From NCBI GenBank assembly GCA_958295775.1, contig CATQHC010000002.1, positions 1,201,830 through 1,265,829 on the forward strand: DNA of 64,000 bases. Direction: 5' to 3'. Position numbers and translations under genes: made by a program. Under the pieces are notes generated by a model. It did not search any database. It saw only the letters and a program-made list of their open reading frames with translations, and was not told where the DNA came from. Every line of letters begins with the position of its first letter. The stretch's first letter is position 1. This DNA comes from Chloroflexota bacterium (GTDB taxonomy: Bacteria; Chloroflexota; UBA11872; VXOZ01). Below, piece by piece: positions 1 to 64,000 of this stretch.

Positions 1-102
1 AGGAAGTTGCCTGGGCAGTGAGGGCGGTGAGATGCCCTTGGACTCAGTTCGCTTGCGGGTCAGTGGCCGGCGAACTACTGCCAACCGCGGTTAGACAGAT
101 GC

Positions 103-130
103 GTAGGGGCACGATATATCGTGCCCCTAC
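103..130. repeat. 28-bp perfect palindrome GTAGGGGCACGATATATCGTGCCCCTAC
   Basis: Read directly; related to the palindrome at 54105-54136. Confidence 0.9.
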
Positions 131-173
131 CTGCGCAGTGCCCCACCGGGCTGCCGACGGGATTCGCTCTATC

Positions 174-215
174 GTCATTCCCGCTTTCGCGGAAATCTGC
201 TCTTGCAGAATTTCT
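174..215. repeat. Interspersed inverted repeat of the GTCATTCCCGC..GCGGGAAT type followed by a second small hairpin
   Basis: ATTCCCGC-TTTC-GCGGAAAT (177-196, one mismatch) then GAAATCTGC-TCTT-GCAGAATTTC; antisense reading gives the AKAGMT peptide typical of this repeat family. Confidence 0.6.
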
Positions 216-398
216 CTGCCTTGCTGAGCGAAGTGGTAAGAAAACCACATGCGCATGCGCTATCTCCTTTACATACTTCTCCCATTCAGTTGAAGAGCCA
301 GGAAGCAGTTGAAGTGCAGGGCCTCAGCGAGACAGTTTCAAACGCTTGAGATTCATCGCTCCCGCACGGAGTGACGGCTACGCGGAAAGAGAGCTAAT

Positions 399-1850
399 GT
401 GGCAGATCTCCAGCATGGTCAGTTACGGCTTGGTGTTGGCGCCGAGCGCATCAACCCGCCGCTGGGCGTGCCGCTGCCGTTGGCCTACAGCGGCGGTGGA
501 GCACCAGTGGCAGTAGAGGGGCGGCACGATGACTGCTGGGCCCGGGCTTTGTTGCTGGAGCAAGGCGCAACCCGCCTCGCGCTTGTCTCGGTCGACCTGT
601 GCACCATGCGGGACGACCAATACGGGGAAATCGTTGCCCGTATCAGCGCGCGCTGCCGCATTCCGGCCGACCACATCATGATCGCGTGCACCCACAATCA
701 CTCCAACGCGCCGCTGCTGGAACCGTTCGATGCGCCGCCCTCTCCTTGGCAGGAAACACTCAATGACCTGATCGTCTCCGCCGTCTATCAAGCGGGCCAA
801 TGTTTGGCGCCGGTTGCGCGCATTCGCTACGCCACGGCAAAGTACGGCAATGTTGCGTACAACCGTCGGGTCGTGCTGCCCGATGTCGTGTGCATGCTCA
901 TTGGCGCGGAACCGAACTGGGAGGCAATTGTCGAGCGCTTGTCCGGCACGTTGGGGGCGACGTGGCAGCAACTGGGTCTGGCGCGAGATTCCGTTGCGCC
1001 CCATGGAGTTGTGGACAACCGGCTGCGCCTGCTGGTCTTTGAGGGCGCCGAAAACGCTACCCTGGCGAGCATTGTCAGCGCCGCATGTCACCCGGTCACC
1101 CATAGCTTTGCCGATCGCCACACGGGCGCGGACTATCCCGGTTTTCTTGTCAGGCTAGCCGAGCGCGGATTGGGTGGGAAGGGGTTGTTTCTCCAAGGCT
1201 GTAGCGGTGACGTGCGCACCCGCTACCGCGAACCTACGTATGAGGAAGTTGAACGGGTGAGCGGGCAGTTTGGCAGCGCCGTGCTGGAGGCGGCGGGCAA
1301 GTTGGCAGCAATTGGCGGCTCGAATGTCATTGGCGTTGCCAAGCAAGAAGTCGAGTTACCACTAAAACCCTATGAATCGCGAGCGCGGCAGCGAATCAGG
1401 CTTGCTGAACTCGCACAGACTCTGGGCGAGATGGCGCAGACTCCCGCCCAAGATTCCAAGGAAATTAGGGAACGCTGGGCAATCTACCAGGAACGTGCGT
1501 TCCTCCGCTACCAACTGAAGTGGGGCGATCTGGAAACGCGCCACGCCGACTTAGCGCGCGCACGCGTGCGGGTAGTATTGCAGGCAATTCAGCTTGGCGG
1601 AGTCCTGCTGTTGACTTCGCCCGCTGAGGTCTTTGCCGAAACCGGCAGACAACTTGCCGCCTGGGCGCGGGAGCAGGGCTGGCAGGACAGCATTGTCTCC
1701 TCCTGCACGAATGGCTACATCAATTACATTCCGCCCCGCGCCGAGGCGGAGCGGGGCGGTTTTGAGCCAAGCTGCACCATGCTCGCTCCGGGCGCATGCG
1801 AAGCAATGGTGGCGGCGCTAAAGAACTTGGCAAGACCGGCGCCGGCCTAA
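399..1850 (+). CDS. Neutral/alkaline non-lysosomal ceramidase-like protein
   Basis: Motifs such as VGAERINPPLG, CTHNHSNAP, LQGCSGDVR in a 483-aa ORF. Confidence 0.75.
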   Translation: MADLQHGQLRLGVGAERINPPLGVPLPLAYSGGGAPVAVEGRHDDCWARALLLEQGATRLALVSVDLCTMRDDQYGEIVARISARCRIPADHIMIACTHNHSNAPLLEPFDAPPSPWQETLNDLIVSAVYQAGQCLAPVARIRYATAKYGNVAYNRRVVLPDVVCMLIGAEPNWEAIVERLSGTLGATWQQLGLARDSVAPHGVVDNRLRLLVFEGAENATLASIVSAACHPVTHSFADRHTGADYPGFLVRLAERGLGGKGLFLQGCSGDVRTRYREPTYEEVERVSGQFGSAVLEAAGKLAAIGGSNVIGVAKQEVELPLKPYESRARQRIRLAELAQTLGEMAQTPAQDSKEIRERWAIYQERAFLRYQLKWGDLETRHADLARARVRVVLQAIQLGGVLLLTSPAEVFAETGRQLAAWAREQGWQDSIVSSCTNGYINYIPPRAEAERGGFEPSCTMLAPGACEAMVAALKNLARPAPA

Positions 1851-1958
1851 GCCAAACCTGGCGGAGTTGTTTGTCGCAGGCACGTGGAAAGTGAGACCGC
1901 ATTCGCCAGGGCGGCAGCGCAACAGATCTCACCGTTCGTCTTGCAACCTTAAAACGAA

Positions 1959-1990
1959 AGAGCGCCCAATCCGGCGCTCTCTGATTTTAT
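1959..1990. terminator. Bidirectional intrinsic terminator between convergent genes
   Basis: AGAGCGCC-CAATCC-GGCGCTCT followed by CTGATTTTAT on + and TTCGTTTT on -. Confidence 0.8.
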
Positions 1991-2034
1991 GCTATGTCCA
2001 GGACTAGCTGTAGACTCAGTCCGCAAGAGCCACG

Positions 2035-4044
2035 CTACGTCGCCATGCCCGGATACGGGCGGGTGCGCGGTTTCTGGGTGCCGTCATCGCTATCTTGCGG
2101 CGGTGAGGATGGCTGTTGGTCTTCGTTGTCTACGAGTGTGCTCGCCGCCTGGGTATCCACGTCGTCGGTGGGTTCGGGCTCCTCGAAAAACGAGCTAAAG
2201 GCTTTGCCGTCGAAGGTCTCCACTTCCATCAACGTGTCGGCTATCTCCACGAGCTTTTCTTTGTGCGCGGTGAGCAGGCTCGAAGCCTTATCGTGGGCCT
2301 TCTGAATTAACTCTTCGACCTCGCCGTCGATATCCTGTGCTACGGCCTCGCTGTAGTTGCGCTGTTCCTGGATGTCGCGGCCCAAGAAGATCAATTCTTC
2401 CTTGCGACCGAAGGCGCGCGGTCCCAACTTCTCGCTCATGCCGTACTCCATCACCATCCGCCGCGCCAAGCTCGTCGCCATCTCGATATCGTTCGAAGCG
2501 CCGGTAGTCATCTCGCCAAAGACCAAGACTTCCGCAGCGTAGCCGCCGAGGGCAAAGGCCATCTGCTGCCTAAACTGTGAACGCGTCCAGAGGTGGCGGT
2601 CTTCCGGCGGGAGCACCCGTGTATAGCCGCCGGCGCGGCCTCGCGCTACGATGGAAATCTTGTGGACCGGGTCAACGTCCGGCAAGAGCTGCGCCACCAG
2701 GGCGTGGCCCACCTCGTGGTATGCCGTTACCTTCTTTTCACGCTCACTGATGATGCGGCTGCGCCGTTCCGGGCCGGCGAGCACGCGTTCAACCGCTTCC
2801 TCGACCTCGTCCTGGCTGATAGCCTTCTTGTTGCGCCGCGCGGCCAGCAACGCCGCTTCATTGAGCAAGTTCTTCAAGTCGGCGCCGGAAAAGCCCGGTG
2901 TCTGTCGAGCGATAGTTTCCAAGTCCAGGTCTTCCGCCAGCGGTTTATCTTTGCCGTAGAGGTTGAGAATATGCTCGCGGCCCTTGACGTCGGGGCGGTC
3001 GAGGACAACCTGCCGGTCGAAACGGCCCGGGCGCAGGAGGGCGGGATCGAGCACGTCAGGACGGTTGGTGGCCGCCAACACAATCACACTCGTATTGCTC
3101 TCAAAGCCGTCCATTTCAACCAAGATCTGGTTGAGCGTCTGCTCGCGTTCATCGTGGCTGCCGCCCAGACCGGCGCCGCGCTGTCGCCCCACGGCGTCGA
3201 TCTCGTCTATGAAGACGATGCACGGGGCATTGCGCTTCGCTTGATCGAAGAGGTCGCGCACACGTGAGGCGCCGACACCGACGAACATTTCAACAAACTC
3301 GGAACCGCTGATGCTGAAGAAAGGCACACCCGCCTCACCGGCAACGGCGCGGGAGATATGAGTCTTGCCGGTTCCCGGCGGGCCGACCAAAAGGACGCCC
3401 TTAGGAATCTGCGCGCCCAAGGCTTGGAAGCGCTCAGGGTACTTGAGGAACGCCACGACTTCCTGCAATTCCTCTTTGGCTTCCTCCACGCCGGCCACTT
3501 CGGCAAACGTGATGGTCGGATTATTGCTCTTGAAGACCCTGGCTTTGCTCTTGCCAAATGACAGGGCTTGGTTGTTCGTGCCCTGCGCTTGCCGCATCAT
3601 GAGCAGCAAGATTCCGCCAAAGATGAGAATTGGGAGGAAAGTGCCCAAAATTGGGAGCAGATTGCTGAACTGGCTGGGCTCCTGGACGGACACATCTACT
3701 TGATCGTCGCCAACGCCGCGGCTATGCAGCGCTTCAAGAATGTCAAAGCGTTCCGTCTGGAGGGTGGTTATGCGCTTATCATCGATCTCCGCAATAAGAC
3801 GATTGCCTGCAATGATGACGCGGGGGCGCTCGCTACTTGTCCAGGCCGCATCCTGCACAATCGCAATGAATTCGGTGAGGGAGACCTTAGAGTTCTCACG
3901 GGCCGGCGGCACAAACAGGGTAAAGACAATGGCCAGAATCGCTACTGTAATGACCAGATAGACGAACCCGTTCTTCAACCACTTGCTATCCACTATGCTT
4001 TTCCTAGTTGAGACGTCCTTGGGGACGAGGTACGCCACAGTCAT
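2035..4044 (-). CDS. ftsH: ATP-dependent zinc metalloprotease FtsH
   Basis: GPPGTGKT Walker A, second region of homology, HEVGH zinc motif, N-terminal TM segments. Confidence 0.95.
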
Positions 4045-4063
4045 TCACATAGTTACTACCGTC

Positions 4064-4069
4064 ATTATA
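4064..4069 (-). promoter_or_regulatory. Candidate -10 box (TATAAT on minus strand) for ftsH
   Basis: Perfect TATAAT about 20 nt upstream of the annotated ORF start; -35 is poor. Confidence 0.4.
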
Positions 4070-4396
4070 CCATACGGCTCTGTGCGCCAAGTCACATGCG
4101 GGTCTCCAACGCTCTCTAGCGCACGGGCATGCGCGTGTGCTTGGATTCAGCGCTTCCAAGCCCGATGTCCGCGATGGCTACCCTGTCAGGTCCCGCTCCG
4201 GCACGCTCTTTCTTACTCATCGGCGAATCCCGGTTCGCTTTAGTCCACCAACTCTTGGGGCGCCTTCCCAATCGGGGCGAACCCCTGGCAAAGCAATTCA
4301 ATCCAATGTTCAAGGAAATATCGGGGTGAGCGCATTACTCTCCGACATCACCACCACAACGCCTCTACTACCCAACACATCCGGGGTCGCTTGTGG

Positions 4397-6298
4397 CTAC
4401 GTCGACGGCACTGCAGTTGGCTTTTCTACTGTTTCCTCGCCCTCGATGCCCGCTGTCACGCCGGTTGTGTAGAGTTCAGCGTAGAACCCTTGCGCCGCCA
4501 GCAACGCATCGTGGGCGCCCCGCTCAACGATCTTGCCTTCACGCAGTACAAGAATGCTGTCGGCATTCTTGATCGTAGAGAGGCGGTGGGCGATGACAAA
4601 CGCTGTGCGCCCCTGTAACAGGGTAGCGAGGGCACGCTGGATGAGCATTTCTGTGTGCGCATCAACACTGCTCGTGGCTTCATCGAGAATGAGGATGTGT
4701 GGATCGACAAGCAATGCGCGCGCAAAGCAGATCAACTGACGTTGCCCCACTGAAAGCCGTCCGCCGCGCTCCATAACAGCAGTGTCGTACCCATCCGGCA
4801 GGCGCTGAATGAAGCCGTCGATGCCCACGGCTTGGGCGGCAGCCGTTACCTCCGCCATGCTGGCGTCCGGTTTGCCGTAGCGAATGTTCTCCAAGATTGT
4901 GCCGGAAAACAGAAAACTATCCTGCAGCACCATGCCAACTTGCCGGCGCAATGTTTGGATCTGAACGTCGCGCAGGTCCTGCCCGTCGATTGTTATGCGC
5001 CCTTCCTGCACGTCGTAAAATCTCATGAGCAAGTTTACGATCGACGTCTTGCCTGCACCCGTCGGGCCCACCAGCGCGATGGTTTCGCCCGGCTTCGCCT
5101 CCAAGTTTATCCCGGTGAGCACCGGCTGCTCGGGGTCGTAGCCAAACGTCACATCCTCAAAACGCACGTGACCGTCCACTGCCGGCAAGGCGGGCGCGCC
5201 CGCCTTGTCAGTGATTTCGGGATCGGTGTCAAGCAACGCGAAGATGCGCTCGCCGCCTGCCATTGCTTGCTGGAGGTTGGTGTACCAAGCCGAGATTTCG
5301 CGGATGGGCATGAAGAACTGCTGGACATACGAAAGGAATGCCACCAGCACACCCACGCTCATCTGATCGTTCAGCACGCGGTAGCCGCCGTAGACGATTA
5401 CGAGTCCGATGGCCAGCGCCGTGACCAGCTCAACCGCCGGCGGAAAGGCGGCCATGACGCGCGCCGCCCGCACGGACGCATCCAAGTTCTCACGGTTGGT
5501 GCCCTGAAACTGGCGGTAGTTGAGGTCCTCACGGGTGAAGGATTGGGCGACGCGCACGCCACTGATGTTTTCCTGCAGATTTGCATAGACTTTGCCGACG
5601 CGAAACCGCACCTCGCGAAACCGCTGCCGCGCTTGCCCGCTGAAAACGCGCGTAATCAGGAACATTATCGGCAAGACGATGAACGTTACGAGAGAGAGGG
5701 CGGGATCCAAAATCAGCATAACGCCGAGAATCAAGCCAAGGCCAAGCAAGTCGGCGACAAGTGTCATGGTGCCCTGGGAGAAGGCATTGTTGAGCGCGTT
5801 CACGTCGCTCGTGACACGGGCTATGATTACGCCGATTTCATTGCTGTCCAGGTAACGGAAGGAGAGCTTCTGTAAGTGGATTACTACTTTTACCCGCAGG
5901 GCGTGGAGCATGCGCTGCGAGATTGCCGCAATCATTGCGCCTTGCGTGTAGGATGAAACCCCCATAGTAATCAAGCTGAGCAGGAAGAAGACTGCCGCAA
6001 ACGCCAATATGCGCGTGTCGCCCTTCGCGATGCCGTCGTCGATTGCCACCTTGATCAAGAAGGGCCCAGCCATAGTAGCGCATGACGTAACCAAGACAAG
6101 AAAGGCGGCCACCAAGAGCTGTCCTCGATGGGGAGTCAGGAAGGGGAGCATACGCCGCACGACATTCTGGTCGAAGCGCTTGGCGTCCGGATCGACTTCA
6201 GCAAACTCGTCGCTACCCCGCCAACTGCTGCCGCCGCGCGACCCCATACTGCCGCCGCGAAAGCCACCGCCGCCCATGTCGAACCCGCCGCTTATCAT
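4397..6298 (-). CDS. ABC transporter, fused TM/ATPase half-exporter (subunit with LSVGQ signature)
   Basis: ABC membrane domain, GPTGAGKTS Walker A, LSVGQ signature, LDEATS Walker B, AHR H-loop. Confidence 0.92.
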   Translation of the reverse strand: MISGGFDMGGGGFRGGSMGSRGGSSWRGSDEFAEVDPDAKRFDQNVVRRMLPFLTPHRGQLLVAAFLVLVTSCATMAGPFLIKVAIDDGIAKGDTRILAFAAVFFLLSLITMGVSSYTQGAMIAAISQRMLHALRVKVVIHLQKLSFRYLDSNEIGVIIARVTSDVNALNNAFSQGTMTLVADLLGLGLILGVMLILDPALSLVTFIVLPIMFLITRVFSGQARQRFREVRFRVGKVYANLQENISGVRVAQSFTREDLNYRQFQGTNRENLDASVRAARVMAAFPPAVELVTALAIGLVIVYGGYRVLNDQMSVGVLVAFLSYVQQFFMPIREISAWYTNLQQAMAGGERIFALLDTDPEITDKAGAPALPAVDGHVRFEDVTFGYDPEQPVLTGINLEAKPGETIALVGPTGAGKTSIVNLLMRFYDVQEGRITIDGQDLRDVQIQTLRRQVGMVLQDSFLFSGTILENIRYGKPDASMAEVTAAAQAVGIDGFIQRLPDGYDTAVMERGGRLSVGQRQLICFARALLVDPHILILDEATSSVDAHTEMLIQRALATLLQGRTAFVIAHRLSTIKNADSILVLREGKIVERGAHDALLAAQGFYAELYTTGVTAGIEGEETVEKPTAVPST

Positions 6299-8181
6299 CC
6301 GCCGTCACCTCCGGACCCGCCGCTGCCGTCTGGAGCGAGTATAGTACTAACCGTACCGGCGTCTCTGCTTTGCGACGCCCGCTGCCGCTCCATGTGTTCT
6401 TCTTGTTCCTGCAACTGGTAGACGTACATGTCGTGGTAGAGTCCGTCCTGCAACGCCAGTTCTGCATGCTTGCCGCGCTGGACGATCCGTCCCTGGTCGA
6501 GAACCACGATTTCGTTCGCTTCACGCACGCTGGATATCCGCTGTGCAATGATGAAGGTCGTACGGCCGCGCATGAGTTCTTTGAGCGCATCCTGTAAGGC
6601 CGCTTCCGTGCGCGTGTCCACGGCCGACGTGGACTCGTCGAGGACCAAGACGCGGGGGTCGAGCAAAAGCGCCCGCGCAATGGCGATTCGCTGTTTTTGG
6701 CCGCCGGAGAGCGTGACGCCGCGCTCGCCGACGTGTGTATCGTAACCATCCGGAATCTCCGAGATGAATTCGTGCGCCTGTGCAGCCTTGGCAGCCGCAA
6801 TTATCCCCTCTTCAGTCGCGTCCGGCCGACCGTATGAGATGTTCTCTCGAATGGAAGCGGCAAAGAGGAAGGTCTCCTGGGCTACCAGGCCGATATGCTG
6901 CCGCAGGGCTCGAAAGGTGAGATCGCGGATGTCATAGCCGTCCAGTGAGATGCGCCCGCCCGTCACATCATAGAAGCGGGGCAGCAGATTGATAATCGTG
7001 CTCTTGCCCGATCCGGTGCTGCCCACGATGCCGACTACCTCGCCCGCCTTCGCCTCAATCGTGATGTCATCGAGCACGGGTAAGCCGCTCGCATTGTAGG
7101 AAACCGACTCGAACTTGACGTTGCCCGCCACCGCTGCCATGTCAATGGCATCCGGCTTCTCTTCGATTTCCGACTGGGTATCGAGGATTTCGAAGATTCG
7201 TTCGCCGGCGGCAACGGCGCGCGCGTACGTGTTGATCGTCATGCCCAGCATGCGAATAGGGCGCTGCAACAACATTAGATAGCCGCTGAAGGCTACGAGG
7301 GTGCCGAGGCTCATGTCGCCGCCGATCACCTGAAGGCCGCCGTACCAAACTACGGCCGTGGTGCCGATGCCGGCGATGAACTGCAGCAGCGGGTTACGCA
7401 TGGCAAACAGCTCCATAGTCCGCGACGTAGCAACTGCCAGCCGGTCGGAGCTGCGCAGAAATTTGGCGTTTTCCTGTTCTTCTTGGGCAAACGCCCGCAC
7501 CACGCGCATACCGGAAAGGTCTTCTTGCAGGACTGTACTGAGTTGCGCCGTTTCCTGCTGCACCAAGCTGAACATCGGCCGCAACTGGCGCGCAAAGAGA
7601 ACGGCAATGACGAAGAGCACCGGCATCGTCGCCAGGGAGAGGAGCGCTAACCGCCAATTCGTCAGCAGGAGAACGCCAAGCACCGCGACGAATGTCAACA
7701 GCATCAGTGCGCCGTTGATGAGGCCCTGCGAGACGAAGAAACGAATCTGCTCCACGTCGCTCGTCGCCCGCGACATAAGCTGCCCGGTTTGGGAGCGGTC
7801 GTGGTAGGCAAAGGAAAGACGCTGATACTGGTTGAAGATGCGGTTGCGCAGGTCGAAGCACACGCGCTGCGATAGGTATTCGCCTACAAAGACCTGGGAA
7901 AAAGTGAACACGCCCTTAGCTAGCGTAGATGCGAGGATTAGACCGGCGAAGAAGTAGAGCGGCTGTAGCTGTCCAAGTAAGGGATTTTCGCCAATGACGT
8001 CAACAATTTCACCGGCGAAGATATAAACGTCTTGCGTATCAAGGGCTTCGTCAACGACACTGCCGATCAAACGCGGAATAACGAGGCTTAAGAGGGCACT
8101 GCCGAGGAGGGCGCCGTAAGCAAGGGAAGCCAGCTTGCGGTAGCGCCACGTGTATAAGAAGAGCCGCCTCAGCGTATCCAT
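6295..8181 (-). CDS. ABC transporter, fused TM/ATPase half-exporter (partner subunit)
   Basis: GSTGSGKST, LSGGQ, LDESTS, IIAQR (Gln at H-loop); 4-nt overlap with 4397-6298. Confidence 0.92.
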   Translation of the reverse strand: MDTLRRLFLYTWRYRKLASLAYGALLGSALLSLVIPRLIGSVVDEALDTQDVYIFAGEIVDVIGENPLLGQLQPLYFFAGLILASTLAKGVFTFSQVFVGEYLSQRVCFDLRNRIFNQYQRLSFAYHDRSQTGQLMSRATSDVEQIRFFVSQGLINGALMLLTFVAVLGVLLLTNWRLALLSLATMPVLFVIAVLFARQLRPMFSLVQQETAQLSTVLQEDLSGMRVVRAFAQEEQENAKFLRSSDRLAVATSRTMELFAMRNPLLQFIAGIGTTAVVWYGGLQVIGGDMSLGTLVAFSGYLMLLQRPIRMLGMTINTYARAVAAGERIFEILDTQSEIEEKPDAIDMAAVAGNVKFESVSYNASGLPVLDDITIEAKAGEVVGIVGSTGSGKSTIINLLPRFYDVTGGRISLDGYDIRDLTFRALRQHIGLVAQETFLFAASIRENISYGRPDATEEGIIAAAKAAQAHEFISEIPDGYDTHVGERGVTLSGGQKQRIAIARALLLDPRVLVLDESTSAVDTRTEAALQDALKELMRGRTTFIIAQRISSVREANEIVVLDQGRIVQRGKHAELALQDGLYHDMYVYQLQEQEEHMERQRASQSRDAGTVSTILAPDGSGGSGGDGG

Positions 8182-8471
8182 TTCGGCTGCCGTGCACCCC
8201 CTCTTCTCATCGTCAGACGATCGCGGCGCGCTGTACTCCTAATATCGGAAATACAAATTAGTTTGAACGCTAACCCGCACGTTTACGTTAATGTGGATGC
8301 TAGCATGCGCTTACGTGCCAGTCAAACGATCTGCCCGAGCGGGGCATTGGGCTCCTGGCGCAAATCTTGTATGAAGTCCAACCTGGCGGGCGTGATGTGC
8401 TGCGTCGCGAGATAGCAGTTTGGGAAGGAGCCACCGGGACGGCCTCGCTTGCCACGCGGGGTATTCACTGC

Positions 8472-9287
8472 TCAGTGCTGGCACCGCGGGCAGATGTGGG
8501 TGCCGCGCTGGGCAACCACGATGCGCTGGATGGGCGTGCCGCACGCGAGGCACGGCTCTCCAGTACGGCCGTACACTGCGAGATGTTCCCGATGGCGGCC
8601 GGGTTTCCCTGCAGCATCGCTGTAGACGGCGTCGAAGGTCGTACCGCCATTCGCAATCGCATTGCGCAAAATGCTCCGTATGGCGTCGAGCAAGCCGCTC
8701 GTTTCCCCGATTTCAAGAGAATTAGCCTGCCTGCGGGGATGCAGATTACACACGTGCAGCACTTCGTCCACGTAGATGTTGCCGAGGCCCGCCAGAAAAT
8801 GCTGGTTCAGCAGGAGCGACTTCAGCGGCGCGGTGCGCTGCTCCAGTCGTCTCTGCAGCGAGTCCGCGGTAAGGGCCGGGTCAAACGGCTCGGGGCCAAG
8901 CGGGGCAAAGAGCTCGGCAAGACGGGCGTCATCGGCCAACCAAATTCGCCCGAAGCGCCGCACGTCATAGAAACAGAGCACGTGACCTGACTCAAGATTC
9001 CACTGGGCGCGCAGATAACGGCTGTCCTCAACCGTTTGCACCAGCTTGAGCCGCCCGCTCATACGCAGGTGCACGACCAGGTTGAGCCTATCCAGCGCTA
9101 AGACCAAGAACTTTGCCCGGCGATTTACTGCGATGACACGCCGGCCGGGCAGCAGGGCAACGATCGCATCCGGACCTGGCTCAGCCACGGCGTGCGGTTC
9201 CAAGAGCGGCACCGCCCGTACCACGTCGTCAATAAGGAGCGGCGCCAGGCTGCGCCGAATAGTCTCGACTTCAGGCAGTTCAGGCAT
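8472..9287 (-). CDS. mutM: Formamidopyrimidine-DNA glycosylase (Fpg/MutM)
   Basis: N-terminal MPELPEVETIRRSL, C-terminal zinc finger CLACGTPI...CPRCQ. Confidence 0.95.
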   Translation of the reverse strand: MPELPEVETIRRSLAPLLIDDVVRAVPLLEPHAVAEPGPDAIVALLPGRRVIAVNRRAKFLVLALDRLNLVVHLRMSGRLKLVQTVEDSRYLRAQWNLESGHVLCFYDVRRFGRIWLADDARLAELFAPLGPEPFDPALTADSLQRRLEQRTAPLKSLLLNQHFLAGLGNIYVDEVLHVCNLHPRRQANSLEIGETSGLLDAIRSILRNAIANGGTTFDAVYSDAAGKPGRHREHLAVYGRTGEPCLACGTPIQRIVVAQRGTHICPRCQH

Positions 9288-9386
9288 TACAGGCCCTTGA
9301 GTTCTTCACTTTCTAGCGAACCGCAAGACCCGCCTCGGCGATGGAAAGTAGGCGCATGCAGCGCGATGGCATGCTGCCAATAACTG

Positions 9387-9989
9387 CTAGCGCAGGTTTT
9401 CACCGGTAAGGCGTAGCGCTCCCGGCAGGATCTCGACGTTCGTCACCCGTATGCCGTACTCCGTCCTGAAATAGGTGTCGAGCTTTTCATTAACCTCAGC
9501 GGTGGCCTCCGCTATGTACCATGCCGGCACCGCAATGATGCCAATCTTCCCCTTCACCATCTCGGCCTCTATCCTGCCGTTGCGCACGACGAGGTGTCCG
9601 CTCACCTGGATCGTCGTACGGAAAGGACGCTGAAGCCTGCCCCGGATGACGAACGCGTCTGGCTCGAACGTAAGGACGACGTTCGTTACCTCACCTTCAT
9701 CGTCGCTGGCCGCGATGGCTGCTACGATCTTTGGGGTCAATTCGCGTTCGGTAAGCGTTAGCATGAATTGCCCCGGCGCTGGGGAGGGACACAGGTTTTC
9801 GGGCATTGCCAGAGAATCCCCTTGCGGCGGCAGGCAAGACACCCACGTCGTCTGCGCCTGCGGTATGGCGCGAGGCGCCTGGGGCGTTTCCCGGGGTACC
9901 GGTGCGCCTAACTCGCCGCCGCACTGCGCGAGAAACACTATGCACGCGAGGACGGCGAACCATCTTACACGCGACCACATCCGCACCAT
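9387..9989 (-). CDS. Putative lipoprotein, paralogue of the 10282-11043 product
   Basis: Lipobox-like VFLAQC near N-terminus; C-terminal VEILPGALRLTGENLR resembles VEILPSKIIVAGERLEQ of its neighbour. Confidence 0.6.
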   Translation of the reverse strand: MVRMWSRVRWFAVLACIVFLAQCGGELGAPVPRETPQAPRAIPQAQTTWVSCLPPQGDSLAMPENLCPSPAPGQFMLTLTERELTPKIVAAIAASDDEGEVTNVVLTFEPDAFVIRGRLQRPFRTTIQVSGHLVVRNGRIEAEMVKGKIGIIAVPAWYIAEATAEVNEKLDTYFRTEYGIRVTNVEILPGALRLTGENLR

Positions 9990-10056
9990 AGACGTACCAC
10001 CTCAGAACACACCATCACGTCGTCATAGTCCCATGGTACAGAACTCACCGGCGTTT

Positions 10057-10098
10057 GCGCTGGCAACGCAGCGCGCTCCGGCGCTGCGTTGCCAGCGC
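10057..10098. repeat. 18-bp perfect stem-loop GCGCTGGCAACGCAGCGC-GCTCCG-GCGCTGCGTTGCCAGCGC
   Basis: Read directly; intergenic between the two paralogous minus-strand genes. Confidence 0.9.
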
Positions 10099-10281
10099 TG
10101 GTGGGGCGGAAAGCCCCGTGCGACTGCTCCTCACAAGCCCAGACGGCATGGAGACGCGGACTGCCTGCCACTTGAGACGTCCGGCGAAGAGTTCCGTGTC
10201 CCGCGCATTCGGCAGGGGTGCAAGTGCCAACGGCGTACCCAAGGAACCGAGATCAACTTGGCAATTAGGAACTGGGCGCGG

Positions 10282-11043
10282 CTACTGTTCGAGGCGCTCG
10301 CCGGCAACGATGATCTTGCTGGGCAAAATCTCGACACTGTCTATGCGTAGCCCTTGTGAGGCGCCGACGTTGGCAGCAACAAACTCGTTCGCCTGAATGG
10401 CTAGCTGGTCGCGTAACGCTTTCGGCATAGCCAGCGCGCCCAGTTTTGCCTCAGTGAATACAATCTCGACCGTTTCCTCACTCACTACGAAGTGACCCCT
10501 TGCCTGAACTGATGCGCGAAATGGGGACGTTATTGTGCCGTTGGCCACGAAGGCATCCTGCTCGAAGACCACGACCAAGTTTGTCACAGGGGGATTATCC
10601 AGCGATGCGATGACTTCACCCAACAACGCGGTGAGGTCGCTGTCAGTGACTTCTATGGTGAAGGGACCGGATTCATCAGCTTCGCGGATGGCATCTTCTG
10701 CCCGCTGAATCGCTGCTGTCTCGTCTCCCGCCGCCCCTGCGGCTGGCGTTGCGCCAGGTTCAGGTGTTCCAGTCTCAAGGACCGTATCGTCAGTTGACTG
10801 GCTTGGCGCCTGATCACTCGTTCTCGTCGCGGTCTGCGTTGGCGCCGGTGGGTCGCCGCTGCGAAACAATGCGCTCAGCCCCGGCACTTCCACGGCGCCT
10901 ATTCCTGCGAGCAAAATAACTCCGATTAGGAGCATCAAGAGAAAAAGCGTAAAGAACAGTACGGAAAGCGCCTTATAGACTTGCCACAAACATCCCATAG
11001 CTGTTTTCCGGTTCCATGAATTACGTCCTTCTCCATGGTACAA
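10282..11043 (-). CDS. Membrane-anchored hypothetical protein (paralogue of 9387-9989); start may be the internal Met near 10998
   Basis: Hydrophobic N-terminus, Thr/Pro-rich linker, C-terminal domain shared with neighbour. Confidence 0.6.
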   Translation of the reverse strand: MYHGEGRNSWNRKTAMGCLWQVYKALSVLFFTLFLLMLLIGVILLAGIGAVEVPGLSALFRSGDPPAPTQTATRTSDQAPSQSTDDTVLETGTPEPGATPAAGAAGDETAAIQRAEDAIREADESGPFTIEVTDSDLTALLGEVIASLDNPPVTNLVVVFEQDAFVANGTITSPFRASVQARGHFVVSEETVEIVFTEAKLGALAMPKALRDQLAIQANEFVAANVGASQGLRIDSVEILPSKIIVAGERLEQ

Positions 11044-11115
11044 TACCGGCGGTTTGCAACCACTTCCCGGTCGCCGTGGAACAGGCGCGGGTATTCTCAG
11101 TCCTGGAGGATTCCT

Positions 11116-11307
11116 TTGGAACTCACTTTGATCTATTTGGTCGCATTGCTTTTTTACTTCCTCCCGTTCTCTGTCGCCTTGCTTCGACTACACACTGGTC
11201 GCACGAAGATATTCTTTGTAAACCTTCTGTGCGGCTGGACAGCTATTGGCTGGGTCATTGCCATGCTAATGGCTCTGGACGTTATCAACGCTAGAAAACC
11301 ACTATAG
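11116..11307 (+). CDS. Small two-TM protein of the superinfection-immunity (T4 Imm-like) family
   Basis: TTG start after GGAGGA; ELTLIYLVALLFYFLPFSVALLRLHTGRTKIFFVNLLCGWTAIGWVIAMLMAL fits the NL..GWT.IGW..A motif. Confidence 0.65.
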   Translation: MELTLIYLVALLFYFLPFSVALLRLHTGRTKIFFVNLLCGWTAIGWVIAMLMALDVINARKPL

Positions 11308-11316
11308 AAACGATTC

Positions 11317-12087
11317 TTGGACATCCCCTTACCCACTGATAGTCTAAGATGTTCAGGGGTGCTTCAGACTGACCTGACCTTACATTTCCAGGATTCTAAC
11401 GACTGTATCCAGATTATATTTTGTGGAAGACATTTCGCTATGCCACAGGGTCAGGAGATACGAAAGTACAAGAGACTAGTGGAAGAGCAATGTCTTGAAG
11501 ACCCCGCGTTGTTATGCCTCAAGGGATTCAAAACGCTGACGGGCCTGGAGCAAGCTCGGCTCTGCGCACCACGGAGTCCAGCCTTGACTGCTCCCGAATG
11601 GGAACTGCTCGCAGAATTTGGTCTTTACTCGAAGAATGAGATTCGTCAGCGCATGAATGAACGGGCTATGCTTGCCGCATACGACGGTGCGCCAAATTCG
11701 CTTACGGAAATGCATGTTGAGCGCTCTCCGGCAGCGACAGGGAGCGGTTGCGGTCCGAGCCGCAAGGAGCCGCACATCGAGGCGAGGCAAGAAGCGGTGC
11801 TGGAAGCCAGATTGGACTACAATCCGGAAGGGTCTCGCGCAAGTTTACGCTATGTGGTTACGTGGCGGCACTGCGAGCGGACAACGGACGGACAATCGCT
11901 CAATACCGAAAGTAGTCGATTTCATGCCGTTCTATTCGATGTCCTCACCGGTGGTGTCGTGCAGAGGGAGAATGGCACGATCCGGCGGGGGCCCGGTCAG
12001 TTAACGGCTCGACGTGATGTTGTATGGGAATCGGCAACACAGCCGATCCGGTACAAAACTGGGCTACGTGGGAATTCGCGACGGTAG
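11317..12087 (+). CDS. Hypothetical protein (possibly starting at internal Met ~11440)
   Basis: Open frame of 256 codons without competing longer ORF; no recognised domain. Confidence 0.3.
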   Translation: MDIPLPTDSLRCSGVLQTDLTLHFQDSNDCIQIIFCGRHFAMPQGQEIRKYKRLVEEQCLEDPALLCLKGFKTLTGLEQARLCAPRSPALTAPEWELLAEFGLYSKNEIRQRMNERAMLAAYDGAPNSLTEMHVERSPAATGSGCGPSRKEPHIEARQEAVLEARLDYNPEGSRASLRYVVTWRHCERTTDGQSLNTESSRFHAVLFDVLTGGVVQRENGTIRRGPGQLTARRDVVWESATQPIRYKTGLRGNSRR

Positions 12088-12297
12088 GCGCACTTCTTAC
12101 GCAAGCAGACGGAATAGCCAAGCCGTATGGCAAAGAGATCCGTGCGGTTCGCTCCCATCCGATCTCTCGGTCTTGGAACGTCGTTCCCTCTAGTCCCGCT
12201 AACTCTAGATCTTGCGGAAAGCAGAGTCGCCACCGTGGGATGGTAAAACCCTGTCAAAGCTTGATGACACTCGTTTCAGAGGGTTGAATGAATCTCA

Positions 12298-13050
12298 TTG
12301 CTCAACATGACTGACTTTCAAGTCCTTCTGCTCTTCGGCGGCGCAGTAACCTTCTTCGCGGCCACGGTCGCAGGCATTACGGGCTTTGGCTACGGGCTCG
12401 TCAGTGTGCCGTTGCTGGTGCTCGCGCTGCCGCCGAAAGTGGTTGTACCCGCCGTCACCACGCACATCTTTCTGGTCTCTCTGCTCATACTCTTGGAAGT
12501 GATCAAGAACGTGGATCTGCGGCGCATTTGGCCGCTGATGGTGACCGGACTGATGGGGCTGCCGCTGGGGGTCTATGTGCTGCTCGTCCTGAGCGAAGGC
12601 GTCCTGAGGACCATTGTCGGCGTTGTGATAGTATTCTTCGCGCTCGCGCTGTTGCTGGGACTAAACCTTACAATCAGGAATGAAAAACTCGCGTTGCTGC
12701 CGGTGGGTGTCACGAGCGGGTTGCTTGCATCCGGCATCGCCATGGCGGGGCCGCCAGTGATTCTCTTCTTCTCCAACCAAGGGATGCAAAGGCAGGTCTT
12801 TCGGGCGAATCTCGCTGCCTACTTCGTCTTTCTCAACATGATTACCGTTCCCGCCCATGCCGCGAGCGGGCTCTTTACCGGTGAGGTCATTCGCTTTGCG
12901 CTGCTCTTTCTGCCTACACTGGTGGCGGGAATGGTCTTTGGCAGCTTTCTTTCCCGCAAGGTGCCCGAGGCGCAGTTTCACCGCGTGGTCTTGGTGGTCG
13001 TACTCTGCTCGGGACTGCTCTCGTTGACGTCCGGCCTGGGCCTCTTCTAG
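12298..13050 (+). CDS. TauE/SafE-type sulfite exporter family permease
   Basis: 250 aa, multiple TM segments, TVAGITGFGYGLVSVPLL motif. Confidence 0.85.
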   Translation: MLNMTDFQVLLLFGGAVTFFAATVAGITGFGYGLVSVPLLVLALPPKVVVPAVTTHIFLVSLLILLEVIKNVDLRRIWPLMVTGLMGLPLGVYVLLVLSEGVLRTIVGVVIVFFALALLLGLNLTIRNEKLALLPVGVTSGLLASGIAMAGPPVILFFSNQGMQRQVFRANLAAYFVFLNMITVPAHAASGLFTGEVIRFALLFLPTLVAGMVFGSFLSRKVPEAQFHRVVLVVVLCSGLLSLTSGLGLF

Positions 13051-13589
13051 CCGAAACCGGTCGTGCGGAGCGTCTCCATCACCGCTTCCCAGCGCCCGGG
13101 ATAGCTGGGATGACTCATGTGCGGCTCGAAGCCAAGCTTCAGGTATATGTGGATCGCCGGCAGGCGCACGTCGTCGGTGAGCAGTTGCACGGAGCGAAAG
13201 CCGCGCTCGCGCAAGCGATGCAAGACCGAGAGCGAGAGCCAGTATCCCAAGCCAAAGCCGCGATGTTCCGGGTGGACGCAGACCATGTGCACGGTGCCGC
13301 GCTCCGGTGGATTTTTCTCTTCATGAACCGCGCTGGCAGTGCCGACGACTGTCTCGTCCTTCACGGCAAAGAATAGTCCGCCTGGATCGTATCCTGGCGC
13401 GCCAATGATTCTCTCGCGGCAAGCCTCGACGGTCCACGAAGAGTTCATCGCCACTCTCACGAGTTCCGTCCAAAGCACCTCGTCGTTGGGCCGATAGGCA
13501 CGGATGCGATAGGGCGCCGGCACCTGCAGCGGGGGGAGATCGTCCAAGTGCGGGCGTACCATGATCAATTGTGGATTCGATGCGCTCAC
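13047..13589 (-). CDS. GNAT family N-acetyltransferase
   Basis: VCVHPEHRGFGLGYWLSLSVLHRLRERG acetyl-CoA-binding pattern. Confidence 0.85.
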   Translation of the reverse strand: MSASNPQLIMVRPHLDDLPPLQVPAPYRIRAYRPNDEVLWTELVRVAMNSSWTVEACRERIIGAPGYDPGGLFFAVKDETVVGTASAVHEEKNPPERGTVHMVCVHPEHRGFGLGYWLSLSVLHRLRERGFRSVQLLTDDVRLPAIHIYLKLGFEPHMSHPSYPGRWEAVMETLRTTGFG

Positions 13590-13593
13590 TACA

Positions 13594-14778
13594 CTACTCC
13601 TTGAATTGCGCTGCAGCCGGATCGTTAAAGATGGTGCCGCCCCAGGTATCCACGGTCGGCCTGCTCCAGGGGGTGGGAATGGAGCGGTAAGGGTGTCGCA
13701 ACAATGCTTCTTCGTCTAGTTCAATTCCCAAGCCAGGCGCATCCGGTATGCGCAGCGTGCCGTCCGGTTGGACGCATTCCAGCGAGTCGACGACGATGTC
13801 CTGTCGCCAAGGACAGCCGAACAAGAATGACTCAAGAATGAGCACGTTGGGTATGCAGCCAACCGCCTGCAAGGTTGCCGCCATCGCCACCGGGCCATAG
13901 GGATTGTGCGGGGCCACAGGGATGTCGTACGTCTCCGCCCATGCCGCAATCTTCTTGGCCTCCAGAATGCCGCCGGTGTGGCTGATGTCGGGTTGGATGA
14001 TGTCCAAGAGCTGCTGCTCAAGATATTCGCGAAACCCCCAGCGAGTGAAAAACCGCTCGCCGGCCGCAATCGGCATGCCAATCTGCGCCTGTGCCAGTTT
14101 CGCGTAGGCGGCGGGGTTGTCCGGCCGGAGCGGTTCTTCGTAGAAGAACGGTCGGTAAGGACGCAGCGCCTCCGCCGCGGCAATCGCGCTCGTCACGTTG
14201 AGACGACCGTGCACTTCTACGCATAGGTCAATGTCGTCGCCCACAGCCGCGCGTACTGCCGCGACACAGGCTGCGGCTTCCTCAATCTCCTGGTTGGACG
14301 CCGTGATCCAGGAAGTAAACGGGTCCCATTTCAGGGCCGTGTACCCTTGCGCCACCACCGCTTGGGCGGCTGCCGCAAATTCATCCGGCGTGCTCGCTCC
14401 CTCAAACCAGCCGTTGGCGTAGACGCGAATACTATCGCGGCACGGTCCCCCAAGCAGCGCGTGCACCGGCAGCCCAACGTCCTTGCCCTTGATGTCCCAA
14501 CACGCCTGCTCCAACGCACTGATGGCGGTGTTGTAGACCGGTCCCGTACCGCCGTACTCGCCCCGGTGCAACAATTGCAGGTTGGCCTCAATGTGCCGTG
14601 GGTCCTCGCCGATCAGCACAGCACCTAGCTCACTGATAGCGGTGGCCGCGGTGTGCTCTTTCCAAGCCAGCGGCGCTTCCCCCCAACCGTGAAGACCGGC
14701 GTCCGTCGTAACCTTGGCAAAGACCCAGTTCCACCATTGGCCGTCAACTATGAATGTCTGAATGCCCGTGATCTTCAT
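13594..14778 (-). CDS. Mandelate racemase/muconate lactonizing enzyme family (galactonate dehydratase-like)
   Basis: MKITGIQTFIVDGQWWNWVFAKVTTDAGLHGWGEA; FYEEPLRPDN; PDISHTGGI. Start moved to the internal Met. Confidence 0.85.
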   Translation of the reverse strand: MKITGIQTFIVDGQWWNWVFAKVTTDAGLHGWGEAPLAWKEHTAATAISELGAVLIGEDPRHIEANLQLLHRGEYGGTGPVYNTAISALEQACWDIKGKDVGLPVHALLGGPCRDSIRVYANGWFEGASTPDEFAAAAQAVVAQGYTALKWDPFTSWITASNQEIEEAAACVAAVRAAVGDDIDLCVEVHGRLNVTSAIAAAEALRPYRPFFYEEPLRPDNPAAYAKLAQAQIGMPIAAGERFFTRWGFREYLEQQLLDIIQPDISHTGGILEAKKIAAWAETYDIPVAPHNPYGPVAMAATLQAVGCIPNVLILESFLFGCPWRQDIVVDSLECVQPDGTLRIPDAPGLGIELDEEALLRHPYRSIPTPWSRPTVDTWGGTIFNDPAAAQFKE

Positions 14779-14782
14779 GCGT

Positions 14783-15541
14783 CTATGGAATGTGCGTCTT
14801 GTGGAACGTGCGAATGAACTCGGCAAGATTCTTAGTAATTGCGTCCAAGAATGCTTTGCCTTTTTCCGCGGTAGCCAGGGTCGGATCGCCCGCCACCCCG
14901 GTCGTGCCCGGATCGAAGACCGGCCAGAAGTAGACTGCCCCGCCCGTGGGCAAACGTGTTGGCGGAATTCCCAGGTCCTTGACCGCGGTGCTCATGTCCA
15001 CAAGCTCTTGCCGGAGGTACAGCATCATCGAGGTCTCAATCTCACACGCGTGGCCGACCTTCTTGCGCTCACCCTCTACCAACTCGGCCAGCTCAGCCGC
15101 TGCCAGATCCCAGTACGTCGTCGCGGCAACTTCAATGCCTTCGGCGCCGAGCTGGAGCGTCGCGGCCTTCATGGTCTGATCGTTGCCGCCGTGTCCGTTG
15201 AGCAACAGAATGTGGCGGAATCCGTGCCGCCACATGCAGGTCACGATGTCGCGAAGCACCTGAGAAAACGTGTCCACACTGAGAGTGAGGGTTCCGGTAA
15301 AGTGCATGTGGTGCGGTGAAACGCCCGTCCACACCGGCGGCGCAACCAGCACGGGCACGTCCGGCGCAAGCGCTTGCGCCGCAGCCAGGGCGACCGTTTG
15401 CGCCATGAAGATATCCACGTCCACCGGCAGGTGGGCGCCATGCTGCTCGATCGACCCTACCGGCACGATTACGACGGCGCCATGGTCGCGCATTTCCGCG
15501 ATCTCGTCCCGCCGCATGTGTTGCCAAACATACTTTTCCAT
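14783..15541 (-). CDS. Creatininase family protein (creatinine amidohydrolase-like)
   Basis: VVIVPVGSIEQHGAHLPVDVDIF and NGHGGNDQ motifs. Confidence 0.88.
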   Translation of the reverse strand: MEKYVWQHMRRDEIAEMRDHGAVVIVPVGSIEQHGAHLPVDVDIFMAQTVALAAAQALAPDVPVLVAPPVWTGVSPHHMHFTGTLTLSVDTFSQVLRDIVTCMWRHGFRHILLLNGHGGNDQTMKAATLQLGAEGIEVAATTYWDLAAAELAELVEGERKKVGHACEIETSMMLYLRQELVDMSTAVKDLGIPPTRLPTGGAVYFWPVFDPGTTGVAGDPTLATAEKGKAFLDAITKNLAEFIRTFHKTHIP

Positions 15542-15828
15542 GCTTCTCTCCTAATCTATCCGCGGCCGTTGACGGCTCAGGCTCGCAGCAATCTCATTGG
15601 CTCGTACCACTTTCGCAGAACGTCAATTCCTAAGACACTCGGGTGACTCTCATAATCGTGACTGTTCCTAAAGCCCTTAGAGGGCGGAGCACCTGTCCCT
15701 GTGTCCTAAACCTGCGCCAAGTTGGGCCCAGGGGAGGATTGTGCAACAACAGGACTCTCATGAATCCTTTTGCCAGGTGTGCAAGCCAGACCCCCGGCAA
15801 CGCCTAACGCACTTATGTCAATTGGAAA

Positions 15829-16656
15829 CTAGAAGTCGGCCTGCCCCGGCGCGGAATACGCCTGAATGAGACGAGCGGTACTGAGCGCGTTCAGCACTGT
15901 GTCCCCACGATACTCGACCGTTCTTGAATCAATTTTGGTGCAGGCACTGCCGTCGAAGTACATGCGGTCGACGAGATCCGTGCTGTTGTAGCGAATCCGC
16001 ACCCTGACCGGTGCGGTCACCGTGTAGGGCGTGAATTCACGCACTCTTGCCACCGCGCGGTGGGCTTTCGCCTGCAACAGTTCACGCGCGCGCTGTGGCG
16101 AGAGCATGCGGGCCGCGTGGCGTCCCAGCGCCCGCTTTACTTGCGCTGTTTCGATATCGCCCAGGACACTGCGGCCCTCGGCGCACGCCTTGTCGTCGCC
16201 CGTCACCAGGCCGACCGGCACCCCGTGCGCGCCGGCAATCGCCGCATCGATCATGATCTCTCCCGCCGGCGCACCATTGATGGTGATGTCCTGGTAGGAG
16301 GCAGAACTCATCGTGTGGTCCCGCACCGCGTTCGCAGTGCCCGACATCGCGTGGTAGCCCACCAGCATCATGACATCCGCGCCCTCCAAGAAAGGGAAGC
16401 GCTGTTGGTGGGCCCCGCCCATGATGTACTCAGCGGCCGGATGCAATTCTTCGTAAATGAAGTTGAAACCGGAGGCATGTGCGTCTACAACGAGCACTTC
16501 AGCAGCGCCCGCAGCCAGGGCGCCTTCAATTACGGCATTGGTATCGTTTACCAGTTGACGGCGCGCCTCTTGATAGAACAGCCTCCCGTGCAGAAGCTGC
16601 TCTGAGATGACGATGCCGCTGATACCTTCCATATCAACGGCAATGTACGCATTCAT
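15829..16656 (-). CDS. M55 family D-aminopeptidase (DppA-like)
   Basis: MNAYIAVDMEGISGIV; VLVVDAHASG; GYHAMSG; AGGAGG-like SD about 10 nt upstream. Confidence 0.85.
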   Translation of the reverse strand: MNAYIAVDMEGISGIVISEQLLHGRLFYQEARRQLVNDTNAVIEGALAAGAAEVLVVDAHASGFNFIYEELHPAAEYIMGGAHQQRFPFLEGADVMMLVGYHAMSGTANAVRDHTMSSASYQDITINGAPAGEIMIDAAIAGAHGVPVGLVTGDDKACAEGRSVLGDIETAQVKRALGRHAARMLSPQRARELLQAKAHRAVARVREFTPYTVTAPVRVRIRYNSTDLVDRMYFDGSACTKIDSRTVEYRGDTVLNALSTARLIQAYSAPGQADF

Positions 16657-16678
16657 GGACTGCATCCCTCCTTTGGTG

Positions 16679-16714
16679 GAGGCCCTCGATCGCGCTATTG
16701 CGATCGGCAGCCTC
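16679..16714 (-). other. Two-part stem-loop in the 5' leader of the DppA-like gene
   Basis: GAGGC-CCT-CGATCGC-GCTATT-GCGATCG-GCA-GCCTC, immediately upstream of the SD. Confidence 0.6.
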
Positions 16715-17142
16715 GGTCACTGTGCTCATGGGCGCTGCGTCGCACCATGCCGTTTGGACCAGACGTTCCATCGAGCCCAAGCGAGGAACTCGCAGTGGTC
16801 TCTCTACGTCATTGAATTAAACCGAGACCACCCCAGCCAGGCGCCGCTTCAGAGCAAGATCAATTACCGCTAGGTACGTCAAACTCTCCCCAACTGCACA
16901 AAGCTAGGTTATTATAGACATGCGCATCCGTTTCAGTAAACGTGCGCATGTCCCTTGCTGACATTGCCCAGTTACTATGGTACTCTCAAGTGGTGTGCGC
17001 GTTCGGTTTCGCGCTCCTATGAGATTAAATTTTGGGATAGGGCTTTTTTCGTTTAACTTGGGCAGACGTTCTTGATGTCCAGGTGACCGAAGCGAACTTT
17101 TCTAGCGGCCACGCTGACGGTGAGGAGGAGTATTAACCCACC

Positions 17143-19008
17143 ATGCGATGTATTATCCGGTTGCGTCATATACCTAGGGCTCTCGCTCTGATGGTAGTGC
17201 TATTCGTTCTGGCGGCGCCGCCGACGAACGCACAAGAGGCTACTACATTTACATCGGCGGTAGTTACAAATAACCACTACGATTCCACGCTTAGGCACAA
17301 TATCCCGAATCTTCAAGTCACCCGGAGCGGCGCGACGCATAGTGTCAATTTCCTTGACCACTACAACTCAACCGGCGGCATAACCCGCTGGGGATTTCCA
17401 ACGTCTGAGGTAATTGAAGAAGAGACCGGCAATCTCGCACAGTACTATCAGCGCGGCGTCGTGGACTGGCATTGGCGCCCCGACCTTGGGCGCTACGTGA
17501 TGGAGCGCCGCCTGGCTTGGGACTTCTTTGGCGGCGGCGCCGGCGGCAGTGTCGACCAGGGCGTGGAGCCAGGACGCACCAACCCCAATCCCGGTATCAC
17601 GCTAGGACCATGGGGGCACAAGGTTTCTGACTTTTCAATCGAAGGGATTTTCACCGGATTTAGGGGATTCTATGAGTCGCTCGGCGGCGTGCAGGCCTTT
17701 GGTTTCCCAAAGACCGACGCCCGCATTGACACGAACGCGGCCGGCACGCTCCATATTCAGACGGCAACCCCTGGATTCATCCGGCAGTACTTCCAAGCGG
17801 CTGTGCTTGAGTATCACCAAGGAAATCCCGAGCCGGTAAAGTTGGGGCTCCTCGGGGACAATCTGCGCAACCTAAACTACCCGAGCAACAGCTGGCAGAC
17901 GTATTCCGCCTTCAATGCCGCAATTGCGCTCACACCGGGTCAGCTATACAGTATTCCCCGCGTGGTCCCGGGCCACATCGCCAGCGGACAACCGGCAATT
18001 ACTCCGCCGCAACCGGCGCAACCGACTCCTGTGCCACGGCCAACACAACCGACTCCCGCGCCAATCAGTCCAACACCTACTCCGGCACCGGCAGCGACGA
18101 GTGTAAACGTTTGGTTCGGCGCCTATGGCGGCGGTGTTATCAACTACGATGGCTCTGAGTGGAAGACATATCGCGCCTTCCAAAGTCCGTTGAAGAATGA
18201 TCGCGTCAACGATGTCTTCATAGCCGCAGGTGGTTCGAAGTGGTTTGCAACTGAGGATGGTCTCGCGCAGCTCCGCGGCACCACTTGGTCGCTGTTTGAC
18301 TCCGGAACGGATGGCTTCCCAGGAGACAATGTAACGTCCGTTCACGCAGTTGGCAATCTGGTTTGGATTGGCACCGACGATAGTGGCGCCGGTATGTACG
18401 ACATTGCTAGGAACAGGTGGACGAGATACAACACCGAGAATTCAGCCATCCCTGCTAATTCAGTGCGGGACGTGCTCATCATCAATGAACAGTTGAACCG
18501 CGTCTGGCTCGCCACGGCCGATGGAGCCGCGCTCTATAACAATGGGCAGTGGCAGTTCTTCGATACGAATACCGGCGCTCTTCCGTCGAACGACGTCCTG
18601 AGTCTCGGCATCGATACACTGGGTAATGTCTGGGTAGGCATGAATGGCAGCGGACTCAGCGCGTTCAATGGGACGACGTGGACAGACTATAACAATGGCA
18701 ACTCCGGCCTGGCGAATGACACCGTGCGCAGCATCTCCGTTGCGCCAAATGGGCACGTCTGGTTTGCGACCAGTGGCGGCATAAGTGTCTACGACAACGC
18801 AAGTGGAACGTGGTCAAGCTACAATATCTTTACTTCCGGGCTCGCCCATAATGAGGTATTTGACATCGCGTTCGACTCGAGCGGCCGCGTGTGGATAGCC
18901 ACGGCCGATGGAGCCTCGCTCTTAGAGGACGGAATAATTCAGACATTCCAAACCGGCGGTGATTCAGGCATTACGTACGATGCCTTACGCGCGGTAGACG
19001 TTGAGTAG
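17143..19008 (+). CDS. Secreted protein: two FGFP/QYF-type modules, Pro-rich linker, seven two-component-regulator-type propeller repeats
   Basis: Signal peptide; WGFPTSEV..AQYYQRGVVDWH and FGFPKTDA..RQYFQAAVLEYH; QPTPVPRPTQPTPAP linker; seven VW(I/F/L/V)(A/G)T..G repeats. Confidence 0.8.
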   Translation: MRCIIRLRHIPRALALMVVLFVLAAPPTNAQEATTFTSAVVTNNHYDSTLRHNIPNLQVTRSGATHSVNFLDHYNSTGGITRWGFPTSEVIEEETGNLAQYYQRGVVDWHWRPDLGRYVMERRLAWDFFGGGAGGSVDQGVEPGRTNPNPGITLGPWGHKVSDFSIEGIFTGFRGFYESLGGVQAFGFPKTDARIDTNAAGTLHIQTATPGFIRQYFQAAVLEYHQGNPEPVKLGLLGDNLRNLNYPSNSWQTYSAFNAAIALTPGQLYSIPRVVPGHIASGQPAITPPQPAQPTPVPRPTQPTPAPISPTPTPAPAATSVNVWFGAYGGGVINYDGSEWKTYRAFQSPLKNDRVNDVFIAAGGSKWFATEDGLAQLRGTTWSLFDSGTDGFPGDNVTSVHAVGNLVWIGTDDSGAGMYDIARNRWTRYNTENSAIPANSVRDVLIINEQLNRVWLATADGAALYNNGQWQFFDTNTGALPSNDVLSLGIDTLGNVWVGMNGSGLSAFNGTTWTDYNNGNSGLANDTVRSISVAPNGHVWFATSGGISVYDNASGTWSSYNIFTSGLAHNEVFDIAFDSSGRVWIATADGASLLEDGIIQTFQTGGDSGITYDALRAVDVE

Positions 19009-19040
19009 TCCTAAAACCCTTGGCTCGTTGCACGGCGATT

Positions 19041-19080
19041 TACAACCGCATCAGCGCCTGGGAGCGCTGGTGCGGTTGTA
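19041..19080. repeat. 17-bp stem-loop TACAACCGCATCAGCGC-CTGGGA-GCGCTGGTGCGGTTGTA
   Basis: Read directly; single T/G wobble; no U-run follows. Confidence 0.85.
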
Positions 19081-19243
19081 CGTTGCGAGACCTGCGGGCG
19101 TTGTGGAACTCAACTCTTGCAGGAAACAGCTTGTCTTGCCGAGACCGCGAGAACGCAGACAGTAGCAACTCTAGTTCGATGCCCCATAGCCGTGGAAGCG
19201 TCACGGCGCGAAGTCCAACGCAAGTACACACGAACTTTCATCA

Positions 19244-19912
19244 ATGCGCGACCCCATCAGACACCTCAAGGCCCTCGCGTTTGCGCTGACGGTTTTCCTT
19301 ATCACGTCATTCGTCGGCGCCCAGTTTCGCCCCCAGCTCTTTCCCTTCATGCCGTATGTGTGGCCGTATATTGCGGGCGGCTCCTTGACGTATACCGGCA
19401 CGGAACTCGAAATCGCGCCCGCACCGTCTTTTGTGCTCCAGAACCAACGAGGAGAGCACGTTTCGCTGGACGACCTGCGCGGGAAATTGGTCATCCTCAC
19501 CTTTCTCGACCCGCTGTGCACCGATGACTGCCCGCTTATGGTGCAGGAGTTGGCCGCTGCCTATGCGCAACTGGGCGCGACTGCCCAGGAGGTTGTGATT
19601 GTCGCCATTAATGTCAATCCCGACGCGCAGACTCAATTTGAAATGGAGTCCTTCTTTCGGACCCAGGGCCTGGACGAGGATTCCGCCTGGCACTTCTTAG
19701 GAGGAGAATGGGCGGAGGTGGTGGAAATCGTAGTGGCGTACCATGTGTCGGCCGGCGACCCCAAACCCAGCAAGCCGGGCGAAGTAGCGCATCAAGATGT
19801 GGTATTCCTCATCGACCGGCAAGGCAACTACCGCGTGCTCATCACCTATCCGACGCCGGTGGGGGCTTCTCTGCGGGACGTCATCATCCAGCGGGTTCGG
19901 GAACTACGGTAG
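19244..19912 (+). CDS. SCO1/SenC-like thioredoxin-fold copper chaperone
   Basis: N-terminal TM, LVILTFLDPLCTDDCPLM (CxxxC), later HQDVVFLIDRQGNY. Confidence 0.8.
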   Translation: MRDPIRHLKALAFALTVFLITSFVGAQFRPQLFPFMPYVWPYIAGGSLTYTGTELEIAPAPSFVLQNQRGEHVSLDDLRGKLVILTFLDPLCTDDCPLMVQELAAAYAQLGATAQEVVIVAINVNPDAQTQFEMESFFRTQGLDEDSAWHFLGGEWAEVVEIVVAYHVSAGDPKPSKPGEVAHQDVVFLIDRQGNYRVLITYPTPVGASLRDVIIQRVRELR

Positions 19913-20884
19913 CTTTTCTATTCGCTCCACCGCGTACTGCGGCTGCGGCTCGACTTCCTTGCCGCAGGAGCTTGGGAAACGGAGCATCTGTTCCGGAGCT
20001 TCTCTAACGGTTACTGCATATGACCCTACGTCCGCTGAACCATCTGAAGAGCATGAGAGGCGCACAGTTATCGCGTCGTCGTCGCTACCTCCGGCAATGA
20101 CCTCGCTCTGCACCCGGTACGTCGTCCACCGCCAGCCCTCGGCCAGCAGCACCGCGTGTTCGGCTACCTGCTCCAACGGTGAAAACCTGCTCCAGCCGCG
20201 ATACTGCCGCTCCAAATCTGAGAAGGAACCCGCACGGTCAATCAGATTGGGCAGATCATCTGGCGCAATATAGGCATAATAACGGCCCTCAGGGAAGTCT
20301 AGCAGCGTCGGCGCCATGCGGTGCCCGCCTAGGTGGCTGCAACGCCAGACACGCAACGTGTCCGGCTGGGAGCGCACGTAATCCTCCCGCAGTTCACGAT
20401 AAATCTCAAAACCGAAGGTGGCGCAGCAGCGGTCCCGGCTGCCGTGGTTGCATACCAGTAGCTCGCGTATATGAGCGGTCGCCTGCCGGTATTCCGCAAA
20501 ACGCTGCATATCGTTTGGCGTGTAGAGCAGCGCCTCAACTACTGCCGGCAGGGAAGCCGCGGGCACGAGGAATTCTTGCTTCCCGTAGGTCGGCGACTGC
20601 TCGTCCGTGTGCGCAAAGTAGAACACCCGGGTAAGTCCCGCGCGGGCATACTCGGCGTCCGGCATGAGACCGGTGACGCGCGGCTCGATGCCGTCCGCTA
20701 ACGCCCGCTCTAGTATGGTGCGAACTTCAGCCGGAAACGTGGCAGATTCAGTCACTTCGCGGTCCCACGGCAACGCGCACTCCATGACCAGATGCGCAAG
20801 GTGCGTCGGCGCGGTTCCCACAGGATTAAACCCTGTCGCCCGCGCCACGCGCGAACAGAATGCCGTCGCTGCGTTGCTCGCCAC
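19904..20884 (-). CDS. Sucrase/ferredoxin-like (thioredoxin-fold ferredoxin-like) family protein
   Basis: LLVCNHGSRDRCCATFGFEIYRELRE and CSHLGGHRMAPTLLDFPEGRYYAY motifs. Confidence 0.75.
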   Translation of the reverse strand: MASNAATAFCSRVARATGFNPVGTAPTHLAHLVMECALPWDREVTESATFPAEVRTILERALADGIEPRVTGLMPDAEYARAGLTRVFYFAHTDEQSPTYGKQEFLVPAASLPAVVEALLYTPNDMQRFAEYRQATAHIRELLVCNHGSRDRCCATFGFEIYRELREDYVRSQPDTLRVWRCSHLGGHRMAPTLLDFPEGRYYAYIAPDDLPNLIDRAGSFSDLERQYRGWSRFSPLEQVAEHAVLLAEGWRWTTYRVQSEVIAGGSDDDAITVRLSCSSDGSADVGSYAVTVREAPEQMLRFPSSCGKEVEPQPQYAVERIEKLP

Positions 20885-21141
20885 TGCCCACCTCTTCCCA
20901 AATTAATTCGCTACTAAAACTCGCTCGTTGCGGACCCGTCCACTGTCCTGGCGAGCGTCAAGCGAGCCCGATCGGAGACATTGATTTTGCCCGACACAGA
21001 GCCCGTCAATGACACGACTGTTCTAGCGGCTCTTCACGCTTTACCAGAATGTCGTCCCAGGCACACTTTCTACCGGTTTACCATGCTACACTAGCAAGGA
21101 AAAACCTGGAGGGCAACGCGGCATAGAGGAATGCGCCGAGT

Positions 21142-21648
21142 GTGAGCACGATAGACCTTCTCCGTGTCGCGCTGCGCTGGGTGCACCTGACTGCAGCCGT
21201 GGTGTGGATAGGCGGCACGCTCTTCTACGTCTTGGCGATACAACCGTCACTAGACACGGAGGAGAAGGCTGCTGGTTGGCGGACAATTCGCCAGGGGGTC
21301 GAGCGACAGTTTCATGAGATCGTGCAGGTATGCATTTGGACGTTCTTCATATCCGGCGCCATCCTGACGTACGACCGCTTGACGTCCGTAAATCCGGGCC
21401 TGGACTACATAGCCGCCCTGGTGGTTAAGGTACTATTGGTACTGTGGATGGTATACATTTCCGGCGGACTGCGACGGTCGGGAGCCCGCAAGCCAATTGG
21501 CTCAGCGAAAAAGAAGCCATCCTCTGCCGGGAGCGTATTCCAGCGGCTGCGTTCGCCGGTGCTTCAAATCGCCATAATCGGCGTCATTGTATTGTTGCTG
21601 GCCGATCTCCTTAAGGTCTTGGCGGAGAACGCGCTGGGTCCCCTCTAA
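21142..21648 (+). CDS. CopD-like membrane protein
   Basis: RWVHLTAAVVWIGGTLFYVLAIQPSL; four predicted TM segments. Confidence 0.7.
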   Translation: MSTIDLLRVALRWVHLTAAVVWIGGTLFYVLAIQPSLDTEEKAAGWRTIRQGVERQFHEIVQVCIWTFFISGAILTYDRLTSVNPGLDYIAALVVKVLLVLWMVYISGGLRRSGARKPIGSAKKKPSSAGSVFQRLRSPVLQIAIIGVIVLLLADLLKVLAENALGPL

Positions 21649-21668
21649 AGTGACGGAAGACGAGTTCA

Positions 21669-22133
21669 ATGGCAGAAGACGTTGTGGTAGCACGCGCAGG
21701 CGGGAGTAGCCGTCGCGCGTTCGACGTTAAGATCATCGTGGGCGGTATCGTCATCCTCTTGGCGGTGGCCTATTTGGTCGTGGCCGCGCTGCCAGCGGGG
21801 ACCGCGTACTATTTGACGGTGAGCGAATTGGCTGATATGGGCGAACGCGCACAGACCCAGCAGACACGCGTTTCGGGCAACGTGGTGCCGGGTACCATCG
21901 TGCGCAGCGCCGACTCCCAGGACATTCGCTTCCAGGTTGAAGATGAAAGCGGCCGGCTCACTGTCATGTACAGTGGTGTTGTTCCCGACATCTTTGGCGA
22001 CCACACGCAGGTCGTTGTGGAAGGCACGCTCGGGGAGGATGGCATTTACAGCGCCGAAGTCCTCTTGGCCAAGTGCCCGTCGCGGTTCGAGGAAGCCGTC
22101 CCAACCGGCAGTGAATACACGGAACCCGGGTAG
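21669..22133 (+). CDS. ccmE: Cytochrome c maturation protein CcmE, variant CPSRF motif
   Basis: N-terminal TM, OB-fold pattern TVMYSGVVPDIFGDHTQVVVEGTL, C-terminal LAKCPSRFEE. Confidence 0.85.
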   Translation: MAEDVVVARAGGSSRRAFDVKIIVGGIVILLAVAYLVVAALPAGTAYYLTVSELADMGERAQTQQTRVSGNVVPGTIVRSADSQDIRFQVEDESGRLTVMYSGVVPDIFGDHTQVVVEGTLGEDGIYSAEVLLAKCPSRFEEAVPTGSEYTEPG

Positions 22134-22388
22134 GAGCCAGCGTGAATGTGTATTCGCAGGCCGCTGCGCCGGACGAAAGAGGGTAGCAACCTGACCGCTC
22201 ATCCTTGCAGACGGGATGGGCGGTAACTTTGTGAACGAGAGTGCTTGAAAGAGCTTCCAAATAATGCAACTTTGAGCGCACCGCAGTTGTCGGGCATCGG
22301 CAATACGCCAATTGCTTGCTGAGTGTCACTCTTGGCAGGGGGGGCGCACCAGACTCGTCAGCAGAAGAGGGCTTGGAGATAGGGAACA

Positions 22389-22712
22389 ATGATTATTGCG
22401 ACGACGACACAGATTCCGGGTAAGCGCGTGACCGCCGTAAAGGGCCTCGTGCAAGGCAACACTATTCGTTCTCGGCACGTGGGACGGGACATCATGGCGG
22501 CATTCCGGAATATTGTCGGCGGAGAAATCGCCGAGTATACGCGGCTCATGACAGAATCTCGCAAACAGGCCACGGACCGCATGGTGGCTGAGGCGGAAGG
22601 GCTGGGCGCAAACGCGGTGATCGGTGTCCGGTTTGCTACTTCGATGGTGATGTCAGGGGCATCGGAGTTGTTGGCCTACGGCACTGCGGTAAACGTTGAG
22701 GATGAAGCCTAG
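22389..22712 (+). CDS. YbjQ/UPF0145 family protein
   Basis: ATTTQIPGKRVTAVKGLVQGNTIRSRHVGRDI...ANAVIGVRFAT. Confidence 0.85.
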   Translation: MIIATTTQIPGKRVTAVKGLVQGNTIRSRHVGRDIMAAFRNIVGGEIAEYTRLMTESRKQATDRMVAEAEGLGANAVIGVRFATSMVMSGASELLAYGTAVNVEDEA

Positions 22713-22976
22713 TCTAGCGGGGCTTGCCACAGCAGGACTTCCGAACAGCACACTCCGGTTACGGGCGCATGCTCGATTCTTTGTTGCCCTCCTATAGACC
22801 AAGATGAGTCTTTACTCAGCCAATCTTCCAATGCGGTGTGGCATGCCAATGTGGCATTATGTAAAGCAGTATTCTGTGCAGTCCGCCGGTAAGGGCGTGA
22901 TGAATGTCATGAGACACCAAGACCTCGCTGGGAGCGCGCGGCTAGCTGAATGCCATCACTGTGAGAACGAGACACG

Positions 22977-24992
22977 ATGACGGCAAACATCGGTACGGCC
23001 TTGCTCTTCATCGCTTTCTTGGCAGCCCTCTACGGCGCGGTCGCGTCTGTGCTGGGAGCACGGCTGCGGGTGCCGGAGTTGGTTGTGAGCGCGCGCAACG
23101 CCGTGATTGCCGTTGCCGCCCTCGTGGCGCTGGCCGCGCTCACCCTCATGTACGCCTTCGTAACGCATGACTTCAGTCTGAAGTACGTTGTCGCCCAAAC
23201 GACCCGAGCTCAGCCATGGCCCTACCTCTTCAGCGGCTTCTACGGCGGTCAGGCGGGCTCCCTGCTCTACTGGTCACTCACGCTGGCGTTGCTCTCAACG
23301 GTGGTTGTGCTGGTTCATTTTCGCTCGGACCGGCAGCTCATTCCCTATGTCATTACCGTCCTCTTGACCATCGAATCGTTCTTTCTCGTAGTGTTGAACT
23401 TCATCTCGTCGCCATTCGAGACGGTGTTCCCCGTGCCGCCCGACGGGCGCGGTCTCAACCCGCTGCTGCAAGATCCCGGCATGCTGATACACCCGCCTAT
23501 GCTGCTTGCCGGGTACATGAGCGTTTCCATCCCGTTTGCCTTCGGCATAGCCGCGTTAATAACGGGCCAGGTGAATAACCGCTGGCTCCAGGCTACGCGC
23601 CATTGGGCGCTGCTGGCCTGGCTCTTTCTTTCGCTCGGCAACCTGCTGGGCGCATGGTGGGCCTACCACGTCCTCGGCTGGGGCGGTTACTGGGGGTGGG
23701 ACCCGGTGGAGAATGTCGCGATCTTGCCCTGGTTCGCCATGACTGCCTACGTGCACTCGGTGCTGGTGCAAGAGCGGCGCGGCATGCTCAAAGTTTGGAA
23801 CATGGTCCTCATCATCGTGGCCTTCAACTTGGCTGTTTTCGGGACGTTCGTGGTGCGGAGCGGTATCCTGGCTTCCGTTCACTCCTTTGCCGTATCCGAA
23901 ATCGGGCCGTACTTCTTTGGGTTCCTGGCCGTTAGCCTGATCGTCTCACTCACCCTGCTCATGCTGCGCTTGCCCCAACTGCGCGACGAGCATAACTTCG
24001 ACTCCATGCTGTCCCGCGAGGCAACTTTTCTCTTCAACAACCTACTCTTGGTGGCGGTCATTTGCGTCACTTTCCTCGGCGTGATCTTTCCGCTGCTCTC
24101 GGACGCCGTCCAAGGACGGCAAATCAACGTCGGTCCTCCTTTCTACCAGCAGGTAAACGGGCCGCTGTTGCTTGCCTTGGTCGCGCTCATGGGCTTTGGC
24201 ATGTTGGTTCCGTGGCGACGCGGCGCGGCGCGGGCCCTCTTTCGCGGACTCCGTATCACGTTGATTGGCGCGGCTGTGATTACCACTGCCGCTGTCGTGC
24301 TCGGCGCGCGCTCGCCCTGGACGATCCTCAGCATCGCCGCCTGTGCCTTTGCGCTCATTGTGGCCCTCAGGGAGTTCCACCGCACGGCCATTGCCCTCAT
24401 GCGGGCGCAGCAGACGCCGTATCCCGCCGCACTGCTCGCGGTCTTTCGCTACAATCGCCGCCGCTACGGCGGGTATCTCGTCCACGTCGGGATCGCGATC
24501 ATGGGCCTGGCCATCATTGGTTCCTCCTTCTTTCAAGCGGAGCGATCCGTGAGCATGCGTCCCGGCCAGAGCGTGGCGGTCGGCCAATACACCGTGGCGT
24601 ACCAGGGCCTCACCACGTGGAACGAGCCGGGCAAGCAACGAACCATTGCGTCCCTGCTGGTGCGCAATGCCAACCAGTCGTTTGAAGTCGCGCCGCAAAA
24701 GGTTGTCTACCAGAACTGGGAAGATCAGCCGATCAGTGAGGTCGTAATCAAGACGGTCTATCCGCAATTCGACGACGTGTACATTGTAATGGCGGCTTAT
24801 GGCGAAGACGGCACGGCGAGTTTTCACATTTTCGTGAACCCGCTGGTGGCGTTCCTCTGGCTCGGCGGCGCGCTCCTCGTGCTCGGAGGGCTCATCTCAT
24901 GGTGGCCGTCTCCAGTGACTTCGCCGACGACGGCGCCAGCGGCCGCTAACGTACGTGCCCGCCGCTTGACGCCGGACACGGTCTCGTCCTAG
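22977..24992 (+). CDS. ccmF: Haem lyase CcmF/NrfE family subunit
   Basis: WWD motif WAYHVLGWGGYWGWDPVENVAILPW, many TM segments. Confidence 0.95.
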   Translation: MTANIGTALLFIAFLAALYGAVASVLGARLRVPELVVSARNAVIAVAALVALAALTLMYAFVTHDFSLKYVVAQTTRAQPWPYLFSGFYGGQAGSLLYWSLTLALLSTVVVLVHFRSDRQLIPYVITVLLTIESFFLVVLNFISSPFETVFPVPPDGRGLNPLLQDPGMLIHPPMLLAGYMSVSIPFAFGIAALITGQVNNRWLQATRHWALLAWLFLSLGNLLGAWWAYHVLGWGGYWGWDPVENVAILPWFAMTAYVHSVLVQERRGMLKVWNMVLIIVAFNLAVFGTFVVRSGILASVHSFAVSEIGPYFFGFLAVSLIVSLTLLMLRLPQLRDEHNFDSMLSREATFLFNNLLLVAVICVTFLGVIFPLLSDAVQGRQINVGPPFYQQVNGPLLLALVALMGFGMLVPWRRGAARALFRGLRITLIGAAVITTAAVVLGARSPWTILSIAACAFALIVALREFHRTAIALMRAQQTPYPAALLAVFRYNRRRYGGYLVHVGIAIMGLAIIGSSFFQAERSVSMRPGQSVAVGQYTVAYQGLTTWNEPGKQRTIASLLVRNANQSFEVAPQKVVYQNWEDQPISEVVIKTVYPQFDDVYIVMAAYGEDGTASFHIFVNPLVAFLWLGGALLVLGGLISWWPSPVTSPTTAPAAANVRARRLTPDTVSS

Positions 24993-25004
24993 GGGGGCTA
25001 CCGA

Positions 25005-25607
25005 ATGGATTACCCTGTCACTCAAGAGAATCGAACGGTAGGACACCGATTCGCTGTTGGGAGCGGAGCAATCAACTTTGCTGTGACATTGGCCAAGGCT
25101 TACTCATTCCCGACGACAGCCTTGGCCGCGCTCTTGCTGGCCGCGCTGCTCCTCCACACCGGACTGGCCGCGACCTCAGCCGCTACCATCGACGAAGAAA
25201 CTGTGGAAATCGCCAAGCAGCTCAAGTGTCCGGTCTGCCAGAACGTGCCGGTCGCCTACTCACAATCGCAACTTGCAGGCGAGATGCGCCAGGTGATTCG
25301 CGAGAAGGTGGCGCAAGGCGAGAGCGAGGACGCCATCATCCAATACTTTGTGGACCGCTACGGCGAGGACGTGTTGTTGGAACCCCGGCGGGAAGGTTTC
25401 GGTCTCTTGCTCTGGGTTACATCTTTCGGCGTCGTGATATTCGGCGCGGTCGTCGTTGCCATCGTGCTCTGGAACTGGAGCCAGGCCCGCCCCGTGTCAA
25501 GGCCCGTCGCAGCAACGCCGACAGACTCCGACACGCCGGCGTCCGGCGAACTCGAGCAACTCTTTGAGGATGAGTACGCGCGCTACAAGCAGGGCAAGCG
25601 GACATGA
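25005..25607 (+). CDS. ccmH: Cytochrome c-type biogenesis protein CcmH
   Basis: AKQLKCPVCQNVPVAYSQSQLAGEMRQVIREKVAQGESEDAIIQYFVDRYGEDVL. Confidence 0.92.
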   Translation: MDYPVTQENRTVGHRFAVGSGAINFAVTLAKAYSFPTTALAALLLAALLLHTGLAATSAATIDEETVEIAKQLKCPVCQNVPVAYSQSQLAGEMRQVIREKVAQGESEDAIIQYFVDRYGEDVLLEPRREGFGLLLWVTSFGVVIFGAVVVAIVLWNWSQARPVSRPVAATPTDSDTPASGELEQLFEDEYARYKQGKRT

Positions 25608-26908
25608 GCATTGTCGTGTTTGGCAGCGTGTTCGGTGCGGCTGCGTTGCTTTGGATTCTCTGGCCGCTCGTGCGGCGCAACGGATTTTCCACGTCGGCCC
25701 GGGAAGAGAGCATCCGCGATGACCTTGCGGAACGCACGCTGTTGCTCTATCAAGAGCTCGAGGAATTAGACCTGGAGCACGAGCAAGGCGACCTCACCGC
25801 GGACGAATACGCGAGTTTGCGCGAGGCACAGAAGCAGCGTGTGCTTGCACTCCTGGAGTCCCGCCAGCGGGAATCAGAAGCGCTTAGCGGCGCCGCCGCC
25901 AGCGGCGATCCCAACGCGATGAGCGACGCGATTGAACGAGAAATCCTGCGCATTCGCGCGCGGCGCCGGGGACAGCAGGGCATCTCTGACGGCTCGCAGC
26001 CTAATGAGCAAGCCCTGTCACCCCTGGGATCACGAAAACTGCGCTGGCTGTGGCTTGGTGTGCCCGCCGCCCTCGTGCTGCTTGCGTTTGGCGCCATCTT
26101 CCAACTCTACCAGTCCTCCGCCCGTATCCTCACCGAGCAAACCCCCATCGTTCAGATTGACGTGTCGGAACTCGTGGGCTTTGCCTACGTCGGCCCCGAC
26201 CACGTGCTGCTGGCAAGCGCGAGTGGCCTCCGGGAGAGCCGCGACGGCGGACGCACGTGGGTGGAGACCGCTCGGGACGTCGCGCCTGCCGCTATGGCAG
26301 TGTCGCCTGCAGGCGCCGGCTACGTATACCTTTTCACAGAAAATAGCGTGCACATTACTTCAGACGCCGGACAGACCTGGCAGGAAGTGCAGGGCACGTT
26401 GCCGGGCACGGACATCCTCGCTGCGGCGGTAGACCCATTCGCGCCGACCCAACTCTACGCGAGTTTTGCCGAGACCGGGCTACACCGCTCGCGGGATGGC
26501 GGCGCCACGTGGGAACCGGTGCCCACGCCTGATGACGAGACGATTGTGGCAATCCTGGTTGGCGACGTGCCGCCGCTGGTCTTCATTGCGCGGGAATCGG
26601 GCAGAGTGCAAGTGAGCAGCGACGAGGGTGAAACGTGGGCAGCCGCCAGCGGCGCCGTCACAATGGCGCTGCGCGGGCCGGTGCGCGCGCTGTCCGGCGC
26701 AGCGGACGGCAGCATGCTATTCGCGGCGTCCCATACCGGCCTGTACATGTCCACGTCGGCCGGGCAGACGTGGGTAGACCTCCCGTTGCGCAAGCCGCTG
26801 ACCGCAGTTACAGTAGACCCAGCTACGCCTCGGACAGTACTGGCCGTCACGGAGTCAGGCGCAGTGTACCGCAGCACCGACGGCGGCATCGCTTGGAGAG
26901 ACGAGTGA
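25604..26908 (+). CDS. Membrane protein: CcmI-like N-terminal helical hairpin fused to Asp-box (BNR/sialidase-like) beta-propeller
   Basis: LLYQELEELDLEHEQGDLTADEYASLREAQKQRVLALLE; six S..(G)xTW Asp-box-like motifs; ATGA overlap with ccmH. Confidence 0.8.
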   Translation: MSIVVFGSVFGAAALLWILWPLVRRNGFSTSAREESIRDDLAERTLLLYQELEELDLEHEQGDLTADEYASLREAQKQRVLALLESRQRESEALSGAAASGDPNAMSDAIEREILRIRARRRGQQGISDGSQPNEQALSPLGSRKLRWLWLGVPAALVLLAFGAIFQLYQSSARILTEQTPIVQIDVSELVGFAYVGPDHVLLASASGLRESRDGGRTWVETARDVAPAAMAVSPAGAGYVYLFTENSVHITSDAGQTWQEVQGTLPGTDILAAAVDPFAPTQLYASFAETGLHRSRDGGATWEPVPTPDDETIVAILVGDVPPLVFIARESGRVQVSSDEGETWAAASGAVTMALRGPVRALSGAADGSMLFAASHTGLYMSTSAGQTWVDLPLRKPLTAVTVDPATPRTVLAVTESGAVYRSTDGGIAWRDE

Positions 26909-28482
26909 TGGCGCGAGCCGCGCAGAGAAATTCAGCGAGTATCGTCGACGATGCGTCTCTCCAGCCAAGGCGACCACCTCTCAACACACTATTCCCGCCA
27001 TTCCCGGGCAAACGAGAGCCTGACATGGCGTTCGATTCATCATCCTCACATTGGGGGCAATCTCTCGACGCAACAAATCCTTCGTTTCCCCAAATGCGAG
27101 AAACTGCTGAGGCAGGTAGTTCGTCATTCCCACACAAGCCGGCATCCGCGGGCGCACGTAGTCCGTCATTCCCGCTTGCGCGGGAGTCCATCTTTGCCGG
27201 CCCTGCTGGTGAGGCAAGAACCAATAGCCGTTCGTCACTTTCACACGCCTTGCCTCTCATTCGCGGGGCAGCGTGCCTCTTGCTCGGCATATTACTGTTC
27301 CTCTTGCTCTCTACCACAATCGCGGCGGCGGAGAATGGCGTCATCACCGGTACGGTCATCAACGGCACCGAGGACGGCAGCGCGCCTGCGGACGTAGCAG
27401 TAACCCTCTACTACCTGCGCAACGGCGAGATTGTGGAACAACGCACGCAGGTCACCGACGCTGCGGGCGTGTACCGCTTTACTGAGATTTCCACAGAGCC
27501 CTCGCTGACATTCGTGGTTGTGGCTGCCTACGGGCAAGTGCCCTACAACTCCCCAGAGCTGCAATTCGCGGAGAGTACGGAAATCCAGGCGCCGCCGCTC
27601 ACCGTGTTTGAAGCTAGCCAGGATGCGAGCGTGGTGCGAGTGGTCACCGATGTGCTATTTGTCGCCCCGGGGGAAGAAGGAAGCGGCATGCTCGGCGTAA
27701 TCGAGGTTGTGAGACTCGCGAATGACAGCGATCGCACCTACCTCGCAACCGGCGTTGCCGGCGGCGGCGCGCCGATGAACGTGCTCCGTTTCGCACTTCC
27801 TGCCGACGCAGAGGACCTCACGATGCTCAGCGGCCTCAATGCGCAGAATGTGGTGCAGATCGATCGCGGCTTCGGCGTCTTCATGCCGCTGCTGCCGGGC
27901 GAACGCGAAGTAGCCTTCGGCTATCAAATCCCTTACTCCGGCAGTACGCTGGAACTGAACAAGCGCACCGTCTATCCCACCGACCATTTCGCTATTCTTG
28001 CGCTCGAAGAACATGCGCTGCAATTCAATTCAAGTCAACTTGAAGTGCATGCCACGCCAATCGGCGACCGCCGCTACTTGGTGGGCGCCGCAAACTCTCT
28101 GACAGCGCGCGCGGACGTGAGCGTGCAAGTCGCAGGCTTGCCTGCGCCATCCCTGCAAGTCCGGTTCGAGCGCCTCTTCGCTCGTGTCCGCGCTGCTCAA
28201 GCGACTTTCTTCATCCTACTGGGCCTTATTCTGGTCTTGCCCGTCCTCTATGCCGTCTATCGCATGCGCGGCGGACTGCGGCGAAGAGTTGCGCGGACCT
28301 CCGCGGTCGCTGTCGCCGCGCCGGACGCGCAAGAAGCCCTGCTCCTAGAAATAGCCCAACTCGATGATGACTTTGCCGCGGGCGGCTTGGCTGAAGACGA
28401 GTACAGGCAATTGCGCGCGGACAAGAAGCAACGCTTGCTTGAACTCTATGGCGAGCCGGGCAGCGAGGCAGACGATGGGTGA
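26908..28482 (+). CDS. Membrane protein: Ig/carboxypeptidase-regulatory-like domain, TM, C-terminal CcmI-like helical hairpin (alternative TTG start at 27250)
   Basis: GVITGTVINGTEDGSAPADVAVTLYYL...; TM near 28200; LLLEIAQLDDDFAAGGLAEDEYRQLRADKKQRLLELYGE. Confidence 0.7.
   Translation: MARAAQRNSASIVDDASLQPRRPPLNTLFPPFPGKREPDMAFDSSSSHWGQSLDATNPSFPQMRETAEAGSSSFPHKPASAGARSPSFPLARESIFAGPAGEARTNSRSSLSHALPLIRGAACLLLGILLFLLLSTTIAAAENGVITGTVINGTEDGSAPADVAVTLYYLRNGEIVEQRTQVTDAAGVYRFTEISTEPSLTFVVVAAYGQVPYNSPELQFAESTEIQAPPLTVFEASQDASVVRVVTDVLFVAPGEEGSGMLGVIEVVRLANDSDRTYLATGVAGGGAPMNVLRFALPADAEDLTMLSGLNAQNVVQIDRGFGVFMPLLPGEREVAFGYQIPYSGSTLELNKRTVYPTDHFAILALEEHALQFNSSQLEVHATPIGDRRYLVGAANSLTARADVSVQVAGLPAPSLQVRFERLFARVRAAQATFFILLGLILVLPVLYAVYRMRGGLRRRVARTSAVAVAAPDAQEALLLEIAQLDDDFAAGGLAEDEYRQLRADKKQRLLELYGEPGSEADDG
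26988..27203. repeat. Degenerate tandem copies of a TCATTCCCGC..GCGGGA interspersed repeat
   Basis: In-frame reading gives FPGKREPDMA, FPQMRETAEAG, FPHKPASAGA, FPLARESIFAG. Confidence 0.75.
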
Positions 28483-29209
28483 TTCTGACAGTGTTGCAAG
28501 TCTTGCCGTGGAGGCACTGGGGCTGGCCAAGAACTACGGCCCGCAAGTTGCGCTGGATCAAGTAGAGCTCTCTCTGGGCGAGAATGAGCGTTTGGCCGTC
28601 CTCGGCCCCAACGGCTCTGGTAAGACAACGTTGATTTCCGTCCTGAGCACAGCCATGCGACCGTCGGCGGGCTCGCTGCGCATCATGGGCTACGATAGTA
28701 CAGATGCTCCGAACGACGTGCGCCGGCACATCGGTGTCGTCGCGCATCGCACCTACCTTTACGAAGAGCTATCGGCCCGAGAGAACCTCATCTTCTACGG
28801 TCGTCTCTTTGGCACTTCCGATCTTGCCGTGCGCGCGGACATGCTGCTAGACCTCGTGGACATATACGCGCGCCGCCACGATCAGGTAGGCAGCCTTTCC
28901 CGCGGTATGCAACAGCGCGTGGCGCTTGCGCGGGCACTAGTACACGATCCCGCCGTGCTTCTGCTCGACGAACCGGACACGGGCTTGGATCAGGAACACC
29001 TCGATCTGCTTGCTTCTCTTGTAACCGGCAGCAAGATTCCACCGCGAGCCGTTATCCTCACCACGCACAATCTGGAGCGTGCGCTCGACCTCTGTCACCG
29101 GGTTGCGGTGCTTGCGCAAGGGAGGCTCGCGTACCAAGCCGATAGCGCTTCCCTCGATCGCACGGCATTGCTTGACGCCTATCGCCGCCTGGCAGGAGCA
29201 GCGCTGTGA
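28475..29209 (+). CDS. ccmA: Haem exporter ATP-binding subunit CcmA
   Basis: GPNGSGKTTLISVLSTAMRPSAG, LSRGMQQRVALARAL, LLLDEPDTGLD; position in ccm operon. Confidence 0.9.
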   Translation: MGDSDSVASLAVEALGLAKNYGPQVALDQVELSLGENERLAVLGPNGSGKTTLISVLSTAMRPSAGSLRIMGYDSTDAPNDVRRHIGVVAHRTYLYEELSARENLIFYGRLFGTSDLAVRADMLLDLVDIYARRHDQVGSLSRGMQQRVALARALVHDPAVLLLDEPDTGLDQEHLDLLASLVTGSKIPPRAVILTTHNLERALDLCHRVAVLAQGRLAYQADSASLDRTALLDAYRRLAGAAL

Positions 29210-29874
29210 ACCTTGCCGTACGACAGGTATTGGCGGTGGTTCATAAAGACCTCATGGTGGAGATGCGCGCGCGGGACCTGCTGAACGTGATGCTGACGTT
29301 TGCGGTGCTCTCGCTAATTATCTTCAACCTTGCCTTGGATTTGCGGGGGCCGACGGTACAGGAAGTGGGGCCGGGGTTGCTGTGGCTCACAATCGCCTTT
29401 GCCGCCATTCTGGGTATGGGGCGGACATTCGTGCGGGAGCATGACCGCGGCACGCTTGCCGGACTACTGCTCGCGCCTATCGACCGGGGCACGCTCTTTG
29501 TTGCGAAGCTGCTCGCCAATCTCATCTTCCTCTTAATCATGGAAGCGGTTGCCCTGCCCATGTTCGCGTTGCTGTTCAATCTGCCGGTGCTCCGGCCGTC
29601 AGTGATTCTCATAACTGTGTGTGGCACGCTGGGCTTTGCCATTCTGGGCACAACGTTCTCTGCCATGGCGGCGCACAGCCGCGCGCGCGAAGCGTTGCTG
29701 CCGCTCTTGCTCTTGCCCACGACCGTACCCATACTCATCGGCGCCGTACAGGCCACCAGCAATGCAATCAATGGCGCGGAAGGCGGACCGCCCTGGCTGG
29801 GCCTGCTCATTGCCTTCGACGTGATTTTCTTCACCGTCTCCTACTTGCTCTTTGCATTCGCAGTCGAAGGATGA
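29206..29874 (+). CDS. ccmB: Haem exporter permease CcmB
   Basis: Six TM segments, HKDLMVEMRARDLLNVMLTFAVL; directly after ccmA with ATG overlap. Confidence 0.9.
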   Translation: MNLAVRQVLAVVHKDLMVEMRARDLLNVMLTFAVLSLIIFNLALDLRGPTVQEVGPGLLWLTIAFAAILGMGRTFVREHDRGTLAGLLLAPIDRGTLFVAKLLANLIFLLIMEAVALPMFALLFNLPVLRPSVILITVCGTLGFAILGTTFSAMAAHSRAREALLPLLLLPTTVPILIGAVQATSNAINGAEGGPPWLGLLIAFDVIFFTVSYLLFAFAVEG

Positions 29875-30114
29875 GCTTATTCCCTCGATTGGCAAGGAAC
29901 CGTTCGTGCTTCGCACTCAGAGCCCCCATATATTTGAAGTTAGCCAAACGGAACTGCGTATTCACTTGTGCGTCCTTCAGAAGAAAGAACCTGCGTCATG
30001 GGCTAAGAGCCGTTTAGTCTTCCGAACGCTATACTTTAATGCAGCCGGTGATGACGTTCCCGCGAGCGCACAAGTTGGCGCGGATGGCGCTGGCTACAGT
30101 TACAATGCGATGCC

Positions 30115-30846
30115 ATGTCCTTGCAGGAAAGGAATAGAACGGCGGTGAAAAGAATTGAAAAAGGTGAGCGGCGATGGGTAGATGACATTCTTGGCGTTGC
30201 CACGTTGGTCGGCATGGTGGCGGCACTCTGGTTGGTCTTTGTCTACACGCCCGTAGAGCTTGTGCAGGGCGCCGTGCAGAAGGTCTTCTACATCCACCTT
30301 GCCTCGATTTGGAACGCATACTTGAGTTTCTTCCTTGTCTTCGTAGCGAGCATCCTCTATCTGCGACGGCCAAGTGCGGCTACAGATCGTTTCGCGCGCG
30401 CTTGGGCGGAAATCGGCGTGGTGTTCACGACCATCACACTCATCAGCGGCGCGATTTGGGGCAAGCCAACCTGGGGCACGTACTGGACGTGGGATCCCCG
30501 GCTTACCACCACGCTCCTCCTCTGGCTCATCTACGTGGTGTACATCATGCTGCGCGGCTTTGTGGACGATCCCGAGCGCGGGCGGCGCTACGCTGCAATC
30601 GTAGGCATCATCGGCTTCATCGACGTGCCCATCGTGCACATGTCCGTACGCTGGTGGCGCACGCTGCATCCCGATCCAATCGTAGCCAGACTAGAGGGTC
30701 CGGAGTTGCCAATGAGCATGTGGTACACGGTGCTCTTTTGCATTGTGGTCTTTACACTTTTGGCAGTCTTCTTGGTGCGTCAGCGCCTGCAAATCGACGA
30801 GTTGCGGGAAAGCCTCCTCGCGCTACGTTTGTCCCCGAGACAATAA
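30115..30846 (+). CDS. ccmC: Haem exporter subunit CcmC
   Basis: GAIWGKPTWGTYWTWDPRLTTTLLLWLIYVVYIMLR. Confidence 0.95.
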   Translation: MSLQERNRTAVKRIEKGERRWVDDILGVATLVGMVAALWLVFVYTPVELVQGAVQKVFYIHLASIWNAYLSFFLVFVASILYLRRPSAATDRFARAWAEIGVVFTTITLISGAIWGKPTWGTYWTWDPRLTTTLLLWLIYVVYIMLRGFVDDPERGRRYAAIVGIIGFIDVPIVHMSVRWWRTLHPDPIVARLEGPELPMSMWYTVLFCIVVFTLLAVFLVRQRLQIDELRESLLALRLSPRQ

Positions 30847-30863
30847 GGAACAGGAGCAACTCT

Positions 30864-31043
30864 ATGGACACGCTACAAAACCTTGACTACCTCTTCGCCG
30901 CGTTTGCCATTCTCTGGGTGGTGATCTTCGGCTATTTCTTCTACATCACAAGACAACTGGGTGAGCTGCGGCGCGAGGTCAAGGCGCTCCACGAAGAACG
31001 CGTACGTGATGCGTCAGACCCGGATGCACCGTCAGGGTCCTAG
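30864..31043 (+). CDS. ccmD: CcmD-like small membrane protein
   Basis: 59 aa, single TM then basic helix (YITRQLGELRREVKALHEE), directly after ccmC. Confidence 0.65.
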   Translation: MDTLQNLDYLFAAFAILWVVIFGYFFYITRQLGELRREVKALHEERVRDASDPDAPSGS

Positions 31044-31127
31044 CTCTTGTTTTCAACTAAACGGCATCACGGTCTTTCGCGGCTCGTCGGAAGCAAGACA
31101 TGCGCGCCGGAGTGCCGCTTCATCATG

Positions 31128-31156
31128 TTGGCACCTGTCAGGGTGCGTGTTATCCT
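31128..31156 (+). promoter_or_regulatory. Candidate sigma70-like promoter TTGGCA-17-TATCCT
   Basis: Read directly, about 45 nt upstream of the ATP-grasp-like gene. Confidence 0.4.
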
Positions 31157-31203
31157 ATAAATACTGAAGTAATGGCGCAATCCAAGAATCCGAGAGAGTT
31201 TCA

Positions 31204-32721
31204 ATGACGGAAGACGGGTCATGTACGACAGCCCAGACAGAGAGTCGAAAGAACCAGACGAGTGAAGGTTCTGGAGGGTCCGCCGCCGTAACTACCCTTA
31301 CGGAATCCGACGCGCGTGCGCGCAGTCTGGCGCTCAATGACCGCGTTCCCGCGAGCGGGTTGTTTGGCGAGGCGAGCCGGCCCCTTGTAGAGGGCTCCCG
31401 CGCCTCATGGCGCATTGCGCCCGAGCCGTTCCTTATCACTCCCGAGAGCTACGCGCGTTTGCAGCAATTGGGAGACCGTCTGCTAGCGTTCTATAGCGCT
31501 GCAAACCGCCTTTACCGGCGCAGCGTGCGCGGCACAATTCCCTCGTTCTTTCACGAGTATCTCGATCGGGGCAAGAGCGAGACCGTAGTCGATTACGGGC
31601 GCATGAACCGCTTCCGGCGCGACCTGCCCGGCGTGATCCGTCCCGATCTCCTCCTGACGGCCGACGGCGTAAAGGCCGCTGAATTAGATTCCGTACCCGG
31701 CGGTATCGGCCTCACCGGCAGCATGCAGCAGCACTACAGCAGCCTGGGTTTCACCATGGTGGGCGGCAGCAACGGCATGGCTGAAGGCTTTGCCGCCACG
31801 ATTCGCAGCTACGCTGGGAACAACGACCCCCAGCTTGCGATTGCGGTTTCAGACGAGTCCGCCGACTACCGCCCGGAGATGCAATGGCTTTCCGATCAAT
31901 TGCGGGAGCTGGGCATGAGCAGCGCCTGCACCAGGCCGGAAGACATTGTCATGCGCGACGATGGGCTTTACCTGGACGACCGTCTGATTGACACGCTTTA
32001 TCGATTCTTAGAGCTCTTCGATCTGAAGAATATTCCTAACTACGATCTGTTGCTCTACGCCGTGCGCAAGCAACTGGTCGTAATGACGCCGCCGCTCAAA
32101 GCATATCTTGAGGAGAAGTTGCTCTTCGGGCTCTTCCATCATCCGGTGTTGGCTGAATTCTGGATGCAGGAGATGGGGAAAGAGACCGTTGCCGCCCTGC
32201 AACGCGTGATTCCACAGACCTGGATACTGGACCCGCGGCCGTTGCCGCCCCACGCGGTTATCCCGGGTCTGGAAGTCGCGAAGAAACCCGTATCGGACTG
32301 GAAGCAACTCTTGGGGTTGGGGCAGGCAGAGCGGCGCTTGGTCATCAAGCCTTCCGGCTACTCTGCCGCTGCCTGGGGCAGCCGGGGCGTCACCATCGGC
32401 CACGACCATCCAGAAGCGGAGTGGGATGAAGCCGTGCAGACGGCGCTTGACGCTTTCGAAACGACACCCCACGTCCTACAGAAATTCCACCACGGCAACC
32501 GCTACGGCACCCGGTACTACGACTTTGCGCAGGACTCTGTGCGCAAGATGAACGGCCGCGTGCGGTTGAGTCCGTATTACTTCGTTGCGAATGACGAGAC
32601 TACCCTCGCCGGCATTCTCGTCACCGTCGTGCCGGCGGACAAGAAACTCATCCACGGCATGGTCGACGCCGTGATGGTGCCGGCCGCCATAAGCGAGAGC
32701 GGCGTAAGTCTCGACCTTTAA
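31204..32721 (+). CDS. ATP-grasp-like protein of unknown substrate
   Basis: IRPDLLLTADGVKAAELDSVPGGIGLTG and RRLVIKPSGYSAAAWGSRGV...PHVLQKFHHG resemble circularly permuted ATP-grasp proteins. Confidence 0.5.
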   Translation: MTEDGSCTTAQTESRKNQTSEGSGGSAAVTTLTESDARARSLALNDRVPASGLFGEASRPLVEGSRASWRIAPEPFLITPESYARLQQLGDRLLAFYSAANRLYRRSVRGTIPSFFHEYLDRGKSETVVDYGRMNRFRRDLPGVIRPDLLLTADGVKAAELDSVPGGIGLTGSMQQHYSSLGFTMVGGSNGMAEGFAATIRSYAGNNDPQLAIAVSDESADYRPEMQWLSDQLRELGMSSACTRPEDIVMRDDGLYLDDRLIDTLYRFLELFDLKNIPNYDLLLYAVRKQLVVMTPPLKAYLEEKLLFGLFHHPVLAEFWMQEMGKETVAALQRVIPQTWILDPRPLPPHAVIPGLEVAKKPVSDWKQLLGLGQAERRLVIKPSGYSAAAWGSRGVTIGHDHPEAEWDEAVQTALDAFETTPHVLQKFHHGNRYGTRYYDFAQDSVRKMNGRVRLSPYYFVANDETTLAGILVTVVPADKKLIHGMVDAVMVPAAISESGVSLDL

Positions 32722-32760
32722 AGCGCTAGCCCTAGGGCAAATGGAGAATAGGGAACCGGC

Positions 32761-33978
32761 ATGGCAATCTCACAATCTCAAGTGAAACGAGACAAAGAAG
32801 AGTGGCAGGAACTCCTTGCGGCTGGCATCAACCGGCCTGAGAAGCTCATTGCCGAACTTGGCGAGCGGCTTGGTTTGGACGACGAGACTGCCGCCAGCTT
32901 GCACAAAAACTTCCCGGTGCGGATTAACCCCTACTACCTTGGCTTGATTGATGAGGTCAATGATCCCATCTGGCGTCAGGCCATTCCCGATGAGATGGAA
33001 CTCGACCACAGCGATTCATTCACGACGATGGACCCGCTGGCCGAGGATATGGACTCGCCGGTGCCTTACCTGACGCACCGGTACCCCGACCGGGTGCTCA
33101 TGGTCGTGCAGTTGCAGTGCGCCATGTATTGCCGCTTCTGCACGCGCCGCCGCGAAGTGGGCAGCCGCAATGCCGTCACCAAAGCTGACTGGGACCGGCA
33201 GATCCAATATATCGCTGAGAACCCGGAAGTCCGCGATGTCATCATTTCCGGCGGCGACCCCTTTATGCTGCTCGACCACCAGATCGACTACATTCTCAAG
33301 AATCTGCGTGCGATTCCGCACATGGAAATCATCCGCCTGGACTCTCGCATGCCCGTCACCTTGCCCCAACGCGTGACGGAAAACCTCTGCAAGATCATTC
33401 AGCGCTATCACCCGGTCTACCTGAACACCCACTTCAACCACCCGCGTGAAGTTACGCCTGAGTCTTCACGCGCGTGCGAACTCATGAACGATCACGGGGT
33501 TCCCGTGGGCAATCAGAGTGTGCTGCTGCGCGGCGTAAACGACGATCCTGAGACCATGAAAACCTTGGTCCAAGAACTGCTGAAAATTCGCGTCAAACCC
33601 TACTATCTTTACCAGGCCGACCTGGTGACCGGTACCAGCCACTTCCGCACCGCCGTTGAGAAAGGCCTGGAGATTATCAAGGCCATCCAGGGCCACACCA
33701 GCGGCATGGCTGTGCCGCACTACGTGATCGACGCGCCCCAGGGCGGCGGCAAGATTCCGGTGACGCCCGATTTCATCCAAGAAATCACCGAAAATGAAAT
33801 CGTGCTGAAGAACTACGAAGGCAACGTCTACCGCTATCCCATAAACGCGGAAGTGCCGAACGCCCAGGAAACGAAGCTGTCCCAGGCGCACACCAATGGC
33901 AAGGGCAACGGCGATCTCGTCGAAGACTGCAGCCCTGCGGCTGAAGACGGCAGCGCCGCAGGTACGGATGCGAGTTAG
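32761..33978 (+). CDS. kamA: Radical SAM lysine 2,3-aminomutase family protein
   Basis: CAMYCRFCTRRREVG cluster motif, HFRTAVEKGLEIIKAIQGHTSGMAVPHYVIDAPQGGGK. Confidence 0.9.
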   Translation: MAISQSQVKRDKEEWQELLAAGINRPEKLIAELGERLGLDDETAASLHKNFPVRINPYYLGLIDEVNDPIWRQAIPDEMELDHSDSFTTMDPLAEDMDSPVPYLTHRYPDRVLMVVQLQCAMYCRFCTRRREVGSRNAVTKADWDRQIQYIAENPEVRDVIISGGDPFMLLDHQIDYILKNLRAIPHMEIIRLDSRMPVTLPQRVTENLCKIIQRYHPVYLNTHFNHPREVTPESSRACELMNDHGVPVGNQSVLLRGVNDDPETMKTLVQELLKIRVKPYYLYQADLVTGTSHFRTAVEKGLEIIKAIQGHTSGMAVPHYVIDAPQGGGKIPVTPDFIQEITENEIVLKNYEGNVYRYPINAEVPNAQETKLSQAHTNGKGNGDLVEDCSPAAEDGSAAGTDAS

Positions 33979-34045
33979 CGGATGTCTGCGTAGCAGTAGG
34001 TGCTTGCGACAACTGTCCTGAACCCTCGACAAAGAAGCATCCCCT

Positions 34046-35095
34046 TTGAAGACCCCGCTCCGCATTGCCGCCGTCGGCTTGGAGCACGATGAAATCTACC
34101 GCGTGCTCGACCGGCTACGCCATCATGAAGAAGCCGACCTGAAGGCAATTGCCGAACGCAGCGGACGCCTGCGCATGGCTGCGGCAGGCCGCTATCGCGT
34201 ACCCGTCTTTCCGCGCCTGGCGCCGCTCTTGGATAAGACCGACGTAGACTCCGTCCTCGTTGCCACGGCCAACGGCGACAAGGCGGCCGCAGTCCAGGAA
34301 GCCTTGCACGCGGGCAAGCACGTCATCGCCCATGCCCCGCTCGCGATTACGTTGGAGCAACTTGCTGCCGTGGAAGAAGCACAGGAGGCCACCGACGCCG
34401 CGCTGGTCATGCTGCTGCCGCAGCGCTTCACGCCGGCCTACGTGCAACTGCGGGACGTGGTTGCACAGGGAGAGCTTGGCGCCATCAGCCAGGTGGTGAT
34501 CATAAACTCGCAGAAGGTCGCGGCAACCCCCCGCACCCAGGCGTTCTACGCCACCAAGACGCACGGCGGCGTGCTGACGACTCTGGCAGTCCACGACATC
34601 GACGTGTTGCGCTGGCTGGGTGGAGAAGTGACCGTCGCCTACGCCGCGACCCAGTGCCACGGTCTCACCGAGCAGCCGGACTTCGAAGACGCGGGCTTGG
34701 TGCGCTGCGCGCTCGCGGGCGGGGGCGAGGGCATAGTCGCGTGCAATTGGCTGGCGCCGGACGGCGGTGCGCCGTTTCACGAAATCACGGTGATCGGCAC
34801 CGAAGGCACAGCCTGGGTTCACGGCGGGAAGATGCACGCATTGCGCGGAGACGCCGCAGGACAATTGTCCGACGGCGCCGATAGTCAGGGCTACTTTGCC
34901 ACACACAGTGAAGCCGGAAATGCCTTCCCATCGGCCGCCGGTCAAGCCGACCACGATATTGACGCAGCAATGCTGAACGCCGCGCTTTCCGCGCTCGGCG
35001 CTGCCGACTTGCGCGCAGCGGCCACTACCGCTGCCCTCCGCACAACACGTGCGGCGGTGCAAGCTCAGCACATTGCCTGGCAGGACGTTGAATAA
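34046..35095 (+). CDS. Gfo/Idh/MocA family oxidoreductase
   Basis: IAAVGLEHDE..., VATANGDKAAAVQEALHAGKHVIAHAPLA. Confidence 0.8.
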   Translation: MKTPLRIAAVGLEHDEIYRVLDRLRHHEEADLKAIAERSGRLRMAAAGRYRVPVFPRLAPLLDKTDVDSVLVATANGDKAAAVQEALHAGKHVIAHAPLAITLEQLAAVEEAQEATDAALVMLLPQRFTPAYVQLRDVVAQGELGAISQVVIINSQKVAATPRTQAFYATKTHGGVLTTLAVHDIDVLRWLGGEVTVAYAATQCHGLTEQPDFEDAGLVRCALAGGGEGIVACNWLAPDGGAPFHEITVIGTEGTAWVHGGKMHALRGDAAGQLSDGADSQGYFATHSEAGNAFPSAAGQADHDIDAAMLNAALSALGAADLRAAATTAALRTTRAAVQAQHIAWQDVE

Positions 35096-35957
35096 CGTGC
35101 GCGCGTGCGCCTCTGCGACGCCGGATTTTCTCGCAATCGGCCATGCGGCGCGAGACCTGACCCCTGATGGCTGGCGCTGGGGCGGCACGGTCACCTACGC
35201 GGCGCTGCTTGCGCGGGCATGGGGAGTGTCTGCAGCGGTGCTCACTTCCTTGGCAGCAGCAGACGAGTCCCGCTACCAAGAATTTCTCGGCAGTGACGTC
35301 CTCTTGCACGCGCTCCGCTCACCGACCACCACGACGTTTGAGAACGTCTATACTGCTGCGGGCCGCCGGCAGCGTTTGCATGCCCAGGCAGCGCGGCTCG
35401 AACCGCGCCACGTACCGCAATCCTGGGGCAGCGCGCCAATTGTGCTAGTGGGCCCGCTGTTGAGCGAGGTCTCTACGCAATTCAGCGGTTTCTTTGCTCA
35501 AGACACTTTGGTTGGCATGGCCATCCAGGGGCGCTTGCGCAGTCACCGCCGGGGGAGCATCTATGCGCGCCGCTGGCGCCGTGCCCCGCAGGAGTTTGCG
35601 GCCTATGACGTGCTCTTTTTTTCAGAAGAAGACGTGCAGGGCAGCGCCGCGCTTGCCGAGAGCTACGCGGCCTTGGTTCCCTTGGCGGTGATGACACGGG
35701 GCGGTGCCGGCGCAACGCTCTTTGCGCACGGCCGCGTTACGCAACATCCTGCCTTTGCGTCCCGACCGGTTGACATGACGGGTGCCGGTGATGTCTTTGC
35801 CGCCGCGTTCTTGCTCCACTACGCGGAGAATCGCGATCCGGCAGCAGCCTGCCGCTACGCCAACGCCGCCGCGGCCTGCAGCATCGAGCACGCCGGCGCG
35901 AGCGGGATTCCGACCCGCGAGCAAGTAGATACACGGCTGCGCTCCACACAGAGATGA
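35049..35957 (+). CDS. PfkB-family carbohydrate kinase-like protein (true start probably ~35088-35097)
   Basis: GWRWGGTVTYAALLARAWG; DMTGAGDVFAAAFLLHYAE. Confidence 0.8.
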   Translation: MRRCKLSTLPGRTLNNVRACASATPDFLAIGHAARDLTPDGWRWGGTVTYAALLARAWGVSAAVLTSLAAADESRYQEFLGSDVLLHALRSPTTTTFENVYTAAGRRQRLHAQAARLEPRHVPQSWGSAPIVLVGPLLSEVSTQFSGFFAQDTLVGMAIQGRLRSHRRGSIYARRWRRAPQEFAAYDVLFFSEEDVQGSAALAESYAALVPLAVMTRGGAGATLFAHGRVTQHPAFASRPVDMTGAGDVFAAAFLLHYAENRDPAAACRYANAAAACSIEHAGASGIPTREQVDTRLRSTQR

Positions 35958-36146
35958 GTGTTGCGCATGCGTAGTCGCCTACTGCCGATCGCTGCTGGGA
36001 CTCTCCGCGCGTTCGCCACCTTGATTTCCTGGAGATTGGCGCCAACCTGACTTAGCGCAAATGCTTAGCTCTAGAAAGCGGTGGACAAGCCCCCGCGCTA
36101 CTGCGTTTCTCTTCCTCTCTTCTCGAGGAGATATTTTAATGACCCC

Positions 36147-36192
36147 GTCGTTCCGGCGAAAAGACGGCCCCGTACCTGATACAGGGCCGGAA
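36147..36192. repeat. Nested inverted repeat GTCGTTCCGGC...GGCCCCGTACCTGATACAGGGCCGGAA
   Basis: Outer arms TTCCGGC/GCCGGAA with an inner imperfect hairpin. Confidence 0.65.
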
Positions 36193-36294
36193 TTCAGAGC
36201 GGGCGTGGGCGGCTAGGGATCGCTAGTCATGAAGCTGTTATTCACCCACCAGCCCGACATTCACCCAGCAGAAGGGAAAGGGGTTTCGCAAAGG

Positions 36295-36332
36295 TCTCCC
36301 CAGGGAGAGGGAGAGGGCCAGGGTGAGGGTGG
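36295..36332. repeat. TCTCCCCAGGGAGAGGGAGAGGGCCAGGGTGAGGGTGG interspersed-type repeat
   Basis: Matches the common bacterial CCCTCTCCC/GGTGAGGG repeat style. Confidence 0.5.
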
Positions 36333-36448
36333 ATCCCTGTCCTGTATCCCTAACGAACATGGTGCGACCGGCGCACAACCGCAGCGCCACTCCTGCGCAG
36401 GTTGCAGACCTACGCTACCGAAAATGGCAGTAGAATAGATATGTATGG

Positions 36449-38230
36449 GTGGAGGCTCTCCTGGAAGACCATAGAAAGACTCACCACTTGACCATCGACG
36501 TAGCCACTCTCACCGCGCTCCGCCGGGAAATCACCGAGAAAGTCATTGGCGGCCGCATCCAGCGCGTGCTGCATTCGGGCCAACTCGCCGTAGCCTTTGA
36601 GATCTATGCGCGCAGCGAGACGTGGTGGCTCATCATCAATGCCGCGCCGCAAGCGCCGCATCTCTACCTGACTCGCGAGCGGCCGGCGCGCGCTGACGAC
36701 AACGTGACCCCGCTGCTTCTCCTGCTGCGCAAGTACGTGCGCAACGGCCGCCTCATCGCGGTAGACCAGCCGCCGTGGGAGCGGGTCTTGCAATTTACCG
36801 TCCACGCCCGCGTGGATGACGACATCGCGGAAACCACGCTCGTCGCCGAGATCATGGGGCGCACGAGCAATCTCGTGCTGGTGAACGCCGATGGCGTCAT
36901 TCTCGATAGCATGAAGCGCGTGGACGCATCTATCAATCGCTATCGCCAGGTGCTGCCGAAGTTGCCGTACTTGCCGCCGCCGCCTCTTGAACGTCCCGAT
37001 CCTTTCACCGCGCAGGCGGCGCACTTGGAGGCCGCTGCTGAAGCCGCGCCTACGCAACCTGCCTGGCGCGTGTTGATGGGGCAGACTACCGGCTGCGGAC
37101 CCCTCCTCGCCCGTGAGGCTGTCTTTCGCGCCGCAGCCGCGGCTGAGGCTTCCGCGGCAGACGTAGGGTGGCACGACGTACTGGAGGCGGCGCGACAGGT
37201 GTTTACACAAGTTGAGCGCGGCGAACTCACGCCCAGTCTCGCGCCCGGCGCGGACGACGCCCTCACTGCCTATGCGCCCTACGCGCTCACCATGTTTCCC
37301 GGCTGCGAACAGGCGGACTCTATGAGCGCCGCCATCGAGCGCTTCTACCGCGAACAGGGCAGAGCGCCGCAGCGCCGGACGCGCGACCTGGGACAGAAGC
37401 CGCTGCTCCAAGCGCTGCAGGAGCGTATGGACCAACTTCAACAACGCCGCCGCGCCCTGAAGCGCCAAGAGCGTGACGCCGTCGACGCGGAGGAATGGCG
37501 GCGCAAAGGCGATTTGGTCCTGGCCTATGGGTACGGTGTCGCGCCGGGAAGCAAAGAAATCGAGGTGGACGGCGAAAAGATTCGTATAGACCCGGAAACC
37601 TCGGTTCCCGAAAATGCCGATACATACTTTACCGCGTACAAGCGCAAGAAGCGGGCGCAAGAAGAAGTGCCGGGACTGCTGCGCAAGGTTGAGAACGAGT
37701 ACGCCTATTGCGAACAAGCGGAGGCCTTGCTGGAAGCGGCGGAGTCCCCAGCCGACGTGCGCGCGCTGCGCGATGAATTGCGGGAGCAGGGCATTGTCGG
37801 CGGCGGTCGGCCCCGTAGGGACAAGGGACGCAGGGGCAGGCGGGGTAAAGATGTAGAAGTAGGAGCGCGCCCGGTCTCAATCTGGCTCGACGAAATTCAG
37901 GTGCTCGTGGGCCGCAGCGGCGCGCAAAACGACGCTGCACTACGCCTCGCGGACGCGGATGACGTCTGGCTGCACGCGCGCAACGTGCCCGGCGCGCACA
38001 CCGTGCTGCGCTCCGGCGGCCGTGACGTGCCCGAGGCAATTATCCATCAAGCAGCGCAGATTGCCGCCTACTACAGCAAACTGCGTGAAGCCACGAGTGC
38101 CGAAGTCGACGTCACCAAGCGTCGCTACGTGCGCCGCATCCCCGGCGGGCACCCCGGCCTCGTCACCTACCGCAACGAGTACACGGTCCGGGTCAAGCCT
38201 GAGCCATTGCCTCAACCGGAGCAGCAATAG
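36449..38230 (+). CDS. rqcH: NFACT family ribosome quality control protein RqcH
   Basis: N-terminal NFACT-N pattern, C-terminal DVWLHARNVPGAHTVLRSGG NFACT-R. Confidence 0.9.
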   Translation: MEALLEDHRKTHHLTIDVATLTALRREITEKVIGGRIQRVLHSGQLAVAFEIYARSETWWLIINAAPQAPHLYLTRERPARADDNVTPLLLLLRKYVRNGRLIAVDQPPWERVLQFTVHARVDDDIAETTLVAEIMGRTSNLVLVNADGVILDSMKRVDASINRYRQVLPKLPYLPPPPLERPDPFTAQAAHLEAAAEAAPTQPAWRVLMGQTTGCGPLLAREAVFRAAAAAEASAADVGWHDVLEAARQVFTQVERGELTPSLAPGADDALTAYAPYALTMFPGCEQADSMSAAIERFYREQGRAPQRRTRDLGQKPLLQALQERMDQLQQRRRALKRQERDAVDAEEWRRKGDLVLAYGYGVAPGSKEIEVDGEKIRIDPETSVPENADTYFTAYKRKKRAQEEVPGLLRKVENEYAYCEQAEALLEAAESPADVRALRDELREQGIVGGGRPRRDKGRRGRRGKDVEVGARPVSIWLDEIQVLVGRSGAQNDAALRLADADDVWLHARNVPGAHTVLRSGGRDVPEAIIHQAAQIAAYYSKLREATSAEVDVTKRRYVRRIPGGHPGLVTYRNEYTVRVKPEPLPQPEQQ

Positions 38231-38240
38231 GTCTTCCATT

Positions 38241-38403
38241 GGCCCTGAACCTGCCTGTCTTGAGCAAGTCGTAGTGCGGTCGCCTGCAAGCAATTGTGCT
38301 GCGACAGGCTCTGCACGCACGGTGCCGCGTTTGTTCTCTTTGGTTGGCTTGGTTCCGCTCGCCCTGAGCTTGACTGTCCTGAGCCTGCCGAAGGGTCGAA
38401 GGG
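38241..38403. repeat. Two degenerate copies of a GCCCTGAGCNTGTCGAAGGGC-type interspersed repeat
   Basis: GGCCCTGAACCTGCCTGTCTTGAGCAAGTCG and GCCCTGAGCTTGACTGTCCTGAGCCTGCCGAAGGGTCGAAGGG between convergent genes. Confidence 0.6.
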
Positions 38404-38499
38404 TGATTGAGGGCATGAGTGAATTTCGCAAACTCTCTCCCTCTTGATCACACTTCGAGTGGCTTGGCACAAACGGGAAGGGGCTTCCCTGCTCTGTCG

Positions 38500-40779
38500 C
38501 TAGCTATCCCCGGGCGTCCAATTCAGGTGCCGGTCTAGGAACGGGAACGTGCCGGTACCTTCGATCATGTGGCCGCCGTCGAAGTAGTAGATTTCGGCGC
38601 GGTCGGGAATTTTCAGGTCCGCGTAACGGCGTTGCACCCGCGCGTATTCGTAGGCGCACCACTCGTCCGAGGCCACAGCGTCGCGGTGGCCGCGCTCGAC
38701 CATGAAGGCGCGCGGCGCCATCAGGTAGGCCATCTCGGCGTAGTTGAAAGTCTGCCCCAGGTTGAATTCCTGCATTTCCCACTCGTGATTGAACATGTAG
38801 CCTGAGAAATAGTCGGTGCTCGCGCATTTTCGCGCCCATTCGTTGAAGTCGCCTGCGCAAATCGAGAGTGCGTATTGGGTCAAGACAGTCGGGATGCGCA
38901 TGGCCGCCTTGCCACCGTACGAGAGGCCGTAAAAGCCAATGCGGTCGGGGTCTACAAACGGCAGCGTGGCAAACCAGCGGAGCATCTGCTCGTGCTGCGC
39001 GATGGCAAACGTGAAGAGCGTCCAGCCCAACGGATTGGCCTTGCGCTGGAGGGTGCGAAACTCGTGGAAGCCAATGTAGGGATTCTGCGGCGCGTATGTC
39101 ACGTAGCCGCGCTCGGCCAGCCGGGCGGCAAACGCATTGTACGGGCCTTCCCCTTCCGCAATCACATCCTCCGGCCGACCTTCGAGTCCGTGCTGGCAGA
39201 CCACTACCGGCCGCTGCTCACCGGGCGCAATGTCCCTGGGCACCAGCAAAATGCCGTGGGCAAAGATATCGGGAAGCACGTCTAGGGTCACTTCATAGCC
39301 CGTCCAGGCCTCGCTCTCGCCGTAAGGACGGCTCTTCGCGTTGAAGGGCAGGCTGGGATCGGGACAGCGGCCGATCAGGCCTTCCCAAAAGCGTTTTCTA
39401 TAAACGGCAGCGGACTCTTCCCAGGTCTCTAGGGAGGATGTATCCGCCTCCGACCAGAAGGCTTCACGTGTGCGCCACGCCACCTCCAACTGTTGCTGGA
39501 CATGTCCCACAATCTGGTCGAACTGTCGCTGCATGCGTGCAGCGGGGTCGAAACCGGTGCGGGCGTCGCGCAAAGCGGCAGCCGCCGGCGCCGCGCGCGG
39601 CTGCACTCCCAGGCCTTCGACCAGTGCGGTCAGAGCTTCATCCGAGCCGGGGCCTACGTCCGCAGCGGCGGGCTTCACGAGTACAAGCCGGTCAGCGGCG
39701 TTGTGCGCCGTGTAAGCCGGCTGCGCCCGGCCAACTTCGGCCTCAACTTCGGCCGGGGGCGCGGGTTCGATCTTGCCCGGGGCGGTCGTCTGTCCGCGCG
39801 CGTGTTCTTGCTGTCGTATCGGCGGCGCGCCGGGCACTGTGGGCGCGGGTGCTGCCTCTATAATCAACGGACGGGGAGCAATCAATGCAGCCAATTCGGC
39901 ATCGCTGAAACCGCGTAAGACCCGCCAGACATTGCGATAGAGCGGCTCCTGCCACAGTTGACGCCGGTTGCGAAAGTATCCGCTTACACCGACGCCGGCT
40001 ATGCGCTCGTCGAGTGCACCGCTGTAGAGCGCCAAAAGGCCGCCCTCGCCGTAACCAAACACGCCTACAGGCACGTCTGCCGGACCCGCCTGGGCAGCGA
40101 AGAAGTCTACCAGCGCCAAGACCTTTTGCACTTCGTAGCCAATTATGTGCCGTCCCATCTCGTAGGCCATGCGATAGATGAACTCGCGATGGGGTTGGTC
40201 GGTCATGCGGATTGCCGGATTCCCTGAAAAAGTGTGCGCACGGTCGATGAGCACTGGCACCGCCACTTGGCAGCCTCGTTCCACCAAGCGCCGCGCAAAC
40301 TGCTGCTCAGGTTCTAGGCCGGGCGCGATACCGGCTAACATCTCCGGCGAGCAGTCAGCATCCGGCAGCGCAATCACGTGCGCACTCGGAGTCTGCTTGG
40401 GCCGCAGGAGCAGGCCCTCGCCTGTGACGCCGTCCAGCACCGGCCAACGAATCGCGTGAACGTCATAGGCTTGGGAGGCGGCAACGCGGAAAGGGTCGAG
40501 CGTGGAACTTACGAATTCCAGCGCCGGCACCGGTTTGCGTTCGTCCACGACACCGATGTTATGGGCAAATTCCTTTCGCTTCGCGGCAGCTTGAGCCTGG
40601 GCGGATGCCAAGTCTGCAGCCGTTGACCGCAGGGCGTTCGCTGCGGCCTCATCGGCAGCGTCGATTTCAAAGTCCAGATAGCGATGGATGCCCGCAATCA
40701 TCTGTGCGGCAACGTCGCCTTCAAGCGAAAGCGCCGCTGTTCCAGACAAGCGGGGAGCGTCGTGATCGAGTTTTCCCAT
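38500..40779 (-). CDS. Tandem alpha/beta-hydrolase (dienelactone-hydrolase/acetyl-esterase-like) protein
   Basis: Second domain FYGLSYGGKAAM nucleophile elbow and C-terminal GGHMIEG; first domain FGYGEGGLLAL lacks the Ser. Confidence 0.7.
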   Translation of the reverse strand: MGKLDHDAPRLSGTAALSLEGDVAAQMIAGIHRYLDFEIDAADEAAANALRSTAADLASAQAQAAAKRKEFAHNIGVVDERKPVPALEFVSSTLDPFRVAASQAYDVHAIRWPVLDGVTGEGLLLRPKQTPSAHVIALPDADCSPEMLAGIAPGLEPEQQFARRLVERGCQVAVPVLIDRAHTFSGNPAIRMTDQPHREFIYRMAYEMGRHIIGYEVQKVLALVDFFAAQAGPADVPVGVFGYGEGGLLALYSGALDERIAGVGVSGYFRNRRQLWQEPLYRNVWRVLRGFSDAELAALIAPRPLIIEAAPAPTVPGAPPIRQQEHARGQTTAPGKIEPAPPAEVEAEVGRAQPAYTAHNAADRLVLVKPAAADVGPGSDEALTALVEGLGVQPRAAPAAAALRDARTGFDPAARMQRQFDQIVGHVQQQLEVAWRTREAFWSEADTSSLETWEESAAVYRKRFWEGLIGRCPDPSLPFNAKSRPYGESEAWTGYEVTLDVLPDIFAHGILLVPRDIAPGEQRPVVVCQHGLEGRPEDVIAEGEGPYNAFAARLAERGYVTYAPQNPYIGFHEFRTLQRKANPLGWTLFTFAIAQHEQMLRWFATLPFVDPDRIGFYGLSYGGKAAMRIPTVLTQYALSICAGDFNEWARKCASTDYFSGYMFNHEWEMQEFNLGQTFNYAEMAYLMAPRAFMVERGHRDAVASDEWCAYEYARVQRRYADLKIPDRAEIYYFDGGHMIEGTGTFPFLDRHLNWTPGDS

Positions 40780-41026
40780 AGTGGTGGTCTTCCTTTACTA
40801 CTCGCGCACACTCAAGGGCACATTACCTTGCGGCAAGACTCTGCGCAAGCAGGCGCACGCTACAATTTCATTCGCATCGGGATCATGTAGAAGGAAATCC
40901 CATGGGATTATGCAACTCAGTAGCCCACGTGACCTGAAAAGGACGATGCCAATGAACGTGGCTTATTGCGACGCCGCCGGCAGCGAGCCAGAGAAATCGG
41001 TAAACCCGGCCTTTCGGCGCCCTCGT

Positions 41027-41776
41027 TTACTCGGTGCTGTGTGGTGTTGCACGGCGGGCGACAGAACGATGGGCAAGGCGAATCCGCAGCAGGTCTCTGA
41101 CGGTAGGGAGCACCACGCCCGCCAAGTTTACGCGAGAGTTCGGCTCGTCTGTCCAATCCACCGGAATCTCGGCGATCTTGTAGCCCATCCGTGATGCCAG
41201 ATAGAGGATTTCCACGTCGAACGTCCAGCCGCGTATCGTCTGACGACGGAAGAGCGGCTCGACCACGGCTCTGCGAAAGAGCTTGAACCCACACGTCACA
41301 TCTGCAATCCCGGGTACAGCCCAAACTCGCGCAAAGAAGCTAAAGGCCTTTCCCATGGTCTCGCGCACGATTGGTTGGTGCTGCTGGATTTCGGAGCCCG
41401 CTACGTCGCGCGAACCAATCGCAATATCCGCCCCGGCACGGAGCGCTTGGGATAACTCTTCGATTTCAGCGATGTCGGTAGAGCCATCCGCATCCATAAA
41501 GAGGACATGCTCACCGCTAGCCGCGAGCATCCCGGTCCGCACGGCCCAGCCCTTACCCGCATTTTCGTCATGGCTTAGGAGGCGAATGCTCTTGGATTGC
41601 TCTTGCCAAGCCTCGATCAGATTGGCCGTGCTATCAGTTGAACCGTCGTCGACAACCAGCACTTCCACCTGGTTGTGCTGACGTTCCGCGAAATAGGCAA
41701 GGGTTCGCTCTAGGGTAGGTCCAATGCGCCCTGCTTCGTTATAGGCGGGAATGACGACTGAATAGCTTGTTTCCAC
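41027..41776 (-). CDS. Glycosyltransferase family 2 (dolichyl-phosphate glycosyltransferase-like)
   Basis: SVVIPAYNEAGRIGPTLERTL, VLFMDADGSTDIAEIEEL, DVTCGFKLFRR. Confidence 0.88.
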   Translation of the reverse strand: METSYSVVIPAYNEAGRIGPTLERTLAYFAERQHNQVEVLVVDDGSTDSTANLIEAWQEQSKSIRLLSHDENAGKGWAVRTGMLAASGEHVLFMDADGSTDIAEIEELSQALRAGADIAIGSRDVAGSEIQQHQPIVRETMGKAFSFFARVWAVPGIADVTCGFKLFRRAVVEPLFRRQTIRGWTFDVEILYLASRMGYKIAEIPVDWTDEPNSRVNLAGVVLPTVRDLLRIRLAHRSVARRATPHSTE

Positions 41777-41988
41777 TTTGGCCCCGTCTTGAAAACCTGA
41801 GTTCCTTAATGTCTTGACAACGCATTTTACCGGTTCAGTCGGAGGAATGTGTCCCGTTTCGTTAATTACCGTAGCGGCGCGTGCCTACGGAAGCTACAGC
41901 AGCATTCATCAGAGTTGCCCTATTCGTGACATCAAAGGCATTGCTGCATGCAGGTACTTTTTTTGTTATCAGAATTGGCAGTATGCAG

Positions 41989-42762
41989 TTACAGCTTCTT
42001 CGAATCGCTTCGGTAATCGGATGAATAGGACGCTGAGCCATGCGCCAAAGAGCGATGGACTAAGCGAAGCCTTGCCACTTCCCACACGGTCTGAAGCGCG
42101 TCACGCAGCGGCCTCACCTTTGATCCGGGGAAGTCTGCCCACTGCACAGGGACTTCCGCTATCTTGAATTGCAGCTTCTGCGCGAGGAACAAGATCTCCA
42201 CATCGAACGCCCAACCGCGCACGGTCTGCCGGTTGAAGAGCGGTGCGACAACGGACTTGCGAAAGAGCTTGAATCCGCATTGCGTGTCGCCGATTCCGGG
42301 CACGGCGAGGAACTGTACCACGCGGTTGAAGAGCTTCCCTACCGCCTCTCGTGCCATGGGTTGGTGCTTTTGAATGTCGGAGCCGACAATGTCGCGTGAC
42401 CCAATGGCAATGTCTGCGCCATCGTCCAAGGCCGCAACGAGCTTCTCAATCTCGGCAATGTCTGTTGAACCATCGGCGTCCATGAAGAGCACGTACTCCC
42501 CAGCGGCAGCAAGCATGCCGGTGCGCACCGCCCAGCCCTTGCCCATATTCTTGTCATGCTTCAGGAGGCGAACGTATTGGGATCGCTCCTGCCAAGTCTC
42601 GATTAAACCAACCGTATCGTCAGTTGAGCCATCGTCAACGACCAGCAATTCCACCGGGAATTCTTGGCGGTCGGCAAAGTAGCCGAGGGTCCTTGCGAGA
42701 GTGGCGCCCAGCCGCGTCTCTTCGTTGTACGCAGGAATGACAATTGAGTTGGTGATTTCCAA
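41989..42762 (-). CDS. Glycosyltransferase family 2, paralogue of 41027-41776
   Basis: SIVIPAYNEETRLGATLARTL, VLFMDADGSTDIAEIEKL, DTQCGFKLFRK. Confidence 0.88.
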   Translation of the reverse strand: MEITNSIVIPAYNEETRLGATLARTLGYFADRQEFPVELLVVDDGSTDDTVGLIETWQERSQYVRLLKHDKNMGKGWAVRTGMLAAAGEYVLFMDADGSTDIAEIEKLVAALDDGADIAIGSRDIVGSDIQKHQPMAREAVGKLFNRVVQFLAVPGIGDTQCGFKLFRKSVVAPLFNRQTVRGWAFDVEILFLAQKLQFKIAEVPVQWADFPGSKVRPLRDALQTVWEVARLRLVHRSLAHGSASYSSDYRSDSKKL

Positions 42763-42835
42763 ACTATCCCCACCTGGGAAACTGAGGTCCGAGACGTCGT
42801 TCGGCCAAGCTGACTAGATCACGTAAAGTCGTCAT

Positions 42836-43135
42836 TCAAGCGTCAGCAGAATCTGAATCCGCTTCCGCCGGCTTACCTAGACTGAAGCCGCCTTCTTCGG
42901 CGTAGCTCAATTCCACGCCGTTGAGAGTGCGCAGGCTCAGTTTATCTACGAGCACCTTCAAACCGTGCTGTTCACTTACTTCGTCGTTCTTGCCCGGCTG
43001 CTCCTCGCTGGACATCCCAAACTGCATGCCGTCTGCTCCGGGGCGTACAAAGACCCGGAGATACATTTCGCCCTCGCCTTCAGCATCCATCTGTGCCTTG
43101 ATGAGACGTGCCGCTGCTGCCGCAATCGTGAACAT
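42836..43135 (-). CDS. HesB/IscA-like family protein lacking cysteines
   Basis: FTIAAAAARLIKAQMDAEGEGEMYLRVFVRPGADGMQFGMSSEE; no Cys in the whole translation. Confidence 0.75.
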   Translation of the reverse strand: MFTIAAAAARLIKAQMDAEGEGEMYLRVFVRPGADGMQFGMSSEEQPGKNDEVSEQHGLKVLVDKLSLRTLNGVELSYAEEGGFSLGKPAEADSDSADA

Positions 43136-43592
43136 TGTGCGCTCCTGGGTGTGGGACTCCTCAAGGTCTTCGAGTCCACGCTAAAGCGTATCACGCTCGC
43201 TATACCCAGTAAACAAAACCGTCCAGCGCGAGAGTTGCAAGGTTTGGTCTCGTTCAAGCCAACGGACTTTTAAGGCTACGGGGGCCAACCACATTGGACC
43301 GAAAGCGCCGGTCTGTGTGCACGGTTCGTCCAAGATCCCAGCGCGCAAACCAGCCGGGCTGCGTAGTTCGAGCCTGGCGTTTCAGTTTCCTATCCTGCGC
43401 CGATCAGTTGACCAAACAGCTAACTCACATTATTCCCCGAACTAGCAGTCTGTGGTGCGATTGGGTATCCTTGACAGGAGCAAACGCGCGAGCGGCAAGA
43501 TGCTTCCTTGGACCTATCGGCGCCCCCCTGCTCTGTCAGGGCTTGCCTGCCAAGGCAACGCATTCTTGTCTGTGCATTACGGGAGGAATGCG

Positions 43593-44321
43593 ATGGATAC
43601 AGCCAGGGAACCGCGTTTCGACCCCTCCCAGATAACTGATGCCGACATTGCATACCAACGTAGTCACCGCAACCAACGCAATTGGTTTTGGTACTTCATT
43701 GTCGGGGGTCTCATTCTATTGCCGCTCTTTCATCTCTACCTCGGACTGCGCGTAATTGGGGCTGAGCGCTGGCGGTCCGGCCCGCTCCTAGTCATTGGCA
43801 ATCATCGGAGTAATTTAGACCCCTTTGCGGTTGGCGTGGCTTGCCCGCGGCATGCGCTAACCTTCATGGCGAAAGTGGAGCTGTTTCGTAACTCGTTACT
43901 GCGGTTCATTCTCCCGCGCTGGGGTGTGTATCCGCTCATTCGCCAGAGAAACGATGTGCGCGGGGTGCGCTTTCTCATGCAGGCGGTTAAGGAGAATGAC
44001 GCTGTCGTCCTCTTCCCGGAAGGCACCCGCAGCCGCACCGGTGAAGTCGGCCCATTTAACTCCGGTTTCGTGCGCATTGCCGTGCGCGAGCAGATACCGA
44101 TCTTGCTTGTAGCCATCAAGAACACCAACCTGGCACTGCCGGCAGGGGGTAAGTTTCCCCGTCCGCGCGTTGGCATCAAACTATTCGTTGACGGCCCGAT
44201 TGAACTCAGTGAGTACTACGATAGGAAACTGACGGGGGCTGACGCCGACACAATCGCAGAATCGCTGCGACAGCGTATCATCACACTCCTCGACGAAGAT
44301 GACGCATCCAACCCGGCCTAA
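43593..44321 (+). CDS. 1-acyl-sn-glycerol-3-phosphate acyltransferase (PlsC-like)
   Basis: VIGNHRSNLDPF and LFPEGTRSRTG; GGGAGG SD upstream of ATG 43593. Confidence 0.9.
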   Translation: MDTAREPRFDPSQITDADIAYQRSHRNQRNWFWYFIVGGLILLPLFHLYLGLRVIGAERWRSGPLLVIGNHRSNLDPFAVGVACPRHALTFMAKVELFRNSLLRFILPRWGVYPLIRQRNDVRGVRFLMQAVKENDAVVLFPEGTRSRTGEVGPFNSGFVRIAVREQIPILLVAIKNTNLALPAGGKFPRPRVGIKLFVDGPIELSEYYDRKLTGADADTIAESLRQRIITLLDEDDASNPA

Positions 44322-44570
44322 AGCCCAGGCCCAAGGGACACTTCCAAGTCTATTGGGTCAATTGCACTCTCCAATGCACGGTCGATCATCGTTTCGAGAT
44401 TACAGCGCGTTTCATCCAAACGGATTGTAAATGCCTGCCACCGGGGACTTTGCATATCCGCTTGGTACGTCTCCATCGCGGAGCGAGGATTGCATGCAAA
44501 AGGACAACATCCGGTCTTCGACAGGGAAGCGCGCTCGCTCTTCACCGCCAGAGTGACAGTTTCTTTTCGG

Positions 44571-44600
44571 TTGTTCCGAGCGAGTTTTCTCCGGTACAAT
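44571..44600 (+). promoter_or_regulatory. Candidate promoter TTGTTC-18-TACAAT for ispH
   Basis: Read directly, 33 nt upstream of the start codon. Confidence 0.45.
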
Positions 44601-44633
44601 AAAAGCAGACCTGCGTAGACCAAAAGGCAATTG

Positions 44634-45494
44634 ATGGAAATACTGCTGGCGAAGGAAATGGGGTTTTGCTACGGCGTTAAGCGTGCGATCGAGATGACCC
44701 AAGCCGTGGCGAAAGAGAAGGGAGAGATCCATACGTTGGGGCAGCTTGTGCACAACCCCTCTGTGATTGAGCGGTTGGAGCAAGACGGCATCAACGTCGT
44801 GAGCGACATGGAAGCCGTGCCCCAGGATGGCATTGCCACCATCACGGCCCATGGCACGGGCAAAGCGGTCACTGACCAGATTGCCGCACAAAACCTCGAA
44901 CTCTTGGATGCCACCTGCCCCATTGTCTCCAAAGTTCATCGGATCGTGCAGGAGCATGCGGAACGCGGTTACCAAATCCTAATATTTGGCGACCCCACCC
45001 ACAAAGAAGTACGCGGCATACTCGGCTGGTCGGCAGGTCGCGGCGCTGCCGTGGCGAGCCCCGAAGAGCTTGACTCCGTGCGCCTGCGGCGCAAGATTTG
45101 CCTTGTCTCCCAGACCACGCAGACGGTAGAACGCTTTCAGGCGGTTGCCCGCCGGCTCATGGATTTGGCGCTGGCAGACGCCCTGGAAGTGCACGTCGTT
45201 AACACGCTCTGTTTTGCGACCACCAAACAGCAGGCTGCAGCACGAGACATCCTGCATGAGGTCGATGTGATGATCGTCGTGGGCGGGCGCAATAGCGCAA
45301 ATACGACCCATCTCGCCGAGATCTCGCGCGACGCAGACACACCCACCTATCACATAGAGACCGCTGCCGAACTCGATCCCACCTGGTTTACCGCTACGGA
45401 GAGCGTGGGTATTACGGCAGGCGCATCTACGCCGGACTGGTCGGTGCAAGAGGTCGTGACGTGGCTTAAGGAACTCGACGCAGTCGCCTCCTAG
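44634..45494 (+). CDS. ispH: 4-hydroxy-3-methylbut-2-enyl diphosphate reductase
   Basis: MEILLAKEMGFCYGVKRAIEMT; LDATCPIVSKVHR; VGGRNSANTTHL. Confidence 0.95.
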   Translation: MEILLAKEMGFCYGVKRAIEMTQAVAKEKGEIHTLGQLVHNPSVIERLEQDGINVVSDMEAVPQDGIATITAHGTGKAVTDQIAAQNLELLDATCPIVSKVHRIVQEHAERGYQILIFGDPTHKEVRGILGWSAGRGAAVASPEELDSVRLRRKICLVSQTTQTVERFQAVARRLMDLALADALEVHVVNTLCFATTKQQAAARDILHEVDVMIVVGGRNSANTTHLAEISRDADTPTYHIETAAELDPTWFTATESVGITAGASTPDWSVQEVVTWLKELDAVAS

Positions 45495-45804
45495 CCGTAT
45501 CGCCTGGCCCGCTGCCTTGGCTTTTCCCTGCAACGCGCTCTGCCCCAAGTATGACGCGGCCTCTCACGGGCAACGCCGGCGAGCAGGAGCCCGAAATGGC
45601 ATAGGTGCAGGGCCTGCCGCAGAGCCAGCGTGGTGTCTCCTAATACCCACACCGTTCAAGCGGGCTCTTGCGAATTCAGGAGGGAAACCCTCTTACGGTA
45701 TACAATTGCCTAGCTTCTGAAGTACCTTATGGTCAGGAATCAGGCACGCTCGGCGGCGAATTCTTCGAATCTAGGAATTTTCGGGGGATCAGCCCACACA
45801 AGAT

Positions 45805-47190
45805 GTGAGTGAAACCACTACGATAGACCTCATGAGCACAACATCCGATCAGCCGGAAATCGAAGCGCCTGCCGCGACCATCGCCGCCACACCTAGCGGT
45901 ATCGTTGCTCTCGTGGGACGACCCAATGTAGGAAAGTCAAGCATCTTCAATCGTCTGCTTGGGCAGCGCCAAGCCGTTGTAGAAGACGTGCCCGGCACAA
46001 CTCGCGACCGCGTCTACGGTGTGGTGGAGTGGCAGGACCGGGCCTTCACGGTCACCGATACCGGCGGCATCGCCGATGAGCGCGATGGACTGGCGGAGTC
46101 CGTCTTCGGACAGGTGCAAACGGCTGTCGAAGAGGCCACCGTCATCGTATTCGTACTCGATACGCCGGACGGTATCACCCCGCAAGACGAAGAAATCGCG
46201 GCGCTCTTGCGCAAAACGAAGAAGCCGGTAGTCATTGCGGCCAACAAGACCGATAACCAACACACTCACTTACAGTCATACGACTTCTACTCTTTGGGCT
46301 TCGCGGACGTTGTCTCGCTCTCGGCCCTGCACGGCCTTGGCTCAGGCGACCTCCTCGATGCCATTTGCGCCCATCTCCCCCCTGTGGAAGCCACAGAATC
46401 CGAATTGGCGCTGCCTCAGTTTGCGATTGTCGGCAGGCCAAACGTAGGAAAGTCGGCCTTGCTTAATGCGCTGCTCGGGCACGAGCGCACGATTGTGAGC
46501 GATATTCCCGGAACCACCCGCGATTCTATTGACACCGTCGTCACCTATGGCGAGGACACGGCGCTATTGATCGACACTGCCGGCATACGGCGACGCGGCA
46601 AAGTAGAACGCGGCGTAGAGTCGCATAGTGTACTGCGCACGTTGCGCGCGCTCGAACGCTGCAACGTTGCCCTCCTCGTCGTCGACGCTGCCGAAGGACT
46701 GACCGCGCAAGACATACACATCGCCGGTTATGTCAACGAAGCATACAAGGGCTTGGTCGTGCTCATCAACAAGTGGGACCTTGTCGACGCCGATGCCGGG
46801 GAAGTGAAGCGCCTGGTACAGGGACGGCTGCGTTGGATGCCGCACGCGCCGTCTGTGGTCATATCCGCCAAGTCCGGCTATCACCTCGGCCACATACTCC
46901 CGGCTGCCATGCAGGTCTTCGCGGAGCGGGGCAGACGCATTACCACCGGCACGCTCAATCGCACGCTGCGGGCATGGCTCGCAAACCGGACCCTTTCATC
47001 GAAGAGGCGGCGGCTTAGCATCTATTACGTTACGCAGGCGAGAACGCATCCGCCGACGTTCATTTTCTCCGTAAACGATCCGGCACGCGTTCACTTTTCC
47101 CACCGTCGCTTCCTGGAGAACAACATCCGGCGGCACTTCGGCTTCGACGGGACGCCGATCCGGCTGCTTTTCCACGACCATCATGCCTGA
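45805..47190 (+). CDS. der: Ribosome biogenesis GTPase Der (EngA)
   Basis: Two G domains: GRPNVGKSSIFN and GRPNVGKSALLN, NKWDLVD, KH-like C-terminus. Confidence 0.95.
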   Translation: MSETTTIDLMSTTSDQPEIEAPAATIAATPSGIVALVGRPNVGKSSIFNRLLGQRQAVVEDVPGTTRDRVYGVVEWQDRAFTVTDTGGIADERDGLAESVFGQVQTAVEEATVIVFVLDTPDGITPQDEEIAALLRKTKKPVVIAANKTDNQHTHLQSYDFYSLGFADVVSLSALHGLGSGDLLDAICAHLPPVEATESELALPQFAIVGRPNVGKSALLNALLGHERTIVSDIPGTTRDSIDTVVTYGEDTALLIDTAGIRRRGKVERGVESHSVLRTLRALERCNVALLVVDAAEGLTAQDIHIAGYVNEAYKGLVVLINKWDLVDADAGEVKRLVQGRLRWMPHAPSVVISAKSGYHLGHILPAAMQVFAERGRRITTGTLNRTLRAWLANRTLSSKRRRLSIYYVTQARTHPPTFIFSVNDPARVHFSHRRFLENNIRRHFGFDGTPIRLLFHDHHA

Positions 47191-47806
47191 TTTCTTGTGG
47201 TATGTGCTCTTCCTCGTCGTTGGCTATCTCGCGGGGTCCATTCCCAGCGGGTGGTTGATAGCCCGCCTTTTCCATCGGACCGACATCCGTGAGCACGGCA
47301 GCGGACGCACGGGCTCAACTAATGTGTGGCGCACGTTTGGGATAGCTTCAGGTGTCGCAGTCTTCATAGGCGATACGCTCAAGGTCGTCTTGCCGCTCAT
47401 CGCAATTCGTCTTGCGTTCTCGGACAGCCCTGCGGGCGAAGCCGTAACGGCTTTTGCGGCAATCATCGGTCACAATTGGCCTTTATTCATCGGATTCCGA
47501 GGGGGCAGGGGCATCGTGCCGGGCGCCGCCGGCCTACTCTTCATGGTCCCGCTCGTAATTGCTGTGCTTTGGGCAGTCTTTCTCCCGATTTTGGTCATCA
47601 GCCGGTACGTTTCCCTGGCCTCTCTCACTACCGTCGCCGCTGCCCCAATAATGGTTGCTATCGGCATGTTCTGGTTCCAAATTCCAGTGGAATACCTCAT
47701 CTATGCAATTGTCGGCGGCGTGCTTATCATTGTGCAGCACCGCGACAACATTGCCCGGCTGCGTGCCGGCAACGAGCGCCGCATTTCGCTGCGCCCGCGG
47801 GACTAG
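47183..47806 (+). CDS. plsY: Glycerol-3-phosphate acyltransferase PlsY
   Basis: YLAGSIPSGWLIARLFHRTDIREHGSGRTGSTNVWRTFG. Confidence 0.93.
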   Translation: MPDFLWYVLFLVVGYLAGSIPSGWLIARLFHRTDIREHGSGRTGSTNVWRTFGIASGVAVFIGDTLKVVLPLIAIRLAFSDSPAGEAVTAFAAIIGHNWPLFIGFRGGRGIVPGAAGLLFMVPLVIAVLWAVFLPILVISRYVSLASLTTVAAAPIMVAIGMFWFQIPVEYLIYAIVGGVLIIVQHRDNIARLRAGNERRISLRPRD

Positions 47807-47844
47807 CGAGTAAGCGGACGCCGTGCCGGTTTGGGAGATGGGCC

Positions 47845-48576
47845 GTGCTACCAGGTGATGATCCAACCGAAGCTCTTTACCGCAGCGAAGCCGATCAACG
47901 TTCGCATGGGGCACCTACTGCCGTCGTCACCATTACTGCGCTTCAGCCCCGTGGCGCAAATGGAGGCTTCTTCGCAATCGAATTGAGTAGTGGTGAAGCC
48001 CTGCGTCTGCGGGCGGAGACCGTAGCCGAGCACGGACTAAACGTTGGCGACTCTATCGATGCCGCGGCGATTCACATATTGCAGCAGGACGATAACAAAC
48101 GGCGGGCGATAGAAGCCGGCCTCAACTTCATCTCCTACCGTCCCCGCAGCGCCAAGGAAGTAGCCAACCACCTGCGCAAGAAGTCTCTTGACGCTGCCGC
48201 CCGCGATCACGCTATCCATCGTTTGGAAGAGCTCGGATACGTGGATGACGCGGCGTTTGCGCGTTTCTGGGTGGAGAGCCGCGACACGCATCGGCCCAGG
48301 GGAAAGAGGGCGCTTGCCTGGGAACTGCGGCAGAAGGGCGTTGGCGACGCCGTCATCGAGGATGTGCTTGCGCACTTTGCCGGTGACGAGGCAGCCTTGG
48401 CAGGCCAGGCCGCCCGCAAACGCGCGGCGACTCTCGATGTCTCCGATCCCTATAAGTTTCGCCGTCAGCTCGGCGCCTTCCTCGCCCGGCGCGGCTTCAG
48501 TTACGATGTGATCGCGCAAGTGGTGGACGAACTTTGGGAGGAATTTGGGGACACTTCGGACGGGGTTGATGTCTAA
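47845..48576 (+). CDS. recX: Regulatory protein RecX
   Basis: ISYRPRSAKEVANHLRKK...LEELGYVDDAAFARFWVESR; GTG start chosen with GGGAG upstream. Confidence 0.85.
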   Translation: MLPGDDPTEALYRSEADQRSHGAPTAVVTITALQPRGANGGFFAIELSSGEALRLRAETVAEHGLNVGDSIDAAAIHILQQDDNKRRAIEAGLNFISYRPRSAKEVANHLRKKSLDAAARDHAIHRLEELGYVDDAAFARFWVESRDTHRPRGKRALAWELRQKGVGDAVIEDVLAHFAGDEAALAGQAARKRAATLDVSDPYKFRRQLGAFLARRGFSYDVIAQVVDELWEEFGDTSDGVDV

Positions 48577-48630
48577 GTTTGAAACCAACTATGATGTTTG
48601 TGACTGAGGCCGCAAGACAGGAGCAAGAAC

Positions 48631-49185
48631 ATGGCGAGCTCTACGCCTACATTCAAGTTCACCTATGACGACTACCGCAACACACCTGATGACAAGCGCT
48701 ACGAGTTGCTGGATGGAGATCTCGTAGTGGTTCCGGCGCCCAGAGAGGTCCATCAAAGGGTTTCCCTAAGACTCTCCCTGCTACTAGGGCAATTGGTAAT
48801 GCGTACCGGCATAGGCCATGTCTATGCCGCCCCCTTCGACGTAGTGCTATCGGACACGGACGTCGTGCAACCCGACCTGCTGTTTGTCTCCAACGAGCGA
48901 TCTCACGTCATCACTGATGAGAACATCCAGGGCGCGCCAGATCTGGTTATAGAGATTCTTTCTCCCTCCTCCGCAAATCGGGACCAAACCTTCAAACGCT
49001 CGCTCTACGCCAAGCACGGCGTCAAGGAGTACTGGTTGGTGGACACCGATGCCGAGACAGTGACGGTCCTGTTGTGGAACGCACACCGTTACGGGGTTGT
49101 GGGCGTCTGTAGAGAGGGTAAAGTTCTCCGCTCTCCTACACTGACGGAGTTTGAGATCAAGCCGGACGAGATTTTCTCGCATTAG
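48631..49185 (+). CDS. Uma2 family endonuclease-like protein
   Basis: FTYDDYRNTPDDKRYELLDGDLVVVPAPREVHQRVS...PDLVIEILSPSSANRDQTFKRSLYAKHGVKEYWLVD. Confidence 0.9.
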   Translation: MASSTPTFKFTYDDYRNTPDDKRYELLDGDLVVVPAPREVHQRVSLRLSLLLGQLVMRTGIGHVYAAPFDVVLSDTDVVQPDLLFVSNERSHVITDENIQGAPDLVIEILSPSSANRDQTFKRSLYAKHGVKEYWLVDTDAETVTVLLWNAHRYGVVGVCREGKVLRSPTLTEFEIKPDEIFSH

Positions 49186-49255
49186 CGCTTGCGTCTTGGA
49201 ATTCCCACGTCTGCACGCTGTCGAGAGAGTTGCTAGGGCGGACCAACTTTCATTT

Positions 49256-50752
49256 CTATTGCCCCGGCACGTCCATTGTGTCCCTCAATGCCGGATAGAG
49301 GTGAGAAAACGTCTCAAACGACCGCTCGTAGCGACCGGCATCGGACTCATTGGGCAGGTAGTTTTCTCGAAGTCTTGGCTGCCACGCGGCGAGCCATTCA
49401 AGGTCCGCCCTGCCGGCGGCAACGAGCGCAAGTAACGCAGCCCCCTGCGCCGCGCTTTCTCCACCCTCGATTGCGGTAAGAGGACGCTGCAGGACATCCG
49501 CGAGGGTCTGGAGGACAAGCGGGAATGCGGCGCCGCCAGTAACTGCAAGCGCGGCAACCGGCTCGCCAAGATGCGCTTCCATCTGCGCAAGCACATTGCG
49601 CAGCGCAAAGGCAATACCCTCCACAACTGCACGTGCCATGTCCTCTCTGCTCGTGCCAAGCTGCAACCCGATGAAGGCTCCCCGCGCTTCACGATCCCAG
49701 AGCGGCGCGCGCTCGCCCATGAGGTACGGGAGGAAGATCACGCCGCCCGCGCCTGGTGCACTTGCGCCGGCCAGCGCGACCATTTCCGCTACCGTTGCCA
49801 CCCCCAGAAGGGCCGCAGCCCAACGCAGAGTTGTCCCGCCGAGCAACGTGGGCGCGACGTGCAGATAGCGCTCCGGCAAGACGTGCCGGCGCGTATAGAA
49901 ACGCGGATCGGTCGCGGCGCGTTCCCCACAAACCGTGAGCACGCTCGTCGTTCCAAGAGACATCACCCCGGCGCGCGGGGACACCAGACCCGCTCCAACT
50001 GCCGCGGCCTGCGCGTCCGCTCCTCCCATCGCCACCGGCGTACCAACTGGAATGCCCAGTTCTTCGGCGGCGCTCGGCAAGACGCTGCCCACTTCCGCCT
50101 GCGACGGCATGTGCGGCGGCAGCTTATCCACAGGAATGCCAAGCTGCTCACACCAGTCTTCGAGCCAACGTGGCGGCTCGTCCAGGGCAAAGAGACCGGA
50201 AAGCTGCGCGTTTGCCCAGTCAGTCCCAAAGTTGCCGGTGAGGCGATAAGCGAGATATGTCGTCAGCGAGCCAAGATAGGCGCATGCTTCCACCAACTCG
50301 GGGCGCTCTTCCACCAGCCACCGCATGCTGCTCAGCGTCGTGCTGCCGCTCTCAATCCGAATGCCGGTGCGTTTGACAATACTTGCTTGGCTTGCGCCCG
50401 CCAAAATCCGTTCTACCTGCTGAACACTGCGCCTATCTTCGTAGATGATGCCGGCGTGCAGCGGCGCGCCACGCTTTGCCAAAGGGGCGACAGTTGGGGC
50501 GAGCGACGTAAGACCAATGCCCGCGACACGCATTGCGTCAAGGCCGTCAGGTACGGCCGCAAGCGCCGCTTGGCAGGCAGAGACTACACCATCCCAGCAG
50601 CGAACAAAGTCAACTTCCGCCCAACCTGGCCGGGGACGGAGGACTTCGGTGGGGGCAGTGCCGCGACTAACAATGCGCCCCAGGTCGTCGCAGATGACAA
50701 CCTTAGTCGCCGTGCTGCCAACGTCGATGCCAATTACATATTCTGCTGACAT
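49256..50752 (-). CDS. xylB: FGGY-family carbohydrate kinase, xylulokinase-like
   Basis: YVIGIDVGSTATKVVICD; GIIYEDRR; LAVTGGAAFPLVLQTLADVLQRPL. Confidence 0.85.
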   Translation of the reverse strand: MSAEYVIGIDVGSTATKVVICDDLGRIVSRGTAPTEVLRPRPGWAEVDFVRCWDGVVSACQAALAAVPDGLDAMRVAGIGLTSLAPTVAPLAKRGAPLHAGIIYEDRRSVQQVERILAGASQASIVKRTGIRIESGSTTLSSMRWLVEERPELVEACAYLGSLTTYLAYRLTGNFGTDWANAQLSGLFALDEPPRWLEDWCEQLGIPVDKLPPHMPSQAEVGSVLPSAAEELGIPVGTPVAMGGADAQAAAVGAGLVSPRAGVMSLGTTSVLTVCGERAATDPRFYTRRHVLPERYLHVAPTLLGGTTLRWAAALLGVATVAEMVALAGASAPGAGGVIFLPYLMGERAPLWDREARGAFIGLQLGTSREDMARAVVEGIAFALRNVLAQMEAHLGEPVAALAVTGGAAFPLVLQTLADVLQRPLTAIEGGESAAQGAALLALVAAGRADLEWLAAWQPRLRENYLPNESDAGRYERSFETFSHLYPALRDTMDVPGQ

Positions 50753-50842
50753 ATATTAAGTAGAGTAAGGAGGACTACCCCGTGGTGGCCACGGCAGGCG
50801 CGTTACTCGCTGCAATTTCTTGGCCCTGCTCGTGCGGAGGAA

Positions 50843-51925
50843 CTAGCGTCTGATGCGCGCCGAGCCACCCGCCGCGAAAGCGCGCACGTCATCCACCGTC
50901 GCCATAGTGGTATCGCCGGGGAAGGTAGTAATCAGGGCGCCGTGCGCCCATCCCAGTCTCACCGCGTCGGCGGGCTCCTCACCCGTAATTGTCCCGTAGA
51001 TTAGCCCGGACGCGAATCCGTCACCGCCGCCGACACGATCGTAAACATCGAGTTCTGCGGTAGGCGCCAGGTGGGTCTCGCCATTGATCCAGGCTACCGC
51101 GCTCCAACTATGCCGGTTCGTCGAGTGCACTTCACGGAGGGTTGTCGCCACGGTCTTGACCTGCGGGAACTGCCCGACAACCTGGTCGATCATGGCGGTA
51201 AAGGCGCTGGGGTCGAGTTTTGACGTCGCGGCCACCTCCGGCCCTGGAATGCCGAGACCGGTCTGCAAGTCTTCCTCATTTCCAACCAACACATCCACGT
51301 TCTCCACAATTCGCCGATTGACTTCGCTGGCGCGGTCTTCACCGCCCCAAATCTGCCAGAGCTTTGCGCGAAAATTGAGGTCGTAGGAAACCACTGCGCC
51401 AGCGGCCTTGGCCGCCTGCATGCCCTCGATGATCACTTCCGACGTCGTCGGTGAAAGCGCCGCAAAGATACCGCCGCTATGGAACCAGCGCACGCCGCCC
51501 GCAAAGATGGCATCCCAGTCAAAGTCACCGGGCTTGAGCTGCGCCGCCGCCTCGTTGCAGCGGTTGTAGAAGACCACCGGCGCGCGTACGCCCTGACCGC
51601 GGTCGCTATAGACCGTCGCCATATTTGGCCCGTTCACGCCGTTGTGCGCAAAGTGCTTATAAAAAGGCGTCACCCCCATCGCCCGCACGCGTTCGGCAAT
51701 CAAATCGCCAATGGGATAGTCCGCCATCGCCGAAACGACTCCAGTATTCAAGCCAAAGCAGTTGGCCAAGTTTGCTGCAGTGTTAAACTCACCGCCGCTC
51801 ACATGTATCTCGCACGTGTGCGCCTTGCGGAAAGGGATGATCCCGGGATCGAGGCGGTGCACAAGCGCGCCCAGCGAAATAAAGTCACGTGCCGCATCGG
51901 CATTGATATCCAGACCGTAACTCAT
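50843..51925 (-). CDS. PfkB-family sugar kinase (2-keto-3-deoxygluconate kinase-like)
   Basis: ISGGEFNTAANLANCFGLNTGVVSAM; YDRVGGGDGFASGLIYG. Confidence 0.85.
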   Translation of the reverse strand: MSYGLDINADAARDFISLGALVHRLDPGIIPFRKAHTCEIHVSGGEFNTAANLANCFGLNTGVVSAMADYPIGDLIAERVRAMGVTPFYKHFAHNGVNGPNMATVYSDRGQGVRAPVVFYNRCNEAAAQLKPGDFDWDAIFAGGVRWFHSGGIFAALSPTTSEVIIEGMQAAKAAGAVVSYDLNFRAKLWQIWGGEDRASEVNRRIVENVDVLVGNEEDLQTGLGIPGPEVAATSKLDPSAFTAMIDQVVGQFPQVKTVATTLREVHSTNRHSWSAVAWINGETHLAPTAELDVYDRVGGGDGFASGLIYGTITGEEPADAVRLGWAHGALITTFPGDTTMATVDDVRAFAAGGSARIRR

Positions 51926-52313
51926 GGTTTTCTCCTTACAAATAGAGCAGTCCTACGTCTTTTCCCCAAATTGCCCACCTGGCAATTGCGGCTTGCGCAG
52001 CCCGCCGCACCGGTTTACACGCTACCGCTACCTATACAATTCAGCTAATGGGATTATATACGTGAAGCCCGCCAAGTATATAGGCAACGGCACGGGCATG
52101 GTTCGGTCAGCGTGCGATCAAGCCGGTGTCGATGCGGGAGAATTTTGCTTGCCAATCGTTTCAAGGAACGCAATTGGCGCCGAAGGACCATGACTGGTGC
52201 GCCTGAGCCTAAGAGAGGGAAAGCCGCTCTATGTCTCTCCAAGCTCGTCGCGAGCTGGTTTCAGATTACGCGAAATTGCAGGAGCGCTTAGCCTTCACTT
52301 GGGCCACATCTTG

Positions 52314-52343
52314 TTGCTCAGGCAGCGAAATCGATGCTATTAT
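52314..52343 (+). promoter_or_regulatory. Candidate extended -10 promoter TTGCTC-18-TATTAT
   Basis: TGC preceding TATTAT; upstream of the ModA-like gene leader. Confidence 0.4.
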
Positions 52344-52398
52344 GACTGCATGCTGGTGATGGATTGCCAGGACTCGGACAAGGAATTGGATGCGTGCA

Positions 52399-52434
52399 GC
52401 CTCCTGTAGTACAAAGGCTACGGGAGGGCTTTTC
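52399..52434 (+). terminator. Terminator-like hairpin in the leader of the ModA-like gene
   Basis: AGCCTCCTGTAG-TACAAAGG-CTACGGGAGGGCT followed by TTTTC (one bulge, one wobble), about 25 nt before ATG 52457. Confidence 0.6.
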
Positions 52435-52456
52435 ATTTAAGGCGTAGAAAACCCCC

Positions 52457-53272
52457 ATGAGCGACCGGCGCACATTGTTGAAGGCCGCAGTTCCGGTTGG
52501 GCTTGCCGCCATCACCGCGGCGTGCGGCCCGCTCGACAAAGCACGATCCCTTCTGACACCCGATGACCGGGAGCAGGTCGCCGTGCTGGCTGACGCAAGC
52601 CTCGCGCCCGTATTTCCTGCATTCAAGGCGGACTTCGAACGCGCGAACCCGCACGTGTTGCTGTCAGTATCATTGCTTTCCTCCGGCGCGATTATGAAAA
52701 CCATCCTGGGCGGCAAACGCTTCGACGCCGTGCTGCTCGCGGGGGATACTTTCGCCGTCCCGCTCGTCGATGCAGGCCACATCAAGATCGGCACCATGCG
52801 CCCAATCGCATCCAATTGGCTGGTAATCGCCACCGCAGGCAGCAGCACACTTGAGCTGCAAACTCCCCAAGACCTCCTGCACGACACGGTAAGGCGCATT
52901 GGGGTCGCCGACTGGGAGCAATCATCGCTCGGCATATATTCCAGACAGGCCTTGGAAAATCTCGATATGTGGGAAGTTCTTGCGGCAAAGCGAGCAAAGA
53001 GCAAGGATGAACGAGAACTTACCGAGAGACTCCTGGGCGGGAAGGTGGACGCCGCTTTGCTCTATTCTTCGTCCGGGAGTACCGCTGAAGAAGTCATCAA
53101 TTCTCAAGCTCCGGTGCCCGAGCACAGCCACCGACCCATCATCTACTATGCGGGCACAGCGCGTGAGACCAAGTATCCCATCACCCTCTCGCAGTTTTCC
53201 AATTACCTGATCAGCCAATGGGGCCAGCGCCACTTCGCAGATGCCGGCTACCGCATGCTCAATTTGCGCTAG
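52457..53272 (+). CDS. ModA-like (molybdate-type) periplasmic substrate-binding lipoprotein
   Basis: Twin-Arg-like SDRRTLLKAAVPVGLAAITAACG; VAVLADASLAPVFPAFKADFERANPHVLLSVSLLSSGAI. Confidence 0.75.
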   Translation: MSDRRTLLKAAVPVGLAAITAACGPLDKARSLLTPDDREQVAVLADASLAPVFPAFKADFERANPHVLLSVSLLSSGAIMKTILGGKRFDAVLLAGDTFAVPLVDAGHIKIGTMRPIASNWLVIATAGSSTLELQTPQDLLHDTVRRIGVADWEQSSLGIYSRQALENLDMWEVLAAKRAKSKDERELTERLLGGKVDAALLYSSSGSTAEEVINSQAPVPEHSHRPIIYYAGTARETKYPITLSQFSNYLISQWGQRHFADAGYRMLNLR

Positions 53273-53294
53273 AGCCAGGAGAAACGGTAAACCG

Positions 53295-54110
53295 ATGTCT
53301 TTCAACGACCGACTTAGCAAAGTCTGCGCCCAGAAGGATAGTACACTCTGTATCGGACTGGATGTTGACTTGTCTCGTCTGCCCGCAGGTGTGCCGCAGA
53401 CCCAAGCCGGCGTGGTCGCGTTCTGCCGCGAGATTGTAGATGCCACTCACCAGTACGCCGCCGCGTATAAGCCCAATTCCGCCTTTTTCGAAAGTATGGG
53501 CACGTGGGGATTGGAAGCGCTGCTCGCGGTTCGGCAGCACATTCCGCCGGACGCAATCGCGATTGACGACGCCAAGCGCGGCGACACGGATTCCACGAAC
53601 GTCCATTACGCCAGGGCCATATTCGATGTGCTGGGTTTTGACGCCACCACCGTGCACCCGTACCTCGGCGCCGAGGCACTGCAACCTTTCCTCAGGCGTG
53701 CAGAGCATGGCGTCTTTGTGCTCTGCCGCACGTCAAATCCGGGCGCGCCGGAATTTCAGGACCTGCGCAATTCAGCGGGTGACCCACTCTATCTTGCTGT
53801 AGCCGCTGCCGTACCGTCGTGGAATGAAAACGACAATTGCGGTCTGGTAACGGGCGCGACGTATCCTGAAGAATTGGCGCAGGTGCGCCAATTGGCACCC
53901 CACCTGCCGCTATTGATACCGGGCATTGGCGCGCAGGGCGGCGACCTGCAAGCATCGGTGCGGGCCGCTGGCACTGCCGCGCCCATGCTCATCAACGCCT
54001 CGCGGAGCATTCTCTATGCCAGCGGGGAACGCGACTTTGCCGAGGCGGCCGCTGCGGCAGCCAGGAAACTTCACGGCGATATCAACCGCACGCGGGCGAC
54101 AGTTACGTAG
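53295..54110 (+). CDS. pyrF: Orotidine 5'-phosphate decarboxylase, type 2
   Basis: LCIGLDVDLSRLP; YKPNSAFFESMG; IAIDDAKRGDTDSTNVHYA; LIPGIGAQGGDLQ. Confidence 0.93.
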   Translation: MSFNDRLSKVCAQKDSTLCIGLDVDLSRLPAGVPQTQAGVVAFCREIVDATHQYAAAYKPNSAFFESMGTWGLEALLAVRQHIPPDAIAIDDAKRGDTDSTNVHYARAIFDVLGFDATTVHPYLGAEALQPFLRRAEHGVFVLCRTSNPGAPEFQDLRNSAGDPLYLAVAAAVPSWNENDNCGLVTGATYPEELAQVRQLAPHLPLLIPGIGAQGGDLQASVRAAGTAAPMLINASRSILYASGERDFAEAAAAAARKLHGDINRTRATVT

Positions 54111-54136
54111 GAGCACGACATGTCGTGCTCCTACGT
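54105..54136. repeat. 32-bp perfect palindrome ACGTAGGAGCACGACATGTCGTGCTCCTACGT overlapping the pyrF stop codon
   Basis: Read directly. Confidence 0.95.
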
Positions 54137-54195
54137 CCGAGATCAACCGGTCGCGGGCAGTTTACAAGCATCTTTAGGCGTCCAATGATGCCGGA

Positions 54196-54236
54196 GAGTC
54201 CGATCGTGGTTCGACATTCTCACCACGAACGGACTC
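54196..54236. repeat. Inverted repeat GAGTCCG-AT-CGTGGT-TCGACATTCTC-ACCACG-AA-CGGACTC
   Basis: Read directly; resembles the common CGTGGTTCGACAAGCTCACCACGAACGG interspersed repeat. Confidence 0.85.
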
Positions 54237-54302
54237 CCTCGTCTACTTCACGCCCAGGCTTGACCAGGCGTTAGCCGAATAATCGAGATTTCCCGCCCTC
54301 TC

Positions 54303-56186
54303 CTAAAGGTGCTCTTTGATCTTCTCCGCCACCGTGCGGTTCATCTTCGGCGCGTCGGCGAGGGCCTCAAGCGACGCTTCCCGAATCGCATCCACGCTGC
54401 CGAAGTGCTGCAGCAACGCTACCTTCCGCTTCGTGCCGATGCCGGGGACTTTGTCGAGCAAAGAGCCGAGGGTGTGCTTGGTGCGGACGGTGCGGTGGTA
54501 GGTGATCGCAAACCGGTGCGCCTCATCGCGAATTCTTTGCAGCAGCTTGCGGGCCTCGGAGCGCTCCGTCAACATAACCGGTCGCGACTCTCCCGGCAGG
54601 AAGATCTCCTCCCGTTGTTTTGCGAGGCCCAGAATCGGGATGTCGTGGAGCGCCAGGTTCGCCAGCACCTCCAGCACGGCATTGAGCTGCCCCTTGCCGC
54701 CATCAATCACCAGCAGGTCGGGCTTCACGCCCCATGAGTCCAGAGCGTCCGTTTCGGTTCGGCCGTCCGCTCCCTCATGCTTGCCGGTCTCAGCTTCCGC
54801 GCGTTGTTCACTCAGGCGTTTAAGTCGCCTTGAGAGCATCTCCTGCAGGCTGGCAAAGTCGTTGGGACCGTCTACGGAATTGATGCGAAAACGCCGGTAG
54901 TCGCCCGTGCTCGGCAGGCCGGACACAAAGACCGCCATCGCGCCTACGGTATACGCCCCCTGGATGTTTGAAATGTCGTAGCACTCGATGCGCACCGGCG
55001 GTGACTCGAGGTCGAGTACGTCAGCCAGCTCGGTCAGCGCCACTTGTGCGCGCTGTTGGCTGTCAAGGTGCCGCAGGCGATGGTCCTGCAAGCCCTGGCG
55101 GGCGTTATTCCCCGCCAACTCCACGAGCCGCCGCTTCTCACCGATCTTCGGCACATTGAGCGTTACGGAGCCGCCCCGCCGCTCGCGCAGCCACGTGCGC
55201 AGCAATTCGGCGCCGCGAATGCCGACCGGCAGGAAGAGCGACTGCGGGATTTGCATGCTGCGGCCGTAGAACTGCTGCAGGAAGTCTCGAATCACGTCGC
55301 GGTCTTCCTCGTCGGTAACGTGCTCGAGGATGAAGTTCTCGCGACCCAGCAGGTGGCCGCCGCGGATACTGAATACCTGCACACAGGCCTCATCTTGCTC
55401 GCGGGCAAAACCAATGACGTCAATATCTCCTTGGCGGATATTGGTGATCTTTTGGCGCTCCAGGACGCGTTCTACTGCCCGGATGCGGTCGCGCATCACC
55501 GCCGCGCGTTCAAACTCCAGCGCATTCGACGCCTCTCGCATCGCGGAGCGCAGGTCTTGAATCACATCGCCCGGTCGACCCTTGAGAAAACGCGTGACCT
55601 GCCCAACGATCCCCGCGTATTCCTCCTGCGTGACCGCCCGGATACAGGGACCCGCGCAACGCTTGATGTGAAAGTCGAGACACGGCCGTTCGTATTCTTT
55701 TTCCATGTCCAAGGCGCATGACCGGTAGGGAAAGATGCGATTGAGCAAATTCAGCGTATCGCGCAGACTGTACGCGCTCGTGTACGGCCCGTAATAGTGA
55801 GCGCCGTCGTCCAGAATGCGGCGCGTCGTCAGCACCCGCGGGTAGCGCTCGTTGAGGGTGATCTTGAGGTAGAGAAACGACTTGTCGTCGCGCAGCACCA
55901 CGTTGTAGCGCGGCCGGTGGTGCTTGATGAGGTTGCTCTCCAGCACTAGGGCCTCGATCTCTGTGTCGGTGATGATGTACTCGACCGTTGCGGCATTCTC
56001 GACCATGTTCCTCGTCTTCCATGGCATCCGGTCTTGGCGGCCAAAGTACGAGCGCACGCGATTGCGCAGCAGCTTGGCCTTGCCGACGTAGAGCACCCCG
56101 CCCTTGCGGTCGCGAAAGATGTAGCACCCGGGTAACAGCGGGACGGTTGGCATCCGCTCGCGGGCGTCTTTGACCGGGATCGACAC
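54303..56186 (-). CDS. uvrC: Excinuclease ABC subunit C
   Basis: GCYIFRDRKGGVLYVGKAKLLRNRVRSYF; IRIECYDISNIQGAYTVGAM. Confidence 0.96.
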   Translation of the reverse strand: MSIPVKDARERMPTVPLLPGCYIFRDRKGGVLYVGKAKLLRNRVRSYFGRQDRMPWKTRNMVENAATVEYIITDTEIEALVLESNLIKHHRPRYNVVLRDDKSFLYLKITLNERYPRVLTTRRILDDGAHYYGPYTSAYSLRDTLNLLNRIFPYRSCALDMEKEYERPCLDFHIKRCAGPCIRAVTQEEYAGIVGQVTRFLKGRPGDVIQDLRSAMREASNALEFERAAVMRDRIRAVERVLERQKITNIRQGDIDVIGFAREQDEACVQVFSIRGGHLLGRENFILEHVTDEEDRDVIRDFLQQFYGRSMQIPQSLFLPVGIRGAELLRTWLRERRGGSVTLNVPKIGEKRRLVELAGNNARQGLQDHRLRHLDSQQRAQVALTELADVLDLESPPVRIECYDISNIQGAYTVGAMAVFVSGLPSTGDYRRFRINSVDGPNDFASLQEMLSRRLKRLSEQRAEAETGKHEGADGRTETDALDSWGVKPDLLVIDGGKGQLNAVLEVLANLALHDIPILGLAKQREEIFLPGESRPVMLTERSEARKLLQRIRDEAHRFAITYHRTVRTKHTLGSLLDKVPGIGTKRKVALLQHFGSVDAIREASLEALADAPKMNRTVAEKIKEHL

Positions 56187-56307
56187 GCAGATTCTCCGTT
56201 GGTTGTGCTTGCCAGCACCGACCTCTCGTCATCCGTATGGTATCATGAGCACAAATGGCTCCGTTTTCCCTTCTCTTACTATGGTTAACCTTGTGGTGAA
56301 GTAGCAA

Positions 56308-56619
56308 GTGTCCAGTATCCTTGAAGATGAATTCCATCGGGCGATGCTGAGCATTGACGCCACGGCTGGCAAGTATGGCTATCACCCGAGCTATTCTTTG
56401 CGCATGGTACACGAGCTTGGCGGTCTCAGAGCGGCAAAGCAACTGCTCAGCACAGATAACCCGCAATCTGGATTGGCCAGACTTTGGGAGTTGGAACTGC
56501 TTGATAACTCTATGGAAGCCTTGGTCATACAAGAGCAATGGAAAGATCTCTTTAGCGAAGAAGACCTACAAGAGGCACGCAGACGGTTGAGAGAGTACGG
56601 GTATGCGTTTCCACGTTGA
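56308..56619 (+). CDS. Small conserved hypothetical protein
   Basis: AGKYGYHPSYSLRMVHELGG..AAKQLLSTDNPQSGLARLWELELLDNSMEALVIQEQWKDLFSEEDLQEARRRLREYGY, a compact domain pattern. Confidence 0.7.
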   Translation: MSSILEDEFHRAMLSIDATAGKYGYHPSYSLRMVHELGGLRAAKQLLSTDNPQSGLARLWELELLDNSMEALVIQEQWKDLFSEEDLQEARRRLREYGYAFPR

Positions 56620-56730
56620 AAGTCCACAACCAATAGTCGCCCCAGCGCATGTCTGAGTCCAGGGCAAAGGGGATGATGGGGAATGCGGCGGTTGCAGCGT
56701 GACTGCCCGAAGTAGAAGGAACAATGAGGG

Positions 56731-56991
56731 ATGGCGGTATTTGATACTTACAGAGCGTGTGAAGCCCTGACAGGCGCGGGCTTCACAGAACGCCAAGCCA
56801 AAGCCCTTATCGACGTGGGCCGCGAAGGCTACGGTGCGCTGGCAACCAAAACTGACATTCAGGACATGGCGACCAAAACCGACTTGCGCGAACTAGAACA
56901 GCGCATAACCATCAAGGTTGGCGCGATGCTGTTCACATTAGCGGGCTTACTGGTTGCGGTACTGGTCGCGCTGGAATTGCTGCCGCTCTAG
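56731..56991 (+). CDS. DUF1640-like coiled-coil membrane protein
   Basis: FDTYRACEALTGAGFTERQAKALIDV...ATKTDLRELEQRI... C-terminal TM. Confidence 0.6.
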   Translation: MAVFDTYRACEALTGAGFTERQAKALIDVGREGYGALATKTDIQDMATKTDLRELEQRITIKVGAMLFTLAGLLVAVLVALELLPL

Positions 56992-57168
56992 ACTCGACCG
57001 GGGCTGGTGCAGGAGTGTATGCCCGCAAACATACACTCAATGCGATTCTGCTAGGATATTTTCCCTTTGTCAGGCAAGAAAACCACTTGCGGACCGCAAG
57101 AATCTGTGCAATGTTGTGAGCGAGCACTATTATATTCAGACATAGGCTCTAAAGAAGGAGTGACCGAA

Positions 57169-57963
57169 ATGCGTTTCACGAGGAAGTTCGTTGGTCTGCT
57201 AGTCATCGCGAGCATACTGCTCTTGCCAGCGTGCGCCACTGCGGCAGTGCAAGCCGCGCCGAATGAGGCGGAAGCAGCGGCGCCTGCCGCCACCGTGTAT
57301 AACGGCGGTGAGGACAAGCAGATCGAGCGGAGCATTTCCGTACAGGGCCAGGGCACGGTGAGCGCCAAGCCAGACTTGGTCACACTCTCTCTGGGTGTGC
57401 AGACCACGGGTGAAACCGCGATGGATGCGTTGCTGCTCAACAGTGAGCAAATGACCGGTGTCATCGCCGCAATTCAGGAGTCCGGCATAGAGCAGGAGGA
57501 CATCCAGACCTCCGGCATCAACCTCTATCCCGTGTATGACAATCAGCGGCTGGAACCGGGGCAAACGCGGGAAGTCATTGGGTACCGGGCGTCAAACTCT
57601 GTGAGCATTACCGTTCACGACATCGATAAGGCGGGCTCGGTGCTTGACGCAGCGGTAGCGGCCGGCGCAAATCAGGTTGGCGGTGTGCAGTTTGGCTTGA
57701 GCGAAACCGACACACTCATCACAGACGCGCTCATCGCCGCGGTTCAGAATGCACAGGCCAAAGCGCAGACAATCGCCGACACGCTCGGCGTGCAACTTGG
57801 CGCTGCGCTCGTGGTCAATGAAGAGTGGATAGAGCTGCCGCGTGCCGGCGCTCAATTCGCCCGTGCGGAAGCCGCGTTCGATAACGGCGGTTTCTCCGCA
57901 CCCGTCCAAGGCGGCACAGTGAGCGTCACTGCGCACATCCGGGTGACGTTCGCGATCGAATAG
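57169..57963 (+). CDS. SIMPL domain lipoprotein (DUF541)
   Basis: Lipobox LLLPAC; ISVQGQGTVSAKPDLVTLSLGVQT; AAVQNAQAKAQTIADTLGVQLG; AAGAAGGAG SD. Confidence 0.88.
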   Translation: MRFTRKFVGLLVIASILLLPACATAAVQAAPNEAEAAAPAATVYNGGEDKQIERSISVQGQGTVSAKPDLVTLSLGVQTTGETAMDALLLNSEQMTGVIAAIQESGIEQEDIQTSGINLYPVYDNQRLEPGQTREVIGYRASNSVSITVHDIDKAGSVLDAAVAAGANQVGGVQFGLSETDTLITDALIAAVQNAQAKAQTIADTLGVQLGAALVVNEEWIELPRAGAQFARAEAAFDNGGFSAPVQGGTVSVTAHIRVTFAIE

Positions 57964-58108
57964 CACTCTGTGCCCCAGGCCGGTAGGCATTTTGCAATGG
58001 AATTGAATAGAGGCGGGTTGCTCAGCAACCCGCCTTCCTCTACCACTTGACCGACAGGCTTTGTAGAAATCCCAGACTTTTTTTGCTGTCCTTAGAGTTT
58101 TCTGACCC

Positions 58109-58585
58109 TCATGTGTGTGGCGTTCGCCCCCGCGAGGCGCACCACTCTTCGTACGGCGGCACGTCCTCGCCGACCACGTACAGGAAGTAATATACACCGG
58201 TTTCGCCCAGAAAGCCGAAGCGCTTGCGCAGGTCCTTCTCCGTTGCGTTATAGTCGCTGTGAGAGCGCAAGTAGGCCTGGAAGCTCCCGTGCTCTTCTTC
58301 CAGCTCGCGCATTGCCCGGGCATTCTTGACGATGGCTGCCAGCTTGCGCCGGTTGCGGATGACGCGCCTGTCCTGCGCCAGCTCGTCCAGTTCCTTTTCG
58401 CTGAGAAACGCAATCGCCACCGGATCGAAGTTGCGCATGGCTTCCATGATGTCGGGCCACTTTGCCTCCACGACCTTCCATGACATGCCGCTGTGAAAGA
58501 CAGCCTTGCTCATCACTGCGAGGTAGTCCGCAAGACTCTGGGGCTCGATCTGCTGCGGTGCTTCCATGGTGACCTTTCTCGTCAA
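58109..58585 (-). CDS. DNA-3-methyladenine glycosylase I-like protein
   Basis: AVFHSGMSWKVVEAKWPDIMEAMRNFDPVAIA...DRRVIRNRRKLAAIVKNARAM. Confidence 0.75.
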   Translation of the reverse strand: MTRKVTMEAPQQIEPQSLADYLAVMSKAVFHSGMSWKVVEAKWPDIMEAMRNFDPVAIAFLSEKELDELAQDRRVIRNRRKLAAIVKNARAMRELEEEHGSFQAYLRSHSDYNATEKDLRKRFGFLGETGVYYFLYVVGEDVPPYEEWCASRGRTPHT

Positions 58586-58752
58586 ATGGGCCGGACTACG
58601 GTGCGGTACGGATCAGTCAGAATTAGCAGTCCCTGCAGTATGGCAGACGTATTGGAATTGGGCAATCGAAATACTCTTTCGGCGTCTCGCGGATTTCTCC
58701 CCCACACAGTGGTCTGGGCAATTTCTTGTGTGATTGCCCTCAGCAGTCTCAC

Positions 58753-58782
58753 TTGTGAGAAGGCAATTTGAGACGGTATAAT
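58753..58782 (+). promoter_or_regulatory. Candidate promoter TTGTGA-18-TATAAT for the gat operon
   Basis: Perfect TATAAT about 31 nt before the gatC start. Confidence 0.5.
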
Positions 58783-58812
58783 CAGTTTGAGGCAACGAAA
58801 GGCAAAAGGGCC

Positions 58813-59124
58813 GTGAAGGACTCCGACCACACAACAACGATAACGCGTGCCGACGTGCAGCACGTGGCAAACTTAGCCAGACTCGCGCTCTCCGCTGAAG
58901 AGGAAGAACGCTTTCAGCACCAGTTGAGTGCTGTATTCGAGCACTTTCAAAAACTCAGCGATTTGGATACCGAGCAGATCCCTCCGACCGCACAGGTTAT
59001 TCCACTCACGAACGTCATGCGACCGGACGCAGTTGAGCCGTCGCTACCGGAACAGGACGTGCTCGCGAACGCCCCGGACCGCGAGGGCGACCAGTTTCGC
59101 GTGCGCGCCATTCTGGAATTCTAG
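58813..59124 (+). CDS. gatC: Asp-tRNA(Asn)/Glu-tRNA(Gln) amidotransferase subunit C
   Basis: VQHVANLARLALSAEEEERFQHQLSAVFEHFQKLSDLDTE; LRNAPDREGDQFRV-like C-terminus. Confidence 0.92.
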   Translation: MKDSDHTTTITRADVQHVANLARLALSAEEEERFQHQLSAVFEHFQKLSDLDTEQIPPTAQVIPLTNVMRPDAVEPSLPEQDVLANAPDREGDQFRVRAILEF

Positions 59125-59127
59125 TCC

Positions 59128-60603
59128 GTGAACCTCAATGCGCTGACTATCCACCAAGCCCAGGACTTGCTGCGCCGCGGCGAGATTTCGTCACTACAGC
59201 TTACCGAAGCAGTCTTGGCGCAGATCGAGTCCCTTGACGAATCGATTCACGCGTTCGTGACGGTTACGGCGGCAGAGGCGAGGGCCCAGGCACAGGCCGC
59301 CGATGCGCGGTTGGCCCAGGATGGCGTCGCCGCGCCGCCGCTCTTGGGCATCCCCGCGGCGATCAAAGACGTGGTCAGCACCAAAGGCGTCCGCACCACC
59401 TGCTCCTCGCGCATGTTGGAGGATTACGTGCCACCGTATGACGCTACGGTCATGGAGAAGCTCAACGCCCAAGGAATCGTGCTGGTGGGCAAGACCAATA
59501 TGGACGAGTTTGCCATGGGTTCCAGCACGGAGCATTCGGCATTCTTCACGACCCGCAACCCGTGGGATCGCGAGCGCGTCCCGGGCGGGTCGAGCGGCGG
59601 CTCGGCAGCGGCGGTGGCCGCCGACCAGGCAATCTTTGCGCTAGGCTCCGATACCGGCGGTTCAATTCGTCAACCGGCAGCGCTCTGCGGCGTCGTTGGG
59701 ATGAAACCTACCTATGGCCGCGTCTCGCGTTATGGCCTGGTTGCGTTTGCGTCGTCGCTCGACCAGATCGGCCCCTTCACGAAGGACGTCACCGATTGCG
59801 CCATTGTGCTGGAAGCCATCTGCGGCCACGATCCGCGCGACGCCACGTCGGCGCCCAACCCCGTGCCAAACTGGCCGGAGGCACTGAAGCAAGACGTTCG
59901 CGGTCTGCGGCTGGGTGTGCCGCGGGAGTACTTCGGCGCAGGTATTGACCCCGAAGTCGAGCAAGCGGTGCGGACAGCAATCGATCAGTTGGCAGGGCTT
60001 GGCGTTGCGGTGGAAGACGTCTCACTGCCGCATACCGACCACGCGTTGGCCACCTACTACATCATTGCTCCTGCCGAGGCGAGCGCAAACCTGGCACGCT
60101 ATGACGGCATCAGGTACGGCTATGCGGCGCAGGACGCCGAGACTATGTGGGATGCTTACAGCCGGACTCGAGGTCAGGGCTTTGGTTCCGAGGTCAAGCG
60201 GCGCATCCTCGTCGGCACGCACGCCCTCTCCAGCGGCTACTACGACGCCTATTACCTGAAAGCGCAAAAGGTGCGGACACTCATCGCGGCGGACTTTCAG
60301 GAGGCTTTCGAGCGCGTGGACGCTATCGTCTGCCCCACGTCGGCAACCGTAGCCTTCAAGATTGGCGAACGCATTGACGATCCGATTAGTATGTACCTAT
60401 CTGACTTGTATACGTTGCCCGGCAACGTCGCCGGCCTGCCCGGCGTTTCCCAGCCGTGCGGCCTCGTGCAAGGGCTACCCGTAGGGCTGCAGTTCATTGG
60501 AAAGCCGTACGACGAGTCTACGCTCCTGCGTCTGGCCTACGCCTATGAGCAAGTGAGCGGCAAGAGCTACAAACCTGCCCTCTCCCAAGGAGCACCACAC
60601 TAA
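59128..60603 (+). CDS. gatA: Asp-tRNA(Asn)/Glu-tRNA(Gln) amidotransferase subunit A
   Basis: Amidase signature [53 protein letters not shown]. Confidence 0.97.
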
Positions 60604-61814
60604 TGACCGCATCTTCCCTCACAGACACTGGCGCCACGACCGGCGCTGACATCACCGGCAGGCTGTCGTCCCGTGTGCGGCAGGTGCCGGCTTCCGGCAT
60701 TCGCAAGTTCTTCGATATCCTCGCCAGCATGGACGACGTAATTTCGCTCGGCGTGGGCGAGCCGGATTTTGTCACTCCGCCTCACATTCTGCAGGCGGGT
60801 GTCGACTCGCTCGGCAAAGGCGAGACCCATTACACATCCAATTACGGCCTGATGGAGTTGCGGGAAGCAGTGGCCGCGTACCTGAGCGACCACTACGGCG
60901 TCCAATACGATCCACAGACGGAGATTCTCCTGACGGCGGGTGTGAGCGAAGCGGTTGATATCGCGCTGCGGGCTGTGATCGATCCCGGCGATGAAGTGAT
61001 TGTGCCGGAGCCCGCGTATGTCTCCTACCGTCCGTGCATTACATTTGCCGGCGGCGAGCCGGTTGGCATCAATAGTTCGGCGGCAACCAACTTTCGCATC
61101 ACTGCGGCGCAGATTGCCGCTGCGATCACGCCGCGTACGAAGGCACTGCTGCTCGGTTTTCCGGCAAATCCCACAGGCGCAATGCTGCCGCGTGAGGAAT
61201 GGGAGCAGATCGTCGCGTTGGCGCGGCAGCACAACCTCATTATGCTCTCCGACGAGATTTACGGGCGGCTGGCGTACACGATGGCGCATACGTGTGTGAG
61301 CGCCCTTCCCGGAGCCTGGGACCGCACAATTCTGCTCGGCGGCTTTTCCAAATCATACGCCATGACCGGTTGGCGCATCGGCTACGTGGCAGCCCCCAGC
61401 GCAATTCTGGAGTACATCATGAAGGTGCACCAATATGTGCTCATGTGCGCCCCGACGATGAGCCAGTACGCGGCGCTGCAGGCCGTGCAGCACGGCGAAG
61501 CGGATGTCGTGCGCATGCTTGATGAGTACACAAAGAGGCGCACCCTCATCGTCGACGGCTTGAACGCGATGGGGCTTGATTGCGTCCCGCCCGACGGCGC
61601 CTTCTACTGCTTCCCGAGTATTCGTTCCACCGGCCTCTCGTCGCAGGAGTTCGCGGAGCGATTGTTGCAAGAAGAGCACGTCGCCTGTGTGGCGGGCGAC
61701 GCCTTTGGCCCATGCGGCGACGGCCATGTGCGCATGTGCTACGCCGTGCCAACCGCCGACATTGAAGTCGCGCTCGAGCGCATTGCGAATTTCGTGAACC
61801 GCGTGAGAGCCTAG
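60603..61814 (+). CDS. Class I/II pyridoxal-phosphate aminotransferase (aspartate/aromatic type)
   Basis: ISLGVGEPDFVTPPHI; LLGFPANPTGAML; GGFSKSYAMTGWRIGY. Confidence 0.92.
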   Translation: MTASSLTDTGATTGADITGRLSSRVRQVPASGIRKFFDILASMDDVISLGVGEPDFVTPPHILQAGVDSLGKGETHYTSNYGLMELREAVAAYLSDHYGVQYDPQTEILLTAGVSEAVDIALRAVIDPGDEVIVPEPAYVSYRPCITFAGGEPVGINSSAATNFRITAAQIAAAITPRTKALLLGFPANPTGAMLPREEWEQIVALARQHNLIMLSDEIYGRLAYTMAHTCVSALPGAWDRTILLGGFSKSYAMTGWRIGYVAAPSAILEYIMKVHQYVLMCAPTMSQYAALQAVQHGEADVVRMLDEYTKRRTLIVDGLNAMGLDCVPPDGAFYCFPSIRSTGLSSQEFAERLLQEEHVACVAGDAFGPCGDGHVRMCYAVPTADIEVALERIANFVNRVRA

Positions 61815-61847
61815 CATGTCTTACGCGAGTCCGGCCGCGTAGACTGA

Positions 61848-61978
61848 GTAGCGCAGGTTTGTAACCTGCGTTACTGCGGCAGACTTGCAAGTCAGGTAGC
61901 GTAGGTCTGTAACCTGCGTCACCATGGGAGAATCGCAGGTCAGGTAGCGTAGGTTCGTAGCCTGCGCCACCATGGGAG
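61848..61978. repeat. 48-bp tandem repeat, two full and one partial copy
   Basis: Units start at 61848, 61896, 61944, each GTAGCG(C/T)AGGT(T/C)TGTAACCTGCG... Confidence 0.9.
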
Positions 61979-61987
61979 TGACATTTC

Positions 61988-63454
61988 GTGGAGACAACCG
62001 TAGCCGAAAAATACCGCACCGTCATCGGCTTGGAATTCCACGTGCAGCTCTTGACGGAGAGCAAGATGTTCTGCCGGTGCAGCGCGCAATATGCCGCCAA
62101 TCCACCGAATACGGTGGTCTGCCCGGTCTGTCTCGGCCTGCCGGGGGCGTTGCCGGTCATCAATGAAAAAGTCATCGAGTGCATCGTCATGACCGGCATG
62201 GCGCTAAACTGCAATATCCCCGAATTCGCCAAGTTCGACCGCAAGAACTACCCGTACCCCGATCTGCCAAAGGGCTATCAAATCTCGCAGTACGATTTGC
62301 CCTTCTGCGTGGCAGGGAGCCTTGAGCTCGACGAGGAAGACGGCGGGCGCACCATTGGCATCACGCGCGTGCACCAAGAGGAAGATACGGCCAAGTCCAC
62401 CCACGTCACCGCGCCGAGCGGCGAGCGATATTCACTCGTTGACTTCAATCGCTCCGGGGTGCCTCTGATGGAAGTAGTGACTGAACCCGACGTTGCCTCG
62501 CCGGAGGAAGCCGCGGCGTTAGGACGCAAACTGCGCCAAATTGTGCGCTACCTCGGCATTTCCACCGGCAACATGGAAGATGGCGCGATGCGCTGTGACG
62601 CCAACATCTCGGTTTGGCCGGCCGACGCGCCCACCGGGAATATCAAAGTCGAAGTGAAGAACATGAATTCCTTCCGCGCCGTCGAGCGGGCCCTATTTTT
62701 CGAGCAAGAGCGGCAGACCCGTATCTTGGAGAGCGGCGCCGACACACGCGTCACCGAGACGCGCGGGTGGGTGGAAACAACCGGCGAAACCGTATCGCAG
62801 CGCATTAAGGAAGCAGCTCACGACTACCGCTACTTTCCCGAACCGGACTTGCCGCCGCTGCAACTCACGCAGGACTGGATTGAAACAGTGCGCGCGTCGT
62901 TGCCGGAACTGCCGGCTGCCAAGAAACAGCGCTTCATGGCCGAATACGACCTCTCTGCGTACGATGCCGGCTTGTTGACGCAATCGCGCGACCTGGCCGC
63001 CTATTTCGAGGCAGCGTCCGACCGCGCGAAGAACGCCAAGGCCGTTGCGAACTGGATGTCGCGCAATCTATTGCGGCGCCTCAACGAATCCGATACAGAA
63101 ATCACCGAATGCAGGATTTCACCGGAAGCGCTCGCCGAGATGATTACCCTCATTGAATCCGGCGAGATCAGCAATCGCATGGCGCAGGAAGTCTTCGACC
63201 AGATGTTCGACACTGGCAAGAGCGCGCCTGCCATAGTGAAAGAGCAAGGCCTGGCGCAGATCAGCGATGAGAGCGAATTGGAAGGAATCGTGGCCCAGGT
63301 GATTGCGGAAAACCCCGCCGCTGTGCAAGACTTTAATCAGGGGAAGAAACGGGCCATAGGCTTCCTGGTCGGTCAGGTCATGAAGGCCACCCGCGGCAAA
63401 GCAAACCCCGGTATCGTCAACCAAAAGCTACAGGAACAATTACGCCAGAGCTGA
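61988..63454 (+). CDS. gatB: Asp-tRNA(Asn)/Glu-tRNA(Gln) amidotransferase subunit B
   Basis: [49 protein letters not shown] start. Confidence 0.97.
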
Positions 63455-63578
63455 CCGAGACGTGCCCCGGCTCTACGAGATTCAGCAACTTCAAGCGACT
63501 GTCGCTCCGGCACAACGAAGTGCTCTCAGTGTGCGCTTGCTCCCGGCAAAGTTGCCGGTGAAAGAGGAGGCATAGTAC

Positions 63579-64000
63579 ATGGCCGAGCTTGTAAGTCAGC
63601 AACACCGCGTCAACCCGCTGACGATCGCTCTCGATCAATTCGACCGCACCGCAGAGATCCTGCACCTCGACGAGGACATGCGCAAGGTGCTTCGCGTTCC
63701 CAAACGGGAGCTTACCGTCAACTTTCCCGTGCGCATGGACGACGGCAGGCTGGAGATGTTCTCCGGCTACCGCGTGCAGCACAACGTGAATCGCGGGCCG
63801 GCCAAGGGCGGTATCCGCTTTGCTCCCGACGTGGATATCGAGGAAGTGCGCGCCCTCGCCATGTGGATGACGTGGAAGTGCGCGCTCGTTGGCATTCCTT
63901 ACGGTGGCGCGAAGGGCGGCGTTGCCTGCAACCCTAAGCAACTTTCCCGCACCGAGCTAGAAGGGCTGACACGGCGGTTCACGTCTGAGATCTACACGCT
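63579..64000 (+). CDS. gdhA: Glutamate dehydrogenase, N-terminal part (truncated by window end)
   Basis: [63 protein letters not shown]. Confidence 0.93.

Follow-up and report, generated by a model that had tools for sequence, protein, structure and literature searches.

A putative attenuator-type leader, conserved within an uncultured Chloroflexota genus, encloses its terminator in a mini-ORF upstream of a ModA-like lipoprotein gene and pyrF

The locus and its gene order

Within the 64,000-nt window, i.e., the whole stretch of DNA that was analyzed, a gene at 52457-53272 (+ strand) encodes a ModA-like solute-binding protein (SBP; Pfam SBP_bac_11, 1.5e-30). The protein scores just under the cut-off of the TIGR01256 modA model, among solved structures it is closest to molybdate-binding proteins (E = 1.6e-28), and its N-terminus (MSDRRTLLK..TAAC) looks like a Tat signal with a lipobox Cys at position 23. 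The product is thus probably a ModA-family lipoprotein exported by the Tat system. The initial annotation had described this gene as ModA-like without visible modB or modC. Neither adjoins it, but a modA-modB pair was found on another contig (C5), and the SBP gene is a second, diverged ModA-type copy in addition to that pair. The gene that follows after 22 nt is pyrF (53295-54110, + strand; TIGR02127, 2.3e-71), encoding orotidine-5'-phosphate decarboxylase. It had been overlooked as the next gene of the operon, as had the mini-ORF that encloses the terminator described below. On the other side lies a divergent gene for a PfkB-family sugar kinase (50843-51925, - strand), in the same arrangement as in congeners. 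The upstream gene is therefore on the opposite strand, as first described, and there is no upstream + strand operon that would need a terminator.

The locus was compared across five species of one uncultured Chloroflexota genus, this one included. Orthologues of the SBP gene were found only in the four other species, with 62-73% identity. A phylum-wide profile search with the protein returned, outside the genus, only remote ModA relatives belonging to other families, and the gene was unmatched in a sixth genome of the genus, which is 69% complete. The SBP gene is followed by pyrF in all five species, and the longer order uvrC, pyrF, SBP gene, leader, divergent sugar kinase is likewise kept in 5/5, with a second sugar kinase beyond the divergent one wherever the contig extends that far. 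Some variation was seen between uvrC and pyrF. In the congener G003, a gene judged by its sequence to encode a MerR-type regulator is located there (L049:2728-3609), and the other species are without it. In G001 the gap contains a tandem array (L050:2647-3366), one frame of which reads repeated PPFALSLSKCGPATRRSDL; this is probably a dispersed palindromic repeat, and copies of FALSLSK are present also in L048 and L051.

Promoter, terminator and mini-ORF of the leader

The sequence upstream of the SBP gene can be aligned in the five species from a -35 element to a TTAA just 3' of a hairpin, with conservation that climbs at the -35 and extends to the stop codon of the mini-ORF. The -35-like element is TTGCTC (52314-52319, + strand; TTGCYS in 5/5 species), followed by an extended -10, TGC TATTAT (52335-52343, + strand, with TATTAT at 52338-52343; TGN TAYYAT in 5/5). 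The spacer is 18 nt in every species and the TG is always one base upstream of the -10, which bears out the TTGCTC-18-TATTAT promoter with extended -10 proposed at the outset. From the -10 spacing, transcription is predicted to start at about 52350. The leader so defined, from the predicted +1 to the mini-ORF stop, occupies 91 nt (52350-52440, + strand). Its pairwise identity is 52-77%, compared to 32-55% at four-fold degenerate sites of the SBP gene, indicating that the leader is under selection. R1, a covariance model built from the five leaders, found one strong copy each in 5/6 congeners (E = 3e-18 to 3e-23). No copy above chance was found in 35 other genomes of the class, and none before any other gene.

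The most prominent structure in the leader is a predicted intrinsic terminator hairpin of 11 pairs (52400-52427, + strand) with a U-rich tail, CTTTTC (52429-52434, + strand), that is T-rich in 5/5 species. A terminator-like hairpin and T-tail had been noted about 25 nt before the SBP start codon (ATG at 52457), and folding and alignment agree with it. Taken alone the hairpin is unremarkable, no more than chance would give, since a consensus scan of 10 kb found seven terminator-like sites against 10.3 expected from shuffles. It is significant because it is conserved in five species: the stem is paired in 94.5% of the cells of the five-species alignment, and when the pairings of the whole structure are slid, the paired cells drop to 38-62%. 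Covariation in the hairpins of the leader is slight, with double changes at two pairs. The layout of promoter, terminator and operon is conserved in the five species with no upstream gene to end. An intrinsic terminator conserved within ~80 nt of a conserved promoter and ahead of an operon supports the term "attenuator" chosen initially. We consider it very probable that the leader, with its terminator, is a functional element, and on this comparative evidence it appears to be a real and conserved leader of the attenuator type. As a side observation, the 3' arm of the hairpin (52418-52427) reads CTACGGGAGG, identical to a core of the universal 16S primer site. This is probably a coincidence, since the congeners differ at this position (TGCGGGCGG).

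The hairpin lies wholly within a mini-ORF of 16 codons plus TAA, MRAASCSTKATGGLFI (52390-52440, + strand), which has the same start, stop and length in 5/5 species and would encode a leader peptide with the consensus MxxA(S/T)(R/C)xxxx(A/T)GG(F/L)xx. It is preceded by a Shine-Dalgarno sequence, AAGGAA (52380-52385, + strand), present in four species and replaced by TAGGTA in G002, so that in all five leaders the ATG is 5 nt past AGGA (AGGU in G002). The hairpin starts 10 nt past the A of this ATG, and the stop, TAA (52438-52440), is just beyond the U-tract, a position past the U-tract that is kept in 5/5. Conserved columns comprise the Shine-Dalgarno, the ATG, the stem and the TTAA, and variable ones the spacer, codons 2-3 and the loop. 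Overlapping the stop is AAGG (52439-52442, + strand), a possible Shine-Dalgarno of the SBP gene, kept in 4/5 species and absent in G001. A longer SBP gene starting in frame through the leader was also considered and rejected, as that frame is open in G003 and G004 only.

How often such a frame arises was estimated by shuffling the unpaired columns while the stems were kept fixed, a test designed only after the ORF had been seen. Of 200,000 column shuffles, 32 reproduced a co-terminal ATG ORF of 10 or more codons, and four did so with a Shine-Dalgarno. Under looser criteria 37 of 30,000 shuffles gave an ORF, and the ORF remains when any one species is dropped. When both strands of the window were inspected for the same layout, only the leader site and one inside uvrC, in another frame, were found. 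The pN/pS of the mini-ORF is 0.85, near neutral, a value that the stem confounds; selection at the peptide level is thus not established, and the value would fit a role of translation itself and equally an untranslated frame. On balance we regard translation of the mini-ORF as likely. The promoter, the start and stop of the mini-ORF, the terminator and the gene order are all conserved by comparison; the evidence on the leader is comparative and in silico throughout and comes from five sequences of one genus.

A possible ribosome-dependent attenuator and its alternatives

Our preferred reading, to which we assign a probability of about one half, is that the leader would act as a ribosome-dependent transcription attenuator of a two-gene operon, the ModA-like lipoprotein gene followed by pyrF. 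Transcription would begin near 52350 at the conserved extended -10 promoter. If a ribosome engaged the AAGGAA and ATG in time, its footprint would mask part of the hairpin at every codon, the masked hairpin could not form, and the polymerase would read through into both genes; in the absence of a ribosome, the hairpin and U-tract would release the polymerase before the operon. What we infer in this scheme is where transcription starts, that the mini-ORF is translated, that termination occurs, and in which direction control runs. When a ribosome footprint, assumed to span roughly -15 to +16 relative to the P-site, was masked at any of the 16 codons, the hairpin retained 0 to -7.5 kcal/mol, compared to -17.7 to -20.7 kcal/mol unmasked, so that a ribosome anywhere on the mini-ORF, even an initiating one, should block termination. 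In addition, since the stop lies past the U-tract, the terminated transcript would contain a frame without a stop. Masking at every codon and a stopless terminated frame together argue that translation and termination would be alternatives.

An intrinsic terminator that lies in or near an ORF can be suppressed by translating ribosomes (PMC4824070). In E. coli, however, unless the polymerase pauses, a ribosome is thought unlikely to catch it before 100 nt of a coding region have been transcribed (PMC4824070). Neither a pause site nor a U-rich leader was identified here, and the main weakness of the model is that a ribosome would seldom be early enough with no pause seen. The likeliest inputs would be how promptly translation initiates compared to the speed of the polymerase, or a factor that targets the 5' hairpin or the Shine-Dalgarno; a ligand may also act on either of these elements.

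Other than ribosome-dependent attenuation, the leader could be a riboswitch for a small molecule such as molybdate, tungstate or Moco, as the initial annotation proposed. A terminator in the leader of a transporter-like gene would suit such a device, as would the 5' hairpin P1, CUGGUG-AUGGAU-UGCCAG (52353-52370, + strand), which is paired in 90% of the cells over the five species and is formed in 4/5 with G-U/G-C exchanges. However, the helix originally put forward, TGCATGC with GCGTGCA, is present as letters (with the second arm at 52392-52398, one base off) but not as a conserved pairing: over five species 40% of its cells are paired, the same as in shuffles, it pairs fully in this species only, and the predicted transcription start (~52350) falls within its 5' arm. 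The segment 52340-52456 folded alone is more stable than shuffles (z = -2.7), in a fold that partly uses bases at or before the predicted +1. P1 is lost in G002, which also has the weaker Shine-Dalgarno. Folds of the leader without the 3' arm share no competing helix across species, i.e., there is no conserved antiterminator among them. No Rfam family matched the whole window at gathering score, nor did any at gathering or loose thresholds when the window, the region and the five homologous loci were scanned. Only ~49 nt precede the terminator, much of this being the ribosome-binding site, with the mini-ORF Shine-Dalgarno and start codon accounting for a large part of the segment before the hairpin. 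With one candidate helix at the level of shuffles and the other broken in one species, no conserved aptamer with covarying helices and an expression platform emerged from the five leaders, no copy of the leader precedes another gene, and no counterpart turned up in the literature on molybdate leaders or Chloroflexi attenuators. The ligand-responsive reading is unsupported by these results, and we consider a riboswitch highly improbable.

The other alternatives keep the terminator and assign its control, or its purpose, elsewhere. A trans-acting protein or RNA, bound to the 5' hairpin or to the conserved GGAnnUGGACAAGGAA, could decide termination, either directly or by blocking the mini-ORF, which would then belong to the switch or be incidental to it. 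In four species, conservation ahead of the ATG is not confined to the Shine-Dalgarno, and RNA-binding pyr regulation is present in the genome, which encodes PyrR, with a PyrR-type leader upstream of pyrR in 5/5 species; but the PyrR element is absent from the leader (RF00515, E up to 5-10), the 5' hairpin is missing from G002 and there is no candidate protein, so we hold this to be possible though unlikely. Quite unlikely, in our estimate, is that the promoter-terminator unit chiefly makes a small RNA of ~80-90 nt, with the downstream genes expressed by leak-through or from another promoter. The unit is complete from promoter to terminator, sized like an sRNA and conserved in five species, but the gene that directly follows it is always the same, AAGG comes right after the hairpin in 4/5 species, and the conserved ATG and in-phase stop would be unexpected for a plain sRNA. 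It is clearly improbable, too, that the 5' hairpin and GGAnnUGGACAAGGAA constitute a novel sensor through which a specific metabolite, oxyanion or protein controls the access of ribosomes to the mini-ORF. If this were true, the leader would be an undescribed serial switch (sensor, mini-ORF translation, terminator) coupling an orphan ModA-like lipoprotein with UMP synthesis. Finally, the leader could be a fixed, unregulated attenuator that merely lowers expression of the operon, with the mini-ORF a by-product of a G+C-rich stem and a T-rich tail. This would be consistent with the near-neutral pN/pS and the slight covariation, but in-phase starts and stops with a Shine-Dalgarno were seldom reproduced by the column shuffles around fixed stems, which makes it very unlikely.

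Relation to known leaders

The closest parallel to ribosome-dependent attenuation is found in E. coli pyrBI, where the leader ORF pyrL runs through an intrinsic terminator and the proximity of the ribosome prevents the hairpin (PMC5021804). As in pyrBI, a leader ORF with a Shine-Dalgarno spans the terminator with its stop beyond, here in an identical layout in five species, and a pyrimidine gene, pyrF, is within the operon that would be controlled. Unlike pyrBI, the first gene encodes a ModA-like lipoprotein and the U-rich pause region is absent, there being no U-run between ~+1 and the hairpin in 5/5 sequences. The leader ORF has 16 codons here, compared to 44 for E. coli pyrL. Most likely the leader is ribosome-dependent, and its resemblance to pyrBI would be one of action.

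A pyrimidine gene behind a leader terminator is also the arrangement of PyrR-binding leaders (RF00515). However, RF00515 was unmatched in positions 51900-52700 even at E up to 10, and the five homologous loci gave nothing at E up to 5. The genus does have a PyrR-type leader with a terminator just upstream of pyrR in 5/5 species (G000:C2:817698-817786 [L057], and L058-L061); these score 45-53.5 bits against RF00515, just below the gathering score of 54, and would therefore be missed by default annotation. The SBP-pyrF leader lacks the PyrR binding motif and is dissimilar to them when aligned, and with a PyrR-type leader elsewhere in the genus it can be regarded as a separate device. Leader peptides of the trp/his/ilv type and antibiotic-sensing uORFs share the short ORF with its own Shine-Dalgarno before a terminator, whose formation would be set by the state of translation. 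In contrast to the trp/his/ilv type, there is no run of regulatory codons (no single-residue run beyond GG) and no conserved antiterminator, and the terminator sits within the ORF rather than after it. With the RNA elements related to Moco or molybdate, the leader has the ModA-like gene in common, but no shared structure, and no Rfam match in the window at gathering score.

The leader probably adds one more case to a known type of switch and is not a demonstrated riboswitch. It would be a compact natural case of a terminator nested wholly in a 16-codon leader ORF, from an uncultured Chloroflexota lineage, and it raises the question of how a ribosome reaches the start codon before the polymerase clears the hairpin. 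It would also bring a ModA-like lipoprotein and pyrF under a single switch, in a genus where the other pyr leader is of the PyrR type. More generally, a leader may resemble a riboswitch and yet turn out to be a translated mini-ORF.
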